In this document: one piece after another, positions 1 to 64,000 of the stretch | How the letters are laid out: each line of letters starts with the position of its first letter | How positions within the stretch are numbered: the first letter of the stretch is position 1 | Notes under the pieces: generated by a model | Database searches by the model: none | What the model saw: the letters and a program-made list of their open reading frames with translations, nothing else | What the model was told of the DNA's origin: nothing | Translations under genes and position numbers: made by a program | From: Mycobacteriales bacterium | Lineage (GTDB): Bacteria > Actinomycetota > Actinomycetes > Mycobacteriales > SCTD01 | Assembly: GCA_030447385.1 (NCBI GenBank) | Contig: JAUJOY010000005.1 | Location: forward strand, 130,319-194,318 | Reading direction: 5' to 3' | Length of the DNA: 64,000 bases

Positions 1-256
1 GGTCTCGCAGGCGCCCTAGCCGGTGCGGACGTCAGGGCGAACCTGTCGCGCATCAGAGGGTCGCTCGACCGGGGCACGGCGATACCGTGCGTCTTGTGGA
101 GCAGCCAGCACTGTCCCTTGCCGCTCGCCGATGCTGTCATCTTTCTGATCGGCTTCCTGGAGCTGAATGACGAGGAGGTGCTGAGCGACCCGGACATGTC
201 GTCGCCGCCCTGGAGGGCGCGAGCTTTGAAACTCAGGAGTTACCGCGGGAGCAAAG

Positions 257-385
257 GTGGGCCTGTCGGAGCGCGCGGGACAGCTCGCCGCCCAGGCCGA
301 GCGGCGGCAACAAGATCCGGACGCCGTCGCCTTTCTGCGGAACTTCAGCACTGCAACAGGGCTGTTCGACGAGGCAGACTCCTGA
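257..385 (+). CDS. possible small protein, 42 aa
   Basis: A GTG-started frame of 42 codons ending in TGA reads as a compact charged helix (begins VGLSERAGQLAAQAERR, ends TGLFDEADS). It has the size and composition of a small type II antitoxin or DNA-associated peptide, but I recognise no family. There is no toxin-like partner next to it. Only weak purine-rich sequence precedes the GTG. The call rests on its protein-like composition alone and is tentative. The 256 bases before it show nothing I can support. Confidence 0.3.
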   Translation: MGLSERAGQLAAQAERRQQDPDAVAFLRNFSTATGLFDEADS

Positions 386-521
386 CAGGCGGTTGTGCCA
401 CCCCGCCAGGGCGCAGGCGTCAGTCAGGCGCGGACAATGCGGTCGGCAGGTTCAGCGCGATCCTCCGCCTGCCACAGAGCATCTCCCGTGGGCACACGCG
501 GGCGGGTAGAAGGAGCGGCGC

Positions 522-941
522 ATGCTCGAGTTCGGTCACCGCAAGGACCATCTCCGACTTGAAGCGGTGGAACGCAACGACGACGACTTCATTCTGGAGG
601 CCCGTGTGCGGGTCGATCACTTCACCGCACGCAGCGGCTGCAACGTCACGCTCGAGCAGATCCAGCTGTGGGGGGCGCAGCTTGAAGAAATCCACCAGAC
701 GCTGACCGGAGAGGCTGTGCTGGCCAGGCCAGCATTCCGCATCGCCGTGTCGGGAGACGGAGCGGGTCACGTGACGGTCCACGGCGAGCTCGACAGCTAC
801 AAGGGGTGGGGTCACGGGGAGCGTGCGGTGCTCCAGTTCACACTGCCGCCGCTGGATCAGACCTACCTGCCGGCAGCCATCGCATGGGTCGACCGCGTTG
901 TCGTGATGGAGCAGGCGACCGGCGGATGCCGCGACGAGTGA
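522..941 (+). CDS. WapI/DUF6228-family-like protein
   Basis: A 139-residue soluble protein with no signal peptide or membrane segment. The ATG at 522 follows a good ribosome binding site (AGAAGGAG). The pattern resembles the WapI immunity/DUF6228 family: a short beta-rich start (MLEFGHRKDHLRL), a middle LxGEAxL segment (LTGEAVLARPAFRIAV), then GHVTVHGELD and a C-terminal DQTYLPAAIAWVD motif. In that family some members protect against contact-dependent toxins. No toxin gene is visible here, so an immunity role is only a family inference. It stands alone, between featureless sequence and the IS1380 end. The codon pattern is continuous and there is no frameshift. Confidence 0.7.
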   Translation: MLEFGHRKDHLRLEAVERNDDDFILEARVRVDHFTARSGCNVTLEQIQLWGAQLEEIHQTLTGEAVLARPAFRIAVSGDGAGHVTVHGELDSYKGWGHGERAVLQFTLPPLDQTYLPAAIAWVDRVVVMEQATGGCRDE

Positions 942-1032
942 GTCGGGTGCTCACCAGAGCGAGATCGAGCGGGACCGCCACCGGGACAACCTCCGACCAG
1001 GAGGAAGCCGCTCGGCCCGCCATAGGTGCGCC

Positions 1033-2683
1033 CTTAGCCTCGATCCACCGACGATCTTGATGCGTCGAGCGTGGCGTAACGCGAAGATGCCCTTGTCCGG
1101 CAACAGAATCGGGCTTGCTGAAGGACCGATCTGACTGCCTCACGAAGGGCATCTCGCGGATGCGACTGTCTCACACCTGCTCGGTGGCGGCGGCGAGCTT
1201 CGATGAGCCGAATCTGGTGTCGGCCGCCGGACTGATCCCGGTGCTGCGTCTTGCCAGCGACGCCGGGCTCGGCGAGCTGGCCGGGCAACTGCTGACGGTG
1301 CCGACGGACAAGGGCGCGAACGCCGGCGGCAAGGTCACCGCGCTGGTGGCCGGGATGCTCGCCGGCGCCGACTCGATCGATGACATGGCGCTGCTGCGGC
1401 ACGGCGCGATGGGCAAGCTGTTCGACCAGCCCTACGCCCCGTCGACGCTGGGTTCGTTCCTGCGCTCGTTCACCTTCGGCCACGTCCGCCAGCTCGACGC
1501 GGTCGCATCGCCCCGACCGGCCTGGCCAAGCGCACCGATCTGCTGCCGGGGCTGGACGGGACGGTGCTGGTCGATGCGACGACTCGATCGTCGAGGTGCA
1601 CGGGCATGCCAAGCAGGGCGCCGGCTTCGGCTACACCCGAGTGCGCGGGTTGAACATGCTGCTGGCCACGGCCAGCACCGCCTCGGCCGCGCCGGTGGTC
1701 GTCGCGCAGCGGCTGCGCAAGGGCTCGTGCGGATCACCGCGCGGCGCGAAGCGGCTGGTTGACGCGCTGAGACAGTCCGTTCGCTGCGTCCCGACCGGGC
1801 ACCGGACCGGTGCTGGTGCGGGCGGACTCGGCCTTCTACGGCAGCCCCACGATCGGCGCTGCGGTCCGTGCCGGCGCGCAGGTCTCCGTGACGGTCCGAT
1901 GACCCCGAACATCAAAGCCGCCATCGCGAGCATCGCCGACGACGCGTGGACCACGATCGAGTACACCGACGCGATCCGCGACGAGGACACCGGCGAGCTG
2001 ATCTCCAGCGCTGAGGTCGCCGAGGTCGGGTTCACCGCGTTCGCCTCCGGCAACAAGGCCGACCGGGTGCCCGGACGGCTGGTCGTGCGCCGAATACCGG
2101 ACTTCAACGCCCCCGCCGATCCGAACCAGGCTTCGCTGTTCGAGCTCTGGCGCTTCCACGCCTTCTTCTACCACCAGCGACCCCGAGGTCCTGAACACGG
2201 TCGCGGCGGACAAGACCCACCGCGCACACGCGATCATCGAGCAGGTCCACGCCGACCTCAAGAACAGCGCCCTGGCGCACCTTCCATCAGGGAAGTTCCA
2301 CGCCAACAGCGCCTGGCTCGTCCTGGCCGTCATGGCGTTCAACCTCACCCGCGCTGCCGGCACTTGGCCGGCGGCCGGTCGCACGTGCGACGACCGGCAC
2401 CATCCGACGAACCCTGATCAGCGTCCCAGCCCGGATCGCGTCCGCACGAAGACGACTGCACCTGCCCAAGAACTGGCCCTGGGAGACGCAGTGGACAGAG
2501 GTGTTCACCCGCACCTGCGGCCCTCCCCGCGCAGCGACTTCCTGACCACCCGCCGCACCGGCACAACAAGGACCTGGACAACCCGACAACCGCGGTCGGT
2601 CGATCAGACACGCCCACACCGCCGACCCGCCACTCAAGATCACCTAGGCGCGGCGTCCCAGCCCGTCGGTGGATCGGGCTTAG
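1033..2683. mobile_element. IS1380-family insertion sequence (defective)
   Basis: About 1.65 kb bounded by imperfect terminal inverted repeats of about 20 bp. The left copy is 1033-1053 and the right copy 2664-2683, sharing an exact 13-bp core CGATCCACCGACG plus CT(T/A)AGCC outside it. The element contains a single transposase gene ruined by frameshifts. The size fits IS1380. I could not see the 4-bp target duplication expected for the family. The right end overlaps the stop codon of the convergent phoD gene. Confidence 0.75.
1160..2647 (+). pseudogene. IS1380-family transposase, frameshifted
   Basis: The N-terminus (MRLSHTCSVAAASFDEPNL, then SAAGLIPVLRLASDAGL) is typical of actinobacterial IS1380 transposases. 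The reading frame changes near 1510, 1575, 1740-1880 and 2180. Family landmarks appear in order in successive frames: DSIVEVHGHAKQGAGFGYTR, a RADSAFYGSPTIGAAV stretch, and the last acidic region EQVHADLKNSALAHLPSGKF followed by FNLTRAAG. The C-terminus HTADPPLKIT ends in TAG at 2645-2647. All parts of a full-length protein of about 480 residues are present, so this is either a once-active copy that decayed by small indels or an intact copy with sequencing errors. Confidence 0.82.
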
Positions 2684-4254
2684 ACCGGCTGTGCGCCGGG
2701 CCGGCCCTCCTCGATGACGTAGCTGGCCCTCGTCCGGACCGGGGCCCCCGCCGGCTCACGAAGTCGACGACTCGGAAGTCGACGGTCCAGTCTGTGGCGG
2801 TGACGGTGTTGCTTACGTAGCCCCGGTTGCGGTTGACGAACGTGATGTGCGCGTTCTCGCCGAGCTGTGCTTCGTCATCGGGCTCGATGTCCTGGCCGTC
2901 ACCGCCTGAGGAGATCGACGTCCCGACCAGCTCGGTGGCCACCGTTGCCGATGTCGGGTCGTTGAAGTCAGCCTTGACGTCGCAGACGTAGTTGGCGTGC
3001 ACGTCACCAGTGAGCAGCACCGGGTTAGGGTGCCGGCTCGGACAAGGTGGTCACGCAGACCGTCGCGCTCGATGACGTAGTTGTCCCAGGCGTCGTTGCT
3101 GAAAGCAGTGCCCGGCCCGGCTAGTTGGTCCCGTTGGGAGAAGAACACCTGTTGTGCCAGCACGTTCCACTGGGCGGTCGGTCCGGCCAGGCCCTGGCGC
3201 AACCAGCTCCCCTGCTCGGCACCGAGAAGGGTGCGGCCAGGATCGGTACGCTGCGCGTCGGCGGCCTGGTCGCTGCGGTACTGGCGGGTGTCGAGCACGT
3301 GGAAGTCAACGAGCCTGCCGAAGGTCAGCCGTCGATAGAGCTGGATGTCGATTCCCCGCGGCAGCGACGACCGGCGCAGGGGCAGATGCTCGTAGTAGGC
3401 CTGGAAGGCCGCCGCCCGGCGGGCCAGGAAAACCTGCGCTGGCTGCCTCTGCAGGTCCTGCGGCATCTCATCCGCCCAGTTGTTGTTCAACTCGTGGTCG
3501 TCGAACACCACGATCCACGGGAACGCGGCATGGCAGGCTTGCAGGTCGGTGTCGGTCTTGTACTGGGCGTGCCGGCGACGGTAGTCATCCAGGCTGACCG
3601 CTTCCCCTTTCCCCTCGTGCTGCCGTGGCGGATCCGACGTCGGTGCCCCCTCGTAGATGTAGTCGCCGAGCTGCACCACCAAGTCCAGATCCTCCTCAGC
3701 CATGTGCGCATGGGCCGTGAAGAACCCACCGGCGAAGCTCTGGCACGACGTGAACGCGAATGCCAGCCGGTCCACGCGTGCGCCAGGGGCCGGGGCGGTC
3801 TTCGTCCGACCGACCGGGCTGATCTCCGAGCCGGCCCGGAAGCGGTAGAAGTACTCCGCCGCAGGGCGCAGGCCGCTCACTTCGGCGTGCACCGAGTGCG
3901 CGAGCTCCGGCCGTGCCAGCTCAGTGCCCTCGGCCACCACCTGACGGAAGCGCTCGTCGTCCGCCACCTGCCACTCAACGGGCACCGGCCGGTCGGGCAT
4001 CCCCCTCGCCCGTCCTCGGCGAAGGGACGCGGCGCCAGCCGCGTCCAGAGCACCACCCCATCGGACAGTGGATCACCCGAAGCGACCCCGAGCGCGAACG
4101 GGGCCCGGACGGAAACCAGGCTGGACTGCCCCGACCTCGACCGCCCGAGCAGCGCCGCGGCGCCGAGCGTGCCTGCCCCGGCGGCGCCGTCCACCAGCAG
4201 CTGGCGCCGCGACAACGACCCTCGGCTTCGCGGGAAAGCGACTGGTTCGGGCAT
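2680..4254 (-). pseudogene. phoD: PhoD-family alkaline phosphatase, frameshifted
   Basis: A secreted metallophosphoesterase (PhoD/TAT type) that would release phosphate from organic esters outside the cell. The ATG at 4254 starts MPEPVAFPRSRGSLSRRQLL with a twin-arginine signal (SRRQLL then a small-residue hydrophobic stretch). The PhoD N domain follows (FALGVASGDPLSDGVVLWTR), then a frame change near 4000. The long catalytic part has FTSCQSF, QLGDYIYEG, FDDHELNNNW and LDTRQYR. A second change near 3017 leads to LLTGDVHANYVCDVKAD. A third near 2763 leads to a normal C-terminus ending RPGAQPV and TAA at 2680-2682. Total length is about 525 codons, as expected for the family. Three indels break it. 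The stop codon lies inside the IS1380 inverted repeat. Confidence 0.85.
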
Positions 4255-4537
4255 CGGCAACGTCCCACATGTGAGAGTTGAGCGTCCACTTCTCCCGAGA
4301 GAGAGAGGATCGGGCGGTCCCAGACACCATCTAAGCCCCCTGAGCCAAACAGGAGGCGCCGGCTGCTTCACGGCACAGAGCTGGGGGCAGGACGTTCCGA
4401 GTGAACTACTCGCCGACGATCATGTCGCTGTCCGCGCCGCTGACGTCTGTGCGTGCCAGTTACCAGGACGACGATCTTGCGGCTGCTCCTAGGCAGGCCG
4501 AACGAGCCGATCGGCAAATGAGCACACCTAGACGACG

Positions 4538-4735
4538 CTATTCGGCGGTGACGAGCGCCTTCACGCTCTCGTACTCCTCCCGGCACGCGGGGCAGCCGAC
4601 CAGGTGCGCCTGCATGCCCGGGACGGTGGCGTCGGCGTGACCGCCGAGCACCTGGGCGTCGGGAGCGGTCAAGCTCGTCGAAGCACACCTCACGGGAGAC
4701 TTCAGGCTCGCCGGCTCCCAGAAGGCTGCGCAGCC
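4538..4735 (-). pseudogene. zf-HC2-like domain remnant
   Basis: On the minus strand two frames together read VSREVCFDELD, then PGMQAHLVGCPACREEYESV and a short tail to TAG at 4538. This matches the putative zinc-finger HC2 domain (H-x3-C-x2-C) of anti-sigma factors and related small proteins. No start codon, no membrane segment and a frame change near 4640 are seen, so it is a fragment. It lies head to head with another gene remnant, suggesting a scarred region. Confidence 0.5.
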
Positions 4736-4740
4736 ACGAC

Positions 4741-4998
4741 GCCGGCCGCGATCTCGTCGCGCGCGGCGACCTCAGCCGCGCAGACGAACCGCTCGTCGCG
4801 TTCTTCCTCCGCGCCGGCTCACTCGCCGCCGTCCTGACGGTCAACAACGGCAAGCAGCTGCGCCGCGCGCAGCACCTGATCGGCCATCCGGTCGACCCGG
4901 CGGTGCTGGCCGACCCCCGGCGTCGACCTGCGCCAGGTCGCGCCGCTGGTCACCGCCGGCCACGACCCCCACCCCAACCGAGAAGGCGAGTCGCGTGA
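4741..4998 (+). pseudogene. C-terminal remnant of an FAD-dependent reductase
   Basis: The frame reads VAFFLRAGSLAAVLTVNNGK followed by QLRRAQHLIGHPVDPAVLAD. This is the Reductase_C domain that ends ferredoxin/rubredoxin reductases of the pyridine nucleotide-disulphide family. The whole FAD- and NAD-binding body is absent upstream, so only about 80 residues remain. A base change near 4915 shifts the natural tail (GVDLRQVAPLVTAGHD) into another frame. The TGA at 4996 overlaps the GTG of the next gene (GTGA), a junction type common in actinobacterial operons. The parent gene was probably co-transcribed with the DUF2231 gene. Confidence 0.6.
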
Positions 4999-5504
4999 GG
5001 CCGTTCGACCAGATCCCCAAGCTCGAGCGCGTCACCGCCTTCGACGCGCCGGCAGGTGTGCTGGACACACTCTCGGGCGTCATCTCCCGTCCTGACCGGC
5101 TTCGAGCTGCGCTGGCCGGGGAGTCGTTCGGGCACTCCGCCCACCCGATGCTGGTCCAGATCCCGATCGGCGCCTAGGTCTCCGCCGGGTGGCTCGACTG
5201 CCTGCCGCGGACCGAGAAGTCGGCGACGGTCCTCACCGCGGTCGGCATCGCGTCCGCGCTCCCGGCGGTCGCCGCGGGCCTGGTCGACTACGGCACGCTG
5301 GACCGTCAGACCAGGCGCATCGCCGTCGTCCACTCCGCCGCGAACACGATCAGCCTGATCTGCCAGACCCTGTCCCTGCGCGACCGCATGACCGGCCGGT
5401 TGCGCCGCGGCCAGTGGATCGGGCTCGCCGGGACGATCACGCTGTCCGTCGGCGGGGTGCTCGGCGGGCATCTGGCCCACAAGCTCCCCGCCCGACGCGT
5501 CTGA
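4995..5504 (+). pseudogene. DUF2231 membrane protein with in-frame stop
   Basis: The GTG at 4995 opens MRPFDQIPKLERVTAFDAPA and continues to GESFGHSAHPMLVQIPIGA, then an in-frame TAG at 5175-5177. The same frame carries on after the stop with SAGWLDCLPRTEKSATVLTA, ALPAVAAGLVDYGTLD, VVHSAANTISL and a last hydrophobic stretch to TGA at 5504. Together these form a typical four-helix DUF2231 membrane protein of about 169 residues. Relatives have Trp at the stop position, so TGG to TAG is the simplest explanation. The rest of the frame is free of damage, suggesting a recent nonsense change or a base-call error. Function of the family is unknown. Confidence 0.8.
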
Positions 5505-5573
5505 GCAGCACGCCGCGACGCCTGGAAGGCGCCATGAGCGCGGGCACGTCGATGCGCGGGTACTCCTACCGGG

Positions 5574-6440
5574 GTGCAAGCTGTGCTGCTGATCCTGCTC
5601 CTCGTTGCCGCATGTGGATCAGCGCCCGCCCAGACGGTGCCTCTTTCGTACTCTCTGTCCGGCTCAGGCCCAGTCGTGGTGCTGCTGCACGGTCACCCGC
5701 AGACCGCAGCGTCCTGGCGGGAAGTCGTTCCCGCCCTGGCTCGCAACTACCGGGTCCTGGTTGTCGACCAGCGCGGCCAGGGCGCCTCCCCGGCGCCCGA
5801 CGTCGGCTATGACGCGCGTACCCGAGCCGGTGACCTTGCCGCCCTGATGCGCCGGCTGGACGTGCGGAGCGCAGCCGTGGTCGGAACCGACCTGGGGGCG
5901 CACACGGCGTACGCATTGGCCGCTGACCACCCAGACCTGGTCATGCGACTGGTCGTTCTCGAGGCCGTCCTGCCGGGGACCCATGCCGCGGCCGGGCCGC
6001 TGTCCGCGCCACACATCGCCCGGCACGCGAACGTGCAAACCATGGTGCAGCGCACCCGAGGACACGAGGACACGCACGTACGCGACTTCGTCTGCGCCGG
6101 GCGCGACCCCTGTCCCTACCCACCGGACCTGCTCACCGAGGCTGCGCAGTCGCTACGTCAACCAGGCCACCTGGCCGGGGCCTTCCGGCCGTACACGCCG
6201 CTGGCGCAGGCAGCGGACAAGCCGTCCCGGCTCGACGTCCCCGTGCTCGCGGTAGGTGGAGAGCGCGGTGTCGGTTCCCTACCGGCGCAGAGCCTGCGGG
6301 AGGTCGCGGCTGATGTGACCGAGGTGGTGGTCCCGGGAGCGACCCACTGGCTCGCAGAGGAGCACCCGGCCCAGCTGCTGGCCGCCCTCGAGCCGTTCCT
6401 GGCGCGCATGGATCAACGCTCGTCCGCTCCAGCCAGATAA
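5574..6440 (+). CDS. alpha/beta hydrolase, putative lipoprotein
   Basis: A 288-residue alpha/beta-hydrolase-fold enzyme. The GTG start gives a short hydrophobic leader (MQAVLLILLLVAAC) whose lipobox-like VAAC suggests anchoring as a lipoprotein. The oxyanion segment is HGHPQTAASW. The nucleophile elbow is VGTDLGAHTA, with Asp rather than Ser, as in epoxide hydrolases and dehalogenases. The catalytic His is in GATHWLAEEHP near residue 262. Asp at the nucleophile points to an epoxide hydrolase or haloacid/haloalkane-type reaction, but the substrate cannot be read from the sequence. An internal ATG further in would give a cytoplasmic form, so export is not certain. The gene is intact and single. 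Confidence 0.8.
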   Translation: MQAVLLILLLVAACGSAPAQTVPLSYSLSGSGPVVVLLHGHPQTAASWREVVPALARNYRVLVVDQRGQGASPAPDVGYDARTRAGDLAALMRRLDVRSAAVVGTDLGAHTAYALAADHPDLVMRLVVLEAVLPGTHAAAGPLSAPHIARHANVQTMVQRTRGHEDTHVRDFVCAGRDPCPYPPDLLTEAAQSLRQPGHLAGAFRPYTPLAQAADKPSRLDVPVLAVGGERGVGSLPAQSLREVAADVTEVVVPGATHWLAEEHPAQLLAALEPFLARMDQRSSAPAR

Positions 6441-6776
6441 GCGGGTCAGCTGATCCCGTGGAGCGCATATGCGCAGGTCAAGTGATGCCTCGTGGTGTCC
6501 CGTCAAGATCGTCGTGACGCCTCATGGCAGCCAGTTCTGGCACGTGGCTGGCACACCGCCGCCGCGGCTGCCGGTTGTGGCTCAGCCCGTCAAGACGGGG
6601 CCCGCCTCCTCCGTCGCCGGAGGTGGTGCAGGGCATCTGCGGCGACACGCGCCGGCCGCAACCCAGCGACGATCTCTCCGGTCCATCGTTGTGCCGCTCC
6701 TACGACCAGCCCGCCCTTACGCGGACAACGTCGACGCCACCGTCCGCGCGGCCCTCCGCCACATCGCCCTCGGGCC
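6441..6776. other. no confident gene
   Basis: About 336 bases between the hydrolase and the thioredoxin remnant. One short stretch near 6715-6785 translates into a protein-like piece (DNVDATVRAALRHIALGPHA) but has no start, no stop in phase and no recognised family. I see no RNA gene, repeat or convincing promoter. Confidence 0.3.
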
Positions 6777-7226
6777 TCACGCGACTACCCCTGGGTGCCG
6801 CCAGTTGGGTCGCCGACGAGATCGTCGGCTCGTGAGTCCGACCTGCAACGCGGTGGAGCGTCGCCTCCAGGTGGCCTCGGGTGACAGCTCGAGGGAGCGG
6901 CCGATCTCGCTGCCGTCCGGGCCGAAGACCACCAGCGTTGGGATGCTGCGGATCTGCAGCAGCTCGGTGATCCGCGTATTGGCGTCGATGTCGCAGGAGC
7001 CGAAGAGCACGTCGCCCGTGTGCGCTGCTGCCGCGGCCTCGAACACTGGCGTGAACTGCGGCACGGCCCGCACCAGGCGGCCCAGAAGGCGACGACCGTG
7101 AACCCGCCTGCGGTCAGCGCGTGGAAGTTCTCGTCGGTGATGGCCAGGACCGACGAGTGGCCGTGCCGGGCCTGAGGGCCGACTCTGCCGGGGTCGGGGC
7201 GGGGGTGGCTGACGGCGGCTGAACAT
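6777..7226 (-). pseudogene. thioredoxin-fold protein, frameshifted
   Basis: A thiol-disulphide exchange protein of the thioredoxin family. The ATG at 7226 is preceded by GAGGAG and opens MFSRRQPPPPRPRQSRP. The frame then shifts and reads LAITDENFHALTAGGFTVVA followed by FWAAWCGPCR, the classic WCGPC redox site. A second shift returns to QFTPVFEAAAAAHTGDVLF, DANTRITELLQIRSIPTLVV (with the cis-Pro) and FGPDGSEIGR. Every core element is present in order, so the protein would work if the two indels near 7060 and 7150 were corrected. The Pro/Arg-rich N-terminal 30 residues are unusual for thioredoxin. The C-terminal end is uncertain. Confidence 0.75.
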
Positions 7227-8505
7227 CAGGTGCTCCTCATGACGGTTGCGGCAACCTCGGGGTCTGGGGACATCCGGCCCAAGGGGGCCAGTACCAGGAC
7301 CTCCCCTGTCGTGATGGACGCTCTGCGCGCGCCGGCGGATGTCGGCGCCGGAGGAGCTCCAGCAGCGCGTGTGGGTCTGCTGCGGCTGCCGCTGTTGGGC
7401 ATTGCCGTCCTACGGCGGGGCTCGGCCCTGACACGGTCGACGGCGTTTGCGGTGGGAAGGACGACAAGCCACCTCTACTTCCCGTGCAACCAGGTAGGTC
7501 GTGTCGCCCGGCGCCTGCACCACATCTCCAGGAGGCCTTCTGCGCGCCGTCCTCGGCGCGCGCGCGCCCTGGCAGATCCAGCCGTGCGTGGGACAGGCGC
7601 CCCCAAGCGTGCCGCTCGTAGAACGTCTCGATTCCAGCGTCTCCCGGGGCACACCGGTTCGGTGCAGCGTTGTCTCCCGCGGCTTCCTGGTGCGATCGAC
7701 GCGCTCATGAGTGTTCGGCCTGCCGAGGGGCGGCGAGCATCGGAGAAAGTCGCGGGCGAGTTCACGAGCCGCCGCGGCGGCCATAGCCGCGTGTGTGCGG
7801 CGCAGGACGTCCAGGCGGCGACGCGGCCCATCTGGCCATCCCGCGCCCCGTCGGCGCGGGCCAGGAACTCCTCCCGCAGCCTCCTCGCCGCGTTCCGCGC
7901 GTCACCTGGCGGACGATCCTGTCGCCCGCCATAGCGAGCAAAGCCGCGCTGGCGGGCGTGAGCCGGTAACGCCGGCACGGGCAGGAAGAGCCGCGCGCAG
8001 CCGAGGACGCGCTCAGCAGACATGGGCGCCTCCAGGCGGAGAGCAGGCGGCCGGACGGCCCGCCTGTCGTCACCGCATGGTCTGGACGGCGCGCGCCCGA
8101 AGCGCGCACCGCGAACGATAACGCCCACCGGATGATCTCGCCAGCGGATCGCCTCCCTGGGTTGCCTGACCCTGGCCGGGCAGGTGCAGCCTGCGGCTGT
8201 CGGGAAGTGCTGGACCAGAGGTTCCAGTTCAGGGACCTGTGCTGCGCCACCTACGAAGCCTGGCTGCGAATCAGTGCCTTCCGCACCTCATCCATAGGCG
8301 ATGCTCCGGACGGTCAGGTTCGAGTTGCTGTTCGAGCGGCGCCGCACACCGGGCAAGACGCAACGGATGGACGTCTTCGGGATCTGACCGGCTGGGAAGA
8401 TGCCCTGGTAGGGGCGGGGGCGGCTCAGCGGCCGTCGGGCCCGGAACTCCGGCTGAGCGTCCTGATGCTGCATCCGCGTCCACAAGATGAGCGAGCGAGC
8501 TCCGG
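7227..8505. other. no confident gene; coding-like fragments on minus strand
   Basis: About 1.28 kb without an intact gene. On the minus strand several pieces look like protein but sit in different frames: YRLTPASAALLAMAGDRIVR near 7930-7990, AARRLREEFLARADGA near 7850-7900, AAAAARELARDFL near 7740-7785 and ETFYERHAWGRLSHARLDL near 7570-7630. They could be parts of one or two decayed or badly read genes between about 7500 and 8035. I recognise no family. No RNA gene or repeat was seen. Confidence 0.3.
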
Positions 8506-8823
8506 TCAGCCCCAGAAGACGCAGGTCGGGTCGCGGTCGATCTCCATCAGCAGATCCTCGACGTGCGCGGATCGCGGCAGCCGGTCGTAGAGGTGGAAGC
8601 GCAGGTTGGGGTCGCGCCAGTACAGCGTCCACGTCTTGGCCGCCTTGGCGTACCGCAGCCTGGCGATGGGGAGGCTGGTCCACTCTCGGCCCGACGTCGT
8701 CCCGCAGGGCGGCCGACGTTCGATGATCGTCAAGTGTCGCGCTCCCGTCTCGCACTCGACTCGGACCTGGTGTCGAGCCCGTTCAGGCACGCGCGCTGCG
8801 CACCCCCGCTGAACCCGTGCCAC
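8506..8823 (-). CDS. DUF3024 domain protein
   Basis: A protein of about 105 residues matching DUF3024: an N-terminal helix (VQRGCAARVPERARHQVRVE), then HLTIIERRPP, REWTSLPIARLRY, TWTLYWRDPNLRFHLYD and the typical ending EIDRDPTCVFWG at the stop. Family members are small cytoplasmic proteins of unknown function. The GTG at 8823 gives a start close to where relatives begin, but the frame stays open upstream and no strong ribosome binding site is visible. The start is therefore uncertain. It is divergent from the RibD-like gene that begins at 8953. Confidence 0.75.
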   Translation of the reverse strand: MARVQRGCAARVPERARHQVRVECETGARHLTIIERRPPCGTTSGREWTSLPIARLRYAKAAKTWTLYWRDPNLRFHLYDRLPRSAHVEDLLMEIDRDPTCVFWG

Positions 8824-8952
8824 GTCCAGGCAGCGCCGCTCGGGCCGGCGGCGCACAGCCGGCACCGTGGGCGCCGGTGTTGGTGCAGGATCGATGATCG
8901 AGCCCGCACGGGACGTCTGACACAGGACGTGAGGCGCAATGACGGGAGTCTC

Positions 8953-9600
8953 ATGAAGCAGCAGCTGCTGCGGGTGCAGAACTTCACCGTCTCCGGCGAC
9001 GGCTTCGGCGCCGGCGAGCCGCAGAGCCTGGAGCGCCCGTTCGGGCACGCCGAACCCAGCGCCTTCTTCGCATGGGCGGGTGCCACGGCGAGCTGGCCGA
9101 ACCGGACCGAACCTGGCGGCAGCCGGGGTATCGACGACTACTTCACCCGGGACTTCAGCCGCAACATCGGGGCGGAGATCGTGGGCCGCAACAAGTTCAG
9201 CCCGCTGCGAGGCCCGTGGCAGGACGAGGAGTGGAAGGGCTGGTGGGGTGATGAGCCGCCGTTCGGCACCCCCGTCTTCGTCCTGACTCACCACTCGCGG
9301 CCCTCCTTCAGCCTCGGCGCCACCACCTTCCACTTCGTCTCGGGCGAGCCGACTGACGTCCTCGCACGCGCCCGTGCCGCTGCCGACGGACGAGACGTAC
9401 GGTTAGGCGGCGGCGCGCAGACCATCCGCGAGTTCCTCGACGCCGACCTTGTGGACACCCTGCACGTCGCGGTCTGCCCGATCCGTCTCGGATCGGGCAG
9501 TCGACTGTGGCAGTCACCGACGGAGCTCGACGACCGCTTTCACCGCGAAGAGGTACCCAGCCCAGCCGGCGTCGTCCACCACTTGCTCTGGCGACGCTGA
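8953..9600 (+). CDS. RibD C-terminal/dihydrofolate reductase-like protein
   Basis: A 215-residue protein of the RibD_C (dihydrofolate reductase-like) superfamily, which binds NADPH and reduces pterin- or pyrimidine-like substrates; the substrate here is unknown. The ATG at 8953 follows GACGGGAG. Visible features are an N-terminal beta strand (LLRVQNFTVSGDGFGAG), the GRNKFSP turn, the PVFVLTHHSRPSF strand, LGGGAQTIREFLDADLVDTL with its nucleotide-binding Gly cluster, and the HVAVCPIRLGSG segment. Length and order are normal for the stand-alone actinobacterial version. The gene is intact and stands alone. Confidence 0.85.
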   Translation: MKQQLLRVQNFTVSGDGFGAGEPQSLERPFGHAEPSAFFAWAGATASWPNRTEPGGSRGIDDYFTRDFSRNIGAEIVGRNKFSPLRGPWQDEEWKGWWGDEPPFGTPVFVLTHHSRPSFSLGATTFHFVSGEPTDVLARARAAADGRDVRLGGGAQTIREFLDADLVDTLHVAVCPIRLGSGSRLWQSPTELDDRFHREEVPSPAGVVHHLLWRR

Positions 9601-9766
9601 ACGTCAGGTGAGTGCCGGCACCCGCAGTGCACGGGACCGACGCCCGTGGGCGCCGCTCTGACCCTGTCCGCGGGGCCTGGGGGGCGGGGCAGGTGGAGGC
9701 AGCCGGCTCACTGGTTCGCCTGCCCGCGGCACGTCGGACGCGGCGCGGCCGGGGAATGCGGGTTCG

Positions 9767-10633
9767 TCATCCCGCCCGGCTGGCGTGCGCAAGCTCTACG
9801 ACCGCCCAGGCGACGTCATCACCGGCGAGCAGGACGAGGTCGTTGTGGTCAGCACCGCTGATCGGCACCAGCCGGTGGAGTCTGGCCGCGGCGGCCGCCA
9901 CGCGCCGGCTCTGCTCCGGGGGGACGATCGAGTCCGCGGTGCCGTAGATGACCGTGGTCAGCGCGTTCACCTCAGTGATGCGCTTGGCGACCGGGTACCG
10001 GTCCCTCAACAGGGCTCGCACCGGCAGCAACGGGTAGTGGACGCTGCCGGCGGCCGCCAGGTCCTCGAACGGTGACCGCAGGACAAGCCCCGCCGGGGGG
10101 TGCTCCCTCGCCAACTCGGTCACGACGGCAGCGCCCAGGCTCTCGCCGAAGTACAGGAGTCGATCGGCCGGCACCCCCGCGACCTCCAGCAGGAAACGGC
10201 GGGCCGCGCGGACGTCGAGGGCCAGGCCCTGCTCGCTGGGACTCCCAGGGTTGCCGCCGTAGCCGCGGTAGTCGAACAGCAGCACCGACAAGCCATGCTC
10301 GGCGAGCGCGCGTGCCAGCGGCGCGCGCAGCTCGCGAGACCCGCCGTTGCCACTGGCGACCAACACGGCCGGCGCTTCGGCCGCCGCCGCAGGTAGGTAC
10401 CAGGCGCCGAGCTGCAACCCGTCGTCGGTCTCGAGCACGACGTCCAAGGCTCCGGGCAGGACCGCCGCTGCCCTTGGTACCGGCTCCCGGTCCGGTAGGT
10501 ACACCAGGTGTCGCTGGAAGGCCCAAAGCGCAGCGACCACCAGCACGGCGACCACCAGCACACCCGCCGTGAGGAGGACCGCCAGCCGTGCCACGAGACC
10601 AGCATGCCCTGCGCTGCGCCCTCTCCAGCTCAT
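9767..10633 (-). CDS. membrane-anchored alpha/beta hydrolase
   Basis: A 288-residue serine hydrolase. The N-terminal hydrophobic helix (GLVARLAVLLTAGVLVVAVL, about residues 12-36) acts as a membrane anchor. The hydrolase core then has FDYRGYGGNPGSPSEQGL, the nucleophile elbow FGESLGAAV (Ser in GxSxG), SPFEDLAAAG, YGTADSIVPPEQS carrying the catalytic Asp, and SGADHNDLVL with the catalytic His. This layout is that of the BEM46/prolyl-oligopeptidase-like family of membrane hydrolases with unknown substrate. The gene is convergent with the RibD-like gene. All catalytic residues are present and the frame is intact. Confidence 0.85.
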   Translation of the reverse strand: MSWRGRSAGHAGLVARLAVLLTAGVLVVAVLVVAALWAFQRHLVYLPDREPVPRAAAVLPGALDVVLETDDGLQLGAWYLPAAAAEAPAVLVASGNGGSRELRAPLARALAEHGLSVLLFDYRGYGGNPGSPSEQGLALDVRAARRFLLEVAGVPADRLLYFGESLGAAVVTELAREHPPAGLVLRSPFEDLAAAGSVHYPLLPVRALLRDRYPVAKRITEVNALTTVIYGTADSIVPPEQSRRVAAAAARLHRLVPISGADHNDLVLLAGDDVAWAVVELAHASRAG

Positions 10634-10733
10634 CGCGCGCCCGTCCAGCGGCGCCGCTCTGCATGCGGGGCGACGATCGGGAGCCGGCACCACCCGGGCG
10701 ACGAGCGCGTGAGTTCGTCCGCCTGGACCAACG

Positions 10734-11105
10734 TCAGTCAGGCGTGTGGCACACGGCCTCCACGTTGTTGCCGTCGGGGTCGCGCACGAATCCGCCGTAG
10801 TAGTTCGGGTGGTACTCCGGCCACGGGCGCGGCTCGTGCAGTACCTCGGCGCCCGCAGCACGCCCCGCCTCGACGAACGCGCGTACCGCAGCCCGGTCGG
10901 GCGCCGGGAAGGCGACGCGTGTCTCGCGGAAGCCCTGACCAGTCCTCTGCGGGCCGAGCCAGAAGCCAGGCATCGGCGGCACGCCGTACCCGACGGTGTC
11001 GCCGAAGTCCATGAGGCAGCGACCGCCGATGGTCGGGAGCACGGCGTCGTAGAACGCGCGGCTCACGCTCACGTCCGCGCACTGGAGAGAGAGGTGGTCG
11101 AGCAC
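10734..11105 (-). CDS. VOC/glyoxalase-superfamily protein
   Basis: A 123-residue single-domain vicinal oxygen chelate protein. The GTG at 11105 is preceded by AAAGGAG at a good distance, which decides the start over longer open frames upstream. The fold is read from VLDHLSLQCADVSVSRAFYD (first beta-alpha unit), FGDTVGYGVPPMPGFWLGP in the middle, and the C-terminal HPNYYGGFVRDPDGNNVEAV metal-side motif. Relatives include glyoxalases, dioxygenases and antibiotic-resistance binders. Nothing here narrows the choice. It sits in the same direction as the membrane hydrolase, about 100 bases upstream of it. Confidence 0.85.
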   Translation of the reverse strand: MLDHLSLQCADVSVSRAFYDAVLPTIGGRCLMDFGDTVGYGVPPMPGFWLGPQRTGQGFRETRVAFPAPDRAAVRAFVEAGRAAGAEVLHEPRPWPEYHPNYYGGFVRDPDGNNVEAVCHTPD

Positions 11106-11781
11106 GGTGTCTCCTTTCGCGTCGACGGGGGACGTCATCCATGTGCGGTCATAACGACGCACCGCGCTGGACGGTGCCGGCAACGCGGCGAACAGCCCGG
11201 TGAGCGGGTCGAACAGCGGGCGCGAGGTCGAGAAGAAGCTGAGCAGGAGCGTCAGTGGGGTGTCCGGCCCCGGAATGAAGACGTCGACGAGCCTCACCCT
11301 CACGCAGGCCGCCAGTCGACGCTGGCGTGCGCAGTGGCCGGACATCCGGTCGATCCGGGATTACGTCTCGCGATGCGGCGTACTACCTCGTCCTGGCAGG
11401 CGGGGCGGAGCAGCCGCGTCCTTGCGCGGCTCGACAGGTCCGTGCGGATCCACAGCGTCCACCTGTTCGACGCGCGCGCCGTGACCTCCTGGCCCGCGAC
11501 CGTCGCGTCTGGGTGGGGTGCAGTGTCCGCAACGACGCCTGGGACGCCGCCGAGGTCTAGCCGCGGCCGAACAACGACCTGCTGCCGCTCCGGCCCGGAC
11601 CTGCAGATCGTCGCCCGCGACCACCCTGCCCAGAGCCGGCGCGGCGGCCGTCTTCCTGTAAGTGTGGTTGAGAGGCGTCCAGTACCGGCCCATCCATCGA
11701 GTTCTGGATGGCGAATGGATGGGATACGCGATCCCTGCGACGCTCCGCGGACCTGCAAGCCCCTGACCTGGGCCTTTGACT
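11106..11781. other. no confident gene
   Basis: About 676 bases between the VOC gene and the left attachment site. Frames are open by GC bias but none looks like protein. One small inverted repeat around CCATCCATCGAGTTCTGGAT (about 11691-11712) is visible just left of the element boundary. This stretch may be what originally lay downstream of the tRNA-Gly gene before the island inserted. Confidence 0.3.
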
Positions 11782-11824
11782 GAGCGGGCGACGGGAATCG
11801 AACCCGCGTAGCCAGTTTGGAAGA
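11782..11824 (-). repeat. left attachment site, partial tRNA-Gly copy
   Basis: Forty-three bases identical to 20697-20739, covering the anticodon loop, variable loop, T arm and 3' acceptor of tRNA-Gly. The left copy lacks the 5' half and the encoded CCA, so it is not a functional tRNA but the displaced end of the original gene. Confidence 0.9.
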
Positions 11825-11846
11825 TTGACGACATTTCGGAGCATCG

Positions 11847-11860
11847 TCGCAGGTCAGAGG
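11847..11860. repeat. 14-bp inverted repeat near left end of island
   Basis: TCGCAGGTCAGAGG here is the exact reverse complement of 20675-20688 beside the right attachment site. The pair lies just inside both ends of the element and may bind integrase or excisionase. Confidence 0.55.
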
Positions 11861-11898
11861 CACCGTTACCACCTCGGCGAGGGCCTCTGTGGGCTCCA

Positions 11899-11909
11899 CG
11901 TGGGTTAGC
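11899..11909. repeat. single CGTGGGTTAGC site
   Basis: This 11-base word matches one unit of the four-copy array at 20571-20613 at the other end of the island. It overlaps the last codons of the integrase gene. Likely an integrase arm site. Confidence 0.5.
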
Positions 11910-13044
11910 CAGTCCGGGATGACTTCCGGCGAGGGCGGATCGGGACGACCACTGCGTTGGTGGCGAGACCGTCGAGGGCCCTCGCGATCTCGACGTCGCG
12001 GTGGCTGCTGGCGTGCTGGTAGATCAGGGCTGCGGCGGGGGATGAGTGCCCCAGGCGGTGCATCAGCTCGGCGGTGCTGGCGCCGGTGGCCGCCGCCAGG
12101 GTCGCTCCGGTGTGGCGCAGCTCGTGGACCCGCACCGGCGCCAGCTCGCAGGCTGTGGCGGCGCGGCGGAAGGTGCTGTGGAAGTTCGAGACCGTTAGGA
12201 AACTTCCGTTGCTGGTGCCAAAGACGAGGGCGTCTACGTCCTCGGCGACGTGGGCCTCCAGATGCGCGGTGAGCCGGGTCGCCACCGACGGGGGAAGGGC
12301 CACCGTCCTGCGCCCCGCCTCGGTCTTGGGTGGCCCCACGACCCACTCGCCGGAGATGCGTCGGACGCTGCGGGTAACGGTGACCGCCTCACCCGTCGGC
12401 GCGACGTCGCGGCGACGCAGGGCGGTCGCCTCCCCGAACCGCAGGCCACCGAAGGCCATCACCTGCACCAGGGCCTGGTAGCGGGCCGGGATCTTTGATG
12501 TCACCGCGTGCACCTCGCCGGCCGTCAGGGCTCGCGAGGGCCGGGCGGACTTCGGCACCCCTGCCGACCGCACCCGGCACGGGTTGATCGTGATGGCCTC
12601 GTCGCCGACGGCGACGTTGAGTAGGGCTCGGAGCAGCCGGTAGGCCTGCACGAGGGCGGTCGGCTTCACGGTCTGTGTGGCCGCTTCGTGCCACTGACGG
12701 ACCCGCTGAGGCGTGATGTCACCGACGGGCACCTGGGACCAGGTTTTGCGGAGGTGGACCCGCCAGACGGCCTCGTAGAGCTCCCTCGTGCTCGCCCTGA
12801 GGTCGGTCCGGACCAGGTAGTCCATCGCGTACTCGCCGACCGTCCGTTCGCCGGCCTCCGGTGCCCGCCAGGCCCTGCGGACCACGTCGGCCTGGGCGGT
12901 GGCCAACCACAGCCGGGCGTCGGTCTTGGTGTCGAAGGTCTTCGACCGGCGCTGGCTGTCCGGGCCGGTGTAGCGCGCCCGCCAGCGCCCCGAGTCCAGC
13001 CGCTCGACATGCCCGAAGCTGCTGGTCCGTGGCTTGGTGCTCAT
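11905..13044 (-). CDS. tyrosine site-specific integrase
   Basis: A 379-residue phage-type integrase that would insert the island into tRNA-Gly and excise it. The N-terminal arm-binding part has FGHVERLDSGRWRARYTGPD. A SAM-like core-binding domain follows (VGEYAMDYLVRTDLRASTRE ... TPQRVRQWHEAA). The catalytic domain shows all expected residues: Arg in GGLRFGEATALRRRDV, the H-x-x-R box HELRHTGATLAA, the His of RLGHSSPAAALIY, and the nucleophile Tyr in IYQHAS. Length is normal and the frame intact. The ATG at 13044 gives MSTKPRTSSFGH. The gene lies next to the left attachment site and downstream of the excisionase, so the two are probably co-transcribed. Confidence 0.92.
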   Translation of the reverse strand: MSTKPRTSSFGHVERLDSGRWRARYTGPDSQRRSKTFDTKTDARLWLATAQADVVRRAWRAPEAGERTVGEYAMDYLVRTDLRASTRELYEAVWRVHLRKTWSQVPVGDITPQRVRQWHEAATQTVKPTALVQAYRLLRALLNVAVGDEAITINPCRVRSAGVPKSARPSRALTAGEVHAVTSKIPARYQALVQVMAFGGLRFGEATALRRRDVAPTGEAVTVTRSVRRISGEWVVGPPKTEAGRRTVALPPSVATRLTAHLEAHVAEDVDALVFGTSNGSFLTVSNFHSTFRRAATACELAPVRVHELRHTGATLAAATGASTAELMHRLGHSSPAAALIYQHASSHRDVEIARALDGLATNAVVVPIRPRRKSSRTG

Positions 13045-13161
13045 CGGGCGCCCCCCGCGTGTCGGAAGTCAGAAGTCGTTGATGTCACCAGTGTCGTCCT
13101 CCGTGCCGACGCTGAGCGAGAGACCTGTGGACCGCTGACTGGAGCGGGTAATCGCGACTCG

Positions 13162-13344
13162 TCAGGAGGCGCGGTGGCGGGGCTCTTGGCGGCTGGCCGT
13201 GATGTAGGCGTCGAGGTCGTTGCTGTCGATGCGGAGGTGCTTGCCGAGCTTGACGACGGCGATGCGTCGCTCGGCCCGGAGTCGGCGGATGAAGCGGACG
13301 CTGGTGCCGAGCCGGTCGGCGGCTTGTTCGACGGTGAGCAACAT
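13162..13344 (-). CDS. excisionase-like helix-turn-helix protein
   Basis: Sixty residues forming a MerR-like winged helix of the excisionase (HTH_17) family: LLTVEQAADRLGTSVRFIRR, then LRAERRIAVVKLGKHLRI and DSNDLDAYI. Such proteins bend attachment-site DNA and turn integrase toward excision, or act as repressors. The ATG at 13344 is chosen over longer frames because GAGGAG precedes it and relatives start at MLLTVEQ. It sits directly upstream of the integrase on the same strand. Confidence 0.85.
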   Translation of the reverse strand: MLLTVEQAADRLGTSVRFIRRLRAERRIAVVKLGKHLRIDSNDLDAYITASRQEPRHRAS

Positions 13345-13704
13345 GGGGAGTCTCCTCGTGGCGTGGAAGCGGGTGGTGGAGGGGGCGAGATCCGTTGATC
13401 TCACAGCTGCGTTGGGGCGACAACTGGCTCGGTCTTGCCGGCCGATCGCCGCAGCTGCGCGGTGAGAACCGTCCTGGATCGGGGCGAACTGCAGGGCACT
13501 GTCTGGTGCTGTGCTGCTGGCCAGCGGCGCCTCCCAGGTGTTATCCGATCGTGACCAAATCGCCCAGGGTCAGGCTGCGTGCTCTCCACTGCTACAGGTG
13601 TCATCCCGGACCGGAAATCGGACACGAGGCCGGAAGAATCTGCTCGGCGCACGGATCCGGCCGGGGTCGGGGCGGTCCGTGGAGGACCCGGGGGTGGGCC
13701 GGGT
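13345..13704. other. no gene seen between excisionase and relaxase
   Basis: About 360 bases. The part around 13520-13620 is less GC-biased than its surroundings (for example GTGTTATCCGATCGTGACC). It may carry the promoter for the excisionase-integrase pair, but I could not define promoter boxes. Confidence 0.3.
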
Positions 13705-16700
13705 TCAGCGGCTGCGTCCGGGCCCGCGGGGTGGTTCGGGGCCGCGGTAGGGCGGGGGCAGGTCCGGGCCGGGCCGCGTGGGGCGGTCCGCCCCTCGGGT
13801 GGCGAGGGCGTGGAGCGCAGCGGCGGTGCTTGGGGTGGGTCGGGTAAGGCCGGTGCCGTCCCAGGTGTCGGCCCAGGCTCGCCGGACGGCCGCGCTGCTG
13901 CCGGCGGCGTTGTCGCGTTCGCGGGCCTGGTGCTCGGCGCGGAGGGTGAGCCGGTCGATCTCGGCCTCCACCGGGCTCTGCAGCCGTTGGAGCTGCCCCA
14001 GTTGCTGCTGCGCGCTGTTGACGGCGGTGGTGAGGGTGTCGCGGCGGTGCTGTCGGGCCCAGCGCGGCAGGGCGGCGAGCTGCTGCTGGGCCTGCTCGAG
14101 GGTCTGCTGGAGCTGGCCCTGTCGGCCGTGGAGCTGCTCGCGTACGGCTCGCCGGTCGGAGAGTTCCTGCAGGGTCCGCCGATACTCCGGGGGTAGCGGC
14201 TGCGGCTGGGCGGCGCGGCGCCTCGCCTCGGCCTGGGCGGCCTGCCGTCGGGCAGTCTCGGCGGCAGCGCGGGCAAGGTCGGCACCGGCTACGCGGGCGC
14301 TGGCCAGGACGGTGTGTGCGGCGTCCTGCGCGCCGCTCTGCTGCGCCGCGGTCCGCAGGACCCACATGGTCTGCTCCCGCAGGTCCACGTCGTCGCCTAC
14401 GTGTCCGTCACGGCCAGCTCCGTGGCCGTGGCCGTGCTGGTGCTCCGGGTCGTGGGTGGGGTCGGGGGTGACGTAGGCGTGGTTGCCGTGCCGACCACGG
14501 GTCATCGCGACGTAGAGGTGCTCGCGGTCCATTCCGGGTCGGACCAGCACCAGGCCGAGGTCGGCGGTGGCACCTTGGGCGCTGTCGATAGTGCTGGCCC
14601 AGCCGTACTCGACATGCTCGAGGTAGTCGGCGGGCAGGATCACCCGGCCCCGGCCGGTCAGGTCTTCGACGAACAGCCCTCCGGCGGATCCGGGGCCCAG
14701 GACCCGGAACCGGTCGCCGTTGCGGACATGCTCCGCGTCGTGCCCGGACACCTGCCCAGGGTCTCCCGAAGCGTGGGCGGCGGCGAGGGTGAGGCGCCGG
14801 TTGTTGCGGCGGGTCCGGAGCAGGTCGCCGGCCTGCCAGTCACGCTCACCGGCCCTCGTGACGGGTCCGTGTACCTGCCCGGTAGCGAGGGCGGCAGCGC
14901 GGGCGCGGGTGTTGAGCGCATCGACGTCGAGCCGGGTGCGGGCCAGCATCAGCGCGTCCTGGCCGGCGGCGCGGGAGCGAGTCCAGTGCGTGAAGACCTG
15001 GTCGAGTGCGGTGTCGCCATCGGCGCAGGGGTGCAGCCGGTCATACGCGCCATAGACCCCGAGGACTGCGGGGTCGCCCCTGCGCAGGTCCAGGCTGGCC
15101 TGGCGTTCCCAGTCTGAGGTGAATCGGTGGATCTGGCCGAGCTCGAGCCCATGGCCGGCGTGCGCGAGGGCGGCGAGCATCCCGCCAGGACCGTTGATCA
15201 CCCCGATCTGCCCGGGGTCCCCGACCAGCACGACCTTCGTAGCGGCCGCGGCGGCGAGCCGGGTCACGGTGTCTAGGTCCAGGGTGCTGGCCATCGAGGC
15301 CTCGTCCAGGATCAGCACGGTCCGCTCATGGAGCCTGCTCCAGGCCTGCTCGGCGGGTGGGAGCTGGTGCAGCCGGGTCTGGTTGTGCAGCCACTTGGCG
15401 AGGGTGTCGGTCCGGCTACCGGTCGCCGCGGCGAGTTCGGCGGCGGCCCGCGCCGACGGGGCCAACCCGATCACGCGGTACCCGGACTGCTCCCAGGCCT
15501 GCGATGCGGCGCCCAGGGTGCTGGTCTTGCCGGCCCCGGCGGGGGCGGTCAGGACGGACAGGAAGTCCCCACCGCCGGTCAACCGGCCCAGCGCGTACTG
15601 CTGATCAGGGTCCAGCCTGCCGGCCTGGGCGGCGGCGAGCTTGACCCGCTCGTCCGGGACCCGCCCGTAACCGCCGAGCCGGCCCTGGCGGGCGAGGGCC
15701 AGGATCCGGGCCTCGGCGCTCAGGACCTGCACGGTGGCGTAGCGGGCATCCGACGCCCGTGGCGTCCCGCCGCGCACGGGCGCGCCGACCGGCACCGCCT
15801 CCACCAGAGCCAGGGCCTGGTCGGTGAGCGCCTCCACCTTGGCGACGACTTCGCTGGCGGTCAGTCCGCTGGTCGGCAGGTGGGCGGCAACCTGGCCGGC
15901 GACGTCGGCGCGGGAGAACACCGCTTGGCGCTGCCCGGCGGCTTGCAACGCCGCCAGCACTCGCGCGGTCTCGTCGTGCCCGTTCGAGCCCGCGGACTGA
16001 GCAGGGACGACGGCGTTGAGCGGCCCGACGGCGCGCAGTACCTGCTCGGGGGTCCAGCCGGCCCGTGCGGCTTCGGCGGTCCAGCCCTGCTGCAACGACT
16101 GGGGTTCGGGGTGGGTCTTGCCGGGCCGGGTCTTCAGCACGGCGGTCTTGACTACCGCCGCGCGCTCGGCCCGGCTCAGGGTCCGGCCGAGGAGCCTTTC
16201 GTATTCGATGATCTTCGGCGCGGCCTCGGCGTCAATGGCTGTGGTTCTTTTGCTCCACAACTTGCACAAGTCAGTGGGCATGCCAAGAATCTCCGCCTGG
16301 CCGTGCTCATTCACGTCACCGAACTGCACGTCCAGGCGCTGGTGGAGTTCATTCCTGAGGGCGGCTTGGTAGATCATGCCGGCGCTTTTCTTGTGACCGA
16401 ACAGGTCTTTGGCGTCCAGCGTCCGCCACGTCCCGTCGGTGCACCGGACCTTGTTCACGACCAGCGCGTGGGTGTGCTCGAGGGTCCCTTCTCGGCTGGT
16501 CCGATGGTCGAACAGCGCCACCGCCAACCCGTCCGACGTGATCTGCTCGACCCCGTTCGTGCCCCGTCGTGACCGCGACGCGTACGTGTCCAGATACGCC
16601 AGGCCGGCCTGGACGGCGGCCTGGTGTGAGGCCTTGACTGCGGCCGCGACCTCGCCACTCCCCATTGCCCACAGGGCACTACAGGTCTTCGGGGCGCTGA

Positions 16701-17004
16701 ACGTCAGGTCGAACCCAGTCACCCCGTCCTTGCGCCACACACCCGAGGCGCTGCCCGGTGCTCGGGTGCAGGGCGCGGGCGAACAGCGCCTCGCCTGCTG
16801 CTCGCTCACCACCAAGCCCGGCTCCAGGCCCACAGCCGCCAGCCCACGGCCGTGCCAGCGGCCGGGTGCCTCGCCGTGGCCGAGGTAGTAGTCCGTCGCC
16901 TGGCAGGCCACCCTGGGGTGTAGTACCGCCACGACCCGCACCCGATCTTCGCCGACGAAAGCACCCCGACACCTCCAACCCATGTCACCCCTGAACGCCA
17001 CCAC
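13705..17004 (-). CDS. MobF-family relaxase with helicase domain
   Basis: A 1099-residue relaxase that would nick the island at oriT and unwind it for transfer. The TrwC-type relaxase domain holds the tyrosine region ATDYYLGHGEAPGRWHG, the VTGFDLTFSAPKTCSALWA signature and an HUH-type metal site in LEHTHALVVNKVRC. The RecD-like helicase part has Walker A TAPAGAGKTSTLG, Walker B VLILDEASMAS, GDPGQ and the C-terminal helicase motif STIDSAQGATADL followed by VAMTRGRHGNHAY. The last 200 residues are Gln/Ala/Arg-rich and likely coiled coil. Between about 16735 and 16800 the frame reads unlike the family, while another frame gives EALFARALHPSTGQRLG, so two compensating indels probably garble about 20 residues. 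The start is uncertain: relatives begin a few residues before the first motif. Confidence 0.9.
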   Translation of the reverse strand: MVAFRGDMGWRCRGAFVGEDRVRVVAVLHPRVACQATDYYLGHGEAPGRWHGRGLAAVGLEPGLVVSEQQARRCSPAPCTRAPGSASGVWRKDGVTGFDLTFSAPKTCSALWAMGSGEVAAAVKASHQAAVQAGLAYLDTYASRSRRGTNGVEQITSDGLAVALFDHRTSREGTLEHTHALVVNKVRCTDGTWRTLDAKDLFGHKKSAGMIYQAALRNELHQRLDVQFGDVNEHGQAEILGMPTDLCKLWSKRTTAIDAEAAPKIIEYERLLGRTLSRAERAAVVKTAVLKTRPGKTHPEPQSLQQGWTAEAARAGWTPEQVLRAVGPLNAVVPAQSAGSNGHDETARVLAALQAAGQRQAVFSRADVAGQVAAHLPTSGLTASEVVAKVEALTDQALALVEAVPVGAPVRGGTPRASDARYATVQVLSAEARILALARQGRLGGYGRVPDERVKLAAAQAGRLDPDQQYALGRLTGGGDFLSVLTAPAGAGKTSTLGAASQAWEQSGYRVIGLAPSARAAAELAAATGSRTDTLAKWLHNQTRLHQLPPAEQAWSRLHERTVLILDEASMASTLDLDTVTRLAAAAATKVVLVGDPGQIGVINGPGGMLAALAHAGHGLELGQIHRFTSDWERQASLDLRRGDPAVLGVYGAYDRLHPCADGDTALDQVFTHWTRSRAAGQDALMLARTRLDVDALNTRARAAALATGQVHGPVTRAGERDWQAGDLLRTRRNNRRLTLAAAHASGDPGQVSGHDAEHVRNGDRFRVLGPGSAGGLFVEDLTGRGRVILPADYLEHVEYGWASTIDSAQGATADLGLVLVRPGMDREHLYVAMTRGRHGNHAYVTPDPTHDPEHQHGHGHGAGRDGHVGDDVDLREQTMWVLRTAAQQSGAQDAAHTVLASARVAGADLARAAAETARRQAAQAEARRRAAQPQPLPPEYRRTLQELSDRRAVREQLHGRQGQLQQTLEQAQQQLAALPRWARQHRRDTLTTAVNSAQQQLGQLQRLQSPVEAEIDRLTLRAEHQARERDNAAGSSAAVRRAWADTWDGTGLTRPTPSTAAALHALATRGADRPTRPGPDLPPPYRGPEPPRGPGRSR

Positions 17005-17304
17005 CGTACATTCGAAGAATGCACATGTCTGCTGCTATGGGGTTAGTTTTTGGGCGGAACGTTGAATAGGGACAAGCGCGGTGAGGTGCGGTCACAAAAG
17101 GTCACTTAAGGTTAGTCGGGGGAGGGGAAGAATTTTTCGGTGCGTGTGGCGAGGGATCGGCGGATGGGCTCCCGATGATCGGAGTGATCGACGTCGGGGA
17201 GGTCCAAGGAGTCCGCGGTCGTTCGCCCAGGTAGCACTTCTCCTGCAGAGTCCCCTGTGAGGTGACAAGCGGCACTACGCGCTTCTTGGTGCCATGCTGC
17301 CAAG
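17005..17304. other. candidate origin of transfer / relaxase promoter region
   Basis: Three hundred non-coding bases directly upstream of the relaxase, clearly AT-richer than the rest (runs such as GGGGTTAGTTTTTGGGC at 17039-17055 and GAAGAATTTTTCGG near 17127-17140). It includes GGTGAGGTGCGGTCAC at 17080-17095 and a GTCAC direct repeat five bases apart. MobF origins usually lie beside the relaxase gene in such AT-rich, repeat-bearing DNA. The call rests on position and composition. Confidence 0.4.
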
Positions 17305-17690
17305 GTGCTCGAGCGACTGCGCCGGCTCAAGGCGCGACGGCGTGCGGCCGTCGACTGGGCGCCGATGGCGGCAGAGATCTCGCGGGCGAAGCAACAGCGA
17401 GTCGAGGCCGTTGCAGCGGGCGGGCAGGAAGCGACGGTCGAAAGGCTGGAAGCCCTGCTTTTTCGCCACGATCCGATCGGCATCAACTTCGGAGACAACA
17501 CCGACGAGTACCGCGCCGAGGCTGAGACGATCGCGCTGCGGCGAGGTGAAGTCAGTAGCGTCCAGGACGTCCAACGAGTAGTACACGAGGAGTTTGTGCG
17601 GTGGTTCTCCGCGGACATTGGGACCGCCCGATCGCTACGGGGCCATCGCACGTGAGATCGGGAACTTGATCACAGTTGACGACGTGTAGC
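17305..17690 (+). pseudogene. hypothetical protein with C-terminal frameshift
   Basis: About 128 codons. The GTG at 17305 lies six bases after CATGCT, a weak -10 box, suggesting a leaderless message. The protein starts with a basic helix (MLERLRRLKARRRAAVDWAP), then has LLFRHDPIGINFGDNTDEYR and VQRVVHEEFVRWFSADI. Near 17625 the frame changes and continues GPPDRYGAIAREIGNLIT to TAG at 17690. The DPIG and DEYxxEA pattern is reminiscent of DUF1871-like proteins of unknown function, which I note only as a resemblance. One base is likely extra or missing. Confidence 0.6.
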
Positions 17691-17698
17691 GGCCCGTA

Positions 17699-18086
17699 TC
17701 ACTCGAAGCGGCAGTCGCGGGCTTCCATCCAGGCAGCCAGCGCGTGTCCACCGTCCGCGAGCGGCGCGTCACCATTGAGGAGAGGGCTGCGGATGTGGTC
17801 CTGTCCAATGCAGGTCACCACCGCAAGCAGCCTTGCCGCGACCGGCCGCATCGTCGTGAAAGGCGGCGGTGGGACCGCCCATGGTCATCCAGTCCGAGCG
17901 CTCACCATCCTCGTCTATGGCCAGCCCCGCGACCAGGCGGGCGACCTCCGGTTGGGACTGCTCCACGGCCAGCACGGAGTTCTGCTTCCTGCGTCTGGAG
18001 TCGAAGGAGGAGCCAGCAACGACGCGCACTGACCTAGCCCGAGCCAGGGCGGCCGCGAGTTCGGCCGCGTCTCTGCCTGTGCCCAC
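17699..18086 (-). pseudogene. hypothetical protein, frameshifted
   Basis: The minus-strand GTG at 18086 begins VGTGRDAAELAAALARARSV and continues VAGSSFDSRRRKQNSVLAVE, QSQPEVARLVAGLAIDEDGE and MTMGGPTAAFHDDA. A shift near 17815 then gives LLAVVTCIGQDHIRSPLLNG and DAPLADGGHALAAWMEARDC to TGA at 17699. The two parts make one compact protein of about 128 residues with strong protein-like composition. I do not recognise the family. A TAGCCT box eight bases before the GTG supports this start. It converges on the gene at 17305-17690, with stops only eight bases apart. Confidence 0.6.
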
Positions 18087-18094
18087 GGAGTTGG

Positions 18095-18100
18095 AGGCTA
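18095..18100 (-). promoter_or_regulatory. -10 box, leaderless promoter
   Basis: TAGCCT on the minus strand, eight bases before the GTG at 18086. The spacing places transcription start at or next to the start codon. Confidence 0.45.
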
Positions 18101-18217
18101 TCGCCTGTTGCGTGCTTGATCTCGAAGGATGAGAGCGGCACCTACCTTCGAACGGCACCCATCTTCGGTGCCGCTCCATCAAGAGCACGATGCACCCCGC
18201 GCGGCGGGCCTGGCGCG

Positions 18218-18223
18218 TATCCT
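18218..18223 (+). promoter_or_regulatory. -10 box, leaderless promoter
   Basis: TATCCT followed by eight bases and the GTG at 18232 of the lipoprotein gene. It supports that start over the ATG at 18190. Confidence 0.45.
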
Positions 18224-18231
18224 CACGCACC

Positions 18232-18827
18232 GTGCGCACCGCGAGCCGCTGCCTGGCTGCCACCATCGCCGTCGGGCTGACCCTGTCGTGTTCCTCGCAA
18301 AGCAACAGCGGCCCAAGCGATCGCGAAGCAGCGCCGGGGGCGAGCCCATCCGCTTCGGCTACTCCTTCGTCGTCGGCGGTGACGACTTTCCAAGCCCCGG
18401 ACGCGTTCTTCACCGCCGATTTCATTGGTGAGCCGCGGAGGGTGAGGAATCGGCTACGGGCGCGGGTGGGAGGGCCTACCTGATCATCATCTACTTGGAC
18501 GAGGCCGACGATCAGGTGTTGGGGGTCACGTTCTCGGACCTTCGCCTCTCGACCTATCCCCATGGACGCGTTTCTAGATCGCGCACTGGCTGGCATCGCC
18601 GCCCAGAACGGCGGCACCGTCGCGTCACAGCAGAGGGTTGCTTTCGCGGGAACGACCGCTGTGGATGGCGTCATCACAACCGCAGACGCGGTGCAACACG
18701 TCCGCGCAGCGCTCCTGCCCCCGGGCCACGGCTACACGCTTTCGCAATTCGGACCCCGGGCAGCCCGAGGTCGCAGGAGTTCGAGCGACTCCTGTCCTCG
18801 TTCAGGCACTTGCCCGTAACGCGATAG
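18232..18827 (+). pseudogene. putative lipoprotein, frameshifted
   Basis: The GTG at 18232 gives a signal peptide (VRTASRCLAATIAVGL) with lipobox TLSC, then a Ser/Pro linker (SSQSNSGPSDREAAPGASPS) and FQAPDAFFTADFIGEPRR. The frame changes near 18440 to read LIIIYLDEADDQVLGVTFSD, near 18555 to MDAFLDRALAGIAAQNGG and AGTTAVDGVITTADAVQHV, and again near 18750 to end FERLLSSFRHLPVTR with TAG at 18827. The composite is a secreted lipid-anchored protein of about 198 residues with an unrecognised globular domain. At least three indels interrupt it. It sits between the hypothetical genes and the toxin-antitoxin pair within the island. Confidence 0.6.
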
Positions 18828-19022
18828 GTGCCCGGCTGCCACAGCCTGCCGTGCAGGTCCGAGACGCCTTCCGACGTGTCGACGCCTGATCAGGCGTCGG
18901 CTTCGAGGAACAGCGAGTAACGCGTGCTAGACCCTCGACACATCACCCACATAACGCCGGGTTATCCGACGTGGCCGTCCCACGGGCTCGTACTAAGACG
19001 TACCTATGAAGTCTCTTAGGGG

Positions 19023-19046
19023 TACACTTCTTCTCGGAGAGAGAGG
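19023..19046 (+). promoter_or_regulatory. promoter and RBS of the AbiE pair
   Basis: TACACT at 19023-19028 is a good -10 box and GAGAGAGAGG at 19037-19046 a strong ribosome binding site before the ATG at 19051. Nearby short repeats (CTTAGGGGTAC, ACGTACCT) could be operator half sites, since AbiEi antitoxins repress their own promoter. Confidence 0.4.
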
Positions 19047-19050
19047 TGTC

Positions 19051-19648
19051 ATGACGCCTGATGCGGCCGAGCCTGTTGCTGGCCCCGCTACCGGCTGCCT
19101 TCACGTTCTCGCAGGCACGGGCGCTGGGCACGCCCGTCCGATCCCTCTATGCCTTGCGGGACGCTGGCCTAATCGAGGCTCTCGGTCGAGGCCTGTACTC
19201 GCGTGCCGATGCTGACCCTGCGGATCTCACGTTGCTGGCGGCAACGCTGCGGGCTCCCGGGTCACGTTGTGCTGTGCGTTCCGCGCTGGCCCGGCATGGG
19301 CTGATCGACGACATTCCCATGACGTATGAGCTGGCGCTTCCGCGGGGACGCGCTTGCCGGCGCTGCAGGAACCGATCACCTGGCACCGGTTCGCCCCCGA
19401 GACGTTTGACCTCGGCCGAGAGACCGTGGGTCTGGGGGAGGGGACCTCGATGGGCATCTACGGCGCCGAGCGGTGCATCGTCGACGCCTTCCGGCTGCGC
19501 CGGCTCGAGGGCCCCGAGCCTGGGCAATGAGGCACTTCGGAGGTGGCTGACCCGATCGGGCTCTCAGCCGGCCCGGTTGCTCGAACTGGCTGCCCACTTC
19601 CCGAAGGCCAGCACTCCGCTGCGCCGCTCGCTCGATGTCCTGCTGTGA
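19051..19648 (+). pseudogene. abiEi: AbiEi-type antitoxin, frameshifted
   Basis: A type IV antitoxin with N-terminal winged helix, expected to repress the operon and neutralise the toxin encoded next. After the start the frame shifts near 19075 to LLAPLPAAFTFSQARALGTP, VRSLYALRDAGLIEALGRGL and SRCAVRSALARHGLIDDIPM. It shifts again near 19365 to LPALQEPITWHRFAPETFDL and MGIYGAERCIVDAFRLRRLE, and once more near 19510 to NEALRRWLTRSGSQPARLLE and SLDVLL with TGA at 19646. All expected parts of a protein of about 198 residues occur in order. The stop overlaps the next start (GTGA), giving translational coupling. Confidence 0.8.
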
Positions 19649-20529
19649 GGCCGACCCGGGAGTCCGTCGAGGGCCGTGCCTACCTGGACCTGCAGAACCA
19701 GGCCCGCCGCGACAAGCGCCCCACCGACGAGCCTGTTGGCCCTGTATGCCCTCGAGGGGTTCTTGGCTCGTCTGGCCGCTTCGCCCGAAGCCGATCTGCT
19801 GGTCCTCAAGGGAGGGTTGCTGCTCGCCGCGTTCGGCGCTCGCCGCCCGACCCGGGACGTCGACCTGCAGGCCCACGACGTCAGCAACGATGTCGCGTCC
19901 GTCCTCGCGCTGATCCGGAGCATCGCCGCGATCGACGTCCAGGACGGACTGGACTTCACGCCCGACGGGGCGCGGGCGGAGATCATCAGGGACGCGGAGC
20001 AGTACTCGGGCGTGCGGGTGACCCTGGGCTGCTCTCTCGCCCGCGCCGACGTCAGCTTCCACGTCGACGTCAACGTAGGGGACCCGATAACGCCCCCAGC
20101 GCAGCGCGTTGCCATCCCCAGGCTGCTCGGGGAGAGCCTGCACGTCCTGGGCTACCCGCTCGCCATGGTCCACGCGGAGAAGATCGTCACCGCTGTCGGG
20201 CGAGGCCTGGCGAACACGCGTTGGCGGGACTTCGGTGACCTCTACATCCTCTCCCGGCGGCACGACGTCGACGGGACCGAACTAGCAACAGCCCTGGCCA
20301 CCGTGGCGACTCACCGGCAGATCGAGCTCCGGCCCTCGGGGTCGTCCTAGCCGGCTACCACGACCTCGCCCAGACCCGCTACCAGGCCTGGCGGCGCAAG
20401 AACCGCCGCGACGAGCTGCCGGAGCAGTTCGGCGACGTCCTCAGCCACATCACCGCGTTCGCTGACCCCGCCCTCGGCGGCCGCGTCGCGCAGCTCACCT
20501 GGCGGGCGGCCGAGATCAGCTGGCGCTGA
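19645..20529 (+). pseudogene. abiEii: AbiEii-type nucleotidyltransferase toxin, frameshifted
   Basis: Partner toxin of the AbiE system (DUF1814/nucleotidyltransferase family), which modifies a nucleic-acid target such as tRNA. The GTG at 19645 starts MRPTRESVEGRAYLDLQNQA. A shift near 19733 leads to LLALYALEGFLARLAASPEA and the catalytic region LLVLKGGLLLAAFGARRPTR followed by DVDLQ, the K-G-G and T-R-D-x-D motifs. The later part has VDVNVGDPITPPAQR and MVHAEKIVTAVGRGLANTRW with the RDFGDLYIL helix. A last shift near 20345 gives the tail GYHDLAQTRYQAWRRKNRRD to TGA at 20529. Length is close to 294 codons as usual. Confidence 0.82.
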
Positions 20530-20570
20530 TCGGACGAACGCCTCCCGAAGGGCCTGTTCGGGTGGCCCTC

Positions 20571-20613
20571 CGTGGGTTCCGCGTGGGTTGGCCGTGGGTT
20601 AGCCGTGGGCTAG
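20571..20613. repeat. four tandem 11-bp repeats at right end of island
   Basis: CGTGGGTTCCG, CGTGGGTTGGC, CGTGGGTTAGC and CGTGGGCTAGA follow one another with a period of exactly 11 bases. One further copy lies at the left end (11899). One unit per helical turn suggests cooperative binding of integrase or excisionase on one DNA face. Confidence 0.6.
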
Positions 20614-20674
20614 ACAGGAGTCAAAAGGGGCTTTTGGAGGTCTCCAGCGGTCACGAACGTGTGTGCTAAAAAGG

Positions 20675-20688
20675 CCTCTGACCTGCGA
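20675..20688. repeat. 14-bp inverted repeat near right end of island
   Basis: CCTCTGACCTGCGA is the exact reverse complement of 11847-11860 and lies eight bases inside the right attachment site. Confidence 0.55.
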
Positions 20689-20694
20689 TTTTCC

Positions 20695-20768
20695 TGGAGC
20701 GGGCGACGGGAATCGAACCCGCGTAGCCAGTTTGGAAGACTGGGGCTCTACCATTGAGCTACGCCCGC
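20695..20768 (-). tRNA. tRNA-Gly(UCC)
   Basis: A complete cloverleaf of 71 bases plus encoded CCA (20695-20697). The acceptor arms GCGGGCG and CGCCCGC pair perfectly. The anticodon loop CTTCCAA carries TCC. The T loop is TTCGATT. It decodes GGA and perhaps GGG glycine codons. Its 3' half is the attachment site of the island to the left. The tRNA at the right junction is intact because the element carries the replacement sequence. Confidence 0.95.
20697..20739 (-). repeat. right attachment site within tRNA-Gly
   Basis: Forty-three bases identical to 11782-11824, from the second base of CCA to the anticodon loop of the tRNA. Crossover is likely within this block. Confidence 0.88.
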
Positions 20769-20784
20769 GCGCAGTGCGACCCCG

Positions 20785-20790
20785 TACAGT
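20785..20790 (+). promoter_or_regulatory. -10 box of tRNA-Pro
   Basis: TACAGT lies 14 bases before the mature 5' end of tRNA-Pro, so transcription would begin about eight bases upstream of the tRNA. Confidence 0.4.
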
Positions 20791-20804
20791 GGGCCTCAGT
20801 CACG

Positions 20805-20880
20805 CGGGGCGTAGCGTAGTGGCTAGCGCGCCTGCTTTGGGAGCAGGAGATCGGGAGTTCGAATCTCCCCGCCCCGACCA
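20805..20880 (+). tRNA. tRNA-Pro(UGG)
   Basis: A complete tRNA of 76 bases with CCA encoded (20878-20880). The acceptor CGGGGCG pairs with CGCCCCG. The anticodon stem-loop CTGCTTTGGGAGCAG carries TGG. The T loop is TTCGAAT. It reads CCA and related proline codons. It is divergent from tRNA-Gly and 61 bases upstream of tig. Confidence 0.95.
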
Positions 20881-20941
20881 CTACTCCCTCCTCCGGCGCG
20901 CTCCGTCATGTCAGGTGCCGTTCTCGAGAGAAGGACCCGCT

Positions 20942-22345
20942 GTGCAGAGTGCCGTCGAGACCCTGAGCCCCACCCGGGTCCGCCTCACCATCGAGGTCCC
21001 TTTCGCCGAGCTCAAGCCCGAGGTCGACAAGGCGTACAGGACGATCGGCGCGCAGATCAAGGTGCAGGGCTTCCGCCCCGGCAAGGTGCCGCCGCGGATC
21101 CTCGACCAGCGGGTGGGGCGCAGCGTCGTGCTGGAGGAGGCCGTGCAGGAGGCACTGCCGCGCCTCTACACCGAGGCCGTGACCGAGTTGGGCGTCCTGC
21201 CCGTCGGTCGCCCGTCGGTCGACGTCACCAAGCTCGACGACGGCGTGGAGCTGGCGTTCACCGCTGAGGTCGACGTCCGCCCCGAGTTCGAGCTCCCCGC
21301 GTACGACTCGCTGAGCGTCACGGTGCCGGCCATCGTGGTCACCGACGAGGAGATCGCGACGGACATCGACGAGCTGCGGGACAACTTCAGCACCCTCTCC
21401 CCGGTGGAGCGGCCCGCTGCCGACGGGGACTACCTGACCCTCGACCTGGCAGCCACCGTCGAAGGCAAGGAGGTGCCCGGTGGTACCGCGGGCGACCTGA
21501 GCTACCGGATCGGCAAGGGGGACCTGCTCGAGGGGATCGACGAGGCGGTTCTCGGGGCATCGGCCGGCGACGCCAGGACGTTTCAGACCACCCTGATCGC
21601 CGGCGAGTTCGCCGGGCAGACGTCCGACGTCGCCGTGACCGTGCGCAGCGTCAACGAGCGCGTCCTGCCCGAGCTGGACGACGCCTTCGCCACCACCACC
21701 GGCTTCACGTCGGTGGAGGAGCTGCGAAACGATGTACGCAGCCGCTTCGAGCGCATGCGCAAGCTCGAGCAGGGCATCGAGGCGCGGGACCAGGTCCTCG
21801 ATGCGCTCCTCGCCGCGGTGGACATGCCGCTGCCGGAGTCCGTCGTCGAGGCCGAGATCGAGTGGCGCCGCGAGAGCATGGGCTCGCAGCTGCAGCAGGC
21901 CGGCCAGACCCTCGGCCAGTTCCTCGAGAGCCAGGGCAAGGGCGAGGAGGAGTTCGAGGAGGAGCTCCGGGCGACCGCTGCGCATGCTGTCAAGGCGCAG
22001 TTCGTGCTCGATGCCGTCGCGGACGCCGAGCAGATCGGGGTCACCGAGCCCGAGCTCAGCGACCAGATCGTGCGGCGTGCGCAGCAGGCCCGGGTCTCCC
22101 CCGAGCAGTACGCGCAGACGCTCGTGGAGGCCGGCGGACTGCAGGGTCTTGTCGCGGAGGTGCGCCGAGGCAAGGCGCTGGCCACGGTCATGCGAGCGGC
22201 CACGATCCTGGACCCCGCAGGCGCCACCGTCGACCTGGAGGAGCTGCGCGAGGACCTGTCGGCCGATGACACGGAGCACGACGAGGACGGCCGCCCCTTC
22301 CACACCCACCCCGACGGCTCGGTGCACTACCTCGACGAGGACTGA
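20942..22345 (+). CDS. tig: trigger factor
   Basis: Ribosome-bound chaperone and peptidyl-prolyl isomerase that meets nascent chains at the exit tunnel. It has 467 residues. The GTG at 20942 after AGAAGGA gives VQSAVETLSPTRVRLTIEV, the normal N-terminus; the frame stays open through the tRNA-Pro but that part is not coding. The ribosome-binding signature GFRPGKVPPRIL is near residue 43. The FKBP-like PPIase domain (about 150-245) includes DGDYLTLDLAATVEGKEVP and DLLEGIDEAVLGASAGD. The C-terminal helical cradle follows, with an acidic His-rich end (DDTEHDEDGRPFHTHPDGSV). It heads the tig-clpP1-clpP2-clpX cluster, linking folding with degradation. Confidence 0.96.
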   Translation: MQSAVETLSPTRVRLTIEVPFAELKPEVDKAYRTIGAQIKVQGFRPGKVPPRILDQRVGRSVVLEEAVQEALPRLYTEAVTELGVLPVGRPSVDVTKLDDGVELAFTAEVDVRPEFELPAYDSLSVTVPAIVVTDEEIATDIDELRDNFSTLSPVERPAADGDYLTLDLAATVEGKEVPGGTAGDLSYRIGKGDLLEGIDEAVLGASAGDARTFQTTLIAGEFAGQTSDVAVTVRSVNERVLPELDDAFATTTGFTSVEELRNDVRSRFERMRKLEQGIEARDQVLDALLAAVDMPLPESVVEAEIEWRRESMGSQLQQAGQTLGQFLESQGKGEEEFEEELRATAAHAVKAQFVLDAVADAEQIGVTEPELSDQIVRRAQQARVSPEQYAQTLVEAGGLQGLVAEVRRGKALATVMRAATILDPAGATVDLEELREDLSADDTEHDEDGRPFHTHPDGSVHYLDED

Positions 22346-22402
22346 GCCTGCGCCCACAGCGAAACGGGTGCTCGGCGGGGAGTGCCTGTCGGGGTACGGC
22401 GT

Positions 22403-22408
22403 TAGGGT
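22403..22408 (+). promoter_or_regulatory. possible -10 box upstream of clpP1
   Basis: TAGGGT about 47 bases before the clpP1 start. Actinobacterial clpP genes are often under a stress activator, but I see no clear ClgR-type operator here. Confidence 0.3.
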
Positions 22409-22454
22409 CCCTGACAGGTAGCACCGCCCCACCACAGATCCGAGGCAGGACTTC

Positions 22455-23132
22455 GTGACCTTCTCCTCTCCGGCCCCTGGCCCGAGACCGGCGCTCGCGG
22501 TGGCGGTGCTCGGAGCCGCCACGCCGGCTCCGCTGGCTCGCAGCAACGGCAGCGACATGGGCCTCGACGCGCAGGTGTTCAACCGGCTGCTCAAGGAGCG
22601 CATCATCTTCCTCGGCTCACCGGTGATGGACGAGATCGCCAACGCGATCTGCGCCCAGCTGCTGCTGCTCGCCGCCGAGGACCCCGAGCGGGACATCTTC
22701 CTCTACATCAACTCCCCTGGCGGCTCCGTCTCGGCCGGCATGGCGATCTACGACACCATGCAGTTCGTGGCCAACGACGTCGCCACCGTGGGCCTCGGGC
22801 TCGCGGCCTCGATGGGCCAGTTCCTGCTCTGCGCCGGCGCCAACGGCAAGCGCTACGCCACGCCGCACGCGCGGATCATGATGCACCAGCCCTCCGGTGG
22901 CATCGGCGGCACGGCGTCCGACATCGCCATCCAGGCCGAGCAGATGCTCTACACGAAGAACAAGATGGCCGAGCGCATCGCCTTCCACACCGGTCAGACC
23001 GTGGAGCAGATCAACAAGGACTCCGACCGGGACAGGTGGTTCTCCGCGGACGAGGCCAAGGAATACGGCTTCGTCGACCACGTCGTCAGCGGCGCGACAC
23101 AGGTGCCGTCCGGCGCCGGCACCCGGGCCTAG
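22455..23132 (+). CDS. clpP1: ATP-dependent Clp protease subunit ClpP1
   Basis: Serine protease subunit of 225 residues that forms a mixed tetradecamer with ClpP2 and degrades proteins fed in by ClpX or ClpC. The GTG at 22455 follows GAGGCAGGA. The first 35 residues are a variable leader, removed in relatives; the conserved part begins near [20 protein letters not shown]. The catalytic triad is complete: Ser119 in GLAASMGQF, His144 in MMHQPSGG, and Asp in [14 protein letters not shown]. The gene is 12 bases upstream of clpP2 and intact. Confidence 0.95.
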
Positions 23133-23144
23133 GAGGACCAGGAC

Positions 23145-23776
23145 ATGACCTTTACGGACCCGACCAGCTACACGATCCCGATCGTCATCGAGCAGACCTC
23201 CCGGGGCGAGCGCTCGTTCGACATCTACAGCCGGCTGCTCAAGGAGCGCATCATCTTCCTGGGGACGCCGATTGACGACGGGGTGGCCAACGTCGTCATG
23301 GCGCAGCTGCTGCACCTGGAGTCCGAGGACCCCGACCGCGACATCTCCATCTACATCAACTCCCCCGGCGGCTCGTTCACCGCCCTGACGGCCATCTACG
23401 ACACGATGCAGTTCGTCAAGCCTCAGATCCAGACGATCTGCATGGGCCAGGCCGCCTCGGCGGCCGCGGTCCTGCTCGCCGCCGGCACCAAAGGCAAGCG
23501 GCTGGCCCTGGAGCACGCCCGGGTGCTCATCCACCAGCCCTCGGGCGGCGGGGAGGGGCAGTCCAGCGACATCGAGATCCAGGCCCGCGAGATCCTGCAT
23601 GCGGGCCCTGCTCGAGCAGATGCTGGCCGACCACACCGGGCGCGACGCCGCCCTCATCCGCACGGACATCGAGCGCGACAAGATCCTCACCGCGGCGGAG
23701 GCGGTGGACTACGGCCTGATCGACGAGGTCGTCGCCACCTGCAAGACCACCGCGTCCGCTGCCGCCGGGGCGCTAG
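23145..23776 (+). pseudogene. clpP2: ClpP2 protease subunit, frame broken once
   Basis: Second ClpP subunit. It opens [20 protein letters not shown] with ATG at 23145 after GGAGGACCAGGAC. Ser105 in [14 protein letters not shown] and His130 in [12 protein letters not shown] are in place. At about 23596 the frame is lost: [10 protein letters not shown] is followed in another frame by [40 protein letters not shown] and [11 protein letters not shown]. Two bases appear to be missing from the conserved ILRMRALL junction. ClpP2 is usually essential in actinomycetes, so I infer a sequence error rather than a real mutation. The stop is uncertain: in the second frame no stop occurs before clpX, and the end given here is a TAG in a neighbouring frame. 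Confidence 0.85.
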
Positions 23777-23946
23777 CCGGCCCCTCGAGGGCCGGCCGGC
23801 GGGCGGTGCGAAGCCCGCCGCCGCGTGACCTTCTCGAACGGCGCCAACCGCCCGACACGGAAGCACTGCAACGCAGGCGCATCAGGCAGTACCGTCGACC
23901 ACCAGAGCACCGGCATCCGCTCGACGACAGGGACGAGGACCACGAG

Positions 23947-25224
23947 GTGGCACGCATCGGGGACGGCGGCGACCTGCTGAAGTGCTCGTTCTGCGGGAAG
24001 TCGCAGAAGCAGGTCAAGAAGCTGATCGCCGGTCCCGGGGTCTACATCTGCGACGAGTGCATCGACCTGTGCAACGAGATCATCGAGGAGGAGCTGTCCG
24101 AGAGCTCCGAGCTCAAGTGGGACGAGCTCCCGAAGCCTCGCGAGATCTACGACTTCCTCGACGGCTACGTCATCGGCCAGGAGACCGCCAAGCGGACCCT
24201 CGCGGTCGCGGTCTACAACCACTACAAGCGGGTCCAGTCCGGCGGCAACGACAAGGACCCCGTCGAGCTGCAGAAGAGCAACATCCTGCTGCTCGGGCCG
24301 ACCGGGTGCGGCAAGACCCTGCTGGCGCAGACCCTGGCCAAGATGCTCAACGTCCCGTTCGCCATCGCCGACGCGACCGCCCTCACTGAGGCCGGCTACG
24401 TCGGTGAGGACGTGGAGAACATCCTGCTCAAGCTGATCCAGGCCGCCGACTACGACGTCAAGAAGGCCGAGACCGGGATCATCTACATCGACGAGGTCGA
24501 CAAGATCGCCCGCAAGAGCGAGAACCCGTCGATCACCAGGGACGTCTCCGGTGAAGGGGTCCAGCAGGCGCTGCTGAAGATCCTCGAGGGCACGACCGCC
24601 TCGGTCCCGCCACAGGGCGGTCGCAAGCACCCGCACCAGGAGTTCATCCAGATCGACACCACCAACGTGCTGTTCATCGTCGGGGGAGCCTTCGCCGGGC
24701 TCGACAAGGTCATCGAGCAGCGCACCAACAAGAAGGCCATCGGGTTTACCTCGATCAACCACTCCAAGCACGAGGTCGACGCCGGCCACGTCTTCGGCGA
24801 GGCCATGCCCGAGGACCTGCTCAAGTACGGGATGATCCCGGAGTTCATCGGCCGCCTGCCGGTGCTGACGAGCGTGCACAACCTCGACAAGGACGCGCTC
24901 ATCGCGATCCTCACCGAGCCGAAGAACGCGCTGGTGAGGCAGTACGCCCGGCTGTTCGAGCTCGACTCGGTCGAGTTGGAGTTCACCGAGGACGCCCTCG
25001 ACTCCATCGCCGAGCAGGCCATCAAGCGGGGCACCGGCGCCCGCGGCCTGCGCGCGATCATGGAGGAGGTGCTGCTGTCGGTGATGTACGACCTGCCGAG
25101 CCGCAGCGACGTCTCCAAGTGCGTGGTCACGCGCGAGGTCGTGCTCGAGCACGTCAGTCCCACCCTCGTGCCCCGCGACGCCGCCACCCCCACGCGCCGG
25201 GAGCGGCGCGAGAAGTCGGCCTAG
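23947..25224 (+). CDS. clpX: ATP-dependent Clp protease ATPase subunit ClpX
   Basis: AAA+ unfoldase of 425 residues that selects substrates and threads them into ClpP. The GTG at 23947 gives [20 protein letters not shown], the standard start. The zinc-binding domain has CSFC and CDECIDLC. Walker [11 protein letters not shown] is near residue 117 and Walker [11 protein letters not shown] near 180. The pore loop and sensor regions follow ([20 protein letters not shown], then [13 protein letters not shown]). The end has [16 protein letters not shown]. The open frame extends upstream into clpP2 without a stop, but relatives do not carry that extension. The TAG at 25222 overlaps the stop of the convergent thioesterase gene. 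Confidence 0.96.
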
Positions 25225-25981
25225 ATCCGGGGCTGGTCCAGCCGGTAGCCCGCCAGCTGCCGGGCCTGCGCGACGAGCCGCCCCCGGCTGTCCCAGATCT
25301 CGCACTCCTCGTCGAGCCAGCCGTCGCGCAGCAGCCGGCCCGCTGGACGACCTGCAGCCAGCCGGGCGCGAGCAGCCCGCGCACGTGCACCGTCAGCTCC
25401 AGCGTCGGCACCCAGCCCATCAGGCCCAGGTCGAAGGTGACCGGCGGCATCGCATCGGCGAAGACCAGCAGGTCCACCGGAGCCACAGCCGCCTCGTCGG
25501 CCCACCGCATCCAGCCCCGGACCTCGGCTCTGCCCTGCGGTGCTCCGACCGCCCACTGCGCGGAGGCCGGGTCGACCCGCAGGTCGACGTGGTCGAAGTA
25601 GCCCACGGCCCGGCCCGTGGGACCGACCGGGGGCACCCGCGGGCAGTCCTCGACGGGCGGCAGGGCAGGAGGTCCGCCGGGCGCCGACCAGAAGGGCTCC
25701 GCGTCCGTCCAGGTCCCGGCCGACAGCAGCACCTCCATCCTCGTCACCCCCTGCTGGCGGAGCCCGACTCGGGAGGTGGCAACCCGGCGGCCGGTCCGAA
25801 GCCGCTCGACCTCGACGGTGGCGGCGCCGGGGTCGGGCGGACGGACGAAGTGGGCGCTGACGGCCATCGGGTGCGGGGAGTCCTCGTCGAGGGCGCGCGC
25901 CACCGCGGCCCGCAGCAGGTAGCCACCGTGCGGCTTGTCGCCGACCGACCAGCTGGGGTCGATGTCGACGGCGCTCTCCAC
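25221..25981 (-). pseudogene. acyl-CoA thioesterase-family protein, frameshifted
   Basis: A double hot-dog thioesterase (TesB-like/Thioesterase_3 family) that would hydrolyse acyl-CoA esters. The chain reads VESAVDIDPSWSVGDKPHGG, YLLRAAVARAL and HPMAVSAHFVRPPDPGAATV for the first hot-dog, then FDHVDLRVDPASAQWAVGAP, GWMRWADEAAVAPVDLLVFA and LGLMGWVPTLELTVHVRGLL for the second. Near 25345 the frame shifts to LLRDGWLDEECEIWDSRGRL and VAQARQLAGYRLDQP, ending in TAG at 25221. One indel breaks it. The start is uncertain: the GTG at 25981 is the first reasonable codon, but relatives are about 15 residues longer. It faces clpX tail to tail and is divergent from valS. Confidence 0.8.
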
Positions 25982-26028
25982 GGCGAGGAAGCCTACGGAC
26001 GCAGCCGAATCCGCCGCTGTCCCCTCCC

Positions 26029-26034
26029 TAGACT
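26029..26034 (+). promoter_or_regulatory. -10 box, leaderless valS promoter
   Basis: TAGACT followed by six bases and then GTG at 26041. Transcription would begin on the start codon, so no ribosome binding site or T-box leader is present. Confidence 0.55.
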
Positions 26035-26040
26035 GGCGCC

Positions 26041-28641
26041 GTGACCTCCAGCGAGCAGACCGCGGCGCCGACACGCGCCGTTCCCGAACGCCCGGGACTG
26101 GCCGGCCTGGAGCAGCGCTGGGACGAGGTCTGGCAGGCCGAGGGCACCTACCGCTTCGACCGGACCGCGGGACGCGCCGAGGTCTACTCGATCGACACTC
26201 CACCGCCCACGGTGTCCGGCAGCCTGCACATGGGGTCGGTCTTCGGCTACGTGCAGACCGACAGCCTCGCGCGCTACCAGCGCATGCGCGGGAAGGCCGT
26301 CTTCTACCCGATGGGCTGGGACGACAACGGGCTGCCGACCGAGCGCCGGGTGGAGAACCACTACGGCGTGCGCTGCGACCCCTCACTCGTCCACGACCCG
26401 GACTTCACGCCGCCGGACAAGCCCAACGCCAAGGCGCGGGTGTCCTGCTCGCGGCCGAACTTCGTCGAGCTGTGCCTGGAGCTCACCGCCCAGGACGAGA
26501 AGGTCTTCGAGGACGTCTGGCGCCGCGTCGGGCTGTCGGTGGACTGGTCGCTGACCTACGCGACGATCGGCGGACGCGCGCAGCGCGCCAGCCAGCGTGC
26601 GTTCCTGCGTAACCTCGCCCGCGGGGAGGCATACGCCAGTGAGGCGCCGACGCTCTGGGACGTGACCTTCCAGACCGCTGTCGCGCAGGCCGAGCTGGAG
26701 GACCGCGAGCAGCCGGCGGCCTACCACCGCTACGCCTTCCGCTCGACGACGGACGGCGCCAAGGTCTTCATCGAGACCACCCGCCCCGAGCTGCTGCCGG
26801 CCTGCGTCGCGCTGGTCGCGAACCCCGACGACGAGCGCTACCAGCCGCTGTTCGGGTCCACGGTGGTCAGCCCGCTGTTCGGCGTCGAGGTGCCGGTGCT
26901 GGCCCACGAGCTGGCCCAGCCCGACAAGGGCAGCGGCATCGCCATGATCTGCACCTTCGGCGACACGACCGACGTCACCTGGTGGCGCGAGCTCGACCTG
27001 CCGGTGCGCAGCATCCTGGAGCGCAACGGCCGGCTGCGAACCGAGCCGCCTGACGCGATCCGCAGCGAGCAGGGCCAGGCGGCCTACGCCGAGCTGGCCG
27101 GCAGGACCACGAAGCAGGCGCAGTCCCGCATCGTCGAGCTGCTGCGCGAGGCGGGTGAGCTGGACGGGGAGCCCCGGCCCATCACCCACCCGGTCAAGTT
27201 CTACGAGAAGGGCGACCGGCCGCTCGAGGTGGTCACGAGTCGCCAGTGGTACATCCGCAACGGCGGGCGCGACGCCGACCTGCGCAAGGCCCTGCTCGGC
27301 CGCGGCGCCGAGCTCGCGTGGCACCCGCCGTGGATGCGCTCGCGCTACGACTCCTGGGTGGAGGGGCTCAACGGCGACTGGCTCATCAGCCGGCAGCGCT
27401 TCTTCGGGGTGCCGTTCCCGCTGTGGTACCGCCTCGACGAGCAGGGCCTTCCCGCGTACGAGGACCCGATCGTGCCGGCGGAGTCGACGCTGCCGATCGA
27501 CCCCTCCAGCGACGTGCCGCCCGGGTACTCGGCCGACCAGCGCGGCGTGCCCGGCGGCTTCACCGGTGACCCCGACATCATGGACACCTGGGCGACGTCG
27601 TCGCTGACGCCGCAGATCGCCTGCGGCTGGGAGGACGACCCGGACCTGTTCGCGCGCACCTTCCCGATGGACCTGCGGCCGCAGGGCCCGGAGATCATCC
27701 GTACGTGGCTGTTCGCCACCGCGCTGCGCTCCCACCTGGAGCACGACGCCGCCCCGTGGAGTGACACCTCCATCAACGGCTGGATCCTCGACCCGGACCG
27801 CAAGAAGATGAGCAAGTCCAAGGGCAACGTCGTGACGCCGCTCGAGGTGCTCGACAGGCACGGGTCCGATGCCGTCCGCTACTGGGCGGCCAGCGCCCGC
27901 CCCGGCACCGACACCGCCCTCGACGAGGGGCAGATGAAGGTCGGCCGCCGCCTCGCGGTCAAGCTGCTCAACGCCAGCAAGTTCACCCTCGCCTTTCCGC
28001 AGCCGACGGAGGACGGCAGCGTCACCGAGCCGATCGACCGGGCGATGCTGTCCCACCTTGCAGGGGTCGTCGACGAGGCGACGGAGGCCTTCGACGCCTA
28101 CGACTACGCCAGGGCGCTGGAGCGTACGGAGTCGTTCTTCTGGCTGTTCTGCGACGACTACATCGAGCTGGTGAAGTCACGGGCGTACGGCGAGGGCCCG
28201 GGCGCGCAGAGCGCCCGCCGGGCGCTGACGCTGGCCCTGTCGACGATGCTGCGGCTGCTGGCTCCGGTGCTGCCGTTCGCCACCGAGGAGGTGTGGTCTT
28301 GGTGGCAGGCAGGCTCGGTGCACGCGCAGGCCTGGCCCGGCGCGCAGCAGCTGCGCGACGCCGGGGGCGTGGACGCCGATCCCGCCCTGCTGGCCGCAGC
28401 CGGTGGAGTGCTCAGCCAGATCCGCAAGGCCAAGAGCAACGCGCAGGTGTCCATGCGCGCCGAGGTGCTGCGCGTCGAGGTCCGTGCGCTGCCGGAGCGG
28501 GCGGAGCACGTGCGCCAGGCCGACGCCGACCTGCGAGCGGCGGGGGTGGTGGGGGAGCTGGTGGTGACCGAGGTCGACGGGCAGGAAGCGGTCGAGGTGA
28601 CGCTCGCCCCGGTCGCGGCTGCGGGCCAGCAGGACGCGTGA
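26041..28641 (+). CDS. valS: valyl-tRNA synthetase
   Basis: Class I synthetase of 866 residues that charges tRNA-Val. The HIGH-type motif is GSLHMGS near residue 61. The CP1 editing domain follows (STTDGAKVFIETTRPELLPA, CTFGDTTDVTWWRELDLPVR). The WLISRQRFFGVPFPLW segment precedes the catalytic half, and KMSKSKGN starts at residue 589. The anticodon-binding helical domain is normal (FFWLFCDDYIELVKSRAYGE). The C-terminal coiled-coil arm of bacterial ValS is not evident, as in the archaeal-like actinobacterial type. The start is set by the leaderless promoter. TGA overlaps the GTG of folC. No frameshift. Confidence 0.95.
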   Translation: MTSSEQTAAPTRAVPERPGLAGLEQRWDEVWQAEGTYRFDRTAGRAEVYSIDTPPPTVSGSLHMGSVFGYVQTDSLARYQRMRGKAVFYPMGWDDNGLPTERRVENHYGVRCDPSLVHDPDFTPPDKPNAKARVSCSRPNFVELCLELTAQDEKVFEDVWRRVGLSVDWSLTYATIGGRAQRASQRAFLRNLARGEAYASEAPTLWDVTFQTAVAQAELEDREQPAAYHRYAFRSTTDGAKVFIETTRPELLPACVALVANPDDERYQPLFGSTVVSPLFGVEVPVLAHELAQPDKGSGIAMICTFGDTTDVTWWRELDLPVRSILERNGRLRTEPPDAIRSEQGQAAYAELAGRTTKQAQSRIVELLREAGELDGEPRPITHPVKFYEKGDRPLEVVTSRQWYIRNGGRDADLRKALLGRGAELAWHPPWMRSRYDSWVEGLNGDWLISRQRFFGVPFPLWYRLDEQGLPAYEDPIVPAESTLPIDPSSDVPPGYSADQRGVPGGFTGDPDIMDTWATSSLTPQIACGWEDDPDLFARTFPMDLRPQGPEIIRTWLFATALRSHLEHDAAPWSDTSINGWILDPDRKKMSKSKGNVVTPLEVLDRHGSDAVRYWAASARPGTDTALDEGQMKVGRRLAVKLLNASKFTLAFPQPTEDGSVTEPIDRAMLSHLAGVVDEATEAFDAYDYARALERTESFFWLFCDDYIELVKSRAYGEGPGAQSARRALTLALSTMLRLLAPVLPFATEEVWSWWQAGSVHAQAWPGAQQLRDAGGVDADPALLAAAGGVLSQIRKAKSNAQVSMRAEVLRVEVRALPERAEHVRQADADLRAAGVVGELVVTEVDGQEAVEVTLAPVAAAGQQDA

Positions 28642-29963
28642 CGCTGCAGCGCGTGCTCGCGGCGCTGGCCACGCGCTACCCGGCCGAGGACCGGATGGTC
28701 CCCGACGTGGAGCGCATCACTGCGCTGTGCGACCTGCTCGGCTCCCCGCAGCGCAGCTATCCGGCGATCCACCTCACCGGCACCAACGGCAAGAGCAGCA
28801 CCGCCCGCATGATCGACGCCCTGCTGCAGGGCTTCGGCCTGCGGCCAGGTCGCTACACCAGCCCGCACCTGCACTCGGTCACCGAGCGCATCACGATCGA
28901 CGGGCAGCCGCTGAGCGAGGAGCAGTTCGTCGCGGTCTTCGACGAGATCGCCCCCTACGTCGAGCTCGTCGACTCCCGCATGCCCGTGCCGATGACGTTC
29001 TTCGAGGTGCTGACCGCCATGGCGTTCGCCGCCTTCGCCGACGCGCCCGTCGACGTCGCGGTGCTGGAGGTCGGCCTCGGCGGCCGGTGGGATGCCACCA
29101 ACGTGGTGCAGGCCGCCACCGCCGCCGTGCTGCCCATCGGGCTGGACCACGTGCCGCTACTCGGGACCACGCTGACCGAGATCGCCGCCGAGAAGGCCGG
29201 CATCATCGCGCCGGAGGCGACCGTCGTCCTCGCCCAGCAGGAGCCCGAGGCGGCCGAGGTGCTGCTGCGGCACTGCATCGACGTGGGCGCCACCGTGGCT
29301 CGCGAGGGGCTGGAGTTCGGCGTGGCGTCACGCGCGACGGCGGTGGGTGGCCAGCTGCTCTCCCTGCAGGGGCTCGGCGGGCGCTACGACGACATCTACC
29401 TGCCCCTGCACGGCGCCCACCAGGCCAGCAACGCAGCGGTGGCCCTCGCCGCGGCGGAGGCGTTCCTGGGCGGCGGCGACAAGGGCATGCTCGAATCCGA
29501 CCTCGTACGCGACGGCTTCGCCCGCACCGCCTCGCCCGGCCGCCTGGAGGTCGTCCGCACCAGCCCCACCGTGCTGCTCGACGCGGCCCACAACGCTCCG
29601 GGCATGGCCGCCGCCGTGGCCGCGCTCACCGACGCCTTCGCGTTCCACCACCTGATCGCGGTCGTCGCGTGCCTGGCCGACAAGGACGTACTCGCGATGC
29701 TCGAGGTGCTCGAGCCGGCGGTGGCGCAGATCGTGGTGACGCAGAACGGCTCGCCGCGCGCACTCCCGGTGGACGACCTGCGCGACCTCGCCGCCGACGT
29801 GTTCGGGGAGGACCGCGTACGCGTCGAGGACGCGCTCGACGACGCGCTCTCGACGGCGGTCGCCCTGGCCGACGCCGAGTCGGAGTACGGCGGGTCCGGC
29901 GTCCTCGTCACCGGCTCGGTGGTCACCGTCGGGGAGGCGCGCACCCTGCTCCATCGCGGCTGA
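28638..29963 (+). CDS. folC: folylpolyglutamate/dihydrofolate synthase
   Basis: Mur-ligase-family enzyme of 441 residues. It adds glutamate to folates and may also join glutamate to dihydropteroate. The start GTG overlaps the valS stop (GTGA). The first lines read TLQRVLAALATRYPAEDRMV. The P-loop HLTGTNGKSSTARMI is near residue 48. SPHLHSVTERITIDG, the MTFFEVLTAMAF helix, VGLGGRWDATN and LDHVPLLGTTLTEIAAEKAG follow in the usual order. The C-terminal domain has VLLDAAHNAPGMAA. The gene is intact and ends 76 bases before ndk. Confidence 0.95.
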   Translation: MTLQRVLAALATRYPAEDRMVPDVERITALCDLLGSPQRSYPAIHLTGTNGKSSTARMIDALLQGFGLRPGRYTSPHLHSVTERITIDGQPLSEEQFVAVFDEIAPYVELVDSRMPVPMTFFEVLTAMAFAAFADAPVDVAVLEVGLGGRWDATNVVQAATAAVLPIGLDHVPLLGTTLTEIAAEKAGIIAPEATVVLAQQEPEAAEVLLRHCIDVGATVAREGLEFGVASRATAVGGQLLSLQGLGGRYDDIYLPLHGAHQASNAAVALAAAEAFLGGGDKGMLESDLVRDGFARTASPGRLEVVRTSPTVLLDAAHNAPGMAAAVAALTDAFAFHHLIAVVACLADKDVLAMLEVLEPAVAQIVVTQNGSPRALPVDDLRDLAADVFGEDRVRVEDALDDALSTAVALADAESEYGGSGVLVTGSVVTVGEARTLLHRG

Positions 29964-29994
29964 CCGCGGGCGGGGCCGCAGGCTCGTGCCCCGG

Positions 29995-30033
29995 TAGCGT
30001 GGCGACGCCCGCCCGCCGCCCGAACCAAGGAGC
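29995..30033 (+). promoter_or_regulatory. possible ndk promoter and RBS
   Basis: TAGCGT at 29995-30000 may be a -10 box, and AAGGAG at 30028-30033 is a good ribosome binding site before the GTG at 30040. Confidence 0.4.
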
Positions 30034-30039
30034 ACCTCC

Positions 30040-30444
30040 GTGCAGCGCACCCTCGTCCTCGTCAAGCCCGACGGCGTCCGGCGCGGCCTCGCCGGCGAGG
30101 TTCTCAGCCGGCTGGAGCAGAAGGGCCTGACACTCGTCGCGATGGAGCTGCGCACACTCGACCGGGCCACGGCGGAGGAGCACTACGGCGAGCACCGCGA
30201 GCGGCCCTTCTTCGGTGAGCTGGTCGAGTTCATCACCAGCTCCCCGCTGGTGGCGATGGTCGTCGAGGGCCCGAACGCGGTCCCGGCGACCCGCCGGCTG
30301 ATGGGCGTCACCAATCCCGTCGAGGCCTCCCCCGGCTCGATCCGCGGTGACTACGCCCTCGAGATCGGCCAGAACCTCGTGCACGGGTCCGACTCGCCGG
30401 AGTCCGCCGCCCGGGAGATCTCGATCTTCTTCCCGAGCCTCTAG
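30040..30444 (+). CDS. ndk: nucleoside diphosphate kinase
   Basis: Transfers the terminal phosphate between nucleoside triphosphates and diphosphates, balancing NTP pools. It has 134 residues, the usual bacterial length. It begins [20 protein letters not shown] and has the substrate loop [20 protein letters not shown] with [16 protein letters not shown]. The phosphorylated His is residue 114 in [16 protein letters not shown]. The gene is complete, with GTG start after AAGGAGCACCTCC. It lies between folC and mreB. Confidence 0.96.
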
Positions 30445-30510
30445 CCGCCGTCACCGGCGCCCGCGTTCCGCATCCCCCTCCTCCGGACCCGTCGGAAGGC
30501 GCCCCGCCTC

Positions 30511-31548
<1,038 letters not shown>

Positions 31549-31553
31549 CACCG

Positions 31554-32366
31554 GTGCGCCGTCCGCGGCTGCTGCTGCTCGTCCTCGTGCTGGCCGCGTG
31601 CGTCCTGATCGTGCTGGACACCGGCGCCGGGCCGGACTCGCCCTTCGCCGGCGCACGCCGCGCCGCGGACACCGTGCTCGGACCCGCCCAGCGCGCGGCC
31701 GCCGGCGCGGTCGGAGCTCTCGAGGGGACCGGCGACGGCGACTCCGCGGAGCTGGGGCGGCTGCAGGCCGAGAACGCCCGGTTGACCGGCGAGCTCCTGC
31801 GCAGCGAGGCCGCCGCGCGACGAGCCGCCGAGCTCGACCGGCTGCTCGGGGTCCCCAGCGCGTACACGACGGTGCCCGCGCGCGTGGCCGGCGTCGGCGC
31901 GGCTCTGGGCTTCTCCTCGACGGTGACGATCGACGTGGGCAGCCGGGACGGCGTGCGTCCGGGCCAGACCGTGCTCAACGGCAGCGGCCTGGTCGGGCGG
32001 ACGCTGCGGGTGGGCCCGTTCACCTCGACCGTCCTGCTCCTGACCGACCCCGGCTTCACCGTCGGAGCCCGGCTCGCCCGCGAGGGCACCCTCGGGCTGG
32101 CCACCGGCGCCGGGCGGACGCTGACCTACGAGCTCGTCGAGGGGGGGCGGGTGCAGCCGGGGGATGCCGTGCTGACGACCGGCTCGGACACCTTCGTGCC
32201 CGACGTGCCGATCGGGCGGGTCGCCAGCGTGGACGTCGGCAGCGCCCTCGTCACGACGGCGGAGGTGGTCCCGCTGGCGGACGTCACCTCCCTCGACCTG
32301 CTCGCCGTGGTCATCGAGCCGGTGCGCAGCAACCCGCGCGACCCCCTTCCGCCGCCGCCGCCGTGA
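31554..32366 (+). CDS. mreC: rod-shape determining protein MreC
   Basis: A 270-residue bitopic protein that links MreB to the periplasmic elongation enzymes. The GTG at 31554, five bases after the mreB stop, gives one N-terminal membrane helix (LLLLVLVLAACVLIVL). A coiled coil follows (LGRLQAENARLTGELLRSEA, RRAAELDRLLGV), then the beta domain with VGSRDGVRPGQTVLNGSGLV and VLTTGSDTFVPDVPIGRV. It ends in a Pro run. Longer upstream frame is antisense-type noise over mreB. The TGA overlaps the GTG of mreD. Confidence 0.93.
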   Translation: MRRPRLLLLVLVLAACVLIVLDTGAGPDSPFAGARRAADTVLGPAQRAAAGAVGALEGTGDGDSAELGRLQAENARLTGELLRSEAAARRAAELDRLLGVPSAYTTVPARVAGVGAALGFSSTVTIDVGSRDGVRPGQTVLNGSGLVGRTLRVGPFTSTVLLLTDPGFTVGARLAREGTLGLATGAGRTLTYELVEGGRVQPGDAVLTTGSDTFVPDVPIGRVASVDVGSALVTTAEVVPLADVTSLDLLAVVIEPVRSNPRDPLPPPPP

Positions 32367-32869
32367 CTGCCCGGCGCGTCATGCTCGGTGCGGTGGTGCT
32401 GGTCGGTGCGCTGCTCACCCAGTGGGCAGCCCTGTCACGGCTGCCGCTGCCGGGCAGCCCGCCGGACCTGCTGCTCGTGCTGGTCGTCGCCTTCGCGCTG
32501 GTCGCCGGCCCGGCCCCCGGGACGCTGGGGGGCTTCGTCACGGGACTGCTGGTCGACCTGGGCGCCGACCACCAGCTCGGCCGGACGGCGCTCACCTACA
32601 CCCTGGTCGGCTACCTGGCGGGACGGGTGCAGTACGGACCCCGCCGCTCGATCCTGCGCTCGCTGCTCGTCGTCGCGGCGACGGCGGCCGTGGGCGTGAG
32701 CGCGTCCGCGCTGGTCGGCCTGCTGCTGGGCGACCCGCGGATCGATCTCCCCGCATACCGGCAGTCGATGCTCAGCACCGTCCCCTACTGTGTGCTGCTG
32801 ACCCCGCTCGTCGTCCCGGTCGTCGGCTTCGTCGCCCGGCGAGGCGATCTCGACCCGCTGCGACGGTGA
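32363..32869 (+). CDS. mreD: rod-shape determining protein MreD
   Basis: A 168-residue integral membrane protein with about five helices (for example VMLGAVVLVGALLTQWAAL, LLLVLVVAFALVAGPAPG and VVAATAAVGVSASALVGLLL). It works with MreC in the elongation complex. Translation is coupled to mreC by a GTGA overlap. The family is weakly conserved, so the identification rests partly on position between mreC and the PBP2 gene, supported by the SPPDLLLVLVVAFAL motif typical of MreD. Confidence 0.9.
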   Translation: MTARRVMLGAVVLVGALLTQWAALSRLPLPGSPPDLLLVLVVAFALVAGPAPGTLGGFVTGLLVDLGADHQLGRTALTYTLVGYLAGRVQYGPRRSILRSLLVVAATAAVGVSASALVGLLLGDPRIDLPAYRQSMLSTVPYCVLLTPLVVPVVGFVARRGDLDPLRR

Positions 32870-32876
32870 CCGGCCC

Positions 32877-34943
32877 GTGAGCGACCGCCCACAGCTCCGC
32901 CTGTTCGTCCTGCGGGTCCTCGTCGTGACGATCCTCGCCACGCTGTTCGGCCGGCTGTGGTTCCTGCAGGTCTACGCGGGCGTCGACTATGACCGGGCGG
33001 CCAGCGCCAACCGCATCCGGGAGGTCGTCGAGCCGGCCCGCCGGGGTGAGGTCTACGACGCCCGGGGCGTGCCGCTGGTGCGCAACCGGACCGCGCTGGT
33101 GGTGTCGATCAGCCGGGCCGCGCTGCAGCGCCAGAGCGACGGCGGCAGCGCGGTGCTCGCCCGCGTCGCAGACGTGATCGACGTCCCGGCCGACCTGCTC
33201 GCCCGGCAGATCACGCCGTGCGGGGGCAGGGTCGAGCCGCCGTGCTGGCGCGGCTCCCCGCAGCTGCCCGTGCCGGTTCAGGAGTACGCCGCCGACGACC
33301 CGGACGGCGTGCGGCGGGTGCTGCGGATCGAGGAGCGCCGGGAGGACTTCCCCGGCGTGTCCGCGGAGCTGACCGCGGTGCGCGACTACCCGGGCGGGGC
33401 GCTCGGGGCGCACCTCCTGGGCTACCTCGGCCCGATCAGCCCGCAGGAAACGGGGTTGCCGGAGTACGCCGGGGTGCGCGCCACGGCCCTGGTCGGGCGG
33501 GCCGGGGTGGAGGCGGCCTACGACCGGGACCTGCGCGGGTCCGACGGCGTGCAGCGGCTGTTCGTCGACAGCCTGGGGGCGGTCACCGGCGTGCAGGGCG
33601 AGACCGCGACCCAACCGGGCAGCACGCTGGTCCTGTCGGTGGACAGCGCGGTGCAGCGGGTCGCCGAGCAGGCCCTGGAGCGGGCGATCCGCACCGCTCG
33701 GGCCACCCCCTCGCGGGCCGGTGACCTGCTCACGGCCGACTCCGGCTCGGTCGTCGTGCTGGAGGCGAAGACCGGTCGCGTGGTGGCGATGGCGAGCTAC
33801 CCGTCGTACGACCCTTCGGTCTTCCTCGGCGGCGCGACGCCGGGGGAGTACGCCGAGCTCGTCGACGAGGCCCGCGGAGCGCCGCTGCTCTTTCGCGCCA
33901 TCGCCGGGACGTACGCGCCCGCGTCCACCTTCAAGGTCATCTCCGCGGCCGCGGCGGTGCAGAGCGGTGACTACCGGCTCGACGGCCGCTACCCGTGCCC
34001 GGCGGTGTTCGAGCCGACCGGCCAGCGCAACTTCGACAGCACGGCGCTCGGCGTCATCGACCTGCGCACCGCCCTGGTGAAGTCGTGCGACACGGTCTTC
34101 TACGCCTTCGCCTACGAGCAGTGGCTGCGCGACGGCGGCAACCGCCCGGTCGCCGGGCTCCGGGACCCGATGGTGCGGATGGCGCAGGCGTTCGGGCTGG
34201 GCGAGCGCACCGGGGTCGACCTGCCTGGCGAGCGGCGCGGCACGGTGGCCGACCGCGCGTACCGGCAGCGGGTCTGGGAGGAGACCAGGGGCAACCGGTG
34301 CGCGGGGGCGGTCAACCCGGCGCTGCCGGAGGAGCGGCGGGCGGCCAACCGGGAGTTCTGCGAGGAGGGCAACCGCCTGCGCGGCGGGGACGCCACCAAC
34401 TTCGCGATCGGCCAAGGGGACACGCTGGTCACGCCGCTGCAGCTGGCCGCCGTCTACGCGGCGCTGGCCAACGGCGGCACGATCGTCGAGCCGCACGTCG
34501 GGCGGGCGCTGCTGGCGCCGGACGGCACCGCGCGCGAGATCGACCCCGTGATGCGCGGGCGGGTCCCGGTGGCGCCGGAGGTGCTCGCCTACCTGCGCGA
34601 GGCGCTCGGCGGGGTCACCCAGCCGGGCGGCACCGCGGCGGGCGCCTTCGCCGGGTCGGGCCTCGCGGTGGCCGGGAAGACCGGCAGCGGCGAGGTGGCC
34701 GGCAAGCAGGACACCTCGTGGTTCGCCTCCTTCGCCCCTGCTGCCGACCCTGAGCTCGTCGTCGTCGGGATGGTCTCGCAGGGCGGTACCGGCGGGACGG
34801 TGGCCGCGCCGATGGTGCGTGAGGTGTACGACGGCATCTACGGCGCGCCCGGCAGGGAGGCTGCCCTTCCCGGTGGCCGGCTGCCCGCGCTGCTGCCGAC
34901 CGTCCGCCCGGACGGGTCGATCGCGCCGCCGGGGCTGCCGTGA
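32877..34943 (+). CDS. mrdA: penicillin-binding protein 2 (class B transpeptidase)
   Basis: A 688-residue membrane-anchored transpeptidase that cross-links peptidoglycan during elongation. One N-terminal helix (LFVLRVLVVTILATLFGRLW) is followed by the PBP dimer domain beginning near RGEVYDARGVPLVRNRTALV. The catalytic domain has the nucleophile Ser350 in PASTFKVISAAAAV, Ser403 in KSCDTVFYAFAYEQW and Lys601 in AGKTGSGEVAGKQDTSWFAS. The second motif is S-x-D instead of S-x-N, as commonly seen in PBP2. A Cys-containing insert (CAGAVNPALPEERRAANREF) precedes the FAIGQGDTLVTPLQLA motif. The gene follows mreD by seven bases. Confidence 0.94.
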   Translation: MSDRPQLRLFVLRVLVVTILATLFGRLWFLQVYAGVDYDRAASANRIREVVEPARRGEVYDARGVPLVRNRTALVVSISRAALQRQSDGGSAVLARVADVIDVPADLLARQITPCGGRVEPPCWRGSPQLPVPVQEYAADDPDGVRRVLRIEERREDFPGVSAELTAVRDYPGGALGAHLLGYLGPISPQETGLPEYAGVRATALVGRAGVEAAYDRDLRGSDGVQRLFVDSLGAVTGVQGETATQPGSTLVLSVDSAVQRVAEQALERAIRTARATPSRAGDLLTADSGSVVVLEAKTGRVVAMASYPSYDPSVFLGGATPGEYAELVDEARGAPLLFRAIAGTYAPASTFKVISAAAAVQSGDYRLDGRYPCPAVFEPTGQRNFDSTALGVIDLRTALVKSCDTVFYAFAYEQWLRDGGNRPVAGLRDPMVRMAQAFGLGERTGVDLPGERRGTVADRAYRQRVWEETRGNRCAGAVNPALPEERRAANREFCEEGNRLRGGDATNFAIGQGDTLVTPLQLAAVYAALANGGTIVEPHVGRALLAPDGTAREIDPVMRGRVPVAPEVLAYLREALGGVTQPGGTAAGAFAGSGLAVAGKTGSGEVAGKQDTSWFASFAPAADPELVVVGMVSQGGTGGTVAAPMVREVYDGIYGAPGREAALPGGRLPALLPTVRPDGSIAPPGLP

Positions 34944-34980
34944 GCCTGCTGCGGGCCGGGGCCGCCGCAGCCGGTGCGCC

Positions 34981-36156
34981 ATGAGCCTGCTGCCGCCGCC
35001 CTCCCGGCCCGCCCGTCCCTCCGGCCGGGTCGGCTCCTCCGAGGCCGTCCTCTGGCGGCTCGACTGGGTGCTGGCCCTGGCGGTGGCCTCGCTGGTGGGA
35101 CTCGGCTCGCTGCTCGTCTGGTCGGCCACCCGCCAGCGGTTGATCGACGCCGACCTCGACCCGCAGGCCTTCGTGAAGCGCCACCTGCTCAACGCGCTGA
35201 TTGGTCTGGTGGTGGCCTCGGCGGCCGCGCTCGTCGACTACCGGTCGCTGCACGCGTACGCGCCGGTGGTCTACGTCGCCTCCTGCCTCGGCCTGGTGGC
35301 CGTGCTGACACCACTCGGGTCGACGATCAACGGGGCCCACTCGTGGATCGTGGTCGGCGGCGGCTTCCAGGTGCAACCGGCAGAGCTCGCCAAGCTCGCG
35401 CTGGTGATCGGCATGTCGATGCTGCTGGCGGACAAGCGCGACCGCGAGGAGACGCCCAGCGCCGGCGACATCCTGCTCGTCCTGGCGCTGGCCGCGGTCC
35501 CGATGGCGCTGGTGATGCTGCAGCCCGACCTCGGCACGGTGCTGGTCCTGGTGTTTCTCGTCCTGGGAGTGCTGTCCGTCGCGGGGGCACCGGCGGTGTG
35601 GGTCGGCGGGCTCGTCCTGGCAGGGGTGCTCGTCTCGGTCAGCGCCGTGCAGCTCGGCGTGCTCGACGACTACCAGGTCAAGCGGTTCGCGGCCTTCGCC
35701 AACCCCGAGCTCGATCCGCGTGGTGCCGGCTACAACAGCAACCAGGCCCGGATCGCGATCGGCTCCGGCGGGCTGCTCGGGAAGGGGCTGTTCCAGGGGA
35801 CGCAGACCCGCGGCAGCTTCATCCCCGAGCAGCAGACCGACTTCATCTTCACCGTGGCCGGGGAGGAGCTCGGCCTGCTCGGTGGCTCCACGCTGCTCGC
35901 GCTGCTCGCGGTGGTCCTGTGGAGAGGCCTGCAGATCGCCTCGCGCGCGCCCGACACCTTCGGGCGCCTGGTCGCGGCGGGCGTCGTCGCGTGGTTCACC
36001 TTCCAGAGCTTCGTCAACATCGGGATGACGCTGGGGATCATGCCGGTGACCGGCCTGCCGCTGCCGTTCGTGTCCTACGGCGGCTCGGCGATGCTCGCCA
36101 ACCTCGTCGCCGTCGGCCTCCTGCAGAACGTCCACCTGCGCAGCCGGGAGCCGTGA
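34981..36156 (+). CDS. rodA: peptidoglycan glycosyltransferase RodA
   Basis: SEDS-family polymerase of 391 residues that builds glycan strands from lipid II together with PBP2. Ten or so membrane helices are visible. Landmarks are VDYRSLHAYAPVVYVASCLG, the essential GAHSWIVVGGGFQVQPAELA region, MLQPDLGTVLVLVFLVLGVL, QTDFIFTVAGEELGLLGG and the final VNIGMTLGIMPVTGLPLPFV with SYGGSAMLANL. The ATG at 34981 starts 37 bases after mrdA. The Pro-rich first 20 residues are cytoplasmic. Intact. Confidence 0.95.
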   Translation: MSLLPPPSRPARPSGRVGSSEAVLWRLDWVLALAVASLVGLGSLLVWSATRQRLIDADLDPQAFVKRHLLNALIGLVVASAAALVDYRSLHAYAPVVYVASCLGLVAVLTPLGSTINGAHSWIVVGGGFQVQPAELAKLALVIGMSMLLADKRDREETPSAGDILLVLALAAVPMALVMLQPDLGTVLVLVFLVLGVLSVAGAPAVWVGGLVLAGVLVSVSAVQLGVLDDYQVKRFAAFANPELDPRGAGYNSNQARIAIGSGGLLGKGLFQGTQTRGSFIPEQQTDFIFTVAGEELGLLGGSTLLALLAVVLWRGLQIASRAPDTFGRLVAAGVVAWFTFQSFVNIGMTLGIMPVTGLPLPFVSYGGSAMLANLVAVGLLQNVHLRSREP

Positions 36157-36316
36157 GGGCAGCGAGGTGGGTGCCCGGCCGGGCCGGTCGGCCCAGGTCG
36201 CCCCGCCGCCCGGTGATCTTGTGGATCGTGGTCTGGACACGGACGCGCCCGGCGTGTCGATGGGCGACCCACGTCTCGGAAGATCCCGGTGCGTACGCCG
36301 GATCGATCCGGACGCC

Positions 36317-37380
36317 TAAGCCGCGTCGCGCGGGAGCACCGAGCCTGCTCGCCTGCTCGTCCGCGGCCAGCAGCACCGGCTGAGGGATGCCGCACGAGCC
36401 CGCGCTGGCGGCATCGCGTCTCCCACCACGTGCATCGCTCCGTAGCGGCGCGCCAGCCGAGCCGGTCCGAGGTCCGGTTGCGCCACTGGTCCTTCACGGC
36501 CATCCGCTGCCCCTCATGACCGGCCTTGCCGTCGACCTCGACCGCGAAGGACGCAGGCCCTCATGACCCAGGTCGAAGCGGGCGAGGACGCGGCCGGAGG
36601 CATCCCTTGCCAGCCGGTGCTGCGGCACCAGGCCGGGCGGTGCCGACGGACAGGGGGAGCAGCAGCAGCCGCGCCAGGGTCTCCCGGCTGACTCCGCCCG
36701 CCCGTCGGCGCGCACGACCGCCCGGCGCAGCCGCTCCGCACCCGGACGCCATCGATGTGCCACCGCCGCGGCCGCCGCCGATCTGCTCGGCCGGGGCTGG
36801 AGGTGCCGGTGCAGCGCGTCGTCCAGGGCGCAGACCGGGGCCTCCGGCGACAGCAGGCCGGCGCAGTCGATCAGCGTGCGCTGCGGCAGTGGTGACGTAC
36901 AGCCCGCTCGAGAGGCGCACGACCTCGCTGCGCCTCAGGTGGCGCTGGTGCCGGCGCAGGACGCGCATCGCCTCCCGTCGGTCTGCTCGCGGCGCAGCAC
37001 CGTCGCGTGAACGCCGACCGCGACGTGGTCGAGCAGATGCTCCTGGGCGCCGGTCGCGGGATCGTCGTCGTCGATCAGCGGGAAGCCGTGCACCCGCGCG
37101 GCCTGTACGACCGCACGCGACGGCGCGCACTCCCGCCACACCGACACCTCGTGAACCTGGCGTCGCCCGACCACCGCCGCTGGCCAGAACGGCGGCGACG
37201 GCGCGCTGCCCGGGCTCGAGCCGGTAGCCGGCATCCTCCGCGTACACGCCTGGCCAGAGCGTCTGCCAGTGCCCAGCGCGCAGCTCGGCCTGGACGCGGC
37301 TCCTGCCCCCGCAGCCAGGGCCTGCGCGCTCTGGTCCACACGCCACGCGTCCCGGACCCGAGGTCTGACCAGGCGCTCAT
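36317..37380 (-). pseudogene. AbiEi-like/DUF559-type protein, many frameshifts
   Basis: On the minus strand the ATG at 37380 starts MSAWSDLGSGTRGVWTR and pieces in changing frames follow: VQAELRAGHWQTLWPGVYAE, LEPGQRAVAAVLASGG, GFPLIDDDDPATGAQEHLLD, EVVRLSSGLYVTTA, RPGAERLRRAVVRADGRAES, ARFDLGHEGLR and MAVKDQWRNRTSDRLGW then CTWWETRCRQRGLV. Joined, they resemble the common actinobacterial proteins with an AbiEi-like N-terminal winged helix and a C-terminal endonuclease-like (DUF559/Vsr fold) domain. At least six frame changes occur, so it is nonfunctional as read. No toxin partner is adjacent. It interrupts the space between rodA and the radical SAM gene. Confidence 0.6.
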
Positions 37381-37719
37381 CCGCCGAGGTGCAGCGCGTG
37401 GGGTCGCTCGGGGGAAGGCACCGGAGCCCGGCTGTGGACGGACGGTCTGGCGGCTGTGGACGCGTTCCGGTGCTTGCGGATCAACGCGGCACCGGCGCCT
37501 GTGGATCATCTGATTCGTGGATCCGCACAGGACACGCCGGCGTGTCGCTGACCGCTCCACGATCAGGAGATCATCCGGCCGGGGGGCCGGGGGCCGGGGC
37601 CGGGGGCCGGGGGGGGGGGGACGGGGGCCGGGGGAGGGGGACGGGGGCGGGGGCGGGGACCGGGGTCGGGCACTCGGCCGGCACACCCGACGACCCCTCG
37701 ACAGCCCCGCTGCCGCACG
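37381..37719. other. no gene; contains G-rich tract
   Basis: About 340 bases upstream of the radical SAM gene. The first part has no coding character. The second part (37576-37671) is a G-rich low-complexity run described separately. Confidence 0.4.
37576..37671 (+). repeat. G-rich low-complexity tract
   Basis: About 95 bases of G runs separated by CC, AC or C, including a 12-G run at 37609-37620 and many runs of four to six. It can form several G-quadruplexes on the plus strand. It lies 50-150 bases upstream of the radical SAM gene promoter. Confidence 0.8.
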
Positions 37720-37725
37720 TAGCCT
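37720..37725 (+). promoter_or_regulatory. -10 box, leaderless promoter
   Basis: TAGCCT, six bases, then ATG at 37732 of the radical SAM gene. It fixes the start codon. Confidence 0.5.
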
Positions 37726-37731
37726 GGGCAG

Positions 37732-39658
37732 ATGCCGGTCGAGAGCCTGTTCCCGCGACTGGAGCCGCTGCTGCCCACGGTCAGCAAGCCCATCCAGTAC
37801 GTCGGCGGCGAGCTCAACAGCACCGTCAAGGACTGGGACGGCGAGCCCGGCGACGTGATGGTCCGGTGGGCGCTGATGTACCCGGACGCCTACGAGGTCG
37901 GGCTGCCCAACCAGGGCGTCATGATCCTGTACGAGGTGCTGAACGAGCAGCCGCGCGCCCTCGCCGAGCGGACCTACGCCATCTGGCCGGACCTCGCGAC
38001 CAAGATGCGCGAGCACGGCATCCCGCAGTTCACCGTCGACGCGCACCGGCCGGTCGCGGCGTTCGACGTCCTCGGGGTCAGCTTCTCCACCGAGCTCGGC
38101 TACACCAACATGCTCGAGGCGCTCGACCTCGCCGGCGTCCCCCTGCACGCCAAGGACCGCGACGAGACGCACCCGATCGTGCTCGCCGGCGGCCACGCGG
38201 CGTTCAACCCGGAGCCGATCGCCGACTTCGTCGATGCCGCCGTGCTCGGCGACGGTGAGCAGGCGGTGCTCGAGATGACGGCGGTGATCCGGCAGGCGAA
38301 GGCCGAGGGGTCAGCCGCGAGGAGACCCTGCTGCGGCTGGCGCGCGCCGGCGGTGTCTACGTCCCCCGCTTCTACGACGTCGACTACCTGCCCGACGGCC
38401 GCATCGCCCGGGTCGCGCCGAACCGTCCCGACGTCCCGTTCCGGGTGCACAAGCGCACCGTGATGGACCTCGACGAGTGGCCCTACCCCAAGCAGCCGCT
38501 CGTGCCGCTGGCCGAGACGGTGCACGAGCGGATGAGCGTGGAGATCTTCCGCGGCTGCACCCGCGGGTGCCGCTTCTGCCAGGCAGGGATGATCACCCGG
38601 CCCGTGCGCGAGCGCTCCATCACGGGCATCGGGGAGATGGTCGAGGCCGGGCTGAAGGCCAGTGGCTACGAGGAGGTCGGGCTGCTGAGCCTGTCGAGCG
38701 CCGACCACTCCGAGATCGGCGACATCGCCAAGGGGCTGGCCGACCGCTACGAAGGCACCCAGACGAGCCTGAGCCTGCCGAGCACCCGGGTCGACGCGTT
38801 CAACATCGACCTGGCGCAGGAGCTGTCGCGCAACGGCCGGCGCCCCGGGTTGACCTTCGCCCCGGAGGGCGGGAGCGAGCGGCTGCGCAAGGTCATCAAC
38901 AAGATGGTCAGCAAGGACGACCTCGTGAACACGGTCACGACGGCGTACGGCGCGGGCTGGCGTCAGGTCAAGCTCTACTTCATGGTCGGCCTGCCGACGG
39001 AGACCGACGAGGACGTCCTCGAGATCGCCGAGATGGCCCGCGAGGTGATCCGCGCCGGCCGCCTGATCACGGGCACGAGGGACATCCGGTGCACCGTGAG
39101 CATCGGGGGTTCGTGCCGAAGGCCCACACGCCGTTCCAGTGGGCCGGGCAGCTCGACGCCGAGACGACCGACCGGCGGCTGAAGCTCCTGCGCGACGAGA
39201 TCAGCTCCGACCGCAGCACCGCCAAGGCCATCGGCTACCGCTACCACGACGGCAAGCCCGGGATCATCGAAGGCCTGCTGTCACGAGGCGACCGCCGGGT
39301 CGGCCGGGTGCTCGAGCGGGTGTGGCGCGACGGCGGGCGCTTCGACGGGTGGAGCGAGCACTTCTCCTACGAGCGGTGGGCGAGCGCCGCGGAGCAGGAG
39401 CTGGCGCCGTACGGGCTGGACCTCGCCTGGTTCACCACGCGCGAGCGCGCCGAGTTCGAGGTGCTCCCCTGGGACCACCTCGACTCCGGCCTCGACAAGG
39501 AGTGGCTGTGGTCGGACTGGCAGGACGCCCTCGCCGAGCAGGACCTCGACGACTGCCGCTGGATCCCGTGCTTCGACTGCGGCGTCTGCCCGCAGCTGGG
39601 CACCGAGATCCAGGTCGGCCCGACCGGCAGGAAGCTGCTGCCGCTGTTCCCGTCGTGA
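37732..39658 (+). pseudogene. TIGR03960-type B12-binding radical SAM protein, two frame breaks
   Basis: A protein of about 640 residues expected to use a 4Fe-4S cluster, S-adenosylmethionine and cobalamin; its substrate is unknown. It begins PVESLFPRLEPLLPTVSKPI. The B12-binding-like part has YPDAYEVGLPNQGVMILYEV, FDVLGVSFSTELGYTNMLEA and VLAGGHAAFNPEPIADFVDA. Near 38310 the frame shifts to EETLLRLARAGGVYVPRFYD. The cluster motif is CTRGCRFCQAGMITRPVRER, followed by LLSLSSADHSEIGDIAKGLA and FAPEGGSERLRKVINKM. Near 39108 one base is missing before FVPKAHTPFQWAGQLDAETT. The end has CFDCGVCPQLGTEIQ. As it is otherwise perfectly conserved, I infer base-call errors. Its stop overlaps the DinB-like start. 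Confidence 0.88.
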
Positions 39659-40161
39659 TCGAACCCGACACCAAGAGCTGGACCTGGGTCCTCGACCGGC
39701 CGTGCCCGGACTGCGGCTACGACGCGCGCACGATCAGCACTGCTGACGTCGCGCCAGGCGTACGCGCGAACACCGCCGTCTGGCGGACGGTCGTGCACGA
39801 CCGGCAGCGCCCGGACGAGCGCACCTGGTCGCCGCTGGAGTACGCCTGCCACGTCCGCGACGTGCACCGGGTCTTTCACGAGCGGCTGCACCTGATGCTG
39901 ACCACTGACGACCCGCGCTTCGCCAACTGGGACCAGGACGAGACCGCTGTCGCACAGCGCTACGGCGAGCAGGATCCGGCGCAGGTCGCCAACGAGGTCC
40001 AGCAGGCGGCGTACGCGGTCGCTGGCCTGTTCGACGGGCTGGACGACCAGCAGTGGAAGCGGCCCGGCCGGCGCAGCGACGGCGCGTCGTTCACCGTCGC
40101 CTCCCTCGCGCGCTACTACCTGCACGACCTCGTGCACCACCGGCACGACGTGGGTGCATGA
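39655..40161 (+). CDS. DinB-superfamily protein with N-terminal CxxC
   Basis: A 168-residue four-helix-bundle protein of the DinB/maleylpyruvate-isomerase-like fold, which usually binds a metal through three His and may transfer small thiols. It starts VIEPDTKSWTWVLDRPCPDC, with CPDCGYD, a small zinc-knuckle-like motif. Core helices are WSPLEYACHVRDVHRVFHER (first His) and SLARYYLHDLVHHRHDV (last His cluster). The middle DPRFANWDQDETAVAQRYGE is typical of this subfamily. Translation is coupled to the radical SAM gene by a GTGA overlap, so it probably shares its pathway. Function unknown. Confidence 0.85.
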   Translation: MIEPDTKSWTWVLDRPCPDCGYDARTISTADVAPGVRANTAVWRTVVHDRQRPDERTWSPLEYACHVRDVHRVFHERLHLMLTTDDPRFANWDQDETAVAQRYGEQDPAQVANEVQQAAYAVAGLFDGLDDQQWKRPGRRSDGASFTVASLARYYLHDLVHHRHDVGA

Positions 40162-40185
40162 TCTTGCGGATCCGGCGGCGCTGAC

Positions 40186-40986
40186 GTGGCCCGCAACACC
40201 CCCACCGGCCCGCCGCCACCACCGCCGGTCCAGAGGCTGCGGCTGCGCTACGCCAAGCGCGGGCGGCTGCGCTTCACCAGCCACCGCGACATCGCGCGGG
40301 CCTTCGAGCGGGCGCTGCGCCGCGCCTCGGTGCCGATGGCCTACTCCGCCGGCTTCTCCCCGCACCCGAAGATCAGCTGGGTGGGCGCCGCTCCGACGGG
40401 CGTCTCCTCCGAGGCGGAGTACGTCGAGATCAGCGTCGTCGAGCGGCTCGACGTCGACCGGCTCCGCGTCGCTCTCGACGAGAGCCTGCCCGCCGGCATC
40501 GACATCCTGGAGGTCGTGGAGGCCGCGCCGCAGACCTCGCTGCCCGACCGCATCTCGGCCTCGCAGTGGGGGATCCGGCTGCCGGGAGTGGCCCTCGACG
40601 CGGCGCAGGCCGCGGTGGCCGCCTTCCTCGCTGCGGACAGCGTGATCGTCGAGCGCCTCATGAAGGACGGCATCCGTCTGATCGACGCGCGCGCGCCGGT
40701 CGTGTCCCTTCGGGCGTCCGGCGGCGACCGCACCGGCGGCTGTGCGACACTTTGCCTGGTCGTGCGGCACGTGACGCCTGCTGTTCGACCCGACGACGTC
40801 CTCTCCGGACTCCGGTCCGTGGCCGACCTCGTACCGCCGGTGCCTCCCGAGGCAACCCGGTACGCGCAGGGGCCGCTTCCCGAGACCGGCGAGGTCGGAG
40901 ACCCGCTCGCACCCGATCGTGTGGCTCGGCCACTCGGGGCAACGCAGGCGGTCGACGACCTCGAGCAGGCTGGCGCCGGCGCCTGA
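40186..40986 (+). CDS. TIGR03936-type radical-SAM-associated protein
   Basis: A 266-residue protein of the DUF2344/TIGR03936 family, found next to or fused with the B12 radical SAM protein upstream. It begins with a Pro-rich stretch and then VQRLRLRYAKRGRLRFTSHR, DIARAFERALRRASVPMAYS, AGFSPHPKISWVGAAPTGVS and SSEAEYVEISVVERLDVDRL, all hallmarks of the family. The GTG at 40186 is 24 bases after the DinB-like gene. In many actinomycetes this gene directly precedes rne, as here. The role is unknown, but co-occurrence suggests a shared RNA or cofactor reaction with the radical SAM partner. Confidence 0.9.
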   Translation: MARNTPTGPPPPPPVQRLRLRYAKRGRLRFTSHRDIARAFERALRRASVPMAYSAGFSPHPKISWVGAAPTGVSSEAEYVEISVVERLDVDRLRVALDESLPAGIDILEVVEAAPQTSLPDRISASQWGIRLPGVALDAAQAAVAAFLAADSVIVERLMKDGIRLIDARAPVVSLRASGGDRTGGCATLCLVVRHVTPAVRPDDVLSGLRSVADLVPPVPPEATRYAQGPLPETGEVGDPLAPDRVARPLGATQAVDDLEQAGAGA

Positions 40987-41107
40987 TCCGCTCCTCTCGC
41001 GGCAAGGCGCACACAGACTTTGCCCGGCGCCGTCCACCCTGGTCGGCACCGGCTCGATACCACCCGGGTCGGAGCGCTCGTCACGCGCCGACCGGACCGG
41101 AGACACG

Positions 41108-44100
41108 GTGCTCGACGAGCCCACCAACGACAGCACGACAGCAGCACCTGGCACCGCGAGTGAGGCCCCGGCCGCCAAGCCGGTACGCCGCCGCCGCGCC
41201 ACCAGCAAGGCACCCGCACCGGCGGCAGATCCCCGCCCGGCCCCCTCCGCCGACGTCGCCGACCCGGGGGGCGAGGTCCCGGACGCCACAGCCGTGACCT
41301 CCGCCGCCGCGGGCCCGCCGGACGCCTCGCCCGCGCCGGGGGAGGCCGCTACGCCCGGGGAGGCCGCCGCGTCCGTGGAGGCCGCCGCGCCAGGCGAGGC
41401 CGCCACCCCGGCCAAGCGGGTGCGCAAGGCGCCGGCGAAGAAGGCCGCGCCGCGCAAGCGGACGACCAAGGCAGCGCCGGCCGCCGGACCCGGCACCTCC
41501 GACCCCGCGTCCTCGCCGGCGCACGACGAGGACGGCCAGCCCGTCGCGCCACCCGCGCCCGGGGGCGACGCCCCTGCCCTGACCGAGGAGGAGCTCGCGG
41601 CGCAGGCCGCGCTGGCCGAGGCCGGATCGCCCGTGGTCGAGGCCGTCGAGGACGACCCCGTCGTGCAGGAGAGCATTCGCGACGACGTTCCGACCGCAGC
41701 CGTCGAGGCGCCGGCCAAGCGCTCCCGCACCCGCCGCGCCGCGATCGTGCCCTTCCAGGCGCCCGAGCCGGTGGCCGCTCCGGCGCTCGACGACGACGAG
41801 GAGCAGACAGCCGCGCCGCGCCGCCGCCGCAGGGCCGGCACCATCGGCCCGGGCGCCCCGGGGGCCCTCCAGCTGATCGAGCCCGTGCTCCCACCGCCGG
41901 CACACCCCGACGACGACGCGCCCGACCCGGGGCCGGCCGAGCCGGACGCCGAGGACGACGCCGAGGACGGCGACCGGCCGCGCCGCCGCCGCCGCGGGCG
42001 CCGCGGTCGCGGGCCGCAGCGGCCCGAGGACGACGGAGCCGACGCGCTCGCGGGCGAGGACGACGACGGGGAGGCTCCGTCCCAGGGCGTCGAGAGCGAG
42101 GCCGCGGCCGACGACGACGAGGACGGTCCGAGCGGCACCCGCCGCCGCCGGCGCCGCCGCCGCAGCGCCGCCGGTGCCGGGGACGACCCCGCCGCCGAAG
42201 GCGGGACCACGACCGTCGCCAGGGAGCCGCGCGAGCCGCGTGCCCCCCGCCTGCGCAGCGCCGGTGGCAACGGCAGCGGCGCCACCAGCGCCGACGAGGA
42301 CGGCGTACGCGGGATCACCGGCTCCACCCGGATGGCCGCCAAGCGCATACGCCGTCAGGAGGGCCGCGACTCCGGTCGCAAGCGCGTGCCGATCCTGTCG
42401 GAGGCCGAGTTCCTCGCCCGTCGCGAGGCGGTCGACCGGACGATGGTGGTGCGCCAGCGCGGTGACCGCACGCAGATCGCGGTCCTCGAGGACGGTGTGC
42501 TCGTCGAGCACTACGTCACCCGCGCGAGCGCGCAGTCCTACGCCGGCAACGTCTACCTGGGGCGCGTGCAGAACGTCCTGCCGTCGATGGAGGCGGCCTT
42601 CGTCGACATCGGCAAGAGCCGCAACGCGGTCCTGTACGCCGGCGAGGTCAACTACAACGCCTCCGCCGGCGGGCGCTCGCGCAGCATCGAGTCGGTGCTG
42701 AAGTCGGGCCAGGAGGTGCTGGTCCAGGTCAGCAAGGACCCGATCGGCTCCAAGGGGTCGCGCCTCACCGGGCAGGTCAGCCTGCCGGGGCGCTACCTGG
42801 TCTATGTGCCGGAAGGCTCGATGACCGGCATCAGCCGCAAGCTCCCCGAGACCGAGCGCAACCGCCTCAAGGCGATCCTCAAGAAGATCGTGCCGGACGA
42901 GGCGGGCGTCATCATCCGCACCGCCGCGGAGGGTGCCTCGGAGGAGGAGATCGCCGCCGACGTACGCCGTCTGCAGGCGCAGTGGGAGGTGATCTCCGGC
43001 AAGGCGGCCAAGGGCGGCGCGCCGGTGCTGCTGCACGCCGAGCCCGACCTCGTCATCCGGGTCGTGCGTGACGTGTTCAACGAGGACTTCACCCGGCTCG
43101 TCGTCTCCGGCGACACCGAGTGGGAGACCATCAAGGAGTACGTCGACTTCGTTGCGCCGGACCTCGCGCCGCGGCTGTCCCGTCACACCTCCGAGAAGGA
43201 CGTCTTCGCCGAGCACCGCATCGACGAGCAGCTGCTCAAGGCGCTCGACCGCAAGGTCTACCTGCCCTCGGGCGGCTCGCTGGTCATCGACCGGACCGAG
43301 GCGATGGTCGTCATCGACGTCAACACCGGCAAGTACGTCGGCAAGGGCGGCAACCTCGAGGAGACGGTCACCCGCAACAACCTCGAGGCAGCCGAGGAGA
43401 TCGCCCGCCAGCTGCGGCTGCGCGACGTCGGCGGGATCATCGTCGTCGACTTCATCGACATGGTGCTGGAGAGCAACCGCGACCTCGTCGTGCGCCGCCT
43501 CGTCGAGTGCCTCGGCCGCGACCGGACCAAGCACCAGGTGGCGGAGGTCACCTCCCTCGGCCTGGTGCAGATGACCCGCAAGCGGGTCGGCCAGGGTCTG
43601 CTGGAGTCCTTCTCCGAGCCGTGCGAGACCTGCAACGGGCGCGGGGTGCACGTGCACACCGAGCCCGTGGACGAGCGTTCCGGCGGTGCGAGCGAGGACT
43701 CCCGCCGTGACCGGCTGCCGAAGGTGCGTGCAAGCCGGCCGCTGCCGCCGGATGCACCCAAGCCGGGGGCGGCGATCGCCAGGGAGCCCCGTCCGGCGAG
43801 CGTTCCGGCGCCAGAGGTGGAAGGCTTGGCAACGGCGGGCCCGGAGGTCGAGCCGGTGCCCGCGGTGACCCCGCGTCGCCGGCGTCGGGCCGGGCGCGGT
43901 CCTGGCGCGGCCACGGTTTCACCGGGTGACGAGATGGCCGAGCTGCTCTCCGCGACCGAGGGTCAGCCCGAGCCGGCCGTCATCGCGCAGCCCGATCTCG
44001 AGCCGGCGCTCCTGGAGGGACAGGGCGCGACGGCGCCGGAAGCCGACAACCGAAAGGGTGTGACCGAGGTGGCAGGCGAGGACGAACGAGGCGTGATCGA

Positions 44101-44593
44101 GCCCGGCAGCGAGGACTTCGTCGAGCCGGACCCCAGGGACGCGGTGAGCTGGACGGTGCCACCGGTGGAGGGTGAGGTGGTCGCGCCTCCGCCCGGCTGG
44201 ACGCCCCCGCCGTGGAGTGCGTTCTCCGCGGACAACCCGCTGGGCGGCACCATCACGCAGGGTGTCGACGAGAGCAGGTCGCCGACCCCGTCCGGGCAGC
44301 GCCGCCGCCTGACCGGTGCCAGCCCGCTGCCCGCGACCTGGACGGACCCGCCTGGTGGGCTTGCCGAGCCGCCGGCGGACACGGCACCCGAGGCTGCTGA
44401 TGTTGCCGGGAGCCCGGCGCCCGAGGGCTCCGCGCCGGAGGGCTCCGCGCCGGAGGGCTCCGTGCCGGAAGGCTCCGATGCCTCTGCCGGCGCCGCAGCC
44501 GGCAGTGCCGAAGTGGTCGACGCACCGGGGGACAGCCCCGCGCCTCGTCGCCGCCGGCGCGCGACGAGCCGCCCAGCCGGCCCCCCCGCCTGA
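41108..44593 (+). CDS. rne: ribonuclease E/G
   Basis: Endoribonuclease of 1161 residues central to mRNA decay and rRNA processing. The GTG at 41108 gives VLDEPTNDSTTAAPGTASEA. The first 430 residues are disordered: Ala/Pro/Glu-rich with basic clusters ([12 protein letters not shown] type) and acidic runs. The S1 domain follows (MVVRQRGDRTQIAVLEDGVL, YAGNVYLGRVQNVLPSMEAA). Then come RNase H-like and catalytic parts with Asp residues in AMVVIDVNTGKYVGKGGNLE and GGIIVVDFIDMVLES. The Zn-link Cys pair is in CETCNGRGVHVH near residue 839. The last 300 residues are again disordered with 15-base coding repeats. Both flanking extensions match the actinobacterial layout. Confidence 0.94.
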   Translation: MLDEPTNDSTTAAPGTASEAPAAKPVRRRRATSKAPAPAADPRPAPSADVADPGGEVPDATAVTSAAAGPPDASPAPGEAATPGEAAASVEAAAPGEAATPAKRVRKAPAKKAAPRKRTTKAAPAAGPGTSDPASSPAHDEDGQPVAPPAPGGDAPALTEEELAAQAALAEAGSPVVEAVEDDPVVQESIRDDVPTAAVEAPAKRSRTRRAAIVPFQAPEPVAAPALDDDEEQTAAPRRRRRAGTIGPGAPGALQLIEPVLPPPAHPDDDAPDPGPAEPDAEDDAEDGDRPRRRRRGRRGRGPQRPEDDGADALAGEDDDGEAPSQGVESEAAADDDEDGPSGTRRRRRRRRSAAGAGDDPAAEGGTTTVAREPREPRAPRLRSAGGNGSGATSADEDGVRGITGSTRMAAKRIRRQEGRDSGRKRVPILSEAEFLARREAVDRTMVVRQRGDRTQIAVLEDGVLVEHYVTRASAQSYAGNVYLGRVQNVLPSMEAAFVDIGKSRNAVLYAGEVNYNASAGGRSRSIESVLKSGQEVLVQVSKDPIGSKGSRLTGQVSLPGRYLVYVPEGSMTGISRKLPETERNRLKAILKKIVPDEAGVIIRTAAEGASEEEIAADVRRLQAQWEVISGKAAKGGAPVLLHAEPDLVIRVVRDVFNEDFTRLVVSGDTEWETIKEYVDFVAPDLAPRLSRHTSEKDVFAEHRIDEQLLKALDRKVYLPSGGSLVIDRTEAMVVIDVNTGKYVGKGGNLEETVTRNNLEAAEEIARQLRLRDVGGIIVVDFIDMVLESNRDLVVRRLVECLGRDRTKHQVAEVTSLGLVQMTRKRVGQGLLESFSEPCETCNGRGVHVHTEPVDERSGGASEDSRRDRLPKVRASRPLPPDAPKPGAAIAREPRPASVPAPEVEGLATAGPEVEPVPAVTPRRRRRAGRGPGAATVSPGDEMAELLSATEGQPEPAVIAQPDLEPALLEGQGATAPEADNRKGVTEVAGEDERGVIEPGSEDFVEPDPRDAVSWTVPPVEGEVVAPPPGWTPPPWSAFSADNPLGGTITQGVDESRSPTPSGQRRRLTGASPLPATWTDPPGGLAEPPADTAPEAADVAGSPAPEGSAPEGSAPEGSVPEGSDASAGAAAGSAEVVDAPGDSPAPRRRRRATSRPAGPPA

Positions 44594-44640
44594 CGCGCCG
44601 CCGCAGCCGGCGGCAGCCGAAGGCCGCCCTCGGCGTCCGG

Positions 44641-44646
44641 TAGGCT
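44641..44646 (+). promoter_or_regulatory. possible -10 box for rplU operon
   Basis: TAGGCT about 100 bases before rplU. It would leave a leader of about 90 bases before the GTG at 44745 in which ribosomal protein feedback could act. No known leader motif was recognised. Confidence 0.35.
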
Positions 44647-44744
44647 CGACGAGTGCGCGGCGGCACCGCGCCCTGTGCTGCGCCTTCGCGCAGCGCCATC
44701 TCGGACGCCGGCTCTGTCGGCCCCGACCCAGGTAGGAGCACCCC

Positions 44745-45077
44745 GTGTACGCCATCGTCAAGACCGGCGGCAAGCAGTACAAGGTCGCCGTCGGAGACGT
44801 CGTCGAGGTCGAGAAGGTCCTCGGCGGCCCTGGTGACACGGTGCAGCTGCCCGCGCTGCTCGTGGTGGACGGCGCGCAGGTCACGGCCGCGGCTGACGCC
44901 CTCGCCGCGGTGACGGTGAGCGGTGAGGTGGTCGCCCACACCAAGGGGCCGAAGATCTCCATCATGAGGTACAAGAACAAGACCGGCTACAAGCGTCGGC
45001 TCGGCCACCGTCAGCAGCTCACCCGTGTACGCGTCACCGCCATCGAGACCGGCGCTTCCGCCGGCTCCGCCACGTAG
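44745..45077 (+). CDS. rplU: 50S ribosomal protein L21
   Basis: L21 of 110 residues, a large-subunit protein bound to 23S rRNA. It opens [20 protein letters not shown] and has [20 protein letters not shown] and the signature [20 protein letters not shown]. The GTG start follows TAGGAG. It is first of the rplU-rpmA-obgE group, 40 bases before rpmA. Confidence 0.97.
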
Positions 45078-45117
45078 CCCCCGCACGCAGCCCCGAGAAC
45101 CGGTAGGAGGTCAGCCC

Positions 45118-45372
45118 ATGGCTCACAAGAAGGGCGCGAGCTCGTCGCGCAACGGTCGCGACTCCAACGCGCAGTTCCTCGGCGTGAAGCGCTTCGGCGG
45201 CCAGGTCGTGAAGGCCGGGGAGATCCTCGTACGCCAACGCGGCACTCACTTCCACCCGGGCGACGGCGTCGGCCGCGGCAGCGACGACACGCTGTTCGCG
45301 CTCGAGGCGGGGGCCGTCGAGTTCGGGCGCAAGCGGGGCCGCAAGACCGTCAACATCGTCCAGGTCGGCTAG
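45118..45372 (+). CDS. rpmA: 50S ribosomal protein L27
   Basis: L27 of 84 residues, placed near the peptidyl transferase centre. It reads [40 protein letters not shown] and [20 protein letters not shown]. The N-terminus is the mature form, without the cleaved leader seen in some Firmicutes. The ATG is preceded by GGTAGGAGG. Intact. Confidence 0.97.
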
Positions 45373-45464
45373 CCGGCTTCCAGCGCGATCGACGAGGGCG
45401 GGCCGGCTAGCCGGGGCCGCCCTCGCTGCGTTTCCCGGCAGGTGCCGGCGAGAGGGGTGCATCG

Positions 45465-46922
45465 GTGACCACGTTCGTGGACCGCGCGGTGCTGCACGTC
45501 TCCGCGGGCGACGGCGGCAACGGCTGCAGCAGCGTCCGCCGGGAGAAGTTCAAGCCCCTCGGCGGTCCGGACGGCGCGGACGGCGGCCACGGCGGCAACG
45601 TGATCCTTGTGGTCCGGAGCAACACCACGACGCTGCTCGACTACCACTACCACCCGCACCAGAAGGCGACGAACGGGCGCCAGGGCGCCGGGTCGATGCG
45701 CACCGGCGCGTCCGGCGCGGACGTGCTCGTCCCCGTCCCCAACGGCACGGTCGTCTACGACATGGACGGCAACCAGCTCGCCGACCTCGTGGGTGAGGGG
45801 GCGACCTTCGTCGCCGCCCGCGGGGGCCGGGGCGGTCTGGGCAACGCCAGCCTCGCGAGTGTTCAGCGCAAGGCGCCCGGGTTCGCGCTGCTCGGCGAGC
45901 CGGGTGAGCGCCGCGACATCGTGCTGGAGCTCAAGAGCGTCGCCGACGTCGCGCTGGTGGGCTTCCCGAGCGCCGGCAAGTCGAGCCTGATCGCCGCGCT
46001 CTCCGCCGCCCGCCCGAAGATCGCCGACTACCCGTTCACGACCCTCGTGCCCAACCTCGGCGTCGTCGAGGCCGGGGGCGTGACCTTCACCGTCGCCGAC
46101 GTCCCGGGGCTCATCCCCGGGGCGAGCCAGGGCAAGGGGCTGGGGCTCGAGTTCCTGCGCCACGTCGAGCGCTGCGCCGTGCTCGTCCACGTGCTGGACT
46201 GCGCCACCCTCGAGCCCGGCCGCGACCCGCTCAGCGACCTCGACGTGCTCGAGCAGGAGCTGTCGCTCTACAAGGACGACGTCGCGCAGCTCACGTCGCG
46301 GCCCCGGCTGGTCGTGCTCAACAAGATCGACGTCCCCGAGGCGCGCGAGCTCGCCGACCTCGTCCACCCCGAGCTCGAGTCGAGAGGGCTGTCGGTCTTC
46401 GCGCTCTCGGCCGCGACGCGCGAGGGCCTGCAACCCCTGCTGTACGCGATGGCGACGCTCGTCCAGCAGGACCGCGACCGCCAGCCGGTCGAGCAGGCCA
46501 GCCGCATCGTCCTGCGGCCGCGCGCCGTCGACGAGCCGGACTTCACCGTCGAGCCCGACGAGGAGGGCTTCCTGGTGCGCGGCGCCAAGCCCGAGCGCTG
46601 GGTGCTGCAGACCGACTTCGCCAACGACGAGGCGGTCGGCTACCTCGCCGACCGCCTCGCGCGGCTGGGGGTCGAGAAGGCACTGGCGGAGGCGGGCGCG
46701 GAGCCCGGAACGACGGTGACGGTCGGCGAGATCGCCTTCGAGTGGCAGCCGACCGACCTCGAGATGTTCGCGTCGGGGCTGCGCGGCCAGGACGTGCGCC
46801 TCGCCTCGGTGCACCGCACGAACGCCGACGAGCGCCGGCTGCAGAAGGACCTGCGACGGGCCGAGCGCATGGGCCTGGACAAGGACGCCCTGCAGAAGGC
46901 GCTCGAGGACGCACGCGAGTGA
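45465..46922 (+). CDS. obgE: Obg-family GTPase
   Basis: A 485-residue GTPase that aids 50S assembly and stress signalling. The glycine-rich Obg fold spans residues 1-158 ([40 protein letters not shown]). The GTPase domain has G1 [10 protein letters not shown] near residue 166, switch [17 protein letters not shown]3 [16 protein letters not shown] and G4 NKID. A C-terminal OCT domain (about 350-430) is present, with [17 protein letters not shown]. The GTG at 45465 overlaps no other gene. Its TGA overlaps the GTG of proB. Confidence 0.96.
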
Positions 46923-48010
46923 CCCGCTCGGCTGTCGCGGCGGCGCAGCGGGTGGTCGTCAAGGTCGGCTCGTCCTCGCTCACCACGGCGAGCGGCGGGC
47001 TGGACCCGGCGCGGCTGGACGCCCTGGTCGACGCCCTGTCGCAGGAGATGGCGGTCCGGGCGGGGCAGCTGGTCCTCGTCTCCTCCGGCGCCATCGCTGC
47101 GGGGCTCGCCCCGCTCGGGCTGTCCCGCCGCCCCCGCGACCTCGCCACCCAGCAGGCGGCCGCGTCGGTCGGGCAGATGCTGCTCGTGCAGCGCTACGCC
47201 ACGGCGTTCGCCCGGCACGGCCGCACCGTCGGCCAGGTGCTGCTCACCGCCGACGACGTCGTACGCCGCTCGCACTACCGCAACGCGCAGACCACGCTGG
47301 AGCGGCTGCTCGCCATGTCTGTCGTGCCGGTCATCAACGAGAACGACGCGGTCGCCACCGAGGAGATCCGCTTCGGTGACAACGACCGGCTGGCCGCCCT
47401 GGTCGCCCACCTGGTGCGCGCCGACGCGCTGCTGCTGCTCTCGGACGTCGACGGCCTCTACGACGGCGACCCGCGCCGGGCCGGAGCTCGGCTGGTGACG
47501 CAGGTCGACGGGCCGGCTGATCTCGCGGTGGTGCAGATCGGCGGGCCGGGGGACGCCGGCCTCGGCCGCGGCGGCATGGCGAGCAAGGTCGACGCCGCCG
47601 CCCTCGCCACGGGCGCCGGCGTGCCGGTGCTGCTTGCGGCGACGACCCAGGTGAGCGCCGCGCTGCGGGGCGAGGGCGGCACCCTGTTCGCCGCGACCCG
47701 ACCGCGCCCGCGGGGGCGGCTGCTGTGGCTCGCCCACGCGTCCACGCCGCGCGGGCGGCTGGTGCTCGACGACGGCGCGGTGGCCGCGGTGTGCCAGCGC
47801 CGGCTGTCGCTGCTGCCGGCTGGGGTGACGAAGGTGGAGGGGGACTTCGCCGCCGGCGACCCGGTCGAGCTGGTCGGGCTGGACGGGGTCCCGGTCGCGC
47901 GCGGACTGGTGGCCTACGACGCCGGCGAGCTGCCCGCGCTGCTCGGCCGCTCGACCCGCGAGCTGGGCCTGCGCGAGGTCGTGCATCGCGACGACCTCGT
48001 GGTGCTGTAG
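46919..48010 (+). CDS. proB: glutamate 5-kinase
   Basis: First step of proline synthesis: ATP-dependent phosphorylation of glutamate. It has 363 residues. The amino acid kinase domain has [80 protein letters not shown] and [20 protein letters not shown]. The C-terminal PUA domain (about 275-360) includes [20 protein letters not shown]. The gene is coupled to obgE by a GTGA overlap. The next pathway gene, proA, follows after a 587-base gap with palindromic repeats. Confidence 0.95.
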
Positions 48011-48097
48011 CCCTGCCCGCGCCAGCCCCCGCGCCCGCGCCCCTTGCGCCCGCGCCCCCCGCCAGCCCGCGCTGGCCCGCCCCGCCCGCCCGCCCGC

Positions 48098-48143
48098 AAG
48101 ATCTTCGGAAGATCCCCAGCATCCTGGTGCTGGGGATCTTCCG
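48098..48143. repeat. palindromic extragenic element, copy 1
   Basis: Core 48107-48142 is a perfect 15-bp inverted repeat (GGAAGATCCCCAGCA and its complement) around a 6-base loop. It is preceded by CAAGATCTTC. It could fold as a strong hairpin and end proB transcription, although no T run follows. Confidence 0.75.
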
Positions 48144-48417
48144 GTGACGGGGCGGACGGGGGAGGCCGAAGGCGCCCCGCCCCGACCCGCCCCGCGCCCG
48201 CCCCGCGCCGTGCCCGCCCTGCCGCGGCCCGACCCGCCTCGACCCGCCGCCGGCCCTGCGCTCCTCCAGGCGCTCGCGGGCGTCCCCGAGGACCATCTCA
48301 CGCGTCCGCCTGCCGCGCCGCCCGACTCGCCCCGCCCGACCGCCCCACCGCCCGCCCGCCCCGCGCCTGCGCGCCCGGCGCCGCCGGCGCCGCCCGCCCG
48401 CCCGCCCGCCCGCCCGC

Positions 48418-48463
48418 AAGATCTTCGGGAGATCCCCAGCATTCGGGTGCTGGGGATCTTCCG
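48418..48463. repeat. palindromic extragenic element, copy 2
   Basis: Same element 320 bases further on. Core 48427-48462 has GGGAGATCCCCAGCA and TGCTGGGGATCTTCC with one non-Watson-Crick pair and a different 6-base loop (TTCGGG). Loop variation with conserved stems suggests the structure matters. Confidence 0.75.
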
Positions 48464-48559
48464 AGGATGGGCAGAAGGGGCAGAAGGGGGCAGGCGGGGG
48501 AGGCAGAACGCGCGCCGTGCCGGCCCCAGGCGCCCGCCGCCCGCCCCACTCGCAAGTGG

Positions 48560-48590
48560 TTGGCCGCACAGCCGCGCCCTTCCGTACCCT
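48560..48590 (+). promoter_or_regulatory. leaderless proA promoter
   Basis: TTGGCC at 48560-48565 and TACCCT at 48585-48590, spaced by 19 bases, then seven bases to the ATG at 48598. Confidence 0.5.
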
Positions 48591-48597
48591 CGATGCC

Positions 48598-49845
48598 ATG
48601 AGCGAGGTTCTCGAGGTGGCGCGACGGGCTCGTACGGCGGCGGCCGGGCTCGCGCCGCTGCCCCGCAAGGACAAGGACGCGGCGCTGCACGCGATGGCCG
48701 ACGCGCTGCTCGAGCACGTCGACAGGGTGCTCGCGGCCAACGCCGAGGACGTGACCGCGGGCCGGGCGAGCGGCACCAGCGAGGCGCTGCTCGACCGGCT
48801 GTCCTTGACGCGCGAGCGCGTCGAGGCGATGGCCGACGGCCTGCGCCACGTGGCCACGCTGCCGGACCCGGTCGGTGAGGTCGTACGCGGCAGCAGCCTG
48901 CCCAACGGGCTGGAGCTGCGTCAGGTGCGGGTACCGCTCGGCGTCGTCGGCATCGTCTACGAGGCCCGGCCCAACGTCACCGTCGACGCTGCGGGACTCT
49001 GCCTGAAGAGCGGCAACGCGGTGCTGCTGCGGGGCAGCGCGAGCGCGTACCGCTCCAACACAGCCCTCGTCGACGTGCTGGCCACCGCGGCCACCGCCGC
49101 CGGGATGCCCGCCGACAGCATCCAACTCGTGCCGGGAACCGACCGCTCCAGCGTCAAGGAGCTGATGCAGGCGCGCGGCCTCGTCGACGTCCTGATCCCG
49201 CGCGGCGGCGCGGGGCTCATCTCGACGGTGGTTAGCGAGTCACAGGTCCCGGTCATCGAGACGGGGGTCGGGAACTGCACCGTCTACGTGGACGCGGGAG
49301 CCGACCTCGACAAGGCGGTTGCGATCGTGGTGGACGCGAAGACGACCCGGCCGAGCGTGTGCAACGCCGCGGAGACGCTGCTGGTGCACGCCGATGCCGC
49401 GGCGGCGTTCCTGCCGGTGGCCGTGGAGGCGCTGCGCGCCAAAGGGGTAACGCTGCACACCGACGCCCGAGCAGCTGCGTACGACAGCAGTGCCGTGCCT
49501 GCCACCGACGAGGACTGGGCGGCGGAGTACCTCTCCCTCGACCTCGCGGTGGGCGTCGTGGACTCGCTCGACGACGCGGTCGCCCACATCCGCCGCTGGG
49601 GGAGCGGGCACACGGAGGCGATCGTCACGCGGGACGTCGACGCGGCGCGGCGGTTCGTCAAGAGCCTCGACAGCGCGGCCGTGATGGTCAACGCGAGCAC
49701 CCGCTTCACCGACGGAGCCGAGTTCGGGTTCGGCGCCGAGATCGGCATCTCGACGCAGAAGCTGCACGCCCGCGGACCGATGGGCCTGCCCGAGCTCACC
49801 AGCACGACCTACGTCGTCACCGGCGACGGCCACGTGCGCGGCTGA
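48598..49845 (+). CDS. proA: gamma-glutamyl phosphate reductase
   Basis: Second step of proline synthesis: NADPH reduction of glutamyl phosphate to the semialdehyde. It has 415 residues of aldehyde dehydrogenase fold. The ATG at 48598 is set by the promoter just upstream. Landmarks are [20 protein letters not shown], the nucleotide-binding [40 protein letters not shown], catalytic Cys227 in [11 protein letters not shown] and the end [20 protein letters not shown]. Intact. Confidence 0.96.
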
Positions 49846-49936
49846 AGGACGCCGGTCGGTCGCCCCGCCGACCCACCCCCGGCGCCCCGGACCGCGTGCG
49901 GCAGAATGAGATTCGCCGATCTCGGAGGTTCCCGCT

Positions 49937-50803
49937 TTGCCCACGCCCGTGTTCGGCTCGGTTCCCGACGTGCGGGACCGGCTCGCCGGGGCCGGCTACC
50001 TCCCGGACCATGCGATCGCCACGACGGTCTTCCTGGCCGACCGGCTCGGCAAGCCGCTGCTCGTGGAGGGTCCAGCGGGGGTGGGCAAGACCGAGCTGGC
50101 CAAGGCCGTCGCGACGGCCACCGGCTCGGAGCTGATCCGGCTGCAGTGCTACGAGGGGCTCGACGAGGCGCGGGCGCTGTACGAGTGGAACTACAAGAAG
50201 CAGCTGCTCCGGATACAGGCCGGCAAGGACGACGACAGCTGGGACGACATCGCCGACGACGTGTTCGCCGAGGAGTTCCTGCTCTCCAGGCCGCTGCTGA
50301 CGGCCATCCGCCGCACTGGTCCGACGGTGCTGCTCATCGACGAGACCGACAAGGCCGACGTCGAGGTCGAGGGCCTGCTGCTCGAGGTGCTGTCGGACTT
50401 CCAGATCACCATTCCCGAGCTCGGCACCATCACGGCGACCCGCCGGCCGCTGGTCTTCCTGACCTCGAACGCCACCCGTGAGCTGTCCGAGGCGCTGAAG
50501 CGGCGCTGCCTCTACCTGCACCTGGACTACCCCAGCGCCGAGCGGGAGAAGGCGATCGTGCTGGCGCGGGTGCCCGAGATCGCCGAGCAGCTCGCCGACC
50601 AGCTCGTCAGCACGGTGCGCGCCCTGCGCGCGATGGAGCTCAAGAAGTCCCCGTCCATCTCGGAGTCCATCGACTGGGCTCGTACGCTGCTCGCCCTCGG
50701 CCTGGACACCCTCGACGAGGAGGCGGTACGCACCACCCTCGGCGTGGTCCTCAAGCACGCCAGCGACCACGAGCGGGCCGGCACGCAGCTGAAGCTGAAC
50801 TGA
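49937..50803 (+). CDS. MoxR-family AAA+ ATPase
   Basis: A 288-residue AAA+ ATPase thought to activate partner proteins or insert metal, usually together with a VWA protein. The TTG at 49937 is accepted because CGGAGG lies at the right distance. Walker A is VEGPAGVGKTELAKA near residue 44. Walker B is TVLLIDETDKADVEVEGLLL. Sensor 1 is LVFLTSNATRELSEALKRRC. The QCYEGLDEARALYEWNYKKQ segment is typical of the CoxD/MoxR-type partners of CoxE-like VWA proteins. The VWA gene starts two bases after the stop. Confidence 0.92.
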   Translation: MPTPVFGSVPDVRDRLAGAGYLPDHAIATTVFLADRLGKPLLVEGPAGVGKTELAKAVATATGSELIRLQCYEGLDEARALYEWNYKKQLLRIQAGKDDDSWDDIADDVFAEEFLLSRPLLTAIRRTGPTVLLIDETDKADVEVEGLLLEVLSDFQITIPELGTITATRRPLVFLTSNATRELSEALKRRCLYLHLDYPSAEREKAIVLARVPEIAEQLADQLVSTVRALRAMELKKSPSISESIDWARTLLALGLDTLDEEAVRTTLGVVLKHASDHERAGTQLKLN

Positions 50804-50804
50804 G

Positions 50805-52196
50805 ATGGCGACCGGCCTTCTGGATCGCGAGATCGCGTTCTTCCACGCGCTGCGCGAGGCAGGCGTCAGCATCTCCCTCGCCGAGGTCCTCGACGCCACG
50901 AGGGCTCTCGGTGTGGTGGACCTGATCGAGCGCGAGAGCCTGCGCGCCGCTTTCGCGGCCACGACGGTGAAGCGCCCGGCCCACCGGCCGGCCTTCGACG
51001 CGCTGTTCGACCTGTGGTTCCCGCCGGTGACAGGGGAACCCTCGACGACCGGGCGCGACCTGGCCGCGCGTCCCGCTGGTGACGGCGACGACGCAGCCGA
51101 CCCGGTGGCCCTGCGCGAGGTCCTGCGCCAGATCCTGCTCGACGGCGACGAGGAGGCGATGCTGCGCTTCGCCCGCGAGACGGTGCGTGATCTCGGCCGA
51201 TCCGACGCCGCGCCCGGGCGGCAGTCGTGGTTCTCCTACCGGGTGCTGCGCGGGCTGTCCCCCGAGACGCTGATGGCCACCCTGCTCGACGCGCTGCTGG
51301 CCGGGCAGCAGCGCGGCGGCCTGGCGGAGAAGGTTGCTCGCCAGACGATCTCCGAGCGGATCCGGCGGTTCCAGGAGATGGTCGAGTCGGAGGTGCGCCG
51401 TCGGCTGGCCGAGGACCGCGGCCCCGACAAGCTGGCAAAGGCCGCCGTGCAGCCGCTCGCGGAGCAGGTGGACTTCCTGCGGGTGAGCCGAGCCGACATG
51501 GCCGAGCTGCGCCGGCAGGTGTTCCCGCTCGCCCGCCGGCTGGCCACCCGGCTGACGGCCCGGCGGCGGCTCGGGCAGTCCGGCCGGCTCGACTTCCGGC
51601 GTACCGTCCGTGCCTCGCTCGGCACCGGAGGCGTGCCGCTCGTCACCCACCACCGCCCGCACAAGCCGCACAAGCCCGAGCTGACGGTGGTCTGCGACGT
51701 CTCCGACTCCGTGGCGGGTTTCGCGCACTTCACACTGATGCTGGCCTACGCCCTGTCCGAGCAGTTCACCAAGGTGCGCGCCTTCGCGTTCATCGACACC
51801 TGCGACGAGGTGTCGCGATTCTTCTCGCCGGGCGGCGATGTCGCGGACGCGCTGGCTCGGATGTCGGCGGAGGCGCAGCTGGTGCAGTTCGACGGGCACA
51901 GCGACTACGGGCACTCGTTCGCGCAGTTCGCGGCGAGATATCCCGATGCGGTGGGCCCGCGTACGTCCTTGCTGATCCTCGGCGACGCGCGCAACAACTA
52001 CCGGGCCGCCGAGGTTGCCGTGCTGCGGTCACTGGTCGCGAAGTCGCGGCGCGCGTACTGGCTGAATCCCGAGCCGAGGGCCTACTGGGGGTCGGGGGAC
52101 AGCGCGACCGCCGCCTACTCCGAGGTCGTCGACATGGTCGAGGTGCGCAACGCGGTGCAGCTGGAGGCGTTCGTGTCCCGGCTCCTGCCTACCTGA
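50805..52196 (+). CDS. VWA domain-containing CoxE-like protein
   Basis: A 463-residue protein with an N-terminal helical part ([40 protein letters not shown]) and a C-terminal von Willebrand A domain of the CoxE type. The metal-site-like motif is [20 protein letters not shown], and the last part has [14 protein letters not shown] and [17 protein letters not shown]. It should work with the MoxR ATPase encoded just upstream. In carbon-monoxide oxidisers such a pair matures the dehydrogenase, but no cox structural genes are in the window. The role here is therefore open. Intact. Confidence 0.92.
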
Positions 52197-52201
52197 GCGC
52201 C

Positions 52202-52207
52202 TAGGCT
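52202..52207 (+). promoter_or_regulatory. -10 box, leaderless nadD promoter
   Basis: TAGGCT, eight bases, then GTG at 52216. It lies just after the VWA gene stop, so nadD has its own promoter. Confidence 0.5.
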
Positions 52208-52215
52208 TTCCAGCC

Positions 52216-52812
52216 GTGGGGAGGCGCATCGGGGTCATGGGCGGCACCTTCGACCCGGTGCACCACGGCCACCTCTCCGCGGCCAGCGAGGTGGCCACCC
52301 GCTTCGCCCTGGACGAGGTCGTCTTCGTCCCGACCGGCACTCCGTGGCAGAAGGCCGACCGACGGGTCAGCCCGGCCGAGGACCGCTATCTCATGACCGT
52401 GATCGCGACCGCCGGAAATCCCCTCTTCACGGTCAGCCGGATCGACATCGACCGCCCTGGGGAGACCTACACGATCGACACGCTGAAAGACCTGCAGGCG
52501 CTGTACGGCGGCGCCGCGCTCTACTTCATCACCGGGTCCGACGCGCTGTCGCAGATCCTCGGCTGGCATGCGGCCGAGACGCTGTTCGGCCTCGCGCACT
52601 TCGTCGGGGTGAACAGGCCCGGCTACGAGCCGGTCGATCCGGCCGTCTTCCCGGAAGGCGCTGTCACGCTCGTCGAGGTCCCCGCACTGGCCATCTCGTC
52701 GAGTGACTGCCGCGAGCGCGTGCGTCGCGGAGACCCCCTCTGGTACCTCGTGCCGGACGGCGTCGTGCACTACATCGGCAAGCGCGACCTCTACCGGGAC
52801 GGCGCCGCGTGA
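52216..52812 (+). CDS. nadD: nicotinate-nucleotide adenylyltransferase
   Basis: NAD synthesis enzyme of 198 residues that joins nicotinate mononucleotide and ATP. The nucleotidyltransferase motif is [20 protein letters not shown] at the N-terminus. [35 protein letters not shown] and the second motif [20 protein letters not shown] are all present. The end [15 protein letters not shown] is normal. GTG start, with a leaderless promoter. TGA overlaps the next GTG. In actinomycetes nadD commonly precedes a LytR_C gene and rsfS, as here. Confidence 0.95.
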
Positions 52813-54014
52813 GCTCTCCCACGGTGCCGCGCTCAGTGCGCCGCGCCGAGCAGCGCCGTCGCCGCCGCCGGCAGCAGGTACGCCGGATCGGCGCCGTCCT
52901 CGGCGTGCTCGCGCTCCTCGCGGCGGCCTTCGCCGTCTACCTCGCCGTGGACGCGCCACCCCGGCCGGCCCCGCCCGCGGCGGCGGAGCCGTCGCGTACG
53001 CAGTCGACGCTGCTGTTCCAGGTACGCGGCCCGAACGGCGAGGGTGTCGTCAACGCCCTGCTCGCGCACGACCCGAGGGAGCAGGCGGGGGCGGTGGTGC
53101 TGGCGCCGCCCCAGGTCCTGGTCAGCGTCGCTGGGGCAGGTCCGCTGCCGCTCGGAAGGGCCCTGGCCGCGGTGCCTGCGGCGGCATCGCGCGACGCGCT
53201 GTCCGACCTCGCGGGCGTCGTCATCGATCAGGGGTGGACCCTCGAGCTGCCCGCTCTGATCGCCCTCGTCGACGGTCTCGGGGGCATCGCGGCCGACGTC
53301 GACGTCGCGGTGCTGCAAGGGCAGAGAGTCCTGCTCAACCCGGGCCGCCAGCAGCTCGACGGGCCGCGAGCGGCGGCCTACGTGACCTACCTCGCCGCGG
53401 GCGAGCAGGAGCAGGCCCGGCTCGCGCGCATCCAGGAGGTCCTCGACGCGTTGCTGGACAAGCTCCCCGCGACTTCGGCTGCGCTCGCGCCGGTGCTGGC
53501 CGGTCTGGGCGAGGGCTCGGTCTCGACCCTTGCGCCGCCGGACCTGGCCGCCTTCCTGCTCGGGCTGGCTCAGGACGACGAAGGTGGAAAGCTGCAGTAC
53601 GACGTGCTGCCGGTCGTGCCCATCGACCCGGGCGGCGGCGTCACGGCCTTCCGCATCGACCCCGAACGCGTACGGACTCTGGTAGACCGGCTGCTCGCCG
53701 ACTCCGTGCCGGCGGGCGCAAGGGAGCAGGGCAACCGCGTCCTCGTCCTGAACGGGGTGTGCACTCCGGGGCTGGGTGAGGCCGTCCGCCGGAAGCTCGT
53801 TCCTGTCGGGTTCACGTTCGTCGGCTCGCGGAACGCACCGAGCTGCGGCGTCGCGGCCACACAGGTCCTGGTCCCGGCGGCGACTCCCGAGGGGCGGGTG
53901 CTCGCGGAGCGGGTCGCCACGGCGCTGGGGCTGCCGCCGACCAGCGTCGCCACCCAGGAGTTCGGGACCGTCGCCGACGTGGTCGTGCTCGTGGGCGCCG
54001 ACTTCCGGCCCTGA
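52809..54014 (+). CDS. LytR_C domain membrane protein
   Basis: A 401-residue protein with a basic cytoplasmic start ([17 protein letters not shown]), one membrane helix ([20 protein letters not shown]) and an outside domain. The middle resembles a weak LytR-CpsA-Psr fold ([40 protein letters not shown]), but the usual conserved Arg/Asp clusters of active phosphotransferases are not evident. The C-terminal LytR_C domain has [20 protein letters not shown] and [20 protein letters not shown]. It is probably involved in the cell envelope. Translation is coupled to nadD by overlap. Confidence 0.88.
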
Positions 54015-54067
54015 CACCTAGTGGTGTGTCGCGCTGAAGTCGTGCGCACCGATGGAAGAAGGACTTC

Positions 54068-54530
54068 GTGCCCGCCTCGAGCATGCCGTCGAGCTGGCGA
54101 TCTCGCGCCCGCAGCGGTGCCAGGCCCGCGCGACACTGACGGCTCGCCAGCGACATCCTGCTGCTCGACGTGAGCGACTGGTCGACCCGAAGGATGGCCG
54201 TCATCACCGACGTCTTCCTGCTGGCCTCCGCGCCCAGTCGACCGCCAGGTGAACGGCGGTCGTCGTCGACGAGATCGAGGACCGGCTGCGATGAGAAGGG
54301 CGCGAAGCCCGTACGCCGTGAGGGTGCGCAGGAGTCCCGCTGGGTCCTGCTCGACTTCGCCGACATCGTGATCCACGCCAGCGTGGCCCACGCCACCTGC
54401 TCGACTTCGCCGACATCCACTGCAGCACGAGGAGGAGCGCATCTTCTACGCCCTCGAGCGCCTGTGGAAGGACTGCCCGGTTATCCCGTTCGTCGACCGT
54501 GACGTGGAGCGCGCCTCGGGGCGGCCGACA
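54068..54530 (+). pseudogene. rsfS: ribosome silencing factor RsfS, scrambled
   Basis: RsfS blocks subunit joining when nutrients are low. Recognisable blocks lie in several frames: LASDILLLDVSDW near 54145, AVITDVFLLASAPS near 54195, GAKPVRREGAQESRWVLLDF near 54305, ADIVIH, and HEEERIFYALERLWKDCPVI followed by PFVDRDVER near 54480. The N-terminal block SEHAVEL is garbled here, but a clean copy occurs inside the next gene. A piece of about 25 bases around CTGCTCGACTTCGCCGACATC is duplicated at 54347 and 54400. The order of blocks is right for a protein of about 130 residues. It is unreadable as one frame. Confidence 0.75.
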
Positions 54531-55300
54531 GCGGGCGCCTCCTGGCTGAGCAGACACAAGCGGTTCCGCCGCGTCGTCTCGTGCTGCTGCGGCACGGGCG
54601 CACGGCCGACAACCACGGCGGCCGCATCCAGGACTTCGTGGCCTCCGAGCATGCCGTCGAGCTGGGTCTGGCCGCAGCCCAGGCAGCTGCCGACACCCCG
54701 CTCGACGAGGTCGGGCGAGGCGGTCGCCACCGGCTGCGTGAGAAGGGCGCGGCGGCGACAGCGCCGCTCCTGCTCGACTTCGCCGACCGCTGCTCCGGGC
54801 GTGCTGCTGAGCAGCGACCTCGCGCGGGCGAGGGACACCGCGCTCGTCCTCGGCGAACAGGGAGCTCGGTCTGGTCCCGGTGCTGGACCCGCGGCTGCGT
54901 CCGGGCGCACCTCGGCACCTGGCAGGGGCTGACCTCGCAGGAGGCGCGGGACGCGCATCCGGACGAGCATGCCGACTGGCGGGCCGGCCGGGACACACCC
55001 CGCGGCGGCGGTGAGACCTACCGCCAGGCGGGCGCGCGGGCGGTGGCCTGCCTGCAGGAGCACCTCGCCGGCGTGGCAGCGGGCGGGAGCCTCGTCGCGG
55101 TGACGCACGGCGGGACCGTGCGCGCCGTGATCGGGCTGCTGCTCGACCTGCCGGTGCCGTCCTGGGGGCGGATCGTTGCCCTCGGCAACGCGCGCTGGTC
55201 GGTGCTGGTCGAAGGGGATGCCGGCTGGCGGCTGGAGCAGCACAACACCGGCGCGGACGCGGCGGCTCCAGCGGGCACCCGGCCGGCCGGTCAGCGCTGA
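54530..55300 (+). pseudogene. histidine phosphatase-family protein with foreign insert
   Basis: Phosphoglycerate-mutase-like acid phosphatase. The N-terminal catalytic block is LVLLRHGRTADNHGGRIQ. The text then breaks into DFVASEHAVELGLAAAQAAA, which is rsfS-like, returns to TPLDEVGR, and breaks again into RLREKGA and LLLDFAD, also rsfS-like. It resumes LLSSDLARARDTALVLGE in another frame and then LGTWQGLTSQEARDAHPDEH, GGGETYRQAGARAVACLQEH and LVAVTHGGTVRAVIGLLLDL to the stop. The histidine phosphatase residues (RHG and the second His in THGG) are present. The start cannot be fixed. The mosaic is unusual and is listed as a finding. Confidence 0.7.
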
Positions 55301-55500
55301 CCGAGCGTCGGTCGGTGCCGCGGTGGGCATTCATCGAGGCCGTGGGTCGTCACCTGGCCACGTCTGAACCTGGTTGCGCCTGCACGTCCGCATCGCCAAC
55401 GGGCGGGCACCTGCCCTGTCGGGCCCGCTTGCTGCGCCACCACCCGAAGCCCAGCTGCCCGTGTAGCGCTATGCCGGATAGGGGCAAGGCGGTGGTCCGG

Positions 55501-55506
55501 TAGAGT
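55501..55506 (+). promoter_or_regulatory. -10 box of tRNA-Ala
   Basis: TAGAGT 18 bases before the mature 5' end of tRNA-Ala. Confidence 0.4.
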
Positions 55507-55523
55507 CCTCCGGGCAGGACCGC

Positions 55524-55595
55524 GGGGCTGTGGCGCAGCTGGTAGCGCACACACTGGCAGTGTGGGGGTCAGGGGTTCGAGTCCCCTCAGCTCCA
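55524..55595 (+). tRNA. tRNA-Ala(GGC), one base short
   Basis: The acceptor GGGGCTG pairs with CAGCTCC, the D arm is GCGC-AGCTGGTA-GCGC and the T arm is normal (AGGGG-TTCGAGT-CCCCT). The anticodon loop CTGGCAG carries GGC. The sequence from 55545 is GCGCACACACTGGCAG, whereas a normal cloverleaf needs one more C (GCGCACCACACTGG). It is therefore 72 instead of 73 bases, with base 26 or a stem pair missing. CCA is not encoded. It is either a sequencing deletion or a damaged gene. Confidence 0.88.
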
Positions 55596-55607
55596 CCCGC
55601 AGGCACA

Positions 55608-55641
55608 GGGCCGCTGACCTGGGGAGCCAGGTCGGCGGCCC
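55608..55641 (+). terminator. hairpin after tRNA-Ala
   Basis: Arms of 15 bases (55608-55622 and 55627-55641) pair with one T-G wobble around a four-base loop GGAG. Only TTCG follows, not a long T run. Position right after the tRNA supports a terminator role. Confidence 0.6.
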
Positions 55642-55681
55642 TTCGTCGTGACCGCGCGACGTTGATAACGGGAGCGGTGCT

Positions 55682-55745
55682 CGTGCCCCCTGCGTGCCCT
55701 ATCTCAGCCGGCACGGACCGTCTCGTGACGTCACATGCCGTGCCC
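55682..55745. repeat. CGTGCCC sites near second integrase
   Basis: CGTGCCC occurs at 55682 and 55693, exactly 11 bases apart, and again at 55739. These sites lie between the tRNA-Ala and the integrase gene, where arm-binding sites are expected. Confidence 0.4.
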
Positions 55746-55762
55746 GTCAGGCTTGCCCAGCA

Positions 55763-56890
55763 TCAGCTGGTGCGGCGCGCGTCCTCTGCCGACGGCCGGC
55801 TGAGCCGCTCGCTGACGGCGGCTGCCACAGTCGCGGCGCGGTCCGCGGCAGCGTGCTGATAGATCATCGCGGCTCGGGGCGACGAGTGGCCGGCCAGCGC
55901 CATGAGCTCACGCAGCGTCGCGCCCGACTGCGCCGCCAGGGTGAGCCCGGCGTGCCGCAGGTCGTGCAGGTGCGTCCTCGGGTCCAGCCCGCACCGGGCC
56001 ACTGCCGCGCGCCACCACTTGCGGTTGTGGCGGCTCAGCGGTCCGCCCTTCTCGCTGGTGAACAGCAGCCCCTCGAGGCCGGGCTCGGCCCACCGGTCGA
56101 GGTGCTCGTACAGGACCGGGATGACGACCTGGGGGAGCGCGACGGTCCGTACTCCGGCATCGCTCTTCGGCGGGCCGAAGAACGCTGGCGAGCGGGCAGG
56201 CTCGACGTACGCGCGTGTCACCCTCAGCTCGCGACGCAGGAGGTCGACATCGCACCGCCGGAGCGCTGACAGCTCTGCTGACCTAAGTGCAGTCGCGGCG
56301 GCGAGCCAGACGAGCGCCTCGTATCGCTCGGGCACGGCGTCAGCGAGCGCCCACACCTCGCGCTCCTGGAGCACCGGGCGCGGCGCCGGCGCGTCGGAAC
56401 CTGCTTTGCGGATCATGCAGGGGTTGCGGCCGATGAGGCCGTCTTCCACCGCACCGCCCAGGATCGCTCTCAGCACGCGGTAGCTCGTGGCCAGCGCTAC
56501 GGCGCCCCGCCCGCGCGCGGCAGCCTCGGCCCTCAGGAGGGTGTACCACTGCCGCACCCTCTGCGGCGTCAGCGCGGAAAGCGGTACCTCCCCCAGCGTG
56601 GGCAGGATCCTCAGCCGGAGCTGGTCGGCGTAGTGCTCCTTCGTCCGGGCTCGCAGGCCCCGGGTGCCGAGCCAGCGCGCAGCGTAGACGGCCAGCTTCT
56701 GGGACGACGCGCGCTGCATCGTCCAGGCCCCCCTCGCCACGTCGGTCTCGTACTCGCTGAGGGCGCGGCTGGCAGCGGCGCGCGTCGCGTAGGTACCGAG
56801 CGACTGCTGGTGCCCCTCCGGGAGAGTGAGTCGCGCCCGCCAGCGGCCGGACGGCAGCTGGCGGACGCGACCGAAAGACCTGCACGGCAT
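55763..56890 (-). CDS. tyrosine site-specific integrase
   Basis: A 375-residue integrase only 168 bases from tRNA-Ala, so it probably belongs to an element inserted there. The ATG at 56890, after GGGAGGGGCT, starts MPCRSFGRVRQLPSGRWRAR. The longer open frame upstream is not supported. The core-binding domain has YAARWLGTRGLRARTKEHYA and LSALTPQRVRQWYTLLRAEA. The catalytic domain has Arg in ATALRSAELSALRRCDV, the HxxR box HLHDLRHAGLTLAAQSG, His in LAGHSSPRAAMIY and Tyr in MIYQHAAADR. The protein is intact and related in layout to the first integrase but not a copy of it. Confidence 0.92.
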   Translation of the reverse strand: MPCRSFGRVRQLPSGRWRARLTLPEGHQQSLGTYATRAAASRALSEYETDVARGAWTMQRASSQKLAVYAARWLGTRGLRARTKEHYADQLRLRILPTLGEVPLSALTPQRVRQWYTLLRAEAAARGRGAVALATSYRVLRAILGGAVEDGLIGRNPCMIRKAGSDAPAPRPVLQEREVWALADAVPERYEALVWLAAATALRSAELSALRRCDVDLLRRELRVTRAYVEPARSPAFFGPPKSDAGVRTVALPQVVIPVLYEHLDRWAEPGLEGLLFTSEKGGPLSRHNRKWWRAAVARCGLDPRTHLHDLRHAGLTLAAQSGATLRELMALAGHSSPRAAMIYQHAAADRAATVAAAVSERLSRPSAEDARRTS

Positions 56891-57863
56891 AGCCCCTCCC
56901 GGGCAGAACAGTGACCCAGCATGACGCCTGCGCGAGCCAGATCCCGGTTGTCCACAGGACGAGGGCGACAGGTGATCGTCGGTGAGCCTCACCGCAACCT
57001 CACCGCTGCTCATGGGAAGCTCACGGCCGGCCGTCCCGAACAGCGTGGGATGTCTCTGAAGTGCCGCGGAGGGACCCGCGCGGGGTCCCTGGGGGTCGGG
57101 GGTCCCCACGCGGGACCCTGGTCGTGAGCTTGGGCCTCCGCTGCGCCCCCGCTGACCTGCGGGAACGCTGTGGTGGGGGCGGTCGTGGGACCAGATCGGG
57201 GGCAAACCCGGCCCCCCGATCTGGTCCCACTCCCTCGTCAGGACACAAGAGGAGAAGGGCAGGCCAGCGGGGGCGCAGCGGAGGCGGTTCAGGGGGCAGC
57301 CGGTCAAGGACAGAAGAGGGTGGAGGAGGTCGGCGGAAGGGCTCGCATGGCGGTCTGTGCAGTCGTGGGCGTCAGGTACGGGAACATGGGCTAGGGGAAG
57401 TTGGAGCGGCGTGGTCGACGAGCCGGGAGTGCGTAACAGGAGGTCGTGGTGATGGCGGACGGTGCGGTCGTAGCAGAGGCGGTCGCGGGCTGGGCCGGCG
57501 TCGGGCCGCTGATACGGCGCGGTTCCCCCACCGTCAAGGCCGCCTTCGGCGCCGCTGCGCGGCCGGCTCCGCCGGGCCTTGACCGCGGGGCCCCTACCGC
57601 GCCTGCGGGCAGAACCGCGGGCAGGCTGACGCCTGCCCGCTCCACACGCGGCCCGACGCCTCAGCGGCAGCGACTCGCGGAACTGGGCAGCGGGCCGCGC
57701 TGTTGATGCTCCGGACCAAGATCACTCCAGCCGGGATGGGCTCAGCAGGGGCAGCGATAGCTCCCAGCAGCGGACTCACGGGCTGTCGTACACGTCACGA
57801 TCGACAGGAGCCAGCCGACGCCCACGGGTTTGGCCTCCGCTCGTTTCCACAGGAGTAGCCGGC
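56891..57863. other. no confident gene; palindromic DNA
   Basis: About 970 bases upstream of the integrase without protein-like frames. It has a GC-rich stretch of nested inverted repeats around 57068-57120 (for example AGGGACCCGCGCGGGGTCCCT) and the large hairpin at 57185-57230. Another possible stem lies at 57605-57640 (GCGGGCAG...CTGCCCGC type). No excisionase or other element gene was identified. Confidence 0.4.
57185..57230. repeat. perfect 18-bp inverted repeat
   Basis: Arms 57185-57202 (GTGGGACCAGATCGGGGG) and 57213-57230 are exact complements around a ten-base loop. It could be a strong terminator, a recombination or replication structure, or an inverted-repeat element end. Confidence 0.8.
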
Positions 57864-57869
57864 TACCCT
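57864..57869 (+). promoter_or_regulatory. -10 box, leaderless promoter
   Basis: TACCCT, six bases, ATG at 57876 of the 31-residue membrane peptide. Confidence 0.45.
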
Positions 57870-57875
57870 CCGCAC

Positions 57876-57971
57876 ATGACGTTGCCCGGCGGGTGGGAAC
57901 TGATCATCGTGCTGATCTTGATGCTGGCCGTCGTCGGCTTCGTCATCTGGAGGCTCGGCTTGCGGCGGTAG
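57876..57971 (+). CDS. 31-residue single-pass membrane peptide
   Basis: The ATG at 57876 is spaced six bases from a TACCCT box, like other leaderless genes in this window. The peptide starts MTLPGGWELIIVLILMLAVV and continues GFVIWRLGLRR to TAG. It is one hydrophobic helix with a polar amino end and a positive tail, so it would sit in the membrane with its C-terminus inside. The GGWELIIVLIL start recalls the TatA N-terminus, but the amphipathic helix of TatA is missing. Function unknown. Confidence 0.55.
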   Translation: MTLPGGWELIIVLILMLAVVGFVIWRLGLRR

Positions 57972-58052
57972 CCGCGATTAGCGGCTGTGTCCGCCAGCCG
58001 CCGCCGGGCACTGTCCCGAGGACTCCGGGGCGCGCCGTGACAACATGCCCTC

Positions 58053-58997
58053 GTGATGCTTCCGACCGATAGCCACGTCCATACTGAGTGGTCGTGGGAC
58101 GCGGTTTGGGGGGACATGGAGGGCACGTGCGCTCGTGCCGTTGACATAGGTTTCCCCGCTGTCGCCTTTACAGAACACGTGGACCACGCCATATGGCTGA
58201 TCCCCGCTGGAGACCTGGCGCAGGGACGACCAGTTGCAGAAGTTCGCTACGTCAGACGGGACGGCCATTGCGCCGCCCAGCTTCGATGTTGAGGGTACAT
58301 GGCGGCTACCGAGCGCGAGAAGTTCCCGACACTGCGGATTGTCGCTGGCATGGAGATGGGGGAGCCGCATTGGCACCGTGAGGTCCTCACCGGACTGCTA
58401 GCTCGCGGCACCTTTGAGCGTTTGCTCGGGTCCCTGCACTGCCTTCGCTACGGGGACGGGTTTTCCGAGCCGGGGTACCTGTTCACCCAGCGTCCGCCAG
58501 CGGCCGTGGTTTGCGACTACTTGGCCGAGGTTCCGCGACTCGTGGCGGAGTGCGACTTCTTCGAGGTGCTCGCTCACATCGAGTATCCGGTCCGGTACTG
58601 GCCACAGGATCTGGGTCCATTTCAGTGGGCTGCCTTCGAGGAGGAGTTCCGTCATGCTTTGCGGGCGCTGGCTGACGGCGGACGGGTCCTCGAAATCAAC
58701 ACCAAGGTAGGGCTGTTTCCCGACCTCGTGCAGTGGTGGCGTGACGAGGGGGGACGTGCGATCTCGTTCGGCAGCGATGCACATGCCCCCAGCCGGTTGG
58801 CCGATGGCTTTCGGGAGGCCACGGCGATGGCCGAAGCGCATGGATTCCGTGCAGGGAGGGATCCATGGGAGTTCTGGTTTCGTTGCCGACGCGACATGCA
58901 GCGAGTGCCATCGCCCGCCCGCCGCGTAGGTGATGCCGTTGGCCGCCGCGGAGCCTATGGCCGTTCTCGTCAATCGATCACCTGCATCAAGCGATAG
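58053..58997 (+). pseudogene. PHP-domain phosphoesterase, frameshifted
   Basis: A histidinol-phosphatase-like metal-dependent phosphoesterase. The GTG at 58053 gives MLPTDSHVHTEWSWDAVWGD with the HxH metal motif, then FPAVAFTEHVDHAIW. Frame changes near 58220 and 58295 pass through RDDQLQKFATSDGTAIAPPS to TLRIVAGMEMGEPHWHREVL, LLGSLHCLRYGDGFSEPGYL, FFEVLAHIEYPVRYWP, GGRVLEINTKVGLF and ISFGSDAHAPSRLADGF. All metal-ligand blocks (HxH, TEH, GMEM, H, SDAH) are in order, about 315 codons. Two single missing bases explain the breaks. The substrate is unknown; it is not linked to a his operon. Confidence 0.82.
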
Positions 58998-59000
58998 CCT
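58995..59000 (+). promoter_or_regulatory. -10 box, leaderless promoter
   Basis: TAGCCT, six bases, GTG at 59007. It overlaps the end of the preceding frame. Confidence 0.45.
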
Positions 59001-59006
59001 CGGTGT

Positions 59007-59417
59007 GTGTTCAGGGACCGCAAGAGTTCGGAGGCTGACCGCCGACGCCATGAAGCCATGCAGGGCCGTCCCGGGTTCCACTTCCACTTCACTCGGGAAG
59101 CCGCAGCTGCCGCCCTGTGGGACTACGCGGAGGACCATCTCGTTGAACCCATGCTTGCCGTCAGCCACGACGACTTGCGGCTCGTACAGAACATTGCTGC
59201 CGTCTATGAAGACCCGGACTACGGGTTGCCGCTGGACGGACGCATCGCCCACAACCACGTCATGGCGCTGGCGGCGGTTACCTTCTTCGAGAGTCTGAGA
59301 CCCCTCGCCCGCACGCGACGGCGTCCGGAGAAGCAGCGGCCTCCAGCCCTGACCAGGGAGGCGTTGCAGGTGGCCCGGATGGCGAGCCTCGCCGACGGTG
59401 CGCCCGGCCTGCCTTGA
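59007..59417 (+). CDS. hypothetical protein, 136 aa
   Basis: A GTG-started protein (MFRDRKSSEADRRRHEAMQG) with a soluble helical middle (REAAAAALWDYAEDHLVEPM, HDDLRLVQNIAAVYEDP, NHVMALAAVTFFESLRPLAR) and a basic C-terminus. The reading frame is intact and the start is supported by a leaderless promoter box. I recognise no domain. It is in the same direction as the PHP gene and convergent with the small gene at 59434-59754. Confidence 0.65.
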   Translation: MFRDRKSSEADRRRHEAMQGRPGFHFHFTREAAAAALWDYAEDHLVEPMLAVSHDDLRLVQNIAAVYEDPDYGLPLDGRIAHNHVMALAAVTFFESLRPLARTRRRPEKQRPPALTREALQVARMASLADGAPGLP

Positions 59418-59433
59418 CCGTGCCTGTGGGCCG

Positions 59434-59754
59434 CTAGCCCAGTTCCCCGCTTCTCACCAGGGCGACGCCGACCTCGACGGCACCGAAGAAGTCCTTCCAG
59501 TCGCCCGGTGCCGCCGGCTCGACCCACCGTAGAACTGTCCCGTCCCCCGTCTCGAACACCACGCAGGTGCCGTCAGACCAGACGAACACTCCGAGCGACG
59601 AGTTGTCCTCGCTGTCGATGAGTCCTGCGAGTACGACGCGGTCCGCATCACGACCGCGGCTCATGAGCAGACGACGAAGGTGCTCCAAGTGCTGGTCGGT
59701 GCGGAGCAGCGTTGTCAGCTCCACGACCTCTTGCTTGTCCAGAGCCCCATCCAC
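59434..59754 (-). CDS. hypothetical protein, 106 aa
   Basis: The GTG at 59754 gives VDGALDKQEVVELTTLLRTD, then HLEHLRRLLMSRGRDADRVV, LAGLIDSEDNSSLGVFVWSD and FETGDGTVLRWVEPAAPGDW. The fold looks like a helical start followed by a beta-rich part. Protein-like composition is strong and the frame intact, but no family is recognised. Its TAGCCT -10 box lies at the very edge of the ISL3 insertion, so normal expression is probably disturbed. It could be an immunity or accessory protein. Confidence 0.65.
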   Translation of the reverse strand: MDGALDKQEVVELTTLLRTDQHLEHLRRLLMSRGRDADRVVLAGLIDSEDNSSLGVFVWSDGTCVVFETGDGTVLRWVEPAAPGDWKDFFGAVEVGVALVRSGELG

Positions 59755-59760
59755 GGGAGA

Positions 59761-59766
59761 AGGCTA
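59761..59766 (-). promoter_or_regulatory. -10 box interrupted from its -35 by ISL3
   Basis: TAGCCT on the minus strand, six bases before the GTG at 59754. The left end of the ISL3 element starts four bases beyond it (59770), so any original -35 region has been displaced. Confidence 0.5.
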
Positions 59767-59835
59767 TGGGGCTCTTCGTCATGAAGCGTGGTTGGGCTCG
59801 ATCGACACGTCGTCGCGGCTGGGCCTGAAGTAGGG

Positions 59836-59887
59836 CCTGGGGCCTCAAGATCCGTGGTGTCTAGGACACGGAGAGAGAGGCCCCAGG
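59836..59887. repeat. 11-bp inverted repeat inside ISL3 left end
   Basis: CCTGGGGCCTC (59836-59846) and GAGGCCCCAGG (59877-59887) are exact complements. Between them is a second stem, TCCGTG ... CACGGA. The cruciform lies between the ISL3 left repeat and the IS630 insertion point, where it could shield the transposase from outside transcription. Confidence 0.55.
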
Positions 59888-59930
59888 TGAAGGAAGACGC
59901 TAGTGCTTCGCGCCGTTAGTTCTTCGGGGG

Positions 59931-60272
59931 TCAGGTCCAGGCGCTGGGGTCGTTGAGGTAGAGGCCGCAGGCGGTGTCGAGGGCGTCTTCGGGGCTGCCG
60001 GCGGTGTCGCCGGTGTGTAGCACGCTGGGTTGGTAGTCGTCGTGGCTGGCGCGGTAGATCGCGAATCCCCAGATGCTCGCGGAGCCGCCGTAGCGCAGCC
60101 GGCACAGCGGGAGTTTCTCGCCGTTGGGCAGGACGCCGGTGAGGTAGGCGAACGCGGCCCGGTGGGTGACGTCGACGTCGCTCAGTTGCGGCCAGCGTTC
60201 GCGGGCTCTTGCGGACACCTTGTACTGCAGTGAGGACTTGGTGGAGTCGGGCACCTTCGGCATGCCGCCCAT
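59931..60272 (-). CDS. IS630 passenger protein, unknown
   Basis: A minus-strand frame inside IS630, divergent from the transposase. From the ATG at 60272 (or 60263) it reads MGGMPKVPDSTKSSLQYKVS, RARERWPQLSDVDVTHRAAF, LPNGEKLPLCRLRYGGSASI and GFAIYRASHDDYQPSVLHTG, ending DPSAWT at 59931. About 113 residues, with convincing protein composition. I do not know the family. Its stop abuts the left inverted repeat, so the element has exactly two genes back to back. It may be a regulator or accessory factor of transposition, or an unrelated passenger. Confidence 0.6.
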   Translation of the reverse strand: MGGMPKVPDSTKSSLQYKVSARARERWPQLSDVDVTHRAAFAYLTGVLPNGEKLPLCRLRYGGSASIWGFAIYRASHDDYQPSVLHTGDTAGSPEDALDTACGLYLNDPSAWT

Positions 60273-60344
60273 GGTGGACCGCGTTCTGCTGATGTTGCGG
60301 CGTGTCGAGCCGCGATCGGCGCTGCAGCGCGGGACAACCGGCGC

Positions 60345-61508
60345 ATGACCACGACCACTTCCCCGGTCCTGATCACCCTCACCGACCGAGAACGCGCGGA
60401 GCTGGAGCTGTTGGCCCGCGCCCGGAAGGCATCGTTGCGCACCGTGCAGCGGGCCTGGATCGTGCTGACCGCGGCAGACGGTCAGCACAACGCCGAGATC
60501 GCCGGCCACCTGGGGGTGCACGTCGACACCGTCCGGACCTGGCGGGGCCGCTTCGCCGCCAAGGGCATGAAGGGGCTGATGGACCTGCCCCGGTCCGGAC
60601 GCCCCCCCGTGTTCGCGGCGACTGTGGTGGCCCAGGTCAAGGCCCTGGCCTGTTCGCTGCCGGCTGAGCACGGCCTGCCGCTGTCGCGCTGGTCGGCCCA
60701 CGACCTTGCCCAAGAGGCGATCTCGCGAGGCATCACCCCTAGGCTGTCCGGTTCCACGGTGCAGCGGTGGCTGGACGCCGATGCGATCAAGCCCTGGCGG
60801 CACCGCTCCTGGATCTTCCCCCGGGATCCGGACTTCGCCGCAAAGGCAGAGCGAGTCCTGGACCTTTATGACCGGCGGTGGAACGGCCGTCGGCTGCGCC
60901 CGAACGAGTACGTGATCAGCGCCGATGAGAAGTCCCAGCTGCAAGCCCTGCACCGTCGTCATGACGATCTGCCGCCAGGATCCGGACGGACCCGCCGGGT
61001 CGAGTTCGAGTACCGCCGGCGGGGCACGCTGGCCTATCTCGCCGCACTGGATGTTCACCAGGCGACCGTGATGGGTCGCTGCGCACCGACGACCGGCATC
61101 GCGCCGTTCGGCGAACTCGTGGAGCAGGTCATGACCCAGGAGCCCTATGCCTCTGCGCGCCGGGTGTTCTGGGTCGTCGACAACGGCTCCTCACATACCG
61201 GGCTCGGCTCGATTGAGCGGATACGGCAAGCGTGGCCCACCGCACAGCTCGTCCACCTGCCGATCCACGCCTCCTGGCTCAACCAGGTCGAGATCTTCTT
61301 CTCGATCGTGCAACGCAAGGTCATCAAGCCGGCCAACTTCACCGACCTGCTCACCCTGGAGCGCCGGCTGCTCCAGTTCCAGGTCCGTTACAACGACACC
61401 GCGAGCCCGTTCAACTGGCGCTACACCAAGGCCGACCTCAACGCCTACCTCCAGCGACTGGCCGCCCACGAGTCGCTCAGCCCAGCAGCCTGCCCCCCGA
61501 AGAACTAA
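60345..61508 (+). CDS. IS630-family transposase
   Basis: A 387-residue DDE transposase that cuts and pastes the element into TA sites. The N-terminal helix-turn-helix part has TDRERAELELLARARKASLR, GHLGVHVDTVRTWRGRFAAK and GLMDLPRSGRPPVFAATVVA. The catalytic part has YVISADEKSQLQAL (first Asp), VFWVVDNGSSHTG (second Asp) and SWLNQVEIFFSIVQRKVI (Glu). The protein is full length and unbroken. The element may still be active. Confidence 0.93.
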   Translation: MTTTTSPVLITLTDRERAELELLARARKASLRTVQRAWIVLTAADGQHNAEIAGHLGVHVDTVRTWRGRFAAKGMKGLMDLPRSGRPPVFAATVVAQVKALACSLPAEHGLPLSRWSAHDLAQEAISRGITPRLSGSTVQRWLDADAIKPWRHRSWIFPRDPDFAAKAERVLDLYDRRWNGRRLRPNEYVISADEKSQLQALHRRHDDLPPGSGRTRRVEFEYRRRGTLAYLAALDVHQATVMGRCAPTTGIAPFGELVEQVMTQEPYASARRVFWVVDNGSSHTGLGSIERIRQAWPTAQLVHLPIHASWLNQVEIFFSIVQRKVIKPANFTDLLTLERRLLQFQVRYNDTASPFNWRYTKADLNAYLQRLAAHESLSPAACPPKN

Positions 61509-61537
61509 CAGGGGGGACCACTAGTGCTGGCACGGCC

Positions 61538-62852
61538 ATGCTCGGGCTCGGCGGGTTCGTGTTGTTGGCCGTGTCGTCGGCCTTCGGCGAGCTCGAGCAG
61601 GCGATCGAGACGACCGCGACGAGCGCTTGGTGCAAGGGTTGCGGTGTCACCGGGCAGCCGCATGGCGGCGGTTGGTCCGGGTGCGGGACCTGCCTTCGTC
61701 GGGTCGGCCGGTGACGTTGCTGTGGCTCAAGCGGCTGTGGCGCTGCGCGGAGCCGGCGTGTGCGGTGCGGACCTGGTCGGAGGCGAGCGAGCACGTGCGA
61801 GGACGCGCGTCGCTGACCGAACGAGCCCGCCAGGAAGCGTGCCGGCTGGTCGGTGAGGACGGCCTGGACGTCGCGGTGGTCGCGGCCACGCTCGGCGTCG
61901 GCTGGCACACGGTGATGCGGGCGGTGCGGGACTACGGTCGGCCGCTGGTCGAGGACCCCGCCCGCACCGAAGGGGTGGTCGCGGTCGGCGTGGACGAGAC
62001 CGCGTTCCTCGCCGCCAACGCCGGGTCGCACACCCAGTTCGTCACCGGCATCGTGGCGATGCCCGGCCCCGGACGAGAGCGGGCGCAGCTGCTCGATGTT
62101 GTCCCCGGCCGGTCGGGAACCGTTGTCTCGCAATGGATGTCGGCGCGGGACCTCGCCTGGCGAGCACAGGTCACGACCGCGTCGCTGGACCCGTTCCGCG
62201 GCTACGCTGCCGCCTTGCGCACCAGCCTGCCCGACGCGGTGCGGGTGCTCGACGCCTTTCACGTCGTGCGCCTGGGCCAGGCCGCGGTCGACGACGTTCG
62301 ACGTCGCCGGCAGCAACAGACCCTCGGCCGGCGTGGGCATCGGCAGGACCCGCTCTACCGCGGCCGGCGGCTACTACGCCGCGGCTTCCGCACCCTCAAC
62401 CAGCGGCAGTGGACCCGCCTGGAGCTGACCCTCACCGTCGGCGACCCGAGCGGGCAGCTGACGCAGGCGTGGATGGTCGCCCAGGAACTGCAACTGCTCT
62501 ACGCCCGCAGCCACGACCTGTCCGACGCCAAGCACCGGTTGTGGCGGATCCTGGAGCGCTGCGCCCGCTCGGACGTGCCTGAGCTGCTCCGCCTGGTGAG
62601 GACACTGGACGCCTGAGCCGACGAGCTCCTGGCCTACTGGAGCTCGACCGGCCGGCGCGGCGTCAGCAACGGCCCGACCGAAGCCACCAACGCCCTGATC
62701 AAGAAGGTCAAGCGGGTCGGGCACGGCTTCCGCAACTTCGACAACTACCGACTGCGACTCCTGCTCGCCGTCGGTCTGGACTGGCGAACCGTGCACTGGC
62801 AGGCTGCGCCTGCCACCCCGATCAGGGGCCCTCACCACGCTTGGTGGCGTAG
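61538..62852 (+). pseudogene. ISL3-family transposase, broken
   Basis: The ATG at 61538 begins MLGLGGFVLLAVSSAFGELE and a zinc-finger-like TSAWCKGCGV. Near 61665 the frame changes to LVRVRDLPSSGRPVTLLWLK and RCAEPACAVRTWSEASEHV. The helix-turn-helix and catalytic parts follow: VAVGVDETAFLAANAGSHTQ, VRVLDAFHVVRLGQAAVDD and KHRLWRILERCARSDVPELL. An in-frame TGA at 62614-62616 replaces a Trp codon (LVRTLDA stop ADELLAYW), after which GVSNGPTEATNALIKKVKRV and GHGFRNFDNYRLRLLLAVGL continue. A last missing base near 62830 precedes the natural end SPRLVA. It cannot make an active enzyme as read. Confidence 0.85.
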
Positions 62853-62904
62853 AGCCGGCTATAAGGGAGCCGTTCCCGTCGGTGGATCGCTTTCCTACAG
62901 GCGT

Positions 62905-62910
62905 TACCCT
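62905..62910 (+). promoter_or_regulatory. -10 box, leaderless promoter
   Basis: TACCCT, six bases, GTG at 62917 of the DUF4265-like gene. Confidence 0.45.
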
Positions 62911-62916
62911 CGGTTG

Positions 62917-63380
62917 GTGACACGCCCGGAGGTGCCCGGCCACGTGGCTCTGCTCGCCGGAAGGCGGCGCGACGGCCAGCCTGTTCACGAGGTCCTTCCA
63001 GCCAGCGCTGGGCCGGACGGGCTGTGGCGGCTGATCGGGACCCCGGTCTGGCGGAGGGCTGCGCCGAGGGCGACGTGCTGTCGGTGGACCAGGACGGGCA
63101 GTTCAAGGCCCACGAGCGTGGAGGCAACATCGCCATCGTCTCGTACGCCAGACGGGGGCAGACGCGGACGCCGCATGCCCAGGCGCTCCGCGCCCTCCTG
63201 CCCCTGGGTGGCAAGGTCGAGCACCCCGAGGACGGGCGGTTCCTCGTCGCCACGGTTCCTCTCACAGTCGGCTTCCCCGCCATCGAGGAGGCGCTGAACG
63301 ACTGGGCGAGCGAGTCCGGCTGCGACTGGTCCTACGGCAACGTCTACGACGACGACGACCAGCCGCTCAACTGGTGGTAG
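62917..63380 (+). pseudogene. DUF4265-like protein, frameshifted once
   Basis: The GTG at 62917 begins VTRPEVPGHVALLAGRRRDG and QPVHEVLPASAGPDGLWRLI. At about 63045 the frame changes to PGLAEGCAEGDVLSVDQDGQ, then FKAHERGGNIAIVSYARRGQ, GGKVEHPEDGRFLVATVPLT and VGFPAIEEALNDWASESGCD, ending in NWW. The pattern (E-x-L-W, GDVL, then a strand-rich half) suits DUF4265, found in small proteins sometimes near toxin systems. About 154 codons. A single indel separates the two halves. It is the first gene right of the ISL3 element. Confidence 0.7.
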
Positions 63381-63488
63381 GTGCCGCTCCTCGTCCTGGA
63401 ACGGTTCGGCATCAGGGAGGCGTGGCTCGGGGGGACGCGGACGTGCTGTGCGCGGCCACGTCCGCGCCCTACCCGCGCCGGGCGGCCG

Positions 63489-64000
63489 TCAGGCGCGCAG
63501 GTCCGACGCGCGCCCGTCCGCTAGCAGAGACGGCTGTTGCGACCGGTAGAGCGCGTCGACCTCGGCCGCGGGTGGGCCGAGCTTCGACCGTGAGAAGGCT
63601 CCGCTCGGGGGTTGCTGCCACGGCATCTTCGCCACGAACAGCCGCGGGACGTTCACGACCACGCGCCGGTGGAGCACCCGCGCCACCGCGTCCAGCGGGA
63701 TGTGGACGCTGCGCCGCAGGCCACGCGCACGATGAGGTGACCGGGCGTGTCGCCGCTCGCCGGCACGACCTGCTTGAGGGTGCCGATCCGCAACCGGTCT
63801 GAGCCCACCACCGCGTCGCCCTGGCGGGGCAGGCGCGGGCCGTCGGTCAGCGCGTCGAGGAACTCCACGACGGTCAGCACCCCGTTGCCGATCAGCGGGT
63901 AGTTCAGTCGCACCGCCACCTCGTACGCCGCGACCGTGTCCGCGCCGATGGCATCGCGCAGGAACGTCACGTCGTAGCCGCGCTCCATCGCGTGCCGCCC
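63489..64000 (-). pseudogene. isochorismatase-like hydrolase fragment with C-terminal extension
   Basis: Partial at the right edge. The minus-strand frame from the edge reads MERGYDVTFLRDAIGADTVA, YEVAVRLNYPLIGNGVLTVV and EFLDAL, the C-terminal helix region of cysteine hydrolases of the isochorismatase family. A different domain follows: QGDAVVGSDRLRIGTLKQVV and PASGDTPGHLIVR. After a frame change near 63720 comes VARVLHRRVVVNVPRLFVAK with MPWQQPPSGAF. The second domain looks like a PRC-barrel or DUF2171-type beta domain. The catalytic Cys lies beyond the window, so activity cannot be judged. Confidence 0.55.

Follow-up and report, generated by a model that had tools for sequence, protein, structure and literature searches.

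The two palindromes between proB and proA in a Mycobacteriales genome belong to a diverged palindrome family that is dispersed over that genome. We consider it probable (roughly 0.6) that they are non-autonomous members of a REP-like family served by an enzyme of its own, an AbiEi-DUF559 nuclease. Two members of the family bracket a gene for such a protein, many homologous genes are bracketed by palindromes with a motif of their own, and in other genomes, too, the dispersed motif matches the resident gene. This gene-with-private-repeat pattern in actinobacteria points to a type of selfish repeat system that has not been described before.

Two palindromes in an enlarged proB-proA gap

The window (the whole stretch of 64,000 nucleotides that was analyzed) comes from a 3.41-Mb genome, referred to here as G000, of the taxonomic family f1. 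The features in and around the proB-proA gap are as follows.

46919..48010, + strand: proB, glutamate 5-kinase (TIGR01027, E = 1.4e-112)
48011..48600, no strand: enlarged proB-proA gap, 590 bp (by comparison with relatives)
48081..48160, + strand: local duplication unit with copy 1 (direct repeat D2, 88% identity to 48401-48480)
48097..48152, no strand: palindromic element, copy 1 (56 positions; model R1, 68.2 bits)
48401..48480, + strand: local duplication unit with copy 2 (direct repeat D2)
48417..48472, no strand: palindromic element, copy 2 (core 48421-48468; model R1, 68.5 bits)
48601..49845, + strand: proA, glutamate-5-semialdehyde dehydrogenase (PRK00197, E = 3.9e-181)

The initial annotation described two 46-base palindromic units, 320 bases apart, that differ in the loop. 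The pair is a real feature of this gap, and the start-to-start spacing of the near-perfect palindromes at 48097-48152 and 48417-48472 is indeed 320 bases, but the symmetric unit reaches up to 56 positions, and the copies differ outside the loop as well as in it (GGAAGATCC versus GGGAGATCC). The core of copy 1 (48106-48143) is perfectly paired around a 6-nt loop, and both copies have a degenerate outer right arm. The common context that was said to precede both units is present before each of them (CGCCCGCCCGCAAG). Both palindromes are held in the 80-nt direct repeat D2 (88% identity), whose first unit comprises copy 1 and its flanking context, which is C-rich on the left and G-rich on the right. 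Given these shared flanks, the two palindromes are local duplicates of each other.

Folded as single strands, the palindromes reach -31.6 to -41.4 kcal/mol (z-scores of -5.7 to -7.6), and 0 of 200 shuffles folded as well. Both are among the top three hairpin scores of the 64-kb window (16 and 16, with 18 elsewhere); five shuffled windows gave a total of one hairpin scoring at least 15. The fold z-scores, the shuffled windows, and the 18 genomic places of the family (see below) led us to reject a chance origin. In another part of the window, three strong hairpins are clustered at 56830-57230, including the top scorer of the window (57185-57230, with a GTGGGACCAGATCGGGGGC stem).

The proB-proA gap measures about 20 to 50 bp in seven relatives (G003, G001, G002, G008, G016, G018, and G011) and 111 bp in G012, and in other relatives it is occupied by unrelated genes or repeats. 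None of the 20 same-family relatives with both genes on the locus has a copy of the palindrome there, the best model match in their proB-proA loci having an E value of 0.041. The palindromes at proB-proA are a lineage-specific gain. A member of another genus (G022, locus L217) carries a different palindrome pair in this gap (GCTTGCGTCATC..GATGACGCAAGC); the gap behaves as if it were a repeated landing site.

A diverged and dispersed palindrome family

In G000, the exact-core pattern matches just the two proB-proA copies, which means that the family has diverged. A consensus scan combined with a covariance model trained on 17 copies places the 56-bp family at 18 sites of this genome (E <= 1e-3), with a consensus of roughly CAAGATCTTCGGAAnATCCCCAGCAyCnnGrTGCTGGGGATnTTCCGAAGATCTTG. 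This bears out the earlier suggestion of a numerous extragenic palindromic element and rules out the reading that the genome holds only two copies. Matches to the model occur in 20 of 61 genomes; model-based copy counts are lower bounds, with only part of the first-look candidates scored.

Copy number jumps between relatives and even between congeners. Thus, the core pattern is found 15 times in G000, 20 times in G002, 14 times in G006, and 12 times in G004, 0 times in G007 and once in G001, and 20 times in G016 versus once in each of its three congeners. The 97% complete genome of G002 carries about 25 copies. No movement of palindromes was observed. Among 80 copies read for the orientation of the neighboring genes (13 without a class), the 67 classifiable ones comprise 27 convergent, 29 codirectional, and 11 divergent sites.

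The arms of the G000 copies vary independently, without covariation, and no Rfam match came near its gathering score, so that a conserved-structure RNA was rejected. Arm covariation is present in the G016 and G002 copies; no excess was seen in 14 copies from family f15, and compensations in G004 were fewer than in shuffles. The upstream side of the hairpin, read on both strands within approximately 100 bp, is C-rich and G-poor at 16/18 copies in G000, 14/15 in G016, and 5/5 in G003, against 13/27 control intergenic centers; G002 shows the opposite skew (3/23). In the first three genomes, the flanks (left C-rich, right G-rich) are antisymmetric and decay over ~100 bp, a pattern absent in G002, and the skew means that, on either strand, the RNA preceding the hairpin is C-rich. 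At L147-L170 in G002, the palindromes form part of an extended mosaic repeat (CCGACACGAGAC-[palindrome]-CTCAGGTTCGGCGGCACC...) whose retained extents vary.

DnaA boxes were considered and rejected: the TCCACA core is similar to one and the core pattern also catches TTGTCCACA sites, but the half-sites differ in the first bases, and we judged the likeness coincidental. One such DnaA-box-like TTGTCCACA site (G000:C9:304926-304951) is common to several relatives and possibly marks oriC.

An AbiEi-DUF559 nuclease gene bracketed by the palindrome

Paired copies around a single gene pointed to the candidate enzyme. The G000 copies at C11:188850 and C11:190216, ~1.4 kb apart, bracket an AbiEi-DUF559 gene (C11:188982-189926) adjoining cysS/mshC; the downstream copy lies about 290 bp past the stop codon and is not adjacent to it. 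The orthologous gene in G016, from another genus, is likewise bracketed (C69:5185 and C69:6224), and in G004 a copy directly follows the stop codon of an ortholog at a contig edge. The nuclease gene beside cysS/mshC is common to 11 f1 genomes and is therefore regarded as vertically inherited. The orthologs at this locus in G005 (L242) and G022 (L246/L256) look frame-broken, and the palindrome family is nearly absent from G005. G002, G003, and G006 have palindrome copies and no detected cognate gene; such copies are perhaps orphans left after gene loss, or the gene was missed in draft assemblies.

The encoded protein, of about 310 to 330 amino acids, combines a winged helix-turn-helix (wHTH) domain with a PD-(D/E)XK nuclease domain (in the family, PF13338 with PF04480/PF18741). 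The G000 protein alone gave no Pfam match. Among 21 alignment members, DUF559 (PF04480) was matched by 10 (best E value, 6e-4), MTES_1575 by 4, and AbiEi_4 by 3; six further members scored above the cut-off for DUF559 in 5 cases (up to 3.6e-11 and 1.4e-11) and for AbiEi_4 in 3. The profile matches the nuclease core of PvuRts1I (4oky, E = 1.7e-5), and the acidic core residues E, D, and ExD are invariant in 21/21 members. By profile and acidic core, the associated protein is predicted to be a DUF559/PD-(D/E)XK nuclease.

Bracketing of homologous genes by a private motif

Outside f1, palindromes with the same motif are found on both sides of 32 of 61 homologs, as opposed to 1 of 317 controls (p = 2e-28 by Fisher's test, a value that ignores relatedness, although the 61 genes, from 8 families, are not phylogenetically independent); the other 29 homologs failed this two-sided test. 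The set represents the best 61 of 125 homolog matches (summed), minus three G098 fragments, and the control genes were taken from the window, from the proA loci of many species, and from further loci that were examined. Gene calls were made with a crude caller, which assigned 68% of the window as coding. Within f1, where 26 near-complete homologs were scored and fragments dropped, same-motif palindromes flank 8/26 genes versus 1/317 controls, and hairpins scoring at least 10 lie within 250 bp of 19/48 gene ends versus 11/144 control ends. In the set outside f1, when hairpins of at least 10 are present on both sides, they have a motif in common in 26/30 nuclease genes and in 0/12 controls; thus, extra intergenic room does not explain the bracketing. 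Of 38 neighbor genes in the nuclease loci, 1 was positive in the two-sided test.

The motif differs from gene to gene, every bracketed gene having its own. At the bracketed genes outside f1, the 3' palindrome lies at a median of 1.5 bp past the stop codon (30/32 within -20 to +45), and the 5' palindrome at a median of 101 bp ahead of the start of the profile match. A mycothiol maleylpyruvate isomerase-like gene in G003 (L200) also lies between two copies; bracketing by itself is therefore not diagnostic. No bracketing was seen at the DUF559 gene of Streptomyces canus or at a Thermus AbiEi gene.

Dispersal of cognate motifs in other genomes

Genome-wide searches for dispersed copies covered the motif of the window, three motifs from Tsukamurella, and one motif class from f15. 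The ATCTTGG...CCAAGAT class is present in 7 to 107 copies in 9 of the 12 f15 genomes searched (G066, 37; G049, 39; G037, 16; G110, 50; G104, 44; G080, 0; G092, 107; G136, 7; G098, 30; G131, 1; G058, 0; G074, 11), and a reversed-pattern control gave 0 copies in all 12. As to the two genomes with 0 copies, G058 has no detected nuclease gene and G080 has a gene with a different motif. The 44 copies listed for G104 all belong to the 46-nt type found on both sides of its gene. In G110, whose two genes have different motif types, both types are dispersed (19 and 12 of the 31 listed copies, of 50); the 45/46-nt types in these two genomes were tallied by hand from the listed copies. G074 (11 copies) and G136 (7 copies) are imperfect cases for the pairing of motif and gene: both have a family gene with no ATCTTGG palindrome near it.

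The best match of one homolog in a plasmid collection was NZ_LR134454.1 from Tsukamurella tyrosinosolvens, in which 3/3 DUF559/AbiEi-annotated genes are bracketed versus 0/40 control genes, each by a separate motif (scores of 35, 29, and 50). Among 72,556 records, one of these motifs occurs at 20 places, a count in which one palindrome may register on both strands, in 8 records, all from the same strain, and another occurs at 5 places in 5 records of that strain. Searches of the plasmid collection with three other nucleases found nothing, and viral contigs yielded no relative. DUF559 and AbiEi-domain proteins are frequently annotated but have no assigned function, and the three Tsukamurella genes are examples. 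If the link to palindromes holds, it would give a large orphan protein family a function that can be tested, and would open the origin of a bacterial repeat class to direct testing.

Possible mechanism and alternative explanations

The proposed cycle would begin with recognition of the cognate palindrome by the N-terminal AbiEi-type winged helix. The C-terminal PD-(D/E)XK domain would then cut the palindrome, its extruded hairpin, or a target, and repair would place copies of the palindrome at new intergenic positions; the gene for the enzyme would stay put and be inherited vertically, as RAYT genes are. Inverted repeats are bound by AbiEi antitoxins (PMC7319586), so recognition of the palindrome is a plausible role for the N-terminal domain, and its copying a plausible role for the nuclease domain. 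Binding, cutting, and copying (mobilization) by the AbiEi-DUF559 protein are inferred steps. A broader proposal, for which we see slightly less than an even chance, is that AbiEi-DUF559 nucleases with private palindromes, widespread in actinobacteria, are a second, independent class of palindrome spreaders, employing double-strand cutting and repair instead of single-strand HUH chemistry, with several parallel systems per genome that would account for much of the orphan palindromic repeats. If the link between nuclease and palindrome holds, the REP-like life style would have evolved repeatedly on the basis of unrelated chemistries, and there would be a nuclease family with private 40- to 60-bp recognition sites.

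The same binding step would be shared by a regulon, which assigns a different role to the nuclease. The protein would then be a DNA-binding autoregulator with the gene-side palindromes as its operator and the dispersed copies as further binding sites, the nuclease domain would be incidental or act elsewhere, and the copies would have spread by ordinary duplication. An N-terminal AbiEi_4 winged helix and a gene-specific motif suit a DNA-binding protein, and autoregulation of type IV AbiE by AbiEi through promoter inverted repeats is described in PMC7319586. However, an operator has no evident role where the second palindrome lies, a median of 1.5 bp past the stop codon, the sites are mostly codirectional or convergent (29 and 27) with divergent ones making up 11 of 67, and copy number jumps between congeners; we regard a regulon as unlikely. 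Even less likely are transcription-end hairpins, that is, terminators or 3'-end stabilizers, possibly bidirectional and Rho-assisted, whose presence at the nuclease gene would be ordinary gene-end biology. The hairpins are strong, convergent sites exceed divergent ones (27 versus 11), the upstream side is C-rich and G-poor in G000, G016, and G003, and the arms covary in G016 and G002. Yet a T run after the stem (T >= 5 in 8) occurs at just 5 of 160 strand-sides, with 0/36 in G000, the skew is reversed in G002 (3/23), sequence is conserved and not pairing alone, the same motif also stands upstream of the nuclease gene, and control genes with two hairpins of at least 10 share no motif (0/12).

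The least probable origin, to which we give very little weight, is decay of a miniature inverted-repeat element (MITE), with the palindrome representing the two terminal repeats of an ordinary insertion sequence placed end to end and dispersed by the transposase of that element. The repeats are palindromic, dispersed, and gained in a lineage-specific manner, and the G002 copies lie within their longer mosaic repeat. Against this, half-sites are almost never found alone in six genomes (the exceptions are degenerate matches and a contig-end copy, the lone G002:C29 half-site, which is cut by the end of the contig), which leaves no sign of an insertion sequence ending this way, and visual inspection of the copies revealed no target-site duplication. 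An ordinary insertion sequence is made unlikely by the same absence of lone ends in these genomes.

Relationship to known systems

A RAYT-type (Y1_Tnp, PF01797) gene, which the initial annotation had proposed to look for, was not found in any of the 8 genomes searched (G000 and 7 copy-bearing relatives); the same search detected such genes in 5 of 14 controls. With no RAYT found and no U-tract behind the stems, neither a classical REP nor an intrinsic terminator fits. What remains of the proposed mobile REP-like unit is a modified version, with an AbiEi-DUF559 (PD-(D/E)XK) gene in the place of a RAYT, so that the earlier interpretation as a whole is partly supported.

RAYT genes flanked by two REPs of a private motif with dispersed copies are described in PMC2817692. 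REPs with RAYT/TnpA_REP, known as REPtrons (PMC2817692, PMC3733652, PMC8266576), share with the present system short dispersed intergenic palindromes, an enzyme gene located between two palindromes, a gene-specific motif, several gene-motif pairs per genome, and an enzyme gene that does not multiply itself. In contrast, the enzyme here combines an AbiEi wHTH with DUF559/PD-(D/E)XK instead of being a Y1/HUH tyrosine transposase, and the palindrome is longer (about 40 to 64 bp) and nearly symmetric; no GTAG-type tag was noticed on reading 80 copies. PMC3733652 also mentions palindromic repeat families without a known enzyme, including CGTC-tagged repeats apparently without a dedicated transposase. 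These are similarly dispersed without a RAYT, but in our case a dedicated candidate enzyme was found.

The AbiEi antitoxin of type IV AbiE has the same class of N-terminal winged helix and binds inverted repeats (PMC7319586, PMC3985639); here, a DUF559/MTES_1575 nuclease domain is joined to it. The annotation shows no AbiEii toxin gene next to EL451_RS09515 (one locus), whereas the Thermus AbiEi gene has one. In the open-access literature searched (preprints excluded), no member of the Vsr/DUF559/PvuRts1I group was found tied to dispersed palindromes, and it is possible that a link between DUF559 and palindromes has been described elsewhere. What this group of PD-(D/E)XK nucleases has in common with the proteins analyzed here is the nuclease core (PvuRts1I, 4oky; PF04480/PF18741).
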